Shown here: piece by piece, positions 1 to 38,758 of the stretch
Numbering within the stretch: position 1 is the first letter of the stretch
How the letters are laid out: the number at the start of each line of letters is the position of its first letter
The notes under the pieces: model-generated
The model's input: only the letters and a program-made list of their open reading frames with translations
Databases searched by the model: none
What the model was told of the DNA's origin: nothing
Origin: Gammaproteobacteria bacterium
GTDB lineage: Bacteria > Pseudomonadota > Gammaproteobacteria > Steroidobacterales > Steroidobacteraceae
Length of the DNA: 38,758 nucleotides
Reading direction: 5' to 3'
Assembly (NCBI GenBank): GCA_027365225.1
Contig: DAHXNV010000017.1
Location: forward strand, 1 to 38,758
Position numbers and translations under genes: made by a program

Positions 1-321
1 CCGCCGCCGCGGGGCAAGTGGTACGTCGGAATCGAGCGACCGGATACCGAAAAGCAGGCCGCGGCGCTGCTCGAGCTCGAGCGTGGTGCGCTCGCCACCA
101 GCGGGGACTCGTATCGGTTTGTTCTGAAGGATGGCGTGCGCTATGGGCACGTGCTCAACCCGCTTACCGGCTGGCCAATCGTTGGTGCGCCGCGCTCTGT
201 AACGGTTGCCGGGGGCAGCTGCACGGAAGCCGGGTTGCTCGCCACGGCTGCCTTGCTTCAGGGTGTGAATGCGGAGCGATTTCTGCAGATGCAGGAGGTG
301 CGCCATTGGGTGCTGCGCTAG
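1..321 (+). CDS. apbE: FAD:protein FMN transferase (ApbE family), 3' end only
   Basis: This is the last 106 residues of a gene that begins before the window. ApbE enzymes attach FMN to Thr/Ser of exported flavoproteins such as RnfG and NqrC. The visible part shows the ApbE C-terminal pattern in order: ATSGDSYR, then the H(I/V)xxPxTGxP box as YGHVLNPLTGWPI, then SVTVAGGSCTEAGLLATA. Two consensus positions differ. The usual Asp-Pro-Arg of the HIIDPRTG box reads Asn-Pro-Leu. The Asp of the metal-binding ADALAT motif appears as Gly (codon 232-234). Whether the enzyme is active therefore cannot be assumed. The family call is fairly firm. The N-terminal half, signal peptide and start lie outside the window. 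Confidence 0.8.
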   Translation, partial: PPPRGKWYVGIERPDTEKQAAALLELERGALATSGDSYRFVLKDGVRYGHVLNPLTGWPIVGAPRSVTVAGGSCTEAGLLATAALLQGVNAERFLQMQEVRHWVLR

Positions 322-490
322 TCTCCAGTCCCGGCGCACGGATCGACTCAGGGTTCCCCGAGGCGGGGCGGTCGTAACCGCGGCGCGGGATTTCGCGGCT
401 GGCTGATGTTCCGCCTGCTCGAGTCGATGTGGCCGCGGTACAGAATCATTCGGACGGTCCGGATGCGGTCGGAGTTCTCTTTGTGCACGG
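322..490. other. Gap with a possible broken alpha/beta-hydrolase-like fragment
   Basis: No complete gene is visible between apbE and the small ORF at 491. One plus-strand frame (378-530) reads through a stretch containing VLFVHGWSV, which resembles the oxyanion-loop strand of alpha/beta hydrolases. It has no ATG, a stop at 528, and nothing of the family after it. It may be a decayed remnant or chance. Confidence 0.15.
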
Positions 491-802
491 ATGGAGCGTG
501 CCGCGAAGTCGCACGGAGGCACTGCGCTGATTTCGAGCGCGCTCGGCGCGGGGAACTTCGAGCTGCGCAATCAATCCATTCAGGTGCTCGAAGACCTCGT
601 GCGCCGCGGGCTCGAGCGCAGGGTGTTCCGGATTGCGCACGTGGGGCTCGCGGTGGCGGCGATCGGCGCCATGGGTATACGCGTGGCGTATGGGTACACG
701 CCGCGGTTCGAGCTCGCCGCGCAGCGGGTGGCCGACATCTACGCGCAATTCGCCGTGCGCCTGCTCGGAGCGGCCGAGCCGGCCCAGCCGCAGAGGCCGT
801 GA
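491..802 (+). CDS. Small hypothetical protein, 103 aa
   Basis: I do not recognise this protein. The reading frame uses codons with the same strong third-position G/C bias as the neighbouring genes, which supports real coding. The N-terminal half is amphipathic and the sequence near residues 50-65 (GLAVAAIGAMGIRVAYGY) could form a short hydrophobic helix. A Pro/Ala-rich tail ends it. The frame stays open upstream without a good start, so this could be the end of a longer or frameshifted gene. A strong hairpin at 852-875 lies just downstream, between this ORF and the convergent minus-strand gene ending at 915, which fits a 3' end here. Confidence 0.35.
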   Translation: MERAAKSHGGTALISSALGAGNFELRNQSIQVLEDLVRRGLERRVFRIAHVGLAVAAIGAMGIRVAYGYTPRFELAAQRVADIYAQFAVRLLGAAEPAQPQRP

Positions 803-851
803 TGGCTCCGAGTCTGTGCCGCCGCGGTCTGCACCCGAACGGTGGCGCTAC

Positions 852-875
852 CCCGCGCAGCGCGGGCTGCGCGGG
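852..875. terminator. Perfect 9-bp hairpin between convergent genes
   Basis: CCCGCGCAG at 852-860 pairs exactly with CTGCGCGGG at 867-875 around a 6-base loop. It sits between the plus-strand ORF ending at 802 and the minus-strand gene ending at 915, where a bidirectional terminator is expected. There is no T-run on either side, so termination by this hairpin alone is an inference. Confidence 0.4.
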
Positions 876-914
876 AATTGCCGGGCCCGGCACTTGCCGC
901 CGGTCACAGGTCGA

Positions 915-1274
915 TCAGGCGACGCGGTGCATCCGGAACAGAATCATGCCGCGGGTGACCCGATAGACGAACCACAGCCACACGGGTACGAATACCAGCA
1001 GGCCGAATCCGAACGGCACGCAGAACCCGGCGAGAATCGACCACACGAGAAACAGGAAGGCCGTGCGTAGACGCCATTGGCGATGGCTCTGCAGAACCGC
1101 ATCGCGCCACGCCGCGGCATCCTTGCGCGTGTCGCCATAAACCTGATACCAGATGCTGAAGACGAACAGCACCGCGCCGAGCGCCAGCGCCGCATAGGCG
1201 CGCCACGACCGGCCTGTATCCAGCGCCACGGATGGCGCCGCGACACAACCTTCGGCGCCAAGGGCGTCCATCAT
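915..1274 (-). CDS. Three-helix membrane protein, last gene of the pet operon
   Basis: The 119-residue product has three predicted membrane segments (about residues 25-45, 68-86 and 89-106) and little else. The second half, starting SHRQWRLRTAFLFLVWS and ending VYRVTRGMILF, resembles small uncharacterised DUF4870-like/COG3671-type membrane proteins that share a WQxRTF...YRxxRG pattern. That resemblance comes from memory and is only suggestive. The start ATG at 1274 overlaps the petC stop in an ATGA arrangement, so the two genes are very probably translationally coupled. Position and topology suggest an accessory or assembly role for the bc1 complex, but no function can be assigned. Confidence 0.7.
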   Translation of the reverse strand: MMDALGAEGCVAAPSVALDTGRSWRAYAALALGAVLFVFSIWYQVYGDTRKDAAAWRDAVLQSHRQWRLRTAFLFLVWSILAGFCVPFGFGLLVFVPVWLWFVYRVTRGMILFRMHRVA

Positions 1275-2086
1275 TTCCCGACCTTCCACCACCGTTCCTC
1301 GCTGGTGATGACGCCTCGCCAATAGAGTCTGTATATCAGGTAGGTCAGCACCGACAGCAGCACGAACAGGCCGATGATCCACGGTCCGAGGCGCGCGCGT
1401 TCCTGCTCGTGCGAATGCGCCACGGCATAGAGAAACGTCACGATGTCGCGCGCCGTGCGATCAAACTGCGCCGGCGTCATGCTGCCTTTGGTCAGCGGCT
1501 CGACGCCAATGGCTACCCTGGCCGGGCTGCCGTAGCGCAGGCCCTCGATCATCACCGGCTTTTGCAGGCCCTGCAGCGGTGCGAACACGTCGGGCATCGC
1601 CACGTTGTTGAAGACGACGTTGTTCACCCCGTTCGGGCGCGATGGATCCACGTAAAATGAAGTCAGGTAGGTGTACAGCCACGCCGGCGAGTGACGCCGC
1701 GCAATATACGTCAGGTCCGGCGGCAGCATCTTGACGAACGCGTCAATCACCGAGGACGGCATGCTCGAGGTGATGACGTCGTGATAATGATGACCGTTGG
1801 TCCCTATGATCTCCTTGAAGCGGGCCTCGCTCATGCCCAGCATCGCGGGCAGGGAGCTGTAGCGGGTGCCTTGCAGGGAATGACAGGCCGTACACATGTG
1901 CAGCGTGTACAGCGCCCCATTGCGCAGCGCCGCCTTGTCCTGCAAGTTGATCGTTATCGGTTTCAGCGGCGGCTCGGTCGTGGCCACCGAGGCCCATGCA
2001 GCGGCGGCGCTGAATGAGGCCAGGAGCCCTGCGGTCAGCATGAGCGCAATGGGGTGCCTTCTGAGCGGCGAATTTTGCTTCGTCAT
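1271..2086 (-). CDS. petC: Cytochrome c1 of the bc1 complex
   Basis: PetC is the membrane-anchored c-type subunit that accepts electrons from the Rieske protein and passes them to a periplasmic carrier. The 271-residue protein has a signal sequence (residues 10-31), the haem site C65-T-A-C68-H69, the c1 signature PPDLTYIAR near 122-130, LYTYLTSFYVDPSRPNGVNN at 137-156, the NVAMPDVF block with probable Met ligand M164, and one C-terminal membrane anchor (234-253). I chose the ATG at 2086 because a purine-rich site (GCAGGAAC) lies about 8 bases upstream and the signal peptide follows directly. An upstream in-frame start at 2149 gives an unneeded 21-residue extension. It lies 84 bases downstream of petB and overlaps the next gene. 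Confidence 0.95.
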   Translation of the reverse strand: MTKQNSPLRRHPIALMLTAGLLASFSAAAAWASVATTEPPLKPITINLQDKAALRNGALYTLHMCTACHSLQGTRYSSLPAMLGMSEARFKEIIGTNGHHYHDVITSSMPSSVIDAFVKMLPPDLTYIARRHSPAWLYTYLTSFYVDPSRPNGVNNVVFNNVAMPDVFAPLQGLQKPVMIEGLRYGSPARVAIGVEPLTKGSMTPAQFDRTARDIVTFLYAVAHSHEQERARLGPWIIGLFVLLSVLTYLIYRLYWRGVITSEERWWKVGK

Positions 2087-2170
2087 CGCTTGTTCCTGCC
2101 GGATTGAACGCGTGAATCTTCTGTCCATGGTGAGCACTGAGAGGAGCATCGTTCCGCTGCGAGCCTGCGC

Positions 2171-3604
2171 TCAGTGGAGAATGCCGCCGGCCGTGAGCCG
2201 TTCCGGAAGCTTCGCCGCATCATGCGTCAAGGCCGGGAAGAGAATTGCAAGTCCGAACAGCAGCAGCGCGTACAGCGCCGGAATCCAGTCGGTCTGTAAC
2301 ATCAGGCCCCAGCTGTGGGCGTGAATGGAATACATCCACACGTCGACCAGCCACACCAGCGCTTCGGCCGCGACCAGCCAGATTATCCTGGTGCGAATGG
2401 GTCGCTCGCGATTGAAGAACGGCAGCGCGAGGAAAGTCATGTAGAACACTTCGGTGACGTGCAGCCCGTACACCATGTTGTGCTCGGTCGCGAGGCCATG
2501 GGCTATGAGGCCGAGCCACAGGAAGGAGAACGCCATCGACAGGATGTTGACCTTGTACAGCACCGATCGATAGCGAATCGAGCGAACGGGATTGCGGTCG
2601 AGAATGGGCAGGCATGCCAGCAGCACGAACGAGCCCGCGAACGCCATGATTCCATAGAGCTTGTCGGGTACGCCGCGCAACATCGCGTAGAACGGCAGGA
2701 AGAACCACAGAGGATGGATGTCCGCGGGAGTGTGCAGGATGTTCGCCGGCGTGTAGTTGAGCTTATCGAGCAGGAAGCCCCAGCCGCTGGGGTTGTAGAA
2801 CACGAACCAGAAGAAGACCACGAAGAAGATGCTTACGGCGAACAGGTCCTTGACCGTGTAATACGGATGAAAGGGAACGGCGTCGCGCGGCCAGCCGGTC
2901 TCGTTGAGGTTATCGTGGATTTCGACGCCGTCGGGATTGTTCGATCCGACGTGATGCAGCGCGATCAGGTGCACCAGAACCAGAGCGAGCAGCAGCAGCG
3001 GCATCAGGAACACGTGAAAGACGAAGAAGCGATTGAGCGTCGGCAGGTCCACCACGAATGAGCCGCGCAGCCAGGTGGCGATCGGCTTGCCGATCACCGG
3101 CACGGCGGTGACGAAATTGGTCACCACGGCCGATCCCCAGTAGGACATCTGGCCCCAGGGCAGCAGATAGCCGAGGAACGCCTCGGCCGCGAGCGCCAGA
3201 TAGATGAAGATTCCGACCAGCCACAGCAGCTCGCGCGGCTTTTTGTACGAGCCGTACATGATGCCGCGATACATGTGCAGGTAGACGAGCACGAAGAACG
3301 CGGATGCTCCGACGATGTGCATGTCGCGAATCAGCCAGCCCCAGTGGGAATCCTGCTGAATGCCGCGCAAGACCGACCAGTAGGCGAGGTGGGGATTCGG
3401 CTGGTAGTGGATCGCGAGGAACAGCCCGGTGGCCAGCTGCATGACCAGGACCAGCAGCGCCAGGGAGCCGAAGATGTACCAGAGATTGAAATTCTTCGGC
3501 GCCGGGTAGCGGCTCACCTGGCTGCGCCACATCGAGGAGATCGGCAGCCTCTCGTCGAACCAGCCGAACACGCCGCGCGCCCACGATCGTATCTTGCTAT
3601 TCAT
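2171..3604 (-). CDS. petB: Cytochrome b of the bc1 complex, with an altered Qo motif
   Basis: PetB holds the two b haems and the quinol-oxidising (Qo) and quinone-reducing (Qi) sites. The 477-residue protein shows the two haem-ligand pairs H96/H110 and H197/H212, YWGSAVVTNF at 155-164, GSNNPDG at 220-226, and the Qi-side YYTVKDL with K252-D253. The Qo-site motif normally reads PEWY followed by FLPFYA. Here it is P298-L299-W300-F301 followed by FLPFYAMLR, encoded by CCT CTG TGG TTC at 2713-2702, so the proton-accepting Glu and the Tyr are both replaced. The protein also extends about 77 residues past the usual end (after FFNRERP), adding two probable membrane helices. All other family landmarks are intact, so it does not look like a decayed gene. 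Confidence 0.95.
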   Translation of the reverse strand: MNSKIRSWARGVFGWFDERLPISSMWRSQVSRYPAPKNFNLWYIFGSLALLVLVMQLATGLFLAIHYQPNPHLAYWSVLRGIQQDSHWGWLIRDMHIVGASAFFVLVYLHMYRGIMYGSYKKPRELLWLVGIFIYLALAAEAFLGYLLPWGQMSYWGSAVVTNFVTAVPVIGKPIATWLRGSFVVDLPTLNRFFVFHVFLMPLLLLALVLVHLIALHHVGSNNPDGVEIHDNLNETGWPRDAVPFHPYYTVKDLFAVSIFFVVFFWFVFYNPSGWGFLLDKLNYTPANILHTPADIHPLWFFLPFYAMLRGVPDKLYGIMAFAGSFVLLACLPILDRNPVRSIRYRSVLYKVNILSMAFSFLWLGLIAHGLATEHNMVYGLHVTEVFYMTFLALPFFNRERPIRTRIIWLVAAEALVWLVDVWMYSIHAHSWGLMLQTDWIPALYALLLFGLAILFPALTHDAAKLPERLTAGGILH

Positions 3605-3692
3605 GGAGTTTCAGCCCTTCCGGTACATGGATGGCGGCTCGAGCCGCCGTCTCGGCAAATTGGCACGTCGTGGCATCGCATCGGGACATGAC

Positions 3693-4481
3693 TCAGTGCG
3701 CCGATTTGCCCGCGCGCGCCCCGGGGGCGCCCTGGGGGCTCTTGCCGGCCGACGCATGGCGCGCGATCACCGCCCTGGCATACGCGGCGAAGTCCTTCGG
3801 ACCGATTCCAAGCGAGGTGGCCGGATCGAGCTGGCGCAGATAAGCCGCGAGCGCCGCCTCCTGCTTGGCGTTCAACTTCCGCGCGATCATGTGCATGACA
3901 TGGCCCGGACTGTTGTGGCGCTTGCCGCTTGCGAATTGCTTCAGTTGCGTGACGAGGTAGGCGGCGTGCTGCCCGGCGAGCGCGGGGATCGCCATCGGTC
4001 CGTTACCTTCGCCGCCCAGTTCGTGGCAGGCCGCGCACGAGGGGATGCCCTCGCGGGCCACGCCGTGCTGGTAGATGCTCTTGCCGAGTTCGATCTGCGC
4101 GTGATCGGCGGCCGCTGCCGCCGGGGCATAGGTCCACATCGGCTTCAGCTGCGCGAAATATGCGGCGATGTCCTTCAGGTTCGCGTGATGCTTGGACGGC
4201 AGGATCGTCATGGCCATCGCGCTCATGATGCTGTTCGTTCGGGCGCCGCTGCGGAAGTCCTCCAGCTCCTTGAGGATGTAATTGAACTTCTGTCCGGCCA
4301 GATTCGGGTACACCGAGCTGGCACCGATGCCGTTGCTGCCGTGACAGGCGGCGCAGACCGCGGCCTGTGGCGCGCCGAGCGCCGCGGCGCCCGGCGCAGG
4401 GAGACCGTGATAGTCGCTCTTTGCCTGCGCGAGCGGTACGCCCAGAACAGCGATGATGAGTGCGGCCAAGACGGATTTCAT
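3693..4481 (-). CDS. cycA: Dihaem cytochrome c4-type protein
   Basis: Cytochromes c4 are periplasmic dihaem carriers, usually linking bc1 to a terminal oxidase. The 262-residue product has a signal peptide ending LAQA at residue 20 and two tandem cytochrome c domains with C43-A-A-C46-H47 and C149-A-A-C152-H153. Candidate axial Met residues are in NSIMSAMAM (83-91) and GHVMHM (193-198). A 42-residue Ala/Gly/Lys-rich tail (221-262) follows the second domain. The ATG at 4481 was preferred because the signal peptide starts there and AAGGA lies about 10 bases upstream. An in-frame ATG at 4499 is an alternative. The gene sits between petA and petB, an unusual place, which implies stoichiometric co-expression with the complex. 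Confidence 0.9.
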   Translation of the reverse strand: MKSVLAALIIAVLGVPLAQAKSDYHGLPAPGAAALGAPQAAVCAACHGSNGIGASSVYPNLAGQKFNYILKELEDFRSGARTNSIMSAMAMTILPSKHHANLKDIAAYFAQLKPMWTYAPAAAAADHAQIELGKSIYQHGVAREGIPSCAACHELGGEGNGPMAIPALAGQHAAYLVTQLKQFASGKRHNSPGHVMHMIARKLNAKQEAALAAYLRQLDPATSLGIGPKDFAAYARAVIARHASAGKSPQGAPGARAGKSAH

Positions 4482-4540
4482 TGTGGCTGTTTCCTTCATC
4501 TGTGTTCGGCTCGAAGTGCGGCCCGGCTGCGTCGCGGCGA

Positions 4541-5221
4541 TCACCAGATGTCCGGCGACCAGTCCTTGTCGAGACCGGCGGCATTGATCTCACCGATGCG
4601 TGCCACGGTGTTGGTCTTCCAGTAATAAGGCGGTATCGGGATGTTGAGCGGCGCCGGTGAGCCCTCCACGACCCGTGCCGAGAAGTCGTACATCGACCCG
4701 TGGCAGGGGCAGTGAAATCCCCCCGGCCACCAGGGCGTTACGGTGTGCGGCGCGGGCCGGTAGGCGGGGATGCATTGCATGTGGGTGCACAGTGCAACCG
4801 CGATGAATATCTCGGGGCGCAACGCACGGTAATTGCCGTTGATGAATTGCGCGGCCGGCTGCTGATTCTGTTTGCTGCGCGGATCTTTCAGGCGCCGCAG
4901 GAGCGAGGGCTCCGAGAGCGTCTGCAGCATCCACGGCTCGCGCTTGAGGATCCAGATGGGTTTTTTCTTCCATTCGGCGAGGATCAATTGCCCCGGTTCC
5001 ATCCGGCTCACATCCACCTCGATGGGGGCGCCCAGAGCCTCGACGGCCTTGCCGGGGTTCATGTTCTCGATCAGCGTATCGGCGAACAATCCCACCGCCC
5101 CGGCGCCAAGCACTCCGGCAGCGGCGATCAAGAAGTTCCGACGGCCCTTGTCCGTCTGCTGCTCGGGTCGGATCGAATCCATGACCACCACTTCTTCTGC
5201 TTGTCGCGTCTCATTTTTCAT
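4541..5221 (-). CDS. petA: Rieske iron-sulfur subunit of the bc1 complex
   Basis: PetA carries the [2Fe-2S] cluster that takes the first electron from quinol. The 226-residue protein has a twin-arginine region (GRRNFLIAAAG, 27-37) running into its single membrane anchor. The cluster-binding boxes are C145-T-H147-M-Q-C150 and C171-P-C173-H174-G-S176. S176 and Y178, the two hydrogen-bonding residues typical of high-potential ubiquinol-type Rieske proteins, are present. The start at 5221 has an AAGG site about 9-10 bases upstream. An internal ATG at 5182 is possible. It is the first gene of the minus-strand pet operon, 59 bases upstream of the cytochrome c4 gene, and diverges from the SDR gene at 5819. 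Confidence 0.95.
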   Translation of the reverse strand: MKNETRQAEEVVVMDSIRPEQQTDKGRRNFLIAAAGVLGAGAVGLFADTLIENMNPGKAVEALGAPIEVDVSRMEPGQLILAEWKKKPIWILKREPWMLQTLSEPSLLRRLKDPRSKQNQQPAAQFINGNYRALRPEIFIAVALCTHMQCIPAYRPAPHTVTPWWPGGFHCPCHGSMYDFSARVVEGSPAPLNIPIPPYYWKTNTVARIGEINAAGLDKDWSPDIW

Positions 5222-5818
5222 GGCTTGTGCCCTTGCTGCCACGTGTCAACCGCAATCCATTGAATCCAGACGGGATGGACCTGATTGCCCGTCTCAGCCG
5301 CCGGTCTCCCGGCGGCCTGATGCTCGAGTGAGTCTCGGCTCGGCTCGCTCCTCAGCCGTTTACGGCGGCACGAAGGGTTCCAGGAGCCATGACGGCCGGA
5401 TGAGGCGCGCGCCCAAACAGCAGGCGAGGCACGCGCCGAACGTATCGCGAGGCTTTCGCAGCCGATACAGGCGCAGCGGCGCGCCGGCCGGCGCCGAGCC
5501 GCGCCGGTCGACCGGGTGTTCGAGGGGATGCTCAGCCGTGCCGCAGGCAGCCGCCGACCGCCAGGAGATGACTCGGCGGGAAAGTGCTCGCGGCGACGAA
5601 TAAAATGGAAAGGCAGAAATCAGTGCTGCTTCCACAAGACCCCCGGGCTGGCGCGAATGACGCGAGCCACCCCGGTGTCCCGGCAGACAGCCCGCAACCG
5701 CCCGGTGCCCTGGGCATGATATAGAGCGCCTTTCCTTAGCGAGTATTGTACGCAAAATGCTCCAGCATCTCCACTGTTCGTCCCATGCGCCTCGTGGCAT
5801 TGCCGGTGAAGAGTATCT
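5222..5818. promoter_or_regulatory. Divergent control region between the pet operon and sdr-hip
   Basis: These 597 bases separate divergent petA and the SDR gene and must hold both promoters. No coding sequence is convincing: the ORFs present have irregular codon use. An A/T-richer patch at 5597-5630 (GAATAAAATGGAAAGGCAGA) and another at 5735-5765 (GAGTATTGTACGCAAAAT) are the best promoter candidates, but I cannot place a clear -35/-10 pair. The petA leader contains a perfect hairpin, listed separately. Confidence 0.45.
5297..5316 (-). promoter_or_regulatory. Perfect 8-bp stem with GAGA loop in the petA leader
   Basis: GCCGCCGG at 5297-5304 pairs exactly with CCGGCGGC at 5309-5316. On the minus strand, the sense of the petA leader, the loop reads GAGA, a stable GNRA-type tetraloop. 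It lies 75-95 bases before the petA start, so it could stabilise the mRNA or attenuate transcription. Confidence 0.3.
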
Positions 5819-6655
5819 ATGCGGTTTGCGGCATCGCCATACGTACATCCCACGGGCTGCCCAGTGACTGCCATGCGACATACTGATTGCCCAGTGCCCG
5901 ATTACCACGCATTGCTCGATTACGATGGGCCTGCCGATCTACTCGCGGACCGGGTCATCCTGATCACCGGCGCCGCCCATGGCATTGGGCGCGCGGTGGC
6001 CCTGCGCTATGCGCGCCACGGCGCTCGACTGGTCCTGCTCGACTTGGATCGCGCCGGGCTCGAAGCGCTCTCCGATCAGATCGTCGCGCAAGGCTCGGCC
6101 GAGCCCGTGTTATGCCCCGCTGATTTGTCCGGGATCACCATCGGCGGAGTTCGTGAGATCACCGATCGGCTTGGCGAGCGCTTCGGGCGGCTCGACGGGC
6201 TGCTCAACAATGCCGCCTGGGTAGGGGCTCTGGCGCCTTTCGAGCATTATCCCCCGGCGGCTTGGACCAAGGTGATGAACATCAACCTCGCCGCGCCGTT
6301 CTTCCTCACGCAGTGGTGCATGCCGCTGTTGCGCAAGGCTCCCGATCCGGTGGTGGGATTTTCCCTGCAGCAGGTGAGTCGCGCTTTCTGGGGCGCATTC
6401 GCCATGGCCAAAGCCGGTCAGCAGGCGCTGATCGGGATTCTGGCGGACGAGTATGGCCCCGATAGCGCCCATCCGGTGCGGGTGTTCGGCGTCGATACCG
6501 GCCCGGTGCTCACCCCGGGACGCCGTCAGCACTACCCCGGTGAGGCGGTCGACGCCCATCCGCAACCCGAGCGCGTCACCGGGCCGTACTTATATGCGGT
6601 CGGGCCCGAGGCGAGGGGACACAGCCCGCTGCTGCTCGGCGGCGGTGACGGATGA
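5819..6655 (+). CDS. Short-chain dehydrogenase/reductase-like protein lacking catalytic Ser and Tyr
   Basis: The 278-residue product is a Rossmann-fold SDR closest in pattern to YciK-type proteins. It has the dinucleotide motif T50-G-A-A-H-G-I-G57, the NNAA motif at 130-133 and N154 in MNINLAAPFF. The active-site block reads GFSLQQVSRAFWGAFAMAK. The Lys is kept (K198). The Tyr four residues before it is Phe (F194, codon 6398-6400), and the Ser expected 13 residues before the Tyr is also Phe (F181). It is therefore probably a non-catalytic nucleotide-binding protein, or uses other chemistry. SDR genes of unknown role occur in Acidithiobacillus pet operons (sdrA), which fits this context. The ATG at 5819 is assumed; 5873 is an alternative. 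Confidence 0.85.
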   Translation: MRFAASPYVHPTGCPVTAMRHTDCPVPDYHALLDYDGPADLLADRVILITGAAHGIGRAVALRYARHGARLVLLDLDRAGLEALSDQIVAQGSAEPVLCPADLSGITIGGVREITDRLGERFGRLDGLLNNAAWVGALAPFEHYPPAAWTKVMNINLAAPFFLTQWCMPLLRKAPDPVVGFSLQQVSRAFWGAFAMAKAGQQALIGILADEYGPDSAHPVRVFGVDTGPVLTPGRRQHYPGEAVDAHPQPERVTGPYLYAVGPEARGHSPLLLGGGDG

Positions 6656-6723
6656 GGCACCGCCGCGACACCGGCGTCGCAAAATAGACTCAGTCGAGGC
6701 GGCTCGTCTGCGCTACGAGAGAG

Positions 6724-6753
6724 TTGCCCGCCCTGGACCGTTGCGCCCATACT
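6724..6753 (+). promoter_or_regulatory. Possible sigma-70 promoter for the HiPIP gene
   Basis: TTGCCC at 6724-6729 and CATACT at 6748-6753 are separated by 18 bases. They would start transcription about 25 bases before the HiPIP start codon. The match is moderate and untested. Confidence 0.25.
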
Positions 6754-6785
6754 TCGCCGTCCATTCGGAGAAGAGATGGTGAAGT

Positions 6786-7145
6786 ATGTCTGAATCGAAG
6801 AGTAAAGCAGATCCCTCGCGCCGCGCGTTCCTTGCGGGCGCTACCGTGGCCGTGGCGGCCGTCGTCGTCGGAGGGCTGAAGCCGCGCACGGCCCGGGCCG
6901 CGGGCGGCAAGCTGCCGCATTTGACGGATGCCGACCCGCTGGCGAAGTCCCTCGGTTACACGCCGAACCACAACAAGGTCGACGCAGCCGCGCATCCGAC
7001 GTACAAGCCCGGCGAGCACTGCTCGTTGTGCCGCTTCTTCCAAGGGACGCCGGGAGAGAAGTCCGGCTACGCGGGGTGTCAGATTTATCCTGGCTATTCC
7101 GTGAATGCCCAGGGCTGGTGCGCCTCGTTTAACCCGCGGTCCTGA
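6786..7145 (+). CDS. hip: High-potential iron-sulfur protein (HiPIP)
   Basis: HiPIPs are small periplasmic [4Fe-4S] electron carriers that shuttle between bc1 and a terminal oxidase or reaction centre. The 119-residue precursor has a Tat signal with S11-R12-R13-A-F-L, a hydrophobic stretch, and a probable cleavage site in TARAAGG (35-41). The cluster ligands fit the family spacing: C79-x2-C82, C98 and C112, with aromatic residues around them (FF, GY, YPGYS, W111). It follows the SDR gene by 130 bases and may have its own promoter. Its position beside bc1 and cytochrome c4 genes suggests it is an electron acceptor of this complex, as proposed for the petII operon of Acidithiobacillus ferrooxidans. 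Confidence 0.95.
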   Translation: MSESKSKADPSRRAFLAGATVAVAAVVVGGLKPRTARAAGGKLPHLTDADPLAKSLGYTPNHNKVDAAAHPTYKPGEHCSLCRFFQGTPGEKSGYAGCQIYPGYSVNAQGWCASFNPRS

Positions 7146-7161
7146 TCGGTCACGGATGGGT

Positions 7162-7190
7162 GCCCGCCCGGCTGCTGACGGCGGGCGGGC
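7162..7190 (+). terminator. Perfect 9-bp hairpin after the HiPIP gene
   Basis: GCCCGCCCG at 7162-7170 pairs exactly with CGGGCGGGC at 7182-7190 around an 11-base loop. It begins 16 bases after the HiPIP stop. No T-run follows. Confidence 0.4.
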
Positions 7191-7490
7191 GGTGGCGGTG
7201 CCCGCGAGGACGGTGTGCGGGTGATCGCGGCGCGCCGCCGTGATCGGGATGTCGGAGCGCCGGCGGCAGTCTGTCCCGAACCGCGGTCCTCCTCGAGCCG
7301 ACCGCGCCGCAAGCGTGCAGGTCCTGGGGCTGCTCGCGTGTTGAGGTCGCCGAGCGAGTCAACGCGTCCGCGATCGCCAGAGGCGAGTTCACACCTGGGG
7401 CGGGCTGTTCGATTGCGGCGCGACCCGCCGCCGCCTTGCTCGAGCCGGGCACGGCTGCGAGAATCCCTGCAAATCCCTTGAGGCCGGCCC
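7191..7490. other. Intergenic stretch, no gene seen
   Basis: These 300 bases between the HiPIP hairpin and the PanE-family gene hold no convincing ORF. The short ORFs here have poor codon bias and no family resemblance. The promoter of the following gene is presumably included but I cannot locate it. Confidence 0.4.
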
Positions 7491-8486
7491 ATGCAAAGCG
7501 CGCAATTCGTCATTCTCGGGGCGGGCGCGCTCGGCTCGATCCTGGCGGCGCATCTGGCGCGCGCGGGACACTCCGTGGCGGTGCTGGCGCGCGGGCAGCG
7601 CGCCAGCCACATCGAGCAACACGGACTGCGAATCAGCGGGCTGGCCGAGTTCACCGTCCCAGTCGCAGTGCTCACCGATCCGTCCCGGCTGCGCAGCGCG
7701 GAGTGTCTGATCGTGGCCACGAAGACACCCGGAACCCGGGCCGCGCTCGCGAGCTTGCGGCACGTGCAGGTCGGTGTCGCTTTCTCGGTGCAGAACGGCC
7801 TGATCAAGGATGAGTTGCTCGCAGAGGCGTTCGGGGCCGGCCAGGTCCTCGGTGCGCTCGCCAATACCAGCGGCGAGCTGCTCGCGTCCGGCGAGGTTCT
7901 GTTCACACGCAACGTGAATCTGATGCTCGGGGAGCTCGACGGCACCGCCAGCGCGCGCGCCGGGCTGCTCGCGGCGACCCTCGACAGTGCCGGGGTGCGC
8001 GCGGGCGCCGTGAGCGGCATCCTCTCGTGGGAGTGGAGCAAGTTCGTCGCTTGGCTGGCGCTGATCGGCCTGGCCGTCACGACGCGGGCCGTCACTTGGC
8101 GTTATCTCGGTGATCCAGACGGCGCCTGGGTGCTGGTGCAGATGGTGCGGGAAGCGGCGCAGGTGGCCCAGGCGGCGGGCATAGAGCTGACGGAAGAAGG
8201 CGCCATCCTGCCGCTGCGGACCCTCCTGTCCGGGTCGGATTCGCAAGCCCTCGAGGCGGTGCGCGAAGCCGGTAAAGCGTTCGCCGTCAACGCGCCGCAG
8301 CACCGCATGTCGGCCCTCCAGGACCTCGAGGCCGGCCGGCGGCTCGAGGTGCACGAGACGTTCGGGGACGTGGTGCGCCGGGCCAAGGAGCGGGGCGTGC
8401 GCACCCCGCTGCTCGAGGCGGCCTATCACCTGCTCGCCGCCATCGATCGGATCAACTCCGGCTCGCCGCCGGATGATGGCCGGTGA
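7491..8486 (+). CDS. Ketopantoate reductase family protein (PanE/ApbA-like)
   Basis: Family members reduce 2-dehydropantoate to pantoate with NADPH for coenzyme A synthesis, though many paralogues act on other 2-oxo acids. The 331-residue protein has the N-terminal G10-A-G-A-L-G15 dinucleotide motif, ATKTPGT near 76-82, and Q101-N102-G103. The catalytic Lys is in WEWSKFV (K184), and the C-terminal SALQDLEAGRRLEVHETFGD block is typical of the fold. The Asn usually found four residues after the Lys is not obvious, since KFVAW replaces the common KxxxN pattern. For that reason I name the family and do not insist on panE. A GAGG site about 8 bases upstream supports the ATG. It is convergent with the glycosidase gene, 8 bases apart. 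Confidence 0.85.
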   Translation: MQSAQFVILGAGALGSILAAHLARAGHSVAVLARGQRASHIEQHGLRISGLAEFTVPVAVLTDPSRLRSAECLIVATKTPGTRAALASLRHVQVGVAFSVQNGLIKDELLAEAFGAGQVLGALANTSGELLASGEVLFTRNVNLMLGELDGTASARAGLLAATLDSAGVRAGAVSGILSWEWSKFVAWLALIGLAVTTRAVTWRYLGDPDGAWVLVQMVREAAQVAQAAGIELTEEGAILPLRTLLSGSDSQALEAVREAGKAFAVNAPQHRMSALQDLEAGRRLEVHETFGDVVRRAKERGVRTPLLEAAYHLLAAIDRINSGSPPDDGR

Positions 8487-8494
8487 CTGCGGCT

Positions 8495-10684
8495 TCAGCG
8501 CACATTGACGGTGCGAGTTCCCTCGAATTGCATGATGTGGTAGTAGCCTTGCCAGCCGTTGTCGAGGAACGGTGCCGGCAGCGTCATGGTCGGGTCGTGC
8601 AGAAAGCGGATGAAATCGCCCACCAGGGCGCGCGTGCGGCGGATTCCGACCAGCCACTCGCCTCGATACCAGTGCTTCCACTTGCCGTATTCGGCCAGCC
8701 GCTCCATGTGGCGGATCTGCCTGAATAACGGCAGTGTGCCGCGGACCTCGCCAAGCGCGGCGGCCTTCTCGCCGTGACGGTAATCGCGCACCGCGCGCCC
8801 GACGCGGTACAGGATGCGCACGCCGTCGCGATTGATGGCGATCATGGTGAGCATCTCGGCCTGGTAGTACCGTCGGCGCGCGGGGGCGACCAGCGGCTCG
8901 GCCGCAAGTGCCGCTTTCCAGAGCGCCTGCCAGCGTGCCCGCGCGGGGCCGCAGAAGTCGATGTCACGTCGCAGCGCATGGGGCAGCCATTTCGGTCCCA
9001 TGTGGATGAAAAACGGCTTGTGCAACCCGGCGTCGATGATGCGGATCGGCGTCCATTTCGGGGCCTGGCCGTCGAAGAAGTAGTAGGGCGGCTGCACCAT
9101 CGTGCTGAGCAGCAGATGCTGGGTCTGATGAAAGAAGAATTCGTCGCCGTACGATTCGCCGGCGCGCGGGCCGGTGCGCACCGGATCGAACGCGCGGAAA
9201 TACTGCGCGTAGATCCTGGCGAGCGTGGCGGCCGAGCGCGGGCCGAACTGCCGGCTCGCCCAGCGCCGGTAATAACCGGCGGCCCCGCCCGGCGGCACCC
9301 CGCCCCAGGCGACGTCCATGGCCGCTTCGGTGGTCATCGCCACCGGCCGGATGTTGCTCACGTTCAACAGGAAATACGCGGTTGCGTGCGCTTTGATGTA
9401 GCGCCCGAGCTGAGTGTAGATGCGGCTCACCGGAATCATCTCGCTGAGGTGATTGGCGGCGCCGTTGAGCATCGCGACGTGGTAGTAGACGCCTTCCCCG
9501 GGAGCGAGATCCCCCTTGTCCTGGGGGATGCCGTAGCCGCTGTCGGCCCACACCCGAATGACGCCGGGCGGGATCTTGAGATCTCCCGCGCGCTCCAGAT
9601 GCGCACCCTCCTGCCAGAAGTTGGTGACGAACCGGGCATGCGGGTGCACGGCGCGCACGATCTTCATCTGCGCGGCGATCGCCCTGCTGATCAGCATCCC
9701 GAGCCGCGCGTTGTTGCCGCGCACGCTCGGGTCCACCGCCGCGTATGACTCGTCGGACAGTCCGCGCAGGCCGACCTCCCACAAGATCCGCTGGTGTGGT
9801 GCGTATTCGTGCACCGCGTTGCGCCAGGCGCGCTCGAGAATCTTCGGATGCTGGGTGAAGTTGTAAGGTACGTTCGGCGGCCAGCGCGCGACATTCACCC
9901 CGAGGGGTATCGCATGATGCTGCGTGACGATCAAGCCGCGCTCGGCGGCGAGCTTGATGCGCGGATCGTTCGGGAAGATCCACGTGCCCGGGATCACCAT
10001 GTTGCCCTTCAAGCGCAGAATGGTCTCGTAGATCTCGTTCATCACCGCGAGCGAGATGCCGGTGTGCTCGCTCTTGGGCGCCGCAGCCCAGCCCGTGAGC
10101 AGATCCTCGTCGTTGATGAAAAAGCCGCGGTACTTGAACAGCGGGGGCGGGAATATCCGCCGCAGCCCCGCCGGCAACACGATGCGCTGGCGGCGCGGCG
10201 CTCGCGCGCCGGTCCAGTACGACATCGGCTCGACGCCGAGGTAGTCCTGCGAGAACTGATAGATCGCATAGATGGTTCCCAGTACATCCGGTCCGGTCAG
10301 CACGACCGCGCGCGCCGCGGGATTCCATGCGGCCGGCTCGACGGCAATCGCGAAGCTCTCCGGGGCCACGAGCCGGGCCGGGCGCATGGCGCGTGGAATC
10401 TGCGCTTCGGGCCCGATCATGAGCGTGACCGGGCCGGCAGCGCTCGGACGCGTGACGATGCGCGGCCTGACGCCGAACACTCTGCGCAAGTCGTTTTGCA
10501 GGTTCTTTGCCGCCAGTCGCACCGGCAGTGGCTCGCCCGGGCGCTCGAGCAGGGTGACCTGCGCGGTGAGGATCAGCGGCGCTGCGCGCGGCTGCGCCGG
10601 ACAGGCGACGGATACGACGGCCGCGAGCAGCGCTGCGATGCGAGGCAGGACAGCGCGGGCGCCGGCGGGCGGACTTCGGGTCAT
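8495..10684 (-). CDS. Secreted glycoside hydrolase, GH115-like
   Basis: GH115 enzymes are alpha-glucuronidases that remove (4-O-methyl)glucuronic acid from xylan. The 729-residue protein begins with a signal peptide (to about residue 36). It then shows the GH115 order of motifs: VLTGPDVLGTIYAIYQFS (about 128-145), FFINDEDLLTGW (188-199), LRLKGNMVIPGTW (223-235), ITQHHAIPLGV-type region around 253-264, and GLRGLSDES (305-313). The C-terminal accessory domain common in longer members is reduced or missing. The start at 10684 has GGAG about 10 bases upstream. The longer frame from 10762 would bury the signal peptide. No xylan-utilisation genes are nearby, so the true substrate is open. Confidence 0.75.
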   Translation of the reverse strand: MTRSPPAGARAVLPRIAALLAAVVSVACPAQPRAAPLILTAQVTLLERPGEPLPVRLAAKNLQNDLRRVFGVRPRIVTRPSAAGPVTLMIGPEAQIPRAMRPARLVAPESFAIAVEPAAWNPAARAVVLTGPDVLGTIYAIYQFSQDYLGVEPMSYWTGARAPRRQRIVLPAGLRRIFPPPLFKYRGFFINDEDLLTGWAAAPKSEHTGISLAVMNEIYETILRLKGNMVIPGTWIFPNDPRIKLAAERGLIVTQHHAIPLGVNVARWPPNVPYNFTQHPKILERAWRNAVHEYAPHQRILWEVGLRGLSDESYAAVDPSVRGNNARLGMLISRAIAAQMKIVRAVHPHARFVTNFWQEGAHLERAGDLKIPPGVIRVWADSGYGIPQDKGDLAPGEGVYYHVAMLNGAANHLSEMIPVSRIYTQLGRYIKAHATAYFLLNVSNIRPVAMTTEAAMDVAWGGVPPGGAAGYYRRWASRQFGPRSAATLARIYAQYFRAFDPVRTGPRAGESYGDEFFFHQTQHLLLSTMVQPPYYFFDGQAPKWTPIRIIDAGLHKPFFIHMGPKWLPHALRRDIDFCGPARARWQALWKAALAAEPLVAPARRRYYQAEMLTMIAINRDGVRILYRVGRAVRDYRHGEKAAALGEVRGTLPLFRQIRHMERLAEYGKWKHWYRGEWLVGIRRTRALVGDFIRFLHDPTMTLPAPFLDNGWQGYYHIMQFEGTRTVNVR

Positions 10685-10807
10685 GTCTGTCGTATCTCCG
10701 ATCACGCACCGGTTGGACAGCGTGTCCGATCGGACGCGGACCGAGGATGATAGCGCTACCATGCGGGTGCCGCTACCGGACTGCGCAGGCCGTCTGCGAT
10801 CGGGTCA

Positions 10808-13800
10808 CTATTTGAGCTCGAGCTTCAGGCGGATGCGGCCTTTCCAGGGCTGCCCTTCGGTCCGGGTGGTGAGAAACACCCGTTTGACGTCGATGCGGTG
10901 GCCGGCGAGCAGAGCGCGCTCGATGCGCTCGGCGCGGGCCAATCCCAACGCGATGAGCGCCTTGCCCGAAGGGCGAACGGTCGGACGCAACTGTGCGCGC
11001 AGCCAGAGAATCTCGGCCTGCTCATGCATGAGCTTGCGTATTCGCCGCTGCACGCGCGCGCTGGCCGGGAACGAGTTCCCGAGGGCCGGTAGGCTTTCGG
11101 TCGGCAGGGGCAGATGCGCCGGATACACCGGTGGCTTGCCGAGCCGTGCGCGGTAGAGGGCCTCGAACCGGCGCAACCTCTCGGGCAGCGGCAGGGTGAA
11201 GATGCCGGCCGGATGCGGGTGCCGATCGCCCGCCATGACCAGCGTGTCGATTCGGGCATTCTCGATCGCGGCGGCATCCTTGGGGCCGGCCGGCCCCGCG
11301 GGAATGTCGACCTGCAACGCCGGGCGTGCGGCGAGGGCGCGGGCCAGGGCGGACAGGCTCGCCGCCGCTTCGGGCGGCAGCGCGGCCGAGCCCGGAATGA
11401 AATCGACGTGCTGCGCCCGTTGCGCGCCGGGGAACAACTGCCCGGCGAACTTGAAGGGCGCGAGCGCGGCCTTCTCGAGCAGGTGCTCGAGCATCGTCCA
11501 GACGATCGTGGCGATGTGGAAGTTCGGGTCGTTGAGCGAGCCGGTGACCGGCAGATCGATACGGATGACCCCGTTGGAGTTCTTCAGCAGCGCGGTCGCC
11601 AGCCGGATCGGCCATCCCACGCTTTGTTTGCTGGCGCTCTGACCGCCCCACTGCAGCTCGCGGACAATGATCTGGTGATCGGCATGCAGCTCGCGATCGA
11701 CGATGCGGTAGTGGAACCGGGCGGTCAGCTCGCCCTTGGCGATGGCGTAGCCGGCGTACAGGTCGGAGTACGGATCGAAGAGGGGCAGCTGGATGTTTTT
11801 GAACGTGGCGCGGATGTTGGTGTCGCGGCCCAAGCCGTACACGTTGAACTTCCCGGCGATCGTGACGGGCGAGAACCGGTCGATCACCTCGCCGGCAAGC
11901 GCGATGCTCGCCAGCGCATTGGGCGCGCTCGAGAGGTTCACGATCAGTCCGTGCAACCGCCTGATCGGCACGCGGAAGTTCGGCTCGACGGATTCGTCCG
12001 CGAACGTGATCGATCCGTCGACGATGAGCAGGCGGTTCACCCGGGTGTGGAGCCTGGGCCCGGCGGCCTTCGGCGGCGGATGCGCCGCGCGCGGGCGGAC
12101 CGGGCCCGCGGGCAGCAGCGCCGCCAGGTTCCAACTGCGATTCGGCAGGATCGCGATCAGCCCGGTCGGGGCGACCAGGCGTACGAACCGGATGCGCAGC
12201 CGATCGGGCCGATAGCGGATCTTGTGCGCCAGCAACGCCTGCCAGCCGATCAAGGGGCTGCCGTCCTTGCGCTCGAGCAGTTGCAGGTTGTACACGCCCA
12301 CGTTCCCGGTGAAGCGTGTGAGCTTGCCCGCGGCGAACACGGCGGCGCCGGCGGCCCGAAGCGCGCCCGAATGGATCTCAAGCGCCACCGCCGGCGGGAG
12401 ATACGCGCTAAACGGTGCCAGTGGCACGTACGCCATCGCGAGCGTGATCATGCCAGTTCTCGTGGCCGGCACGATGCGGCCGGTCAGCTGCACGGTTCCC
12501 TGCCGATCAATGTGCGCACTCAGGTGGAACGGAACGGCGCGCGACAGATGACCGCTCAGCGAGCGCATCGTGAAGGAGAGCGGCGCAATCTCCAGCCGCA
12601 CCGCCGGCGAGACCGCGAGGTCCAGCACCGGCATCACCATGTCGTTTACGGCAAGGCGATCGAGCGCGACATGCCACTTCCGTGTCTGGGAAGCGGCGGC
12701 CGCGCGAGGCTGCGGGGGTGTGCCGGCCGGCAGCCAGCGGGTTAGATTCAAAGTGCCGTTCTTCTCGCGCGTCACCGGCAGCCGCACTCCGGTGAGGGTG
12801 AGCGAGGCGGCCGCGAGGCGCCGACGGCGCGCATCGAAACGAGCCTGCCGAAGCTGCAGGTGCGCCAGCTCGATCTGCTGGCCGCGCGCCGGGCCGACAC
12901 CCGTCAGGCTCGCGTTGCGCACACTGAGGCGCCCGAGCGAGCCTTGCGCCGCGCCCCCTGCCGCAAGCTGCAGCACACCGCCCTGTGCCGTGGCAGCGCC
13001 GATGTACAGCCGGCCAGGCACGCGCCCGCCGCCGATGGTCAGCCCCCTGGCCGACAGTTGCAGGCCCGAGAGGCCGACCCTCAGGCCTTTGGCGCCATCT
13101 CGAACCGTATAGCCGCCGCGCAGGCTGATGCGGCCGGTGGCGGGCCTCATGGGCAGGCTGCGCGGCAGAAACTCCGCCAGCAGTCGGACGCCGAGGCCTG
13201 TGAGGGCAACCGTGCCGGCCGCGGCGATCGGGGAGATGCCGACCTTGCCCTGCCACAGCAGCCGTGCGCCATCCTGAGCACGCCCCTGGAGGGTGAACCG
13301 TCCCGCGGGAGCGCCCCAGGTGCGAAAGTGCCTCAGGCGCAAGGAGATCGGTGCGACAGTCACGTGCGCCGCCGGCCTGCGGCGCCGATCGGTGAGGTGG
13401 ATCGCACCCTGTTCGAGCGTGAGCTGCTCGATGCGCACGGCAGGTGCCGCGGCGCGGTTGCGGCCCGATGAACTCCAGAGCGCATCGAGATTGATCGAAC
13501 CGTTGCGACGGATGCGCGCATCGAGCACGGGCTGTTCGAGGTCGAGCCGCGTGATCCGATACGCCCGCTCGAATGCCGACAGCGGCGCGACGCCGACGCG
13601 CAGCTCGGCGATGCTCGCGAGCGGCCGGCCACGGGCCGTCAGGCCGATGGCGCGGATCGAGGCGGTGAAGCGGATCGGATCGACCTTGATCGGCCCGAGG
13701 GCGAGCGCCAGACCCGGGTGTGCGGCGGCCCAGCGCATCGCCGCGGAGCGAATCATGCGTGGTGCGAGCACATAACCGGCCCACAGGTAGGCGGCGGCGA

Positions 13801-13870
13801 GCAGCGCAACGGTCCCAAGGCCGATGAGCCATCGCCGCCGGGGCAGGCGGATCGCCATTCGCAAAGGCAT
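10808..13870 (-). CDS. Large AsmA-like envelope protein with DUF748
   Basis: The 1020-residue protein has one N-terminal membrane anchor (about residues 14-36) and then a long, repetitive beta-rich periplasmic region of the AsmA/DUF748 kind. The clearest match is around residues 640-790. It includes FADESVEPNFRVPIRRLHG, SPVTIAGKFNVYGL, HYRIVDRELHADHQIIV, and the conserved GVIRIDLPVTGSLNDPNF stretch. After VDFIPGSAALPPEAA a C-terminal region vaguely like OmpA-linked tails follows. Proteins of this group are thought to affect outer-membrane lipid transport and permeability. The ATG at 13870 has GGAG 9 bases upstream. A GTG at 13885 and an ATG at 13858 are alternatives. It stands alone as a transcription unit. 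Confidence 0.8.
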   Translation of the reverse strand: MPLRMAIRLPRRRWLIGLGTVALLAAAYLWAGYVLAPRMIRSAAMRWAAAHPGLALALGPIKVDPIRFTASIRAIGLTARGRPLASIAELRVGVAPLSAFERAYRITRLDLEQPVLDARIRRNGSINLDALWSSSGRNRAAAPAVRIEQLTLEQGAIHLTDRRRRPAAHVTVAPISLRLRHFRTWGAPAGRFTLQGRAQDGARLLWQGKVGISPIAAAGTVALTGLGVRLLAEFLPRSLPMRPATGRISLRGGYTVRDGAKGLRVGLSGLQLSARGLTIGGGRVPGRLYIGAATAQGGVLQLAAGGAAQGSLGRLSVRNASLTGVGPARGQQIELAHLQLRQARFDARRRRLAAASLTLTGVRLPVTREKNGTLNLTRWLPAGTPPQPRAAAASQTRKWHVALDRLAVNDMVMPVLDLAVSPAVRLEIAPLSFTMRSLSGHLSRAVPFHLSAHIDRQGTVQLTGRIVPATRTGMITLAMAYVPLAPFSAYLPPAVALEIHSGALRAAGAAVFAAGKLTRFTGNVGVYNLQLLERKDGSPLIGWQALLAHKIRYRPDRLRIRFVRLVAPTGLIAILPNRSWNLAALLPAGPVRPRAAHPPPKAAGPRLHTRVNRLLIVDGSITFADESVEPNFRVPIRRLHGLIVNLSSAPNALASIALAGEVIDRFSPVTIAGKFNVYGLGRDTNIRATFKNIQLPLFDPYSDLYAGYAIAKGELTARFHYRIVDRELHADHQIIVRELQWGGQSASKQSVGWPIRLATALLKNSNGVIRIDLPVTGSLNDPNFHIATIVWTMLEHLLEKAALAPFKFAGQLFPGAQRAQHVDFIPGSAALPPEAAASLSALARALAARPALQVDIPAGPAGPKDAAAIENARIDTLVMAGDRHPHPAGIFTLPLPERLRRFEALYRARLGKPPVYPAHLPLPTESLPALGNSFPASARVQRRIRKLMHEQAEILWLRAQLRPTVRPSGKALIALGLARAERIERALLAGHRIDVKRVFLTTRTEGQPWKGRIRLKLELK

Positions 13871-14102
13871 GTAATGTGACTCCACGGCGTCTCGCCCGGC
13901 GCCGCGACCGCCGTGTCCGGGCGATGTAGCGGTCTGTTTCGGGCGGATCGAAGCGAGTCGCGCCGACTAGTCTAATCCGTCCTGTGGCCGGGAACGAGTC
14001 TGGTTAAGGGCGCGCCCTCTCGGGCGGGCGCGATTGCGCGGCCGACACCCCGAGTCGCCCGCTTGCGACGCCCATGCCCGGCGGCTGTTACGATTCGGCG
14101 CA

Positions 14103-14675
14103 ATGGAGGCCTTTCTCGCCAGCCTCTCCGCGGTTGCGATCGCGGAGATCGGTGATCGCACACAACTGCTGTTGCTGACGCTGGCGGCCCGCCACCGCCG
14201 GCCGTGGCCGATCCTGGCCGCGATGCTCGTGGGCACGCTCGCCAGCAGTGTGCTCGCGGCCTTGATCGGGGAGCGGCTCGGCTCGGCACTGAATCCGCGG
14301 CTGATGAATCTCTTGGTCGGAGTCAGCTTGATCGCCATGGCATTGTGGGCGCTGCAGCCCGAGCGCGTACACGAGGCAGGCCTGTCCCGGCGCTCCCACG
14401 GACTGTTCTTCAGGACGCTGGTGAGCTTCCTTATCGCCGAGATGGGCGACAAGACCCAGATCGCCACGGCGGTGCTGGCGGCCGCATACGGCAAGGTCGC
14501 CGCGGTGGCGGCCGGCTCGAGCCTGGGGATCGTGCTCGCCTGCGCCCCGGCGGTGCTCATCGGCCATGCGCTTTCGGCCCGGTTGCCCTTGCGGGCGATC
14601 CGCGTCGTCTCGAGCCTGCTCTTTCTCGCACTCGGCGTGCTGTTTCTGGTGCGCGCTGCGCGCGGCACGCCCTGA
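14103..14675 (+). CDS. GDT1/UPF0016 (TMEM165) family cation transporter
   Basis: Members export Mn2+ or exchange Ca2+/Mn2+ for protons; MneA of Vibrio is a bacterial example. The 190-residue protein is all helical membrane segments. It carries the two family signatures E-x-G-D-(K/R)-T: E15-I-G-D18-R-T20 in helix 1 and E113-M-G-D116-K-T118 in the second half. This duplicated architecture is normal for the family. The ATG at 14103 puts the first signature at the standard distance from the N-terminus. I saw no convincing ribosome-binding site before it, and TACGAT at 14089-14094 lies only 8 bases upstream. It is convergent with the MerR-type gene, 5 bases apart. I looked for a Mn riboswitch in front and could not identify one. 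Confidence 0.9.
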   Translation: MEAFLASLSAVAIAEIGDRTQLLLLTLAARHRRPWPILAAMLVGTLASSVLAALIGERLGSALNPRLMNLLVGVSLIAMALWALQPERVHEAGLSRRSHGLFFRTLVSFLIAEMGDKTQIATAVLAAAYGKVAAVAAGSSLGIVLACAPAVLIGHALSARLPLRAIRVVSSLLFLALGVLFLVRAARGTP

Positions 14676-14680
14676 GGAGC

Positions 14681-15127
14681 CTATCGCTGCGCTCCAAGCT
14701 CGGGACTGTGCGGCAGCTGCGATGCGCCGGGGCCCTCGCCGCCGAGGGCCTGGAGAATCGGGCAGTCGGCCGCATCGCCATGACCTGGACAGGCGGCGAT
14801 GAGCGTCGCGAGTCCCTCCCGCACGCGGTGCAATGCGGCGATGCGCGCCTCGACGTCGGCAAGCTTCGTTTGCGCGGTGCGCTTGACTCGGGCGACGTCG
14901 CGTCCTTTGGACAGCGCCAGCAACTCGCGGATCTCCCGCAGCGAGAACCCGAGGGCCTGGGCGCGGCGGATGAACCGCAGCCGCGCGAGCTCGCCGGGGC
15001 CATAGCGGCGATAACCGGAGGGGAGACGCGATTTGGGCGCGAGCAGTCCGCTGCGCTCGTAGTAGCGAACCGTATCGATACGCACACCCGCCTTGCGGGC
15101 GAGCGCTCCGATGCCGAGGCTGTCCAC
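14681..15127 (-). CDS. MerR-family metal-responsive regulator
   Basis: The 148-residue protein has the MerR winged helix at its N-terminus (IGALARKAGVRIDTVRYYERSGLL, then SGYRRYGPGELARLRFI), a dimerisation helix (about 78-112) and a C-terminal metal-type loop C113-P-G-H116-G-D-A-A-D-C122 followed by PILQAL. That ending is typical of the ZntR/CadR/CueR branch. The extra Cys at the start of the dimer helix found in ZntR is missing (GRDVARVKR). Which metal it senses is uncertain. It starts at a GTG with GGGAG 8 bases upstream. A dyad operator in its own promoter implies autoregulation. The convergent GDT1 gene is a possible functional partner but does not share the promoter. Confidence 0.88.
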   Translation of the reverse strand: MDSLGIGALARKAGVRIDTVRYYERSGLLAPKSRLPSGYRRYGPGELARLRFIRRAQALGFSLREIRELLALSKGRDVARVKRTAQTKLADVEARIAALHRVREGLATLIAACPGHGDAADCPILQALGGEGPGASQLPHSPELGAQR

Positions 15128-15156
15128 CGTATGGCTCCCGTGTGCCCAATTGCTTC

Positions 15157-15188
15157 ATCTTACACCCTGGACTATGGTGCAGGGTCAT
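15157..15188 (-). promoter_or_regulatory. MerR-type operator/promoter with 20-bp spacer
   Basis: Read on the minus strand, ATGACC (15188-15183) and TAAGAT (15162-15157) are separated by 20 bases. The over-long spacer is filled by a dyad, ACCCTG at 15164-15169 with CAGGGT at 15180-15185; 18 of the 22 positions are symmetric. Elongated 19-20 bp spacers with a central dyad are the hallmark of MerR-family promoters. It points toward the MerR-type gene starting at 15127. Confidence 0.75.
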
Positions 15189-15363
15189 GGGTTGCGGGCA
15201 TATCCCGCCCGAGGCTCCCCACGGCCGACACCGGCTTCCTCAGCGGGCCTCGGCGGCCTTTGCTATCCTTGATTCCGTAGAACCACCGCGCCCAATGCCG
15301 GTCCGCGCAGCCTGTCGGCTGGTCGGGACGGGCGTCATTCGCGGCGGTGGATTTTTTGGCTGT

Positions 15364-15476
15364 GGTGGCCCGCACCGGCTACTCCGCGACGACCAGTCGT
15401 GAACCCCGTCAGGGCCGGAAGGCAGCAGCGGCAGCGGCGATGTCGGGTGCCGGAGCACCCGCTGGTGCGGGCCGCC
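15364..15476 (+). ncRNA. ffs: 4.5S RNA of the signal recognition particle
   Basis: This is the small bacterial SRP RNA, which binds Ffh and targets membrane proteins. The conserved domain IV is plain: GTCAGGGCCGGAAGGCAGCA at 15408-15427, with the GGAA tetraloop. The ends close with a 13-bp arm, GGTGGCCCGCACC (15364-15376) with GGTGCGGGCCGCC (15464-15476), including one G-T wobble. Length is about 113 bases, as in Escherichia coli. The position directly before dnaX is common in proteobacteria. A TGCTATCCT extended -10-like element at 15261-15269 could be its promoter, which would imply a longer primary transcript trimmed at the 5' end. Confidence 0.93.
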
Positions 15477-15501
15477 TCCCGATCCGGCTGAGGCGGCTCG
15501 C

Positions 15502-17127
15502 ATGACCGATAGCTACATCGCGCTGGCGCGCAAATGGCGCCCCAAGGCGTTCAACGAGCTCGTGGGCCAGGACCATGTGCGCCAGGCACTGATCAACGCG
15601 CTGCGATCCGGGCGCGTGCATCACGCGTTCCTGTTCACCGGCACGCGCGGCGTCGGCAAGACCTCCATTGCGCGCATCCTCGCCAAATGCCTCAACTGCG
15701 AAGTCGGCGTCACCGATACCCCCTGTGGTCAGTGCGCCAGCTGCCGCGAGATCGAGACCGGGCGGTTCGTGGATCTGATCGAGGTCGATGCCGCCTCGCG
15801 CACCAAGGTCGACGACACCCGCGAGATCCTGGACAACGTGCAGTTCGCGCCCACGCGCGGGCGCTACAAGGTGTACCTCATCGACGAGGTGCACATGCTC
15901 TCGACGCACTCGTTCAACGCGCTGCTGAAGACACTGGAGGAGCCGCCGCCGCACGTGAAGTTCCTGCTGGCGACCACCGACCCGCAGAAGCTGCCCGTGA
16001 CCGTGTTGTCGCGTTGTCTGCAATTCAATCTCAAGCGCATCGCGACCGGGCAGATCGCCGCGACGCTGCGCGCCGTGCTCGAGCAGGAGGGTGTCGCCTT
16101 CGAGCCGGCCGGCGTCGCGCTGGTGGCGCAGGCCGCCGATGGGAGCATGCGCGATGCGCTGTCGCTGCTCGATCAACTGATCGCTTTCGGCGGCGGGAGC
16201 GTCGCGGAGAGCGAGGCGCGCGCCATGCTCGGCACCGTGGCGCGCGATCACGTCGTGCAGCTCGCCGAGCGGCTGGCCGCCGGCGAGGGCCCCGGGCTGC
16301 TTCGCTGCGCGCGCTCGCTCGAGCAGTGGGCGCCCGATTACGCCCAGTTGCTCGATGAACTCGCCGCGCTGCTCACGCGCGTCGCGCTCCGGCAGGTCGT
16401 GGGGGAGGAGTACCAGAGCGACGAGCTGTACGCGCCGGAGCTGATCGCCCGTCTGGCGGGGGAGTTCGCGGCCGAGGACGTGCAGCTGTACTACCAGACG
16501 GCCATCACGGGCCGGCGCGATCTGCCGCTGGCACCCGATCCGCGCACGGGCTTCGAGATGACGCTGCTCAGAATGATCGCGTTCCGTCCGGGGGGTGAGC
16601 CGGGGATGCCGGGCGCCGCGCCGGCCGGGACGGCTGCGGCGAGCCCGAAGCGCGCGGCCGCAAGACCGGAGAGGTTCTCCGAGAGTCATTCGCCTCAGGC
16701 CGAGTCCTCGCCGGCAGCCGGGCAATCCGCCGGCGCCGAGCCGACGCTCGAGCAGCAGTGGAGCGCGCTGCTGGCACAGCTCGATCTGCAGGGTGCGGCG
16801 CGTCAGCTGGCCAGCCACTGCGTGCTCATCGCTCGGGAAGCGGGGCGCGTGCAGCTTGCGCTGGATCCGCGCAGCCGATCCCTGCGCGCCGCTTCCCTGG
16901 AGGAGAAGCTCGCGCAGGCGCTCTCACGCCACTTCGGCGAGCCGCTCCGATTGGAGTTCGTCGCCGCGGCCGAGGCCGGCGAGACACCGGCCGAGGCGCG
17001 CCAGCGCGCCTCGCGCGAGCGCTCCGAAGCCGCCCGCCGCGCGTTCGAGTCCGACCCGGGCGTGCAAAGCTTTCGCGAGCGCTTCGGAGCGGAAGTGATT
17101 TCCGAGACCGTCCGCCCCGTGAAATGA
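15502..17127 (+). CDS. dnaX: DNA polymerase III subunit tau/gamma
   Basis: DnaX is the ATPase of the clamp loader and, as tau, tethers polymerase cores at the fork. The 541-residue protein has Walker A G47-T-R-G-V-G-K-T54, a zinc-binding set C66, C75, C78, C81, EVDAASRTKVDD (94-105), Walker B YLIDEVHML (125-133) and the SRC sensor-type region near 170. A Pro/Ala-rich linker (about 360-415) precedes a domain V-like C-terminus. It is shorter than the 643-residue E. coli tau, mainly in the linker. I saw no A-rich slippery sequence of the kind that makes gamma by frameshifting in E. coli. It follows ffs and leads ybaB and recR. Confidence 0.97.
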   Translation: MTDSYIALARKWRPKAFNELVGQDHVRQALINALRSGRVHHAFLFTGTRGVGKTSIARILAKCLNCEVGVTDTPCGQCASCREIETGRFVDLIEVDAASRTKVDDTREILDNVQFAPTRGRYKVYLIDEVHMLSTHSFNALLKTLEEPPPHVKFLLATTDPQKLPVTVLSRCLQFNLKRIATGQIAATLRAVLEQEGVAFEPAGVALVAQAADGSMRDALSLLDQLIAFGGGSVAESEARAMLGTVARDHVVQLAERLAAGEGPGLLRCARSLEQWAPDYAQLLDELAALLTRVALRQVVGEEYQSDELYAPELIARLAGEFAAEDVQLYYQTAITGRRDLPLAPDPRTGFEMTLLRMIAFRPGGEPGMPGAAPAGTAAASPKRAAARPERFSESHSPQAESSPAAGQSAGAEPTLEQQWSALLAQLDLQGAARQLASHCVLIAREAGRVQLALDPRSRSLRAASLEEKLAQALSRHFGEPLRLEFVAAAEAGETPAEARQRASRERSEAARRAFESDPGVQSFRERFGAEVISETVRPVK

Positions 17128-17173
17128 TCCGGCGCAGCCGGCAACCCATTCGTGACCATCGAGGAGCGACCTC

Positions 17174-17497
17174 ATGCGAGGCAATATCAACCAGCTGATG
17201 AAACAGGCCCAGGCCATGCAGGAATCCATGCAGAGGGCGCAGGAGGAAATCGCCCGCATGGAGGTGCTCGGGCAGTCCGGTGGCGGCATGGTCAAGGTCA
17301 CCATGACCGGCCGGCACGAAGTGCGGCGCGTTCAGATCGAGCCCGCAGTGATCGGCGAGGATCGCGAGATGCTCGAAGACCTCGTGGCGGCAGCAGTGAA
17401 CGACGCGGTGCACAAGGTCGAGGTGAGCACGCAGGAGAAGATGTCGTCGGTTACCGCCGGGCTGCAACTGCCCCCGGGAATGAAGCTGCCCTTCTGA
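17174..17497 (+). CDS. ybaB: Nucleoid-associated protein YbaB/EbfC
   Basis: A 107-residue YbaB-family protein that forms small DNA-binding dimers and is nearly always encoded between dnaX and recR, as here. It starts [16 protein letters not shown], contains the family core [19 protein letters not shown] (about 37-55) and ends with the usual [13 protein letters not shown] strong GAGGAG site precedes the ATG. It begins 46 bases after dnaX and ends 7 bases before recR, so the three form one operon. Confidence 0.96.
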
Positions 17498-17504
17498 GCG
17501 AGCC

Positions 17505-18101
17505 GTGAAGTATTCCCCGCGTCTCGCCCAGCTGATCGAGGCGCTGCGCGCGCTGCCCGGTGTGGGCCCGAAGAGTGCCCAACGCATGGCGTTTCAGCTC
17601 CTGCGGGACGGGCGATCGGCCGCCCAGACGCTCGCGCAATCGCTCGAGGCGGCACTGGCGGCCGTCAAGCCTTGCCGGCGCTGTCGCATGTTCGCCGAGG
17701 AGGATCTGTGCGCGATCTGCGCCTCGCCGCAGCGCGAGGCGGGGTTGTTGTGCGTGGTCGAGACGCCCGCCGATGTCGTCGCCGTCGAGCAGTCGGGCAG
17801 CTACCGGGGGCGCTACTTCGTGCTGATGGGGCATCTGTCGCCGCTCGATGGCATGGGACCTGAGCAGCTCGGTGTGCGCGAGCTCGAGGCGATCCTCGAT
17901 GAGGGCGGGCTGCGCGAGCTGATTCTTGCCACCAACCCCACGGTCGAAGGCGAGGCGACCGCTCATTACCTGGCCGAGCTGGCCCTGCGCCGCGGCTTGC
18001 GCGCCAGCCGCATCGCCCACGGGGTGCCGATCGGAGGGGAGATCGAGTACGTTGACGGCGGTACGCTGGCGCGCGCGTTGAGCGGCCGGCAGAACATTTG
18101 A
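17505..18101 (+). CDS. recR: Recombination mediator protein RecR
   Basis: RecR works with RecF and RecO to load RecA at single-strand gaps. The 198-residue protein, the standard length, has the N-terminal helix-hairpin-helix [17 protein letters not shown] (14-30), a zinc finger C57-x2-C60...C69-x2-C72, and a Toprim domain from about 80 ([34 protein letters not shown]). It ends in the conserved [21 protein letters not shown] region. The start is a GTG 7 bases after ybaB, which suggests coupled translation. It is convergent with rsgA, 13 bases apart. Confidence 0.97.
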
Positions 18102-18114
18102 TTGCGGGGCGTCC

Positions 18115-19035
18115 TCAGCCGCGGCGCGAGCCGTGCTCCTGCCCCGGCATGAGCGTCTCGCGCAGGCGGCGCAGGCGGCGGTAGCTCTCGTATCGGCGCG
18201 CGTGTATTTCGCCACGCTCGAGGGCTGCGCGGACCGCGCAATCGGGCTCGCGCAGATGCTGGCAGTCGAGAAAGCGGCAGCCGCCGGCCAGGCGCGCCAC
18301 CTCGGTGAACCCGAGCGAGCGAGCATCGAGCGCGGCCAGTGCCGGGGCGAAATCGCGCACACCCGGGGAATCGGCCAGTTGACCGCCGCTGGCGAGCGCG
18401 TACAGGCGCGAGGCGGTGGTCGTGTGACGGCCCTCCTGCTCCCGTGCCAGCGACCCGACCGTGATGTTCGCATCCGGGACCAGTCGCGCCGCCAGCGATG
18501 ACTTGCCTACGCCCGACTGGCCGACCAGTGCGGCCAGGCGTGCGCCGCAGGCCGTGCACAGCGCATCGAGGCCGGTTCCGGCGGCTGCCGAGACGGTGAT
18601 CGGGCGGTAGCCGGCGATCGCATAGCCCGCAAGTTGAGCCTCGAGCGCGGCATCGATGCCGAGGTCGGCCTTATTGAGCACCAGCACCGCCTCGATGCCG
18701 GCCGATTCGGCGGCGGCGAGGTAGCGGTCTGCGACGAACAGATCGGGCTCGGGAAGCGGTGCGATCACGACCAGCAGCCGCTCGAGATTGGCCAGTACCG
18801 GCTCGGCGCCGCCGCGCGCATTGCTGCGGTACAGGGCGGTGCGCCGCGGCAGCACTTCCAGGACGTGTACCTCCGCATGGCGCTCATCCAGCCGGCAACG
18901 CACCGTGTCGCCGCAGACGATCGAAAGCGCACGACCGAGCGGCCGCCCCGGCAGCTCGCGTCCGTCCCCGAGGCGCAGGCGCACTTGGCGGCCAAAGGCG
19001 CCGATCACGCGAGCATCGAACATTGTTACACTCAT
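18115..19035 (-). CDS. rsgA: Ribosome small-subunit GTPase RsgA
   Basis: RsgA is a circularly permuted GTPase that helps 30S maturation. The 306-residue protein has an N-terminal OB fold, then the G motifs in permuted order: N121-K-A-D (G4), G172-Q-S-G-V-G-K-S-S180 (G1), G202-R-H-T-T-T (switch I) and D222-S-P-G (G3). A C-terminal zinc region follows with Cys/His in [17 protein letters not shown] chose the ATG at 19035. An ATG at 19023 is also possible, while the frame open to 19437 runs over orn and is not coding. GATAAT lies 9 bases before the start on this strand, so the leader may be extremely short. It diverges from orn, with 46 bases between the start codons. Confidence 0.95.
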
Positions 19036-19081
19036 CGCTCGCCGATTATCACCCACGACTATCGCCCACCGCGAGCCGAGC

Positions 19082-19645
19082 ATGCGCAGCGCCGACAACC
19101 TGATCTGGATCGACCTGGAAATGACGGGCTTGAAGCCCGAGACCGACGCCATCCTGGAGATCGCCACCCTGGTCACGGACAAGTCGCTCAACGTGCTCGC
19201 CGAAGGACCGGTGATCGCCGTCCACCAGGACGAAGCGGTGCTCGCGGGCATGGACGAGTGGAACCAGAAGCAGCATGGCGGCTCGGGGTTGCTCGCGCGC
19301 GTGCGGGCCAGCACTCTCGACACTGCGCAGGCGGAGGCGCTTACGCTCGCATTCCTCATGCCGCTCGTGCCGCCGGGCGCCTCACCGATGTGCGGCAACA
19401 GCATTTGCCAGGATCGCAGATTTCTCGCCCGGCTCATGCCGCGTCTCGAGCGATTCTTTCATTATCGTAATCTCGACGTCAGCACGCTGAAGGAGCTGGC
19501 GCGCCGCTGGGCACCCGAGGTGCTCGAGGGACTGGTGAAACAGGAGGCGCACCTGGCGCTCGCCGACATCCAGGAATCCCTGGGCGAGCTGCGCCACTAT
19601 CGCGCCAAGCTGTTCCGGCCCGCTTACGGCGGGCAGTCCGGTTGA
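19082..19645 (+). CDS. orn: Oligoribonuclease
   Basis: Orn is the DEDDh exonuclease that degrades 2-5 nt RNAs, including pGpG. The 187-residue protein, close to the family length, has the first acidic motif IDLEMTGL (9-16), an internal [12 protein letters not shown] motif (about 103-114), [10 protein letters not shown], and the final motif with His and Asp in [14 protein letters not shown]. The ATG at 19082 gives the usual N-terminus [17 protein letters not shown]. An upstream open frame from 18788 is antisense to rsgA. It is convergent with ppsA, 12 bases apart. Confidence 0.97.
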
Positions 19646-19657
19646 GCGGCGCCGCCG

Positions 19658-22027
19658 CTACTGCCGCTCGCTCTCGCCGGCGAGCCGCAGCCAGGTCTCG
19701 ACCACGGTGTCGGGGTTGAGCGAGATGCTCTCGATGCCCTGATCGAGCAGCCAGCGTGCGAAGTCAGGATGATCCGAGGGCCCCTGACCGCAGATTCCGA
19801 TGTACTTGCCCTGGTTGCGGCAGGCGGTGATCGCCATGGCGATCAGACGGCGTACGGCCGGGTCACGCTCGTCGAATTGATGCGCCACGAGCGCCGAGTC
19901 GCGATCGATTCCGAGCGTCAGTTGGGTGAGGTCGTTGGAGCCGATCGACATGCCGTCGAAGTGCTCGAGGTACTCCTCGGCGAGCAGCGCGTTGGTCGGC
20001 AGCTCGCACATCATGATCACTTTCAGGCCCCGCTCGCCGCGCTCGATGCCATTGTCGGCGAGCAGCTCGGTCACTCTGCGGCCCTCGGCGACGGTGCGCA
20101 CGAACGGCACCATGACCTGCACGTTCTCGAGCCCTTGCTGCTCGCGCACTCGTTTGATCGCTCGGCACTCGAGCTCGAAGCACGGCCGAAAGCGCTCATC
20201 GACATAGCGGGCCGCGCCGCGCAAACCCAGCATGGGATTCTCTTCGCGCGGCTCATAGCGGCTGCCGCCGATGAGGTTGGCGTATTCGTTCGATTTGAAA
20301 TCGGAAAGGCGCACGATGACCGGTTCCGGGGCGAACGCCGCGGCGATCTGGGCGATTCCCTCGGCAAGCTTCTCGACGTAGAAGCTCACCGGGTCCGAGT
20401 AGCCGGCCATCAGCGGGACGATCTGCTCGCGCAGTCCGGCATCGAGCTGCGCGTATTCGAGCAGGGCCCGCGGGTGCACGCCGATCATCCGGCTGATGAT
20501 GAATTCCAGCCGCGCCAGGCCGACGCCCCGGTTGGGTATCGCGGCGAATCCGAACGCCCGATCGGGGTTGGCGACGTTCATCATGATCTTCACGGGCAGC
20601 TTCGGCAGCGTGCCGAGCTCGATCTGGCGGTGCTCGAACTCGAGCAGCCCCTCGTAGACGTAGCCGGTGTCGCCTTCGGCGCACGAGACCGTCACGGGTT
20701 GACCCTCGCCGATGCGCGCGGTGGCGTCCGTGCACCCGACCACCGCGGGGATGCCGAGCTCGCGGGCGATGATCGCCGCATGACAGGTGCGTCCGCCGCG
20801 GTTGGTCACGATGGCCGCGGCCCGCTTCATCACCGGCTCCCAATCCGGGTCGGTCATGTCCGCCACCAGGACATCGCCACTGTGCACGCGGGCCATCTCC
20901 CGCACCTCGCGCACGATGCGCCCCGGACCGGCGCCGATGCGCTGGCCGATGCTGCGCCCGGTGGCGAGCACGCGGGTGCGGCTCGATTTGAGCGCAAAGC
21001 GCTCGATGGTGCGTCCGGAGCGGCTCTGCACGGTCTCGGGGCGGGCCTGCAGGATGTAGAGCTTGCCGCTCTCGCCGTCCTTGCCCCATTCGATATCCAT
21101 CGGCTTGCCGTAGTGCGTCTCGATGATGAGCCCCTGGCGGGCGAGGTCGAGGACGTCGGCGTCGCTCAGGCAGAAGCGCGCGCGCTGCTCGGGGGCGACC
21201 TCGACGGTGCGCACCCGCGCCTGCTCCCCGGGCTCGGCGTAGATCATCTTGATCGCCTTGCCGCCGAGGTTGCGCCGCAACAGCGCCGCCTTGCCCTGGC
21301 GCAGCGCCGGCTTGTAGACGTAGAACTCATCGGGATTGACCGCTCCCTGGACCACGGTCTCGCCGAGTCCGTAGGCGGCGGTGATGAATACCACGTCGCG
21401 AAATCCCGAGTCCGTATCGAGCGTGAACATGACACCGCTCGCACCGCGGTCGCTGCGCACCATGTGCTGCACGCCGGCCGAGAGCGCCACCGCCGAATGA
21501 TCGAATCCTTGGTGGACCCGATAGGCGATGGCGCGATCGTTGAACAGCGAGGCGAACACCGCGTGCATCGCGGCCAGCACCTGCGCCTCGCCGCGCACGT
21601 TCAGGAACGTCTCCTGCTGGCCTGCGAAGGAGGCCTCGGGCAGATCCTCGGCCGTGGCCGAGGAGCGCACCGCCACGGCGATCTGCCGCCCGCCGCCGAG
21701 CTGGCGCAGCGCATCCCGGACGGCCTGCTCGAGCGGCGGTGGCAAGCCGGTGGCGAGGATCCACTGGCGAATGCGCGCTCCGGTGGCCGCCAGACGCGCG
21801 ATGTCGTTCACCTCGAGAGTGGCGAGCTCGGCGCGGATGCGGGCATCGAGTCCGTCCTGCCGGAGAAATTCACGATAGGCGTGCGCAGTGGTGGCGAAGC
21901 CGTCCGGAACGCTGATGCCGAGCGGCGCGAGCGCTCGGATCATCTCTCCAAGGGAGGCGTTCTTGCCGCCGACGGATTCGATGTCGTGTTGACCCACGCG
22001 CTCGAAGGGTACGACGTATGTGTCCAT
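19658..22027 (-). CDS. ppsA: Phosphoenolpyruvate synthase (pyruvate, water dikinase)
   Basis: PpsA makes PEP from pyruvate and ATP, the entry step of gluconeogenesis. The 789-residue protein has the N-terminal ATP-grasp domain starting [25 protein letters not shown] and the phospho-His domain [21 protein letters not shown] with catalytic H416. The C-terminal PEP-binding barrel ends in [11 protein letters not shown] and [16 protein letters not shown]. The ATG at 22027 has AGGA 8 bases upstream. A longer frame to 22084 overlaps the divergent ppsR start. The two start codons lie 55 bases apart, so enzyme and regulator share one intergenic region. Confidence 0.97.
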
Positions 22028-22082
22028 CGGAAATCCTGGTTGCTGCTTGCTCCGCGCCGCGCGCGGTGGAACACTGCGTGCC

Positions 22083-22931
22083 ATGGGAATCGCTGCCGAG
22101 CCTCGCGCCGTGGGCCGACGAACCGTCTTCTTCGTCTCTGACCAGACGGGAGTGACCGCCGAGACGCTGGGTCACAGTCTGATGACCCAATTCGAGGGTC
22201 TGGAATTTCGCGCGGTGACTTTGCCATTTGTCTCGACCGTTGACAAGGCCGAGGAGGTGGTGCGCCGCATCGATCGCGCGGCGCTCGAGGACGGCCGGCG
22301 GCCGATCGTGTTCAGCACGATCGTGCACGATGAGTTGCGCGAAGTGGTACGGCGCTCGCACGGACTGTGCCTGGATTTCTTCGCCGCATTCGTCGGGCCG
22401 CTGGAGCGGGAACTCGATACCCGCTCGACGCACCGGACCGGACGCGCCCACGGCATCGCCGATCCGGCGGCTTACTCCGCGCGCATCAATGCCACCAACT
22501 TTGCGTTGGCCAACGACGACGGCGCCGGTGGGGACTATGCACATGCCGACATCGTGTTAATCGGCGTGTCACGCTGTGGCAAGACGCCAACGTGCCTGTA
22601 TCTGGCGCTGCAGTACGGGATCTTCGCGGCCAACTATCCGCTGACGGAGGAGGATCTGGATTGCGGGCGGCTGCCGGCTCGAATCGACCCGTTTCGCACC
22701 AAGCTGTTTGCGCTCACCATCAAGCCCGAGCGGTTGCAGCAGATTCGCAACGAGCGCCGCCCGAACAGCCGCTATGCCTCCGCGCCGCAGGTGCGCTACG
22801 AGCTGCATTCAGCCGAGGCGCTGATCGCGCAGCATGGCATCCCCTCGCTGGATACCACCGAGTGCTCGATCGAGGAGATCGCCAGCCGCATCCTCAATAC
22901 CACCGGCATCGAGCGGCGGTTGCGCGGCTGA
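22083..22931 (+). CDS. ppsR: PEP synthase regulatory protein (DUF299 kinase/phosphorylase)
   Basis: PpsR is a bifunctional enzyme that inactivates PEP synthase by ADP-dependent threonine phosphorylation and reactivates it by phosphorolysis. The 282-residue protein begins [22 protein letters not shown] (about 12-33) and has the family's P-loop G161-V-S-R-C-G-K-T168 followed by PTCLYLA. It continues through [10 protein letters not shown] and ends [12 protein letters not shown]. The ATG at 22083 gives the standard N-terminus. Divergent pairing with ppsA strongly supports the function. A UUCG-loop hairpin follows 37 bases after the stop. Confidence 0.96.
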
Positions 22932-22968
22932 GGTCGGCTGCTAGCACGAAAATTGCACACGTGATGGG

Positions 22969-22990
22969 CGTGGCGCCTTCGGGCGCCACG
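22969..22990 (+). terminator. 9-bp hairpin with UUCG loop after ppsR
   Basis: CGTGGCGCC at 22969-22977 and GGCGCCACG at 22982-22990 form a perfect stem closed by TTCG, an unusually stable tetraloop. It lies just downstream of ppsR. It has no T-run after it and abuts the likely -35 of the next gene (TTGCGC, 22994). Confidence 0.5.
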
Positions 22991-22993
22991 GCT

Positions 22994-23020
22994 TGCGCTG
23001 TCGTGCCCCTCCGCTATAGT
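22994..23020 (+). promoter_or_regulatory. Sigma-70-like promoter placing the start site at the DUF1249 start codon
   Basis: TTGCGC (about 22993-22998) and TATAGT (23015-23020) are about 16 bases apart. A transcript starting the usual 7 bases after the -10 would begin at or next to the GTG/ATG at 23025-23028, that is, with little or no leader. Confidence 0.5.
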
Positions 23021-23027
23021 CGGGGTG

Positions 23028-23486
23028 ATGCGCAATGAGACATTGACCCCGGTTTCCTGGCGGGCCCGACCGCGCAGCTTCGTGGCGCTGATGAGTCTGT
23101 ACGAGAGCAACTATATTCGACTCGGCCGGCTCGTCGGGACGCCTGGCGCGCTCATCGGAACCTATCGCTCGCGGGTGGCGGGTGACTGCGATCTGCTGCT
23201 CGCCGTGGTGGAGCGGTGCGCGTACACCAGCATCCTGGATCTCACGTACGAGCTGCTCGACGGGAGGGAGCCGGTGCGTTTTCCGCAGCTGCGCTTGCGC
23301 GTGTATCACGATGCGCGGCTGGTCGAGGCCGAGCGCTGCGCCGGCACCGCGGCTGAGGCTGCGCTTCAGGCCGGTCGATGCGCAGAGCGTGAACTGCATC
23401 AGCGCTGGATGCGAAACATGATGTTAAACAAATGGTTGGAGTATTGTGCGGAGCGTGGCCATCGCTTCGCGGCACCCATCATGTGA
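23028..23486 (+). CDS. DUF1249 family protein (YqiB-like)
   Basis: A 152-residue protein of the uncharacterised DUF1249 family found in gammaproteobacteria. Family features seen are SFVALMSLYESNYIRLGRL near the N-terminus, a central DLLLAVVERCAYTSILDLTYEL, and PQLRLRVYHDARLVEAERC (about 88-106). The C-terminus ends in KWLEYCAERGH. No enzyme motif is visible. Either the ATG at 23028 or the GTG immediately before it is the start. There is no Shine-Dalgarno sequence, and a good -10 element lies 7 bases upstream, which suggests a leaderless message. The following coiled-coil gene is 27 bases downstream and probably co-transcribed. Confidence 0.85.
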   Translation: MRNETLTPVSWRARPRSFVALMSLYESNYIRLGRLVGTPGALIGTYRSRVAGDCDLLLAVVERCAYTSILDLTYELLDGREPVRFPQLRLRVYHDARLVEAERCAGTAAEAALQAGRCAERELHQRWMRNMMLNKWLEYCAERGHRFAAPIM

Positions 23487-23513
23487 TTCCCGGCGGCGCG
23501 TTCCGCACCGGCG

Positions 23514-24557
23514 ATGAAGGCATTTCGACAACTGGGTTTTCTGAAGCTGCCATTCCAGCGCGCGCAGGCGTCGCCCGACGACCATCGCGTGCTCGCTTTG
23601 TTTCGCAATCGCGCCGAGCTGAAGAAGGCCTTTGGTGACCTCAAGGACGATCTGGAGCGGCTGAAGGATCGAATCAAGCAGCAGGAAGGCCTCACGCGGC
23701 GGGTGCGGGAGACCCTGGCGGGGTTGGAGAGCCGCCTTGGCGTGAACGAGACCGCATATCCGGCGCTGGTGTTCTATCAGCTGCGCCACCTGTGGCAGCG
23801 AGGCCATGAGCAGCTCGAGCGTTTCGGCGGGGAGCTGGCGGCCCAGCAGGACGCGCACGAGCGCCGCGCGCACCTGGCCGAGCACAACCGAGTGCAGTTC
23901 GCCAGGCGCCAGAGCGCCGAGCAGCATCTGCACGTCACGCGCCAGCTTGCCGTGCAGGCGGCCGAGCGGCTCGAGCATCTCGAGCACGAGCGTGCCCGGT
24001 TGCGCCGTCTGTGGCACTTCTTCAAGCGGCGCGCGCTCGAGCACACGATCGCGCGCGCGCGAGCCGAGTCCGCCGAGGCCGACGTGTCGCTCGGGTCGGC
24101 GCAGAAAGCCGCGGCCGAGGTTGCCGCGACGCCGGTCCCGCCGTTTCCGGGGCTCTCGCTGCAGGCCCGGCGCATGATCAATCTCACCGTCATCGCCTAC
24201 GCACAGGTCATGTGCCAGCGCCTGACGGTCATGCCGTTGCTGCTCATGCGCGCCCGCGATGCGGTTCTCAGTCGCGACGTGATCGACGAGTATGGCAGCC
24301 GCACGGAGTGTCTTGCGCTGATGGGGCAGATCGAGCGCGCCGAAGCGTTGCTCGGCTCCAATGCCAGCGTCAGCCACGATATTCGCGTGCGCATCAAGGC
24401 GCTGCGCCTGCTGGCGCAGTACCGCGCTCCCGAGGACGCCGTCCCGACGGCCGATTCCATCGGCGGCGCCTCGGCACAGGCCGCCGGCTCCCCGGCCGGC
24501 ATTCCGAATGTGCTGGCCGAGGACACCTGGCACATTCACGGCGTCCTGCTGCGTTGA
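23514..24557 (+). CDS. Coiled-coil protein of unknown function
   Basis: I do not recognise a named family for this 347-residue protein. It is dominated by charged heptad-like stretches: residues about 30-75 (RNRAELKKAFGDLKDDLERLKDRIKQ type) and about 95-205, rich in Arg, Glu, Ala and His. A less charged C-terminal part has a possible amphipathic or hydrophobic segment near 220-245 (MINLTVIAYAQVMCQ). There is no signal peptide. Codon use matches its neighbours. It follows the DUF1249 gene closely and is convergent with prc, 13 bases away. A cytoplasmic scaffold or membrane-associated role is a guess only. Confidence 0.75.
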   Translation: MKAFRQLGFLKLPFQRAQASPDDHRVLALFRNRAELKKAFGDLKDDLERLKDRIKQQEGLTRRVRETLAGLESRLGVNETAYPALVFYQLRHLWQRGHEQLERFGGELAAQQDAHERRAHLAEHNRVQFARRQSAEQHLHVTRQLAVQAAERLEHLEHERARLRRLWHFFKRRALEHTIARARAESAEADVSLGSAQKAAAEVAATPVPPFPGLSLQARRMINLTVIAYAQVMCQRLTVMPLLLMRARDAVLSRDVIDEYGSRTECLALMGQIERAEALLGSNASVSHDIRVRIKALRLLAQYRAPEDAVPTADSIGGASAQAAGSPAGIPNVLAEDTWHIHGVLLR

Positions 24558-24570
24558 GCGCGTCGCGGCG

Positions 24571-26694
24571 CTAGCCGCCCCTGAGGAGCGGCTGCTTGGC
24601 GTGGCCGGCGTGCTCCTCCAGGCGGACCATGTCGGCCACGATGTCCTTGGCCTGATCGAGAACCACGTCGGGGATCTTGTCGGTCTTGCCGCCGATCTGG
24701 TCGACCTTCTTCAGCGGCGGCAAGCCGAATGCGGCGCGGCGCTGATTGTCGAGCGCGAGGAGCTTCGCGTCCTGCTCGTGCCGCTCTTGGCGCCGTCTGG
24801 CGAGGTCGAGCGAGAGCACCTTCTGCGCCCGTATCGCCTCGATGTCGTGAATGTCCCCGACCAGCCAGCGGAAGTTCGGATCGCGCCGCTCGCGGGCCTG
24901 CTCTTCGGCGTTGAGCTTGGCGATCGACGGAACCGCCGCCGTCCCGGTGCTGAGCTCGAACGGCACGGGGCCGATCGTGTTGTACGGCAGCGCGCGCGGC
25001 ATGCTGCTCTCGCCGACGGTCTTCGGATTGATCGCCGAGGGCAGCTCGATGTTGGGAATTACGCCGCGCAGCTGCGTGCTCTGACCGGTGATGCGGTAGA
25101 ACTTGCCGATGGTCACGGCGATCTGGCCCTCGATCGGCCGGCTGCTCCAGCGGTCGAGCGGGATCAGGTTCTGCACCGTGCCTTTGCCGAAGGTGTTCTG
25201 CCCGATGATCACGCCGCGGTGGTAGTCCTGGATCGCTCCGGCGAAGATCTCCGAGGCCGAGGCGCTCAAGCGGTTGACCAGCACCGCAAGCGGCCCGGTG
25301 TAGATCGGCGCCTTTTCCGGATCGTCCAGCACCTCGATGTGCCCGGAGCGGCCGCGCAGCTGCACCACCGGACCATGGATGAACAGTCCGGTCAGAGCCG
25401 TCGCCTGCGGCAGGTAGCCGCCGCCGTCATTGCGCAGATCGAGCAACAGTCCCTGCATGTGCTCCTTCTCGAACTTCAGGATCAGCCGGCGTACGTCCCG
25501 GGTGGTGGACGGATAGTTGCTGTCCCCGTCGTCCTCGGCTCTGACGTCCTCGTAGAAGCTCGGCACGGTGATCACGCCGATCTTGTAGGTCTGGCCGTCC
25601 TGCTTGACGGTCTCGAGCTTGCCCTGCGCTTCCTGCGCCTTGAGGGTCACGCGGTTGCGCACGAGGCTCACCACCGTCTCCTTGCCGCCCGGATGTGCTC
25701 CGGCCGGCAGGATCTGCAAGCGCACCGTCGTGCCCGCCTTGCCGCGGATCAGCTGCACCACCTTGCCCAGGCGCCAGCCGACGACGTCGGTGATGTGCCC
25801 ATGGGCGCCCTGACCGACCCCGGTAATGCGATCGTCGGGCTTCAATTTGCCGCTGATCGCCGCCGGTCCTCCGGGGATGACGTTGACCACCTTGATGTAG
25901 TTGCCGTCCATCTCGAGCGAGGCGCCGATGCCCTGGTAGTTCAGGCTCATCTCGATGTTGTACTCCTCGGAGTTCAGTGGCGAGAAGTACGTCGTATGCG
26001 GATCGAAGGTGAGCGCGTACGCGTTCATCAATTCTTCGAACACGTCCTCGGAGCTGAACCGCTTGATGCTGCGCAGCTCCGCCTCGAAGCGCTTGCGCAA
26101 CGTGCCGGCCGCCTGCGGCCAGCTCTTGCCGGAGAGCATCAGCGAGATCGCATCGTTCATCACCCGCTCGTGCCACAGCGCGTTCATCTGCGCCTCGGTG
26201 GCCGGCCACGGGGCGTGCCTGCGGTCGTAGCGATAGGTCGCGTTCGTGCTGAAGTCGGGCTCCTTGGCGAGCAGGCCGATCGCGTACCGCAGGCGCTCGC
26301 TGCTCAACTGCTTGAATCGCTGGAAGATGAGGAACGCGGGATCGAGTTTTCCGGCCTCGAGCAGCTGAGCGAAATCATTGCCGTACTTGCGCTCGAAGCC
26401 GTGCACGTCGGGGGCGAGGAAATAGGCGTGCTCGGGATCGAGAAAGTGCAGATAGCGCGCGAAGACCAGCTGGGAGAAATGCGCGTTGATCTTCGGGTCG
26501 CTGTACTGATACGCGGTGAGTATCTGGCCGACTTTGCGTGCAACCGCGCGCTGCGTGGCGGTCGGGGCGAGCGCGCCGGGCGGCAGAATCGCCGCGCGTG
26601 CCGGGGTCCGGGGCATCAGCACGGCCGCGCCGAGCGCGACGAGCACCGCGGCGGCGGCCAGCCATCCAAGAAGGCGACGTAGAGGATGAGTCAT
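24571..26694 (-). CDS. prc: Carboxy-terminal (tail-specific) processing protease
   Basis: Prc is a periplasmic S41 protease that trims C-terminal tails and turns over cell-wall hydrolases. The 707-residue precursor, about the E. coli length, has an N-terminal signal/anchor (8-34), a helical vault region, and a PDZ domain around 245-330 with GDRI-like PDDRITGVGQ. The catalytic core follows: RNDGGGYLP (421-429), S479 in NRLSASASEIF, D490 and K504 in TFGKGTVQ. Spacing of Ser, Asp and Lys matches E. coli S430/D441/K455. A C-terminal DUF3340-type domain completes it. A small membrane-protein gene lies 89 bases upstream on the same strand. Confidence 0.95.
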   Translation of the reverse strand: MTHPLRRLLGWLAAAAVLVALGAAVLMPRTPARAAILPPGALAPTATQRAVARKVGQILTAYQYSDPKINAHFSQLVFARYLHFLDPEHAYFLAPDVHGFERKYGNDFAQLLEAGKLDPAFLIFQRFKQLSSERLRYAIGLLAKEPDFSTNATYRYDRRHAPWPATEAQMNALWHERVMNDAISLMLSGKSWPQAAGTLRKRFEAELRSIKRFSSEDVFEELMNAYALTFDPHTTYFSPLNSEEYNIEMSLNYQGIGASLEMDGNYIKVVNVIPGGPAAISGKLKPDDRITGVGQGAHGHITDVVGWRLGKVVQLIRGKAGTTVRLQILPAGAHPGGKETVVSLVRNRVTLKAQEAQGKLETVKQDGQTYKIGVITVPSFYEDVRAEDDGDSNYPSTTRDVRRLILKFEKEHMQGLLLDLRNDGGGYLPQATALTGLFIHGPVVQLRGRSGHIEVLDDPEKAPIYTGPLAVLVNRLSASASEIFAGAIQDYHRGVIIGQNTFGKGTVQNLIPLDRWSSRPIEGQIAVTIGKFYRITGQSTQLRGVIPNIELPSAINPKTVGESSMPRALPYNTIGPVPFELSTGTAAVPSIAKLNAEEQARERRDPNFRWLVGDIHDIEAIRAQKVLSLDLARRRQERHEQDAKLLALDNQRRAAFGLPPLKKVDQIGGKTDKIPDVVLDQAKDIVADMVRLEEHAGHAKQPLLRGG

Positions 26695-26783
26695 CGTGAG
26701 ATAGCTCGAGACAGTCCTAAGGAATGGAAGTTCGACACCGGCACATCAGCGCGGATCGGCCGCGTGCGCGCTGCGCGCACGGC

Positions 26784-27107
26784 TCAGCCCCGGGACATCA
26801 ACCGCAGCAGCGCCAGCCACAGCCGCAAGATGAGCAGCAGCGGCACCGGGCCGAGTGCGGCCACCCAGTAAACCAATTGGCCCCGTGCCAGCTCCGTGAA
26901 ATAGTTCCCATAGAGCGACAGCGGGCCGTAGCCGGGTCCGCTATCGCCATGCGTATACGGACCGAGCGTGAAGTGCCCCGCCAGCCAGATCAGCAGCGGC
27001 AGGATCAGCAGTCCGAAGGCGAATGCTGCCCCGAGCAGCAGCAGCTCACGCTTTAGATTGAACGGCGCGGATCGGGTCGCGGGTAATTCGGTGCGCAGCT
27101 CCGTCAT
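26784..27107 (-). CDS. Small two-helix membrane protein
   Basis: The 107-residue product has two clear membrane segments (about residues 27-47 and 78-100). A loop between them contains GPYTHGDSGPGYGPLSLYGNYF. I recall similar uncharacterised small proteins from gammaproteobacteria but no named function. The ATG at 27107 is preferred over the upstream start at 27188, because the extension is Arg-rich and falls in the region shared with the divergent oxidoreductase gene. It lies upstream of prc in the same direction. Confidence 0.6.
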   Translation of the reverse strand: MTELRTELPATRSAPFNLKRELLLLGAAFAFGLLILPLLIWLAGHFTLGPYTHGDSGPGYGPLSLYGNYFTELARGQLVYWVAALGPVPLLLILRLWLALLRLMSRG

Positions 27108-27198
27108 GGGCGCCAGTGTAGCCGATCCGCAGGCCCGCCGGTCCCAATCTGCCCGCTCCCGGGGCGTCGACGGTGGTCCGCGGCCCACCCAGGCAGGT

Positions 27199-27204
27199 CA
27201 TAAT
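27199..27204 (+). promoter_or_regulatory. -10-like element immediately before the oxidoreductase start
   Basis: CATAAT sits 6 bases before the ATG at 27211, so transcription would begin at the start codon. There is no good -35 hexamer, and no Shine-Dalgarno sequence fits between. Weak on its own. Confidence 0.25.
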
Positions 27205-27210
27205 AGGCGC

Positions 27211-28188
27211 ATGGAACCTATCAAGGCAGCCGTCATCGGCGTCGGCTATCTCGGGCGCTTCCATGCCCAAAAATACGCCGAGCTCCCGCGCTGCCGGCTC
27301 GAGGCGGTGGTCGATACCGGGCAGGAGCCGCGCGAGCGGGTGGCCGCCGAGCTCGGGGTTGCGGCGCTGGCGGACTATCGCCCGCTGCTTGGCAAAGTGG
27401 ATGCGGTCAGCATCGTGACGCCGACTCCGCTGCATTTCGCGATCGCCCGCGATTTCCTCGAGGCTGGCGCCCACGTGCTGGTGGAGAAGCCGATCACCGA
27501 GACGCCCCGCGAGGCGCGCGTGCTGATCGACCTTGCCGCGCGCGAGGGCCGTGTCCTGCAGGTGGGCCACCTGGAACGGTTCAATTCGGCGATTCTCGCC
27601 GCCGAGCCGTATCTGCGCGCGCCGCGGTTCGTCGAGTGTCACCGCCTGGCGCCCTACCGCGCGCGCGGCACCGACGTGAACGTGGTGCTCGATTTGATGA
27701 TCCACGACATCGATCTGGTGCAGGCCATCGTCGGGGCCCCGGTGCTGACCATCGATGCGATCGGTACACCGGTGTTTTCCGATGCCATCGATATAGCCAA
27801 CGCCCGGATCCGCTTCGCCAACGGCTGCGTCGTCAACGCCACCGCGAGCAGAGTGAGTCTGAAGACCGAGCGCAAGATGCGGCTGTTCGAGGACGATGCC
27901 TATCTCTCGCTCGATCTGCAGCAGAAGGTCATGACGCTCATCCGCAAGCGCGACGGTGCATTCGGGGAGGCACAGCTGCCGGTGAGCATCGAGGAGCAGA
28001 GTCTGGAGCAGGGCGATGCGCTGAAGGCCGAGATCGAGTCGTTTCTCGAGTGCATCCGCACCGGCAAGCCGCCGGTGGTCAGCGGCGAGGACGGCCTGAT
28101 GGCGCTCGATACGGCCATGCGCATCACCGAGCAGGTCAACGAGTCGCTGGCGACGCGTCAGCTGACCGAGCGTAGCGCGCATGGGTGA
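27211..28188 (+). CDS. Gfo/Idh/MocA-family NAD(P)-dependent oxidoreductase
   Basis: The 325-residue protein has the Rossmann motif G-V-G-Y-L-G (residues 10-15), the VEKPI motif at about 91-95 with its catalytic-region Lys, and the C-terminal pattern GHLERFNSAI...HRLAPYRARGTDVNVVLDLMIHDIDL. The last pattern resembles UDP-sugar 3-dehydrogenases of the GnnA kind, which supply aminosugars for lipid A, and related unassigned enzymes. No lipid A gene or partner aminotransferase is nearby, so the substrate is unknown. Its last 8 bases overlap the start of the amidase gene (28181), indicating coupled expression of a three-gene unit. Confidence 0.88.
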   Translation: MEPIKAAVIGVGYLGRFHAQKYAELPRCRLEAVVDTGQEPRERVAAELGVAALADYRPLLGKVDAVSIVTPTPLHFAIARDFLEAGAHVLVEKPITETPREARVLIDLAAREGRVLQVGHLERFNSAILAAEPYLRAPRFVECHRLAPYRARGTDVNVVLDLMIHDIDLVQAIVGAPVLTIDAIGTPVFSDAIDIANARIRFANGCVVNATASRVSLKTERKMRLFEDDAYLSLDLQQKVMTLIRKRDGAFGEAQLPVSIEEQSLEQGDALKAEIESFLECIRTGKPPVVSGEDGLMALDTAMRITEQVNESLATRQLTERSAHG

Positions 28189-29101
28189 GCCTGTCGCGCA
28201 GCCGAGCGCTGCGCCGCGCCGCGTGGTGGTCGCGGCGATACAGATGGACTGCACCTGGGATGCGGATCGCAACATCGCCGTGGCCGAGCGCCTGGTTCGG
28301 CAGGCCGCCGCCGCCGGGGCGCAGATCATTCTCCCGCCCGAGCTGTTCCAGACGCCGTACTTCTGCATCGAGCAGGATCCGCGGCACCTGCAGCTCGCTC
28401 GGGCCGTCGGCGACGATCGCGCAGTGGGCCATTTCGCGGCGTTGGCGCGCGAGCTCGGCGTGGTGCTGCCGATCAGCTTCTTCGAACGAGCCGGTCCGGC
28501 GTATTTCAATTCGGTGGCCGTGCTCGATGCCGATGGCGCATTGCTCGGGGTGTATCGCAAGTCGCACATACCTGACGGGCCGGGGTATCAGGAGAAGTAC
28601 TATTTCAGCCCCGGCGACACCGGTTTGAAAGTCTGGACCACCCGGTACGGACGGATCGGGGTCGGGATCTGTTGGGATCAATGGTTTCCCGAGGCCGCCC
28701 GCGCCATGGTGCTCGCCGGCGCCGAGCTGCTGTTCTATCCGACGGCGATCGGCACCGAGCCGCCGCCGGCGGCGCCGCTCGACTCGCGCGGGCACTGGCA
28801 ACGCACCCAGCAGGGCCATGCGGCGGCCAATCTCACGCCGCTCATCGCCGCCAACCGCTACGGCCTCGAGCGTTCCCGGCAGGACCCGCAGCGGCTCCAT
28901 ATCCGCTTCTACGGCTCCTCGTTCATCACCGATGCGCTGGGGGACAAGGTGGCCGAGGCCCCGCAAGCCGACGATGCCGTGCTCATCGCCGAGTTCGATC
29001 TGGCGGAGAATGCCGGCCGGCGCGACAGCTGGTTCGTCTTCCGGGATCGCCGCCCGGATCTTTACGGCGCGCTCGTCACTCTGGACGGACGGAGCCGATG
29101 A
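28181..29101 (+). CDS. aguB: Carbon-nitrogen hydrolase, N-carbamoylputrescine amidase-like
   Basis: AguB hydrolyses N-carbamoylputrescine to putrescine, CO2 and ammonia in the agmatine route. The 306-residue nitrilase-superfamily protein has the Glu-Lys-Cys triad: E54 in PPELFQTPYF, K127 in YRKSHIPDGPGYQEKYYF and C164 in GICWDQWFPEAAR. The sequence around these, including FYPTAIGTEP, is the AguB pattern. The usual partner aguA (agmatine deiminase) is not in the window. The gene overlaps the oxidoreductase by 8 bases at its start and the ATP-grasp gene by 4 bases at its end. A different carbamoyl or amide substrate is possible given this setting. Confidence 0.85.
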   Translation: MGEPVAQPSAAPRRVVVAAIQMDCTWDADRNIAVAERLVRQAAAAGAQIILPPELFQTPYFCIEQDPRHLQLARAVGDDRAVGHFAALARELGVVLPISFFERAGPAYFNSVAVLDADGALLGVYRKSHIPDGPGYQEKYYFSPGDTGLKVWTTRYGRIGVGICWDQWFPEAARAMVLAGAELLFYPTAIGTEPPPAAPLDSRGHWQRTQQGHAAANLTPLIAANRYGLERSRQDPQRLHIRFYGSSFITDALGDKVAEAPQADDAVLIAEFDLAENAGRRDSWFVFRDRRPDLYGALVTLDGRSR

Positions 29102-30033
29102 GCGAGGCGGCGGTGCCGCGACGCGGTCCGGCCCGCGTCGCGTTGGTCAGTGCCCGCGCGGCGCGCGGACTCGACGCGGACATGGAGCCTCTGGCGACCG
29201 CACTGGCGGCGCGCGGCCTCGGCCGTGAGGTGGTCGATTGGGACGAGCCGAGTGTGCGCTGGGGGCAGTTCGACCTCGCGTTGCTGCGCTCGACCTGGGA
29301 CTACACCGAGCGGCTCGGGGAGTTTCGCGGCTGGCTGCGGCGGATCGCGGGCCTCACCCGATTGCACAATCCGGCGCCGCTGCTCGAGTGGAACATCGAC
29401 AAGCACTATCTGCGGGACTTGGCCGCCCTGGGGCTGCCGGTGGTCCCGAGCGCCTTCATCGAGCCGGGCGCGCCGCCGCGGCCGGCGATCGAGCGATTCC
29501 TCGCCGAGCATCCGTGTGCGGAATTCGTGATCAAGCCGGCCGTGGGCGCCGGCTCACGCGGAGCGCGGCGTCTGGGCCGCGCACAGCTCCCCGAGGCACA
29601 GGCGCACGCGGCGAGCCTGCTCGAGGCGGATCGCAGCGTGGTGCTGCAGCCTTATTTGGAGGCCGTCGATCGCGACGGGGAGACGGCGCTGCTGTTCTTC
29701 AGTGGCCGGTTCAGTCATGCCATCCGCAAGGGGCCGCTGCTGCGGCCCGACGCCGCTCCCACCCGCGCGCTGTTCGCCCCCGAGCACATCACCGCGCGAA
29801 CGCCGGCGGCCGACGAGCGGGCGCTCGCCGAGGCTGTTCTGGCGGCCATCCATGACTCGGGACGAGCGCCGCGGACAGTGCTTTACGCGCGTGTCGATCT
29901 GTTGCGCGATCCGGCGGGCGCACCGCGGCTGCTCGAGCTCGAGCTCGCCGAGCCGTCGCTGTTTCTGACCTACGCCGATGGCGCGGCCGAGCGCTTCGCC
30001 GGGTCGATTGCCGAGACGCTGGCCATGCCCTGA
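29098..30033 (+). CDS. ATP-grasp family ligase, substrate unknown
   Basis: The 311-residue protein resembles RimK/DcsG-like ATP-grasp enzymes, which join a carboxylate to an amine through an acyl phosphate. Visible features are LALLRSTWDYTERLGEF (about 59-75) and LHNPAPLLEWNIDKHYLRDLAALGLPVVPS (96-125). The ATP-grasp fold follows with EFVIKPAVGAGSRGARR (about 142-158), an RKGPLLR-like loop, and the Mg-binding end RLLELELAEPSLFL. The start ATG overlaps the amidase stop (ATGA), so both are made together. It is convergent with egtD, 189 bases apart. I cannot name the substrate. Confidence 0.8.
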   Translation: MSEAAVPRRGPARVALVSARAARGLDADMEPLATALAARGLGREVVDWDEPSVRWGQFDLALLRSTWDYTERLGEFRGWLRRIAGLTRLHNPAPLLEWNIDKHYLRDLAALGLPVVPSAFIEPGAPPRPAIERFLAEHPCAEFVIKPAVGAGSRGARRLGRAQLPEAQAHAASLLEADRSVVLQPYLEAVDRDGETALLFFSGRFSHAIRKGPLLRPDAAPTRALFAPEHITARTPAADERALAEAVLAAIHDSGRAPRTVLYARVDLLRDPAGAPRLLELELAEPSLFLTYADGAAERFAGSIAETLAMP

Positions 30034-30222
30034 TTCCCTACCGGCGGCGCCCGCGGTCAGAAGGTTGCGCCACGGCGCGGATCGGTCTGGGGGCGGGCGG
30101 CGCAGGAGGGCCGTCAACCTGCAACTCGCCGAGCCCGGGACCGTGGCGCCCATTCCGGTCGGCCGCATCGCCGCGCTCCACGAGCGCGGATCGCTGCCGC
30201 GGGACGGACGGAACGTGGCCGA

Positions 30223-31215
30223 TCATGGGGTCTGATCCGATGGGTGCGCCCGCTGCAGGCACTGCACGCTGAAGAGCCCGCCGGCATCCGTCCACACGTG
30301 CGAGACCCGCATCCCGGCGCGGGCCGCCAGCCGCGCGAACGACGCGCGAGAGTACTTGCAGCTGATCTCCACGAGCATCGCCTCGCCGGCGGCGAAGTGG
30401 AAGCGCTGTCCGGCGACCGAGACCCGTTGGTCGGCGCGGCTGACGATGTGCGTCTCGATTCGCTCCGCCTCGCTGACATAGCGGGCGTGGTGCTCGAATC
30501 TGTCCGGGGCGAAATCGCCGTGCAGCTCCCGGTTGAGGCGCTCGAGCAGGTTCAGGGTGAACTGCGCGGTCACCCCGGCCGCATCGTTGTAGGCCGATTC
30601 GATCAGCGCCGGCGGTTTGACCAGATCCACCCCGATCAGCGCCGCGCCATGGGGACCCATTTCCCGGCGCATGTGCGTGAGCAGCCGCACCGCCGCGTCG
30701 GGCGCGAAGTTGCCGAGCGTCGAGCCCGGAAAATAGATCACGCTGCGCCGCTGCGGCCGCACGGGCTCGGGCAAGCGGATCGGCTGGGTGAAATCGGCGC
30801 ACACCGGCAGCATCTCGATGTGCGGAAACCGCCCGCTCAGCCGCTCGACGCTTGCCGTGAGGGCGCTGCGCGAGATTTCCACCGGCACGTACGCCACGGT
30901 GTCGGCGAGCCGCTCGAGCAGCAGCCCGGTCTTCACGGCGCTGCCGCTGCCGTACTCGACCAGCAGCACCTGCGGTCCGAGCGCCGCGGCCATCTGGGCC
31001 ACGTGCATTTCCATCAGCGCCAGCTCCGCGCGCGTCAGGTAGTACTCCGGCAGCTCGCAGATGCGCTCGAACAGCTGCGAGCCGCGCGCATCGTACAGGT
31101 ACTTCGAGGGCAGCCGTTTGGGGGTGCGCGCCAGTCCGGCGAGCACATCGGAGCGCATGTCGAGCGTGTCCGCGCTCAGGTCGTAGAGAAAGATCTCGCT
31201 CGGCAGCGTGCTCAT
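30223..31215 (-). CDS. egtD: L-histidine N-alpha-methyltransferase (ergothioneine synthesis)
   Basis: EgtD trimethylates histidine with three SAM to give hercynine. The 330-residue protein has the family N-terminal block LPSKYLYDARGSQLFERI (35-52), PEYYLTRAE (56-64), the SAM loop VEYGSGSAVKT (86-96), and YFPGSTLGNF near 179-188. It also has YNDAAGVTAQFTLNLLERLN and a C-terminal region ending VSHVWTDAGGLFSVQ. The start ATG overlaps the egtB stop (ATGA), so the two are translationally coupled. The longer open frame up to 31428 is antisense-like overlap with egtB. Length matches known EgtD proteins. Confidence 0.95.
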   Translation of the reverse strand: MSTLPSEIFLYDLSADTLDMRSDVLAGLARTPKRLPSKYLYDARGSQLFERICELPEYYLTRAELALMEMHVAQMAAALGPQVLLVEYGSGSAVKTGLLLERLADTVAYVPVEISRSALTASVERLSGRFPHIEMLPVCADFTQPIRLPEPVRPQRRSVIYFPGSTLGNFAPDAAVRLLTHMRREMGPHGAALIGVDLVKPPALIESAYNDAAGVTAQFTLNLLERLNRELHGDFAPDRFEHHARYVSEAERIETHIVSRADQRVSVAGQRFHFAAGEAMLVEISCKYSRASFARLAARAGMRVSHVWTDAGGLFSVQCLQRAHPSDQTP

Positions 31216-32483
31216 GGCAGGTCCCGTGCCAGACGGATGCCGGAAAACTGCCAGCGGTCGTGCGGGTAGAAGAAGTTGCGGTAGCTCGCCCGCACGTGGC
31301 CGCGCGGGGTCGCGCACGAGCCGCCGCGCAGCACCCATTGCCCGCACATGAACTTGCCGTTGTATTCCCCGAGCGGACCGGGCAGGGGACGGAATCCCGG
31401 GTAGCCGACGTAGGGGCTCGCCGTCCACTCCCAGACATCGCCGAACAGCTGGCTCGGCTCGATGTCCGTGTCGGGCCCGCGCGGCTGCAATATGCCGTCA
31501 TCGGCGAAATTGCCGCGGCGAGGATCGAGCGGCGCGGCGAGGGACTCCCATTCGGCCTCGAGCGGCAACCGGGCGAGGGCCCAGCGCGCGAACGCATCGG
31601 CCTCGAAGTAGCTGACATGACAAACCGGCGCATGCGGATCGAGCGGCCGCTCGCCGCCGAGCGTGAAGGCGTGCGCGAGGTCCTCGGACCAGTAGAGCGG
31701 ACCGCTCCAGCCTGCCCGCTGCAGCGCGGTCCAACCCTCCGACAGCCACAGCCGCGGCTCGCGGTAGCCGCCGGCGCGGATGAACTCGGCATATTCGGCG
31801 TTGGTGACCGGCCGGTGCGCGATCGCGTGCGGGTGCAGTAACTCATGATGGCGCGGCAGCTCGTTGTCATAGGCGAATCCCTCGCCCGTGAAGCCGCTCG
31901 CCACGATGCCCGAGCGGCCTGGCAGGAACCGCAACGGCTCGGCGCGTCCGGCCGGTGCGCTCGGGGCCGCAACGTACTGCGGGCGCAGCGGATTGCGCCA
32001 GAACAGATGCTTGATGTCGGTGAGCATCAGCTCCTGGTGCTGCTGCTCGTGATTCAAACCGAGCAGGAGCGTGAAGGCGAGCTCGGCATCAACGCCGCTG
32101 CGCAGCCGCTCGAGCACCGCCTCGTCGATGCGCCGGCGGTAGTCGCGGATCTGCGCCAGTGTCGGGCGCGTGATCAGCCCGCGCTCGTCTCGAGCATGCA
32201 TCGAGCCGGCGCTCTGATAATAGGAATTGAACAGGAAGTGCCACTGCGGATGCAGCGGCGGGCCGCCCTCGCCGCCGCGCCCGAGCACGAAGCGCTCGAA
32301 GAACCAGGTCGTGTGCGCCAGATGCCACTTGATGGGGCTGGCATCCGGCATTGACTGGACGACCGTATCCTCGGGGGCAAGCGGTGCGCACAGCCGCTCC
32401 GTCACGTCGCGCACCCGTTCGAATTGCGCGCCGAGATCAACCGGGGGCTCGCAATCGAGCATTTGAGGTGAACTCAGCGGCAT
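31212..32483 (-). CDS. egtB: Ergothioneine sulfoxide synthase EgtB
   Basis: EgtB is a non-haem iron enzyme that couples hercynine with a thiol using O2. The 423-residue protein has an N-terminal DinB-like iron domain with ligands in WHLAHTTWFFE (H54/H57) and H145-E-Q-Q-H149. The C-terminal formylglycine-generating-enzyme-like domain includes EFIRAGGYREPRLWLSEGW, LFGDVWEWTASPY and VLRGGSCATP...YRNFFYPHDRW. No egtA, egtC or egtE is present, as in other compact proteobacterial egtBD pairs, so a free-cysteine donor and a lyase encoded elsewhere are likely. GAGG lies 6 bases before the ATG. Confidence 0.95.
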   Translation of the reverse strand: MPLSSPQMLDCEPPVDLGAQFERVRDVTERLCAPLAPEDTVVQSMPDASPIKWHLAHTTWFFERFVLGRGGEGGPPLHPQWHFLFNSYYQSAGSMHARDERGLITRPTLAQIRDYRRRIDEAVLERLRSGVDAELAFTLLLGLNHEQQHQELMLTDIKHLFWRNPLRPQYVAAPSAPAGRAEPLRFLPGRSGIVASGFTGEGFAYDNELPRHHELLHPHAIAHRPVTNAEYAEFIRAGGYREPRLWLSEGWTALQRAGWSGPLYWSEDLAHAFTLGGERPLDPHAPVCHVSYFEADAFARWALARLPLEAEWESLAAPLDPRRGNFADDGILQPRGPDTDIEPSQLFGDVWEWTASPYVGYPGFRPLPGPLGEYNGKFMCGQWVLRGGSCATPRGHVRASYRNFFYPHDRWQFSGIRLARDLP

Positions 32484-32625
32484 ATGCGCCTCGGTCCCGT
32501 GACGGCGCTGGATCGTTGCGATCCTGCGCGGCCGACCTCGGATCCTTCTGTGGCCTCAGGGACGTTCGATTATGTTGCAAGACGCGCGGATTTTCCACCC
32601 CGCGCTCACCGCGGTCCGTGCCGAG

Positions 32626-32664
32626 CCGCAGTGCGCCGAGCGTCCCTCGAGCGGCGCACTGCGG
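32626..32664 (-). terminator. Perfect 13-bp hairpin after opgD
   Basis: CCGCAGTGCGCCG at 32626-32638 pairs exactly with CGGCGCACTGCGG at 32652-32664 around a 13-base loop. It begins 11 bases past the opgD stop in the direction of transcription, the right place for a terminator of the opg operon. No T-run follows on the minus strand. Confidence 0.5.
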
Positions 32665-32675
32665 GGCGGCGGATG

Positions 32676-34289
32676 TCAACTCGAGAGGTAGGTGCGCTGC
32701 ACGGCGAGCGGCGGGGGCGTGTACTGATACATCCAGGTCTCCGAGAGCGCCTGGCCGTGCAGGGCGAGATACAACCGCAGATCGATCGGTCCGGGCGCCC
32801 CGTCCGGCACCAGATCGAACATGGCCCGCCAGCCCTTGATCGGCACCAGCGGCCGCGCCGAGACGATCTCGACGTGCCCGTGCGAGGTGCTGATTACCGC
32901 GACCACCGGGTCGTCCTTGGTGAGCATGGGTATGTCGCCGCCGACGAAATCCACCACGAATCGCCAGGAGAATTTCGTGCGCTTGCGGCCCACCACGCCG
33001 CCGATCCCATCGCGCGTGGCGCGAACGAGCGCACGATCGGGGTTGAAGGGATTCTCCGCGCACCAGTAGAGACGATAACCGTAATCGTACGCCCGGCCCG
33101 GCACGATCTCCTCGGCGGGATTCCAGAACGCCACCATGTTGTCCATGGTTTCGGTCTCGGTGGGAATCTCGACCAGCATCACCGCGCCTTTGTTCCACGC
33201 GCCCTTCGGCGCCACCCAGCAGCTCGGGCGGCGGTTGTACCACGCGCCGTCGTCCTGGTAGTCCGAGAAGCGATGATCGCGCTGCATCAGGCCGAAGCCG
33301 CGCGGATTGTCGTCGAGATACGAGTTCACGCGCACCACGCTCGGGTTGGTGAGCGGTCGCCAGATCCACTCGCCCGCGCCGGTGTGCATCTGCAGGCCGT
33401 CGGAATCGTGAATCTGCGGCCGCCAGTCGTCGGCGACCCGATGATCGTTCTCGCCCACCAGGTACATGCTGGTGCCCGGCGCGATGCCGAGCCGGGTGAT
33501 CTCTTTGCGCGGGTAAAGGGTGAGATCCACGTCCATGACCAGCGTGCTGGCGAGGTCGATGAGGAAGCGATACGCGCCGGATACGCTCGGGGAATCGAGC
33601 AGCGCGTAGAGCAGGAGCTGGGTGGACTCGGGCTGCGGCTTCTCGAGATAGAACTCGGTGAATTTCGGGAACTCCTCCGGCTGCGACATGCCCGTGTCGA
33701 TCGCGAGTCCCCGCATCGACATGCCGTACTGGCCGGTGCCGTCGACGGCGCGGAAGTAGGATGCGCCCTGAAATACGACCCGGTCGTCCACCCAGTTGGT
33801 GTGAAACAGGATGTTGAATCCGGAGAAGCCGAGATTGTGCGGCACCTGGGCCGGCTTCAGTCCCGAGCCACTGTAATCGAACAGGCCCGGCTCGAACAGC
33901 ACCTGCCGCGCCAGGCCGTTCTCGAGGGAATAGATGGTCACCGGTCGCTTCATGGTGTAACCGAGATGGTCGAAGCGGACGCGGAAGAACAGGTTATCGC
34001 CGTACCACAGCTCGCGATTGGGCCGATAGCTGATCGTCTCCCACTGATTCCAGCTGAGGTTGCGGATCGCCGCCGGCAGGGGCGGATACCGTCCGTCATA
34101 CACGGTCAGGGACATCGCGTGCGCGCGGGCCTTCAGCTGCTCGAACGAGAACGGCTGCGCGGGGCCGAATTGCCGGATGCCTTTCGTGGGCGGCGGCTTG
34201 CCCGTTGTTTTCCGCTTGACCGCCATGGGCCAGGGGGCGATCGATGCGAGGCTCGCGGCGCCGGCGCGCAGAAAGCTGCGCCGCCGCAT
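32676..34289 (-). CDS. opgD: Periplasmic glucan biosynthesis protein OpgD/MdoD
   Basis: OpgD is a Tat-exported periplasmic protein that controls the backbone structure of osmoregulated periplasmic glucans. The 537-residue product begins MRRRSFLRAGAASLASIAPW, a twin-arginine signal. The rest is the MdoG/OpgD fold: FSFEQLKARAHA, YRPNRELWYGDNLFFRVRF, GLAIDTGMSQPEEFPKFTEFYL, WRPQIHDSDGLQMHTGAGEW and NPRGFGLMQRDHRFSDYQD. It is clearly paralogous to the opgG product in this operon. The ATG at 34289 has GGAG 7 bases upstream, and a GTG directly precedes it. It is the last gene of opgG-opgH-opgD, 49 bases after opgH. Confidence 0.95.
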   Translation of the reverse strand: MRRRSFLRAGAASLASIAPWPMAVKRKTTGKPPPTKGIRQFGPAQPFSFEQLKARAHAMSLTVYDGRYPPLPAAIRNLSWNQWETISYRPNRELWYGDNLFFRVRFDHLGYTMKRPVTIYSLENGLARQVLFEPGLFDYSGSGLKPAQVPHNLGFSGFNILFHTNWVDDRVVFQGASYFRAVDGTGQYGMSMRGLAIDTGMSQPEEFPKFTEFYLEKPQPESTQLLLYALLDSPSVSGAYRFLIDLASTLVMDVDLTLYPRKEITRLGIAPGTSMYLVGENDHRVADDWRPQIHDSDGLQMHTGAGEWIWRPLTNPSVVRVNSYLDDNPRGFGLMQRDHRFSDYQDDGAWYNRRPSCWVAPKGAWNKGAVMLVEIPTETETMDNMVAFWNPAEEIVPGRAYDYGYRLYWCAENPFNPDRALVRATRDGIGGVVGRKRTKFSWRFVVDFVGGDIPMLTKDDPVVAVISTSHGHVEIVSARPLVPIKGWRAMFDLVPDGAPGPIDLRLYLALHGQALSETWMYQYTPPPLAVQRTYLSS

Positions 34290-34338
34290 CACAGGACTCC
34301 CGCCGGTAGAACCGGCCAGCCGTTCGTCTTCTCCAGCA

Positions 34339-36264
34339 TCACAAGGTCTCCGTTCGCCGACCGATGAGATTCAAGGTGTCACGTACGCTCCAGCAGCGCA
34401 GGGGTTGCGTCGGCATATCCAACGGTGCGCGGGGCGGTACTCGCGGCGCCGGCTCCTCGGCCGGGCCGCCCCCGGAGCCGTCGGGGCGCTCCAGGCGCCG
34501 GCGCCGCTCGGCGAGTTCCGTCGGCGGTTCGTTCTCCTCCGGCGTCAGCAGCAGGCGGCGCCGGCGCAACCAGCGGCCGATCGAGGTGCTGCTGGTGAGC
34601 ATCGTCAGCGGCACCGACAGCACCATCCCGAGCAGCACCGGCGCCAGCCAGCCGGTGTAGCGCGGCGCGAGCTTGAGGATCAACAGGCCCCAGACCACGC
34701 CGATCAACAGGTGCCCGGCGTGCCGGCGCAGCGCCTCGAGCAGGCCGACGCCGCGATCGCCGCGCTCCTGCGCATGCCAGCCCACCGAGCGGCCGGCGAG
34801 GATGGTGATGACGAAGGCGGTATGGAACAACATCATCGCCGGTGCGAGCAGTATGCTGAAGGTTTGCTCCAGCAGTACGCTCACGCCGAGACGCAGCCCC
34901 CCGCCGAAGCCCCGCCGCAGCGCCGGGTCGCGCAGCGCGAGCACCGTGGCGAGCACTTTCGGCAGGAACAGCACCACGCCCGTGAGGGTCAGCAGCGCCG
35001 CGATCTCCCCGTCGTGGTAATGCGGCCAGTTGGGAAACAGGCCGTGGCTGCCGGGGACGAAGTACTGGTGGCCGTGCAGCGCCTGGAGAATGATGACGGT
35101 CGAGCTCAACAGCAGCTCGAGCAGCCACAGCGGCGAGGCCACGTAGGAGAGCACTCCGCACACGAGGTTCACCCGGCTCAGCCAGTGCAGGCCGCGCGCC
35201 CGCAGCAGCCCGAGGTGCTGGATGTTGCCTTGTGCCCAGCGCCGGTCGCGCGCCGCGTAGTCGATGAGGTTGGAGGGGATCTCTTCCCAACTGCCCCGAT
35301 CGATCGGCAGCAGCCACACCTGGAATCCGGCGCGGCGCATGAACGCCGCCTCGGCGAAGTCGTGGCTGAGGATATCGCCGCCGAGCGGCGCGGAGCCCGG
35401 CAGGCGCGGCAGACCGCAGTGGGCCGCGAACGCGCGCAGACGCACGATGGCATTGTGGCCCCAGTAATTGCTCTCCCCGAGCTGCCAGTACGCCAGGCCG
35501 CTGGCGAGCATCGGGCTCGACAGGCGGGTGGCGAACTGAAGCAGGCGGGCGAACAGCGTATCGCGGCCCGCCGGCAGCGGCAGCGCCTGGATGATGCCGA
35601 CGCGGGGGTGCGCGTCCATCAGGCGCACCAGTTCGCGAAGCGCCTCACCGGACATGATGCTGTCGGCGTCGAGCACGATCGCGTAATCGTAGGCGCCGCC
35701 CCAGGTGGTGATGAAATCGGCGATGTTGCCGGCCTTGCGGCCGCGGTTCTCCGCGCGGCGCCGGTAGAAGATGCGCCCGAGGGCATCGTGACGCGTCACC
35801 AACTCGGCCCAGGCGCGCTCCTCGGCCGCGCCGATGGCCGCGTCGCGGGTGTCCGAGAGAATGAACAGGTCGAAGGCGGAATTCTCCGGCAGACGCTGGA
35901 TCGAGGACCAGATGCTCTCGAGCCCGGCTGCCACGCGCACGGTCTCCTCGTTGTAGATGGGCATCACCACTGCGGTGCGCGAGCGCAGCGGGCCGGCCGT
36001 GGCCGGCGCGGTCAGCTGGGCCGGGTCGCGCCCGCACAACCGCACCACGAAACCGGCGACCGCGGTCCAGAAGGACAGGGCGATCCACAGGAACAGAACG
36101 AAGAACAGCACCAGCCCGGCGCGATCGAGAGCATTGAGACCGTTGGCCGCGAGGATGTTCCACATCATCCCCGTGGCGGTCGCGGCGGTGAGCACCGTCA
36201 GACCGAGCAAGATCGTCCGGCGCAGGCGCGCGATGCCGGCGGTTTGCGAGGAGCCGGCGCTCAC
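34339..36264 (-). CDS. opgH: Periplasmic glucan glucosyltransferase OpgH/MdoH (short form)
   Basis: OpgH is the inner-membrane GT2 enzyme that polymerises UDP-glucose into periplasmic beta-glucan. The 641-residue protein has two N-terminal membrane helices (about 16-38 and 47-72). The catalytic loop follows with VVMPIYNEE, FILSDTRD, RRRAENRGRKAGNIADF, VLDADSIMSGE, GGDILSHDFAEAAFMRRAG and RDRRWAQGN. Several more helices come after that. It lacks the roughly 140-residue cytoplasmic N-terminus of the E. coli enzyme and begins almost at the first helix, similar in size to the Xanthomonas form (HrpM). The start is a GTG overlapping the opgG stop (GTGA). A longer open frame upstream is out-of-frame overlap with opgG. 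Confidence 0.94.
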   Translation of the reverse strand: MSAGSSQTAGIARLRRTILLGLTVLTAATATGMMWNILAANGLNALDRAGLVLFFVLFLWIALSFWTAVAGFVVRLCGRDPAQLTAPATAGPLRSRTAVVMPIYNEETVRVAAGLESIWSSIQRLPENSAFDLFILSDTRDAAIGAAEERAWAELVTRHDALGRIFYRRRAENRGRKAGNIADFITTWGGAYDYAIVLDADSIMSGEALRELVRLMDAHPRVGIIQALPLPAGRDTLFARLLQFATRLSSPMLASGLAYWQLGESNYWGHNAIVRLRAFAAHCGLPRLPGSAPLGGDILSHDFAEAAFMRRAGFQVWLLPIDRGSWEEIPSNLIDYAARDRRWAQGNIQHLGLLRARGLHWLSRVNLVCGVLSYVASPLWLLELLLSSTVIILQALHGHQYFVPGSHGLFPNWPHYHDGEIAALLTLTGVVLFLPKVLATVLALRDPALRRGFGGGLRLGVSVLLEQTFSILLAPAMMLFHTAFVITILAGRSVGWHAQERGDRGVGLLEALRRHAGHLLIGVVWGLLILKLAPRYTGWLAPVLLGMVLSVPLTMLTSSTSIGRWLRRRRLLLTPEENEPPTELAERRRRLERPDGSGGGPAEEPAPRVPPRAPLDMPTQPLRCWSVRDTLNLIGRRTETL

Positions 36265-37817
36265 GTGCGGGGCGTCCACTGGTACGTCCAGGTCTCGCTC
36301 AGCGCCGCCCCATCGAGTTCCAGATAGCAGGTCAGATCGATCGGTCCGCCGGTCGGATGCACCGTGAAGCGTGCCCGCCAGTCGCCATCCTCCGGCACAC
36401 GCTGCACGCTCACCCCCGAGACCGTGGCACCCGTGGCCGTCACCACGGCGCGCACGGGCTGATCCGGGCGCAGGCCCTCGAGGTCGCCGCCGGAGAAGTC
36501 GATGAGGGTCCGGCGCCACCCCCGCAGCTCGTGCGTGCCGTGGAACACCGGTCCGAAGCGGGTGGCCACGGCCTTGCCGCCCGGCGGCCAGCGTTCGCCG
36601 GAGTGCAGATACGCCGATAACACGTACGAGAAGGTGAGCGGCTGACCGGCGCGCACCGGAGCGCTCGGTACCCAGTAGGCGTCGACGTTGTAGTCGATAT
36701 CCGCGCTGGCCGGGATCTCGACCAGCTCGACCCCGCCATATCCCCAGCGCCCGAGCGGCTCGATCCAGTAGCTCGGGCGCCGCTCGAAGCGCGCCGCCGG
36801 ATCCTGATAGTCGGCGAAATCGCGGTCACGCTGGATGAGCCCGAAACCGCGCGGATCGTGGTCCATGAAACGGTTCACCTCGAGCCGCGGCGGGTTCTGC
36901 AGCGGTCGCCACAGCCACGCGCCACTGCCGGTGTGCATCAGCAGTCCGTCGCTGTCATGTACCTGCGGGCGCCAGTTGTCGAAGCGCCGTCGCGCCGAGT
37001 TTACGCCGTAGAGGAACATGGAGGTCAGCGGTGCGATGCCGAGCTGGGTGATATTGCGGCGCGGAAAGAGCACGGCGCTCACCGTCACCCGCGTGATGGT
37101 TCCCGCGGTGAGCACGAAGCGGTACGCTCCGCTGATGCTCCGGCTCTGCAGCAGCGCATAGATCGTCATCGTACGCGCCTGCGGCGCCGGGCGCACCAGC
37201 CAGAAATCCGTGAAGTAGGGGAATTCCTCGCCGCTGACCGCGGCGGTGTCGATCGTCAGCCCGCGCGCCGTCACCCCGGGGACCTGATTGCGTCCGAGCA
37301 CGCGGAAGTAGGTTCCGCCGAGGAAGGCAATGACGGCGGTGCGGTGGTTGGGCGAGTTCAGCGGATAGTGGACCGAGACGCCCGCGAAGCCGATATTTTG
37401 CGCCAGCCGCAGCCGCAGCCGCGCCAGCGCCGGCGGAAACGCGAACATCGAGGGCCGATAGTGCACCTCGCGCACGCCCGCCTGCGACACAGTGTAGATG
37501 TGCACCTCGTGCGTGAAGGCGAAACCCCGATCATAGAACTGCACGTCGAACATCGAGCCGGCATGCCACAGGGCATCCTTTGGCTTGAACCGGATCGACC
37601 GGTATTGCGCGTAGGTGAGCCGCGTGAGCGCGCGCGGCAGGGCGCTGGAGCGTACCGCGTAGGGCGCTCTGGCGCGCAGGGCCGCCATATGCTCGACGGC
37701 GGCGAAGCTGAACGGCCGCGGCGCCGGCGGTTGCGCCGCGGCGAGTGCGGGCATGCAGGCGAGGCAGAGGAGCGACAGCGCGGCGAGAAGCGGGGTTCGA
37801 TGAGCGATGGGTGCCAA
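36261..37817 (-). CDS. opgG: Periplasmic glucan biosynthesis protein OpgG/MdoG
   Basis: OpgG is a periplasmic protein needed for glucan backbone or branch formation. It matches MdoG throughout: FSFAAVEHMAALRARAPY, YRSIRFKPKDALWHAGSMFDVQFY, YFTDFWLVRPAP, WRPQVHDSDGLLMHTGSGAWLWRPL, DPRGFGLIQRDRDFADYQD and LSETWTYQWTP. The start is uncertain. A signal peptide (TPLLAALSLLCLACMPALAAA) follows a possible TTG at 37817, giving 518 residues, close to the family's usual 511. The frame stays open to 37952 with ATGs, but codons there lose the G/C third-base bias and a perfect hairpin lies inside, so I treat that part as leader. It is the first gene of the operon. Confidence 0.9.
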   Translation of the reverse strand: MAPIAHRTPLLAALSLLCLACMPALAAAQPPAPRPFSFAAVEHMAALRARAPYAVRSSALPRALTRLTYAQYRSIRFKPKDALWHAGSMFDVQFYDRGFAFTHEVHIYTVSQAGVREVHYRPSMFAFPPALARLRLRLAQNIGFAGVSVHYPLNSPNHRTAVIAFLGGTYFRVLGRNQVPGVTARGLTIDTAAVSGEEFPYFTDFWLVRPAPQARTMTIYALLQSRSISGAYRFVLTAGTITRVTVSAVLFPRRNITQLGIAPLTSMFLYGVNSARRRFDNWRPQVHDSDGLLMHTGSGAWLWRPLQNPPRLEVNRFMDHDPRGFGLIQRDRDFADYQDPAARFERRPSYWIEPLGRWGYGGVELVEIPASADIDYNVDAYWVPSAPVRAGQPLTFSYVLSAYLHSGERWPPGGKAVATRFGPVFHGTHELRGWRRTLIDFSGGDLEGLRPDQPVRAVVTATGATVSGVSVQRVPEDGDWRARFTVHPTGGPIDLTCYLELDGAALSETWTYQWTPRT

Positions 37818-37883
37818 TGTGTCCTGCAGTCCTACGTGCGAAGTTGCTCTTGGAACCGGATGTTCGGCCCACGGTTCAAGCGC

Positions 37884-37907
37884 GCCTGTCGCCGCCTGGC
37901 GACAGGC
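37884..37907. promoter_or_regulatory. Perfect 10-bp hairpin in the opgG leader
   Basis: GCCTGTCGCC at 37884-37893 pairs exactly with GGCGACAGGC at 37898-37907 around a 4-base loop. On the minus strand it lies about 67 bases before the proposed opgG start, so it may regulate the operon. On the plus strand it is followed by TCTTGCTTC, so a terminator for something reading rightward is an alternative. Confidence 0.4.
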
Positions 37908-37952
37908 TCTTGCTTCAGCCAACATCATGATCGGCCGGGAAGCGTAGCGCAT

Positions 37953-38389
37953 TTGTCGCGAGAGAGAAACACGTGGCCACGATCCATGCGCACATTCTCG
38001 CCGCGGCGGTGTCCGTTGGCGTTCGAGGCGCGTACATCGCGTTCAGGGGCGCGGGCCGACCGCCGGTGACCTAACATGCCGGCGGGTTCCGCGAGATGAC
38101 CCGATGACATCGGCGGTACCGGACGTTCCCGCGCGCAACGTGCCCCCGACGGGGGCACGCTGGATCGTGAGCCGGGGAGCTGATGCCGGCGCACGGCGTT
38201 ACGCTGCTCCTGACGGTGTGCGCCGTGCCTCGGCGCTGGAGCGCGCGGACCGAGACTGGTGCTCTCACCTGCGCCGCGCAGCGCGTGGATGCGCGGGTCC
38301 TTGGTCCGCAGGGACTGCGCGCGGCTCTCCCCGCGCGCCTGAGCGCCGGCTCAAACCGGCGGGGGCGCGCACATCCGTGTGGGCTCCTC
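37953..38389. other. Intergenic stretch without convincing genes
   Basis: Short ORFs on both strands are Arg/Ala-rich, have no consistent codon bias and resemble nothing I know. A perfect 9-bp hairpin, CGTGCCCCC (38139-38147) with GGGGGCACG (38151-38159), is present. If the attachment-site reading of 38390-38412 is right, this is original chromosomal sequence flanking an insertion point. Confidence 0.4.
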
Positions 38390-38412
38390 TGGTGGAGGCG
38401 GGGGGAATCGAA
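38390..38412 (-). repeat. Partial tmRNA/tRNA 3' end, probable att site
   Basis: On the minus strand these 23 bases read as a T loop (TTCGATT) followed by five C, the acceptor half GCCTCC and ACCA, that is, the 3' end of a tmRNA or a G3-U70 tRNA such as tRNA-Ala. The matching 5' half of the T stem is absent: GGTACC precedes the loop instead of a run of G. No acceptor 5' strand or gene body is found to the right. Truncated copies like this are what integrative elements leave at their distal end. Confidence 0.65.
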
Positions 38413-38427
38413 GGTACCCAACGGAAT

Positions 38428-38443
38428 GCCTATTTCGATAGGC
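38428..38443 (+). terminator. Short UUCG-loop hairpin next to the att-like site
   Basis: GCCTAT at 38428-38433 and ATAGGC at 38438-38443 form a perfect 6-bp stem with a TTCG loop and TTTCG after it. It could be a weak terminator at the element boundary. Confidence 0.3.
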
Positions 38444-38468
38444 TTTCGTGAATCCGATGCAATCTAAC

Positions 38469-38489
38469 TGCCCCCATTTATGCCCCCAT
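38469..38489. repeat. Tandem 9-bp repeats, possible integrase arm sites
   Basis: TGCCCCCAT occurs at 38469-38477 and again at 38481-38489 with a 3-base gap. Closely spaced G/C-run direct repeats near an attachment core are typical arm-type binding sites of tyrosine integrases. They lie on the side of the att-like fragment where the element should be. Confidence 0.45.
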
Positions 38490-38758
38490 CGGGCACGCTC
38501 TCGCAAGGTCCGGGTGGTGCGGGAATCCACCGCACCGCGCCGCGCAGTGCGCAGCGCACATGGTCATAGAGCGGCAGGGGCTGCTGGGCCAGCGCGACCT
38601 CGCAAAATGCTGGTGCGCAGTGGCGCGGTGCAGGTGCAATTCTCATCGCGCTCTTCGCACTTCGCGGGGCGGCCTGGAAAACGTGAAAGCCACGCGGGGG
38701 GGGTGCTGGTTTCCGGTGCCGACGGGCGCGAGGCGGCCGGGAGCTCGGCGCGCGTGCA
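38490..38758. other. Right end, no gene recognised
   Basis: No ORF here is supported. The longest, a 60-codon minus-strand frame at 38464-38646, has no family resemblance. If an integrated element begins at 38412, this is its first part, but no integrase sequence is visible before the window ends. Confidence 0.35.

Follow-up and report, generated by a model that had tools for sequence, protein, structure and literature searches.

A conserved gammaproteobacterial operon with a PLWF cytochrome b, probably encoding a second bc1 complex

The window analysed here (the whole stretch of 38,758 nucleotides, from a genome of the family Steroidobacteraceae) encodes a cytochrome b whose Qo-site motif reads PLWF. 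Judged from sequence comparisons, this protein is probably part of a second, functional bc1 complex of a lineage apart from the PVWY bc1 found in the same genus. The complex would couple the quinone pool to a c4 cytochrome of its own, and would release the second quinol proton through Tyr146 and Asp280 or through water.

The PLWF operon and its conservation

The genes are arranged in the order petA, c4-type cytochrome, petB and petC, with a small membrane protein ORF downstream and a divergent short-chain dehydrogenase (SDR) upstream. Their positions, and those of the sites discussed below, are as follows.

5819..6655, plus strand: SDR, YciK-like, divergent from petA (PF00106)
5242-4541, minus strand: petA, Rieske iron-sulfur protein with a twin-arginine-type leader (TIGR01416 over its cut-off; PF00355, PF10399)
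4772..4789, minus strand: Rieske box I, CTHMQC, with Gln at the Gly of PVWY relatives
4685..4711, minus strand: Rieske box II, CPCHGSMYD, with Ser183 and Tyr185 retained
4544-3693, minus strand: dihaem c4-type cytochrome c (PF00034; two CxxCH); the true start is likely the ATG at 4481
3604-2171, minus strand: petB, cytochrome b, 477 aa (Pfam PF00033, PF13631 and PF00032 over cut-offs)
3167..3169, minus strand: Tyr146, equivalent of R. capsulatus Y147, Tyr in 82/82 aligned rows
2753..2773, minus strand: ef-loop stretch LLDKLNY (278-284), holding D280 and Y284
2702..2713, minus strand: PLWF motif P298-L299-W300-F301, codons CCT CTG TGG TTC, with FLPFYAMLR next
2149-1271, minus strand: petC, cytochrome c1, 292 aa (PF02167; haem motif CTACH at 1894-1880)
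915..1382, minus strand: small membrane protein ORF, 3' of petC; the start is likely the ATG at 1274, giving 119 aa

The features of the bc1 family are thus encoded together in the window: a cytochrome b with two haem-His pairs, placed in Cytochrome_B and Cytochrom_B_C (Pfam, over cut-offs), a Rieske protein with both cluster boxes and a cytochrome c1 with its haem motif. The small membrane ORF matched no NCBIfam family and no Pfam family above its cut-off, and the best NCBIfam match of the SDR, YciK, remained below its cut-off. A sequence-only reading of this DNA had described PLWF in a cytochrome b that keeps its haem ligands, the Qi-site K252-D253 and the Rieske Ser and Tyr, and had taken the gene to be a living one. 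The motif and these residues are confirmed, and the view of a living gene is supported. The motif lies in an open 477-codon minus-strand frame, and H96, H110, H197, H217 and K252-D253 are present, as is Y146. The Rieske residues are S183 and Y185 in the 233-aa frame; the earlier numbering (S176/Y178) fits a start seven codons later.

Within the genus, the DNA pattern for PLWF-FLPFY was found in 15 of 58 genomes, the window's own among them. All 19 named relatives of this cytochrome b type that we found (L049-L067; 71-100% identical) carry PLWF, and across the 20 aligned genes the codons of Leu299 (CTG/CTC/TTG) and Phe301 (TTC/TTT) vary only synonymously. The median pairwise dN/dS of the cytochrome b was 0.12 (171 pairs from 19 genes, namely the window and 18 named loci, with L063 left out). 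The PLWF cytochrome b gene is intact and under purifying selection, and this conservation and selection rule out a sequencing error or a dead gene. Degenerating or non-functional bc1 complexes have been reported in acidophilic Acetobacteraceae, where haem and cluster ligands are lost (PMC10715153). That the PLWF complex shares such a fate is hardly credible, as its ligands are kept and its cytochrome b has the low dN/dS given above.

The operon is conserved as a unit. tblastn searches found all six genes (petA, c4, petB, petC, the small membrane ORF and the SDR) in 19/19 named loci, and the c4-type cytochrome has two CxxCH motifs in each of 21 loci. The SDR lies upstream and divergent in 16 of the 19 named loci and downstream on the same strand in L060, L061 and L064. 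Beyond the pet cluster, the matches of most window ORFs that had any were confined to the three nearest loci (L049, L050 and L058). Among the window ORFs are a match to glycosyl hydrolase family 115 (8495-10762) and one to DUF748 (10808-13885), both on the minus strand (Pfam); such ORFs lie near the pet cluster in the nearest loci only. Two named relatives are labelled Rhodanobacter sp. and Rhodanobacteraceae, and most of the other relatives are MAGs that, judging from their isolate names, presumably come from acid mine drainage sediment. The host of the window is likewise probably a gammaproteobacterium of acid mines. A BioProject for such acid-site genomes is named in PMC9061769; the isolates of the relatives are not named in the part of that source available.

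The SDR partner has itself changed at its catalytic site, which is the residue four positions before the Lys. In the window, Phe194 takes the place of the Tyr of YxxxK, and FxxxK is found in 19/19 named loci, while the residue just before the Trp varies between Tyr and Phe. As the catalytic Tyr is missing, a structural role is likelier than an enzymatic one, and the SDR-like protein is likely an accessory of the complex, as far as its sequence can tell.

Qo motifs in the class and the origins of PLWF

The earlier reading had measured PLWF against PEWY and considered the loss of the Glu remarkable. In a class sample of 185 genomes, the pattern PxW[FY] gave 143 matches in 141 genomes, which were not individually confirmed as cytochrome b; two matches were dropped as chance, one containing a stop and one unlike cytochrome b. 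The resulting 141 motifs were PVWY (82), PLWY (39), PEWY (11), PLWF (4), PIWY (2), PMWY (1), PSWY (1) and PAWY (1). PLWF is real, but the norm of the class is PVWY or PLWY rather than PEWY; Glu stands in only 11 of 141 motifs, and its loss is not supported as remarkable. Absence of the Glu is normal here, and so is Leu in its place, which is the second commonest residue. What is rare in PLWF is the change of Tyr to Phe, seen in 4 of 141 motifs including the window (the others being G575, G431 and G517). The nearest solved cytochrome b (8smr/8snh, 432 bits over residues 13-401) also lacks the Glu. It differs from the window in having the Val and Tyr of PVWY for Leu and Phe, and Glu for Asp at position 276; its organism we take to be Pseudomonas aeruginosa.

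A stricter PxWF pattern matched in 7 of 369 class genomes, with PLWF in the window, G575, G431, G517, G728 and G639 and what looks like a chance match in G640. G661 of the same sample escaped this pattern, which called for Phe or Tyr directly after the motif, where G661 has Leu (PLWFL). Such patterns are also blind to motifs of other shapes, for instance the PLFF that G661 has in a split cytochrome b. In the window's family, 138 of 150 genomes had a cytochrome b match. Nine matches were of the window's type, the window included (86-100% identical), and all 21 others that were read had PVWY (L010-L030). The Tyr at position 297, a trait of the PEWY/PVWY class, is absent from the window and from 19/19 named relatives, all of which have Phe301.

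PLWF as a cytochrome b motif was not found in the literature on motif names and the Qo motif, among the matches listed. According to the abstract of Kao and Hunte (2014), beta- and gammaproteobacteria reportedly have PVWY and acidophiles show distinct patterns, and because of this we do not claim acidophile-specific Qo motifs as new. What may be new is the PLWF operon lineage, the change in its Rieske protein, its inactive SDR partner and its conservation.

To place the PLWF genes, two maximum-likelihood trees were made. The first contained 82 cytochrome b rows with the motif columns included; the second contained 65 rows with the motif masked, and the long-branch rows L176 and L177 as well as 15 near-copies had been dropped. 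The second tree grouped the window with 14 named loci of this type, L063, G639 (family f142) and G661 (family f166) in one clade (bootstrap 100, SH-aLRT 99), separate from the PVWY rows. PVWY copies of the genus itself grouped among other PVWY genes of the family, and both trees rule out that the PLWF gene is a recent duplicate of the PVWY gene of the genus.

PLWF probably arose more than once, as judged from these trees. It requires three changes on the second tree and two to three on the bootstrap trees, with a single change in 0% of 200; the strongly supported branches alone are compatible with a single origin in the second tree, where they force one, but force two in the first. Family f47 falls among PVWY rows in both trees, which makes more than one origin probable and its own PLWF probably an independent one; family f133 sits on a long branch. 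In f47, a low-G+C family (L129, L130, L174 and L175; G575 and G431), PLWF is found in a petA-petB-petC operon, where it is the sole cytochrome b found. In f133 (L131 and L132; G517 and G728), the Rieske gene does not precede petB but is encoded on the other strand, in convergent orientation to petB-petC.

Sites that change with the motif and a possible proton route

We compared 24 cytochrome b rows of the PLWF lineage (f133 included, f47 left out) with 52 PVWY rows. In the core of the protein, the differences that are fixed or nearly so are Y270, D280, Y284, L299 and F301. Y270 occurs in 23/24 lineage rows, against Phe in 47/52 PVWY rows; D280 occurs in 24/24, against Glu in 52/52; and Y284 occurs in 23/24, against Phe in 50/52. 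By alignment, D280, Y284, L299 and F301 correspond to R. capsulatus positions 276 (H276 there), 280, 295 and 297. The remaining differences listed sit in a C-terminal extension, which at those columns is missing from 50 of the 52 PVWY rows. All lineage rows retain Tyr146 (Y147), Met153 (M154), Asn283 (N279) and the four haem histidines.

The Rieske protein differs as well. Box I reads CTHxQC in all 21 lineage operons (the 19 named loci, L133 and L183) and in none of 37 PVWY loci, where the residue is Gly in 36 and Ser in 1; this count leaves out 16 loci (15 PVWY, one PPWY) without a Rieske motif in the DNA examined. Box II has Tyr in 21/21 lineage operons, whereas Phe is found in 30/37 PVWY loci. 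A Tyr in box II raises the potential of the Rieske cluster, and a raised potential may be expected in this lineage. The sequence-only reading had suggested a changed Qo mechanism. The changes in the ef-loop and in the Rieske docking loop fit a retuned Qo site, but they are not tied to the motif in every lineage. In the two f47 rows, PLWF occurs without D280 and Y284, and in the two loci each of f47 and f133 it is accompanied by Gly in Rieske box I. This means that the box I Gln marks the operon lineage and not PLWF itself, and that none of these changes is required by PLWF: f47 lacks D280, Y284 and the Rieske Gln, and f133 lacks the Rieske Gln.

In R. capsulatus, removal of both H276 and E295 leaves no proton exit, either single loss is tolerated and Y147 can take over (PMC10583091). 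Simulations described in PMC12199298 make Y147 the first acceptor of the second proton and find that water wires, redundant with one another and in part running via Y297, lead to the haem bL propionate. The same paper, of 2025, reports that none of 9,993 cytochrome b sequences surveyed has a double change among Y147, E295 and Y297. As its set comprises only sequences relatively near to that of R. sphaeroides, the statement does not cover the class studied here. The window cytochrome b has Leu at 295, Phe at 297 and Asp at 276, with Y147 kept (R. capsulatus numbering).

We propose that the Qo site of this complex functions with no protonatable residue at either position 295 or position 297. The first quinol proton would pass to the Rieske histidine, as usual. 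The second would pass to Tyr146 (Y147) and from there to Asp280 (276) in the ef-loop, or via water to the haem bL propionate. Leu299 and Phe301 would render the haem-bL side of the pocket more hydrophobic, and the Rieske docking loop (CTHxQC, with the box II Tyr kept) has changed within the same lineage. Electrons would pass between the quinone pool and a c4 cytochrome belonging to the complex, beside which the SDR-like protein, its catalytic Tyr missing, would serve as an accessory. A change of quinone is a far less probable explanation. Position 295 is said to follow the quinone type, with Glu for ubiquinone and Asp for menaquinone (PMC12199298), which would allow that the complex is adapted to another quinone; the loss of the acid, however, is general in this class, and we consider such an adaptation very unlikely.

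Gene content and the direction of electron flow

The earlier suggestion that the complex runs in reverse finds a parallel in the petI operon of Acidithiobacillus ferrooxidans. Induced on iron, this operon combines genes for a c4 cytochrome and an SDR with petABC, and the complex it encodes is modelled as an uphill one (PMC2754497). The PLWF lineage has the same content, a dihaem c4-type cytochrome, an SDR and petABC, in 19/19 named loci. The order differs, being cycA-sdrA-petA-petB-petC in petI (PMC2754497) and petA-c4-petB-petC, with the SDR divergent or downstream, in the window lineage. In addition, the SdrA1 of petI is reported with the catalytic Tyr (PMC2754497), unlike the SDR of the window lineage with its Phe. 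The one petI-ordered locus that we found (in G605) has the Qo motif PPWY and an SDR with YxxxK retained; in the first tree its cytochrome b, on a long branch of unsure placement, is not part of the PLWF clade. As this locus has PPWY, PLWF is not supported as a general signature of petI complexes.

A further likeness is found in G661. Its operon has the order Rieske, c4, cytochrome b and c1, its cytochrome b has PLWF and belongs to the same clade, and its Rieske box I is CTHLQC. It differs from the window in the residues after the motif (LTPYY), in a cytochrome b identity of about 53% and in the absence of any match to the SDR or the small membrane ORF in the 20 kb of the locus examined. G661 also carries rusticyanin-like genes and a Cyc2-like gene. 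Another cluster in this genome (L166, 2932-6229) comprises genes for Rieske, c1, c4 and a split cytochrome b and is separated from a rusticyanin-like gene by some 3 kb or more; the motif PLFF of this cytochrome b means that even the Trp has been replaced.

A second cytochrome b is present in 8 of the 15 PLWF genomes of the genus, which like the other genomes are mostly drafts and in many cases incomplete. Seven of these second copies are full-length and that of G173 is cut by a contig end, and the Qo motif is PVWY in 8/8. One further genome (G133) has an N-terminal cytochrome b fragment at a contig end. In the remaining six, no second cytochrome b was found: G000 (66% complete), G165 (80%), G169 (84%), G170 (70%), G139 (96%) and G171 (90%). 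The window's own genome is 65.6% complete, with the PLWF gene as the only cytochrome b found. A third, short match to the cytochrome b C-terminus (51 bits) was seen in one PLWF genome (G080:C153:6730-6909). Outside the genus, G639 and G661 each hold a PLWF and a PVWY copy. According to PMC12199298, the only residue that replaces the Tyr of position 297 in the set of Kao and Hunte is Phe, noted only in organisms said to hold an extra cytochrome b. In four genomes that are 94-100% complete (G517, G728, G575 and G431), PLWF is the only cytochrome b found, which means that the motif alone does not indicate reverse flow.

A petA at the usual site seems to be missing next to the PVWY petB-petC pair of the genus (from the ORFs read in L143 and L148). 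In these two loci a divergent Deg-like protease adjoins petB and an sspA-like gene follows petC. No Rieske motif was found in the locus DNA examined of L142, L144-L147 and L012, and in the family relatives L010, L014 and L030, petA lies upstream of the PVWY petB.

Genes of iron oxidation and carbon fixation were compared between the PLWF and non-PLWF genomes of the genus. RuBisCO-family genes, of a form not resolved, occur in 11/15 PLWF and 25/43 non-PLWF genomes (p 0.37). Cyc2-like porin-cytochromes occur in 10/15 (two of them partial) and 31/43, respectively (p 0.75); this label rests on one CxxCH near the N-terminus, length and a nearby rusticyanin-like gene, as no Pfam or NCBIfam family matched. 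The Cyc2 of Acidithiobacillus is described in PMC10654088 as connecting to a cluster made up mainly of homologues of Rhodanobacteraceae and other groups. Rusticyanin had no match in any of the 15 PLWF genomes of the genus. As rusticyanin, RuBisCO and Cyc2-like genes do not track the operon, it is unsupported as an iron-oxidation marker of the genus. A rusticyanin-like contig is present in G182.

The c4 and SDR genes, shared with petI, and the second PVWY copy in 8/15 genomes make reverse flow plausible, whereas the PPWY of the petI-ordered G605 and the four genomes with PLWF as their sole copy speak against it. We can thus only tentatively suggest, by analogy, that during autotrophic growth electrons move through the complex mainly uphill, from c4 to quinone. 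A dedicated, petI-like uphill complex of acidophilic autotrophs, in which PLWF and CTHxQC adapt the Qo site to quinone reduction, has the same tentative standing. It would account for the combination of c4, SDR and petABC (as in PMC2754497), for the RuBisCO-family and Cyc2-like genes in most PLWF genomes, and for G661, which shares the operon order, has rusticyanin-like and Cyc2-like genes and carries its PLFF split cytochrome b at the distance given above from one of the former. It does not account for the motif of G605, for RuBisCO and Cyc2-like markers that do not track the operon, for the lack of rusticyanin matches in the PLWF genomes of the genus or for PLWF as the sole cytochrome b found in f47 and f133.

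These sole copies, together with the retained catalytic ligands and the frequency of Glu loss and of Leu in the class, would fit an ordinary forward-running bc1 paralogue. PLWF would then be a near-neutral variant of PVWY or PLWY, in an alternative complex III used at low pH or low oxygen. An ordinary paralogue does not readily explain why Phe301 is invariant in 20 genes that have accumulated silent changes, why the ef-loop and Rieske box I changes are linked in the lineage or why the SDR-like gene stays with the operon in 19/19 named loci, and this explanation is somewhat doubtful. Returning to the second, functional bc1 complex proposed here, reverse flow through it is plausible from gene content, by analogy. 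The broadest reading would make PLWF with a CTHxQC Rieske protein the mark of an unnamed class of bc1 in acidophilic autotrophs, with a c4 cytochrome of its own, a high-potential input and reduction of quinone at the Qo site, joined among the window's relatives by a catalytically dead SDR-like partner. We regard this combination as rather unlikely as a whole.

The exit route of the second Qo proton and the residues that prevent short-circuits are an open issue in the field. The PLWF lineage is a natural experiment on this issue, as two of the three residues of the 'YEY' network are replaced, the Rieske loop differs and the gene is strongly selected. If the reading as an unnamed class is true, Qo chemistry without E295 and Y297 would be a natural double variant unseen in the survey of 9,993 sequences. 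If the complex runs uphill, it would show how a bc1 complex can be tuned for reverse flow.
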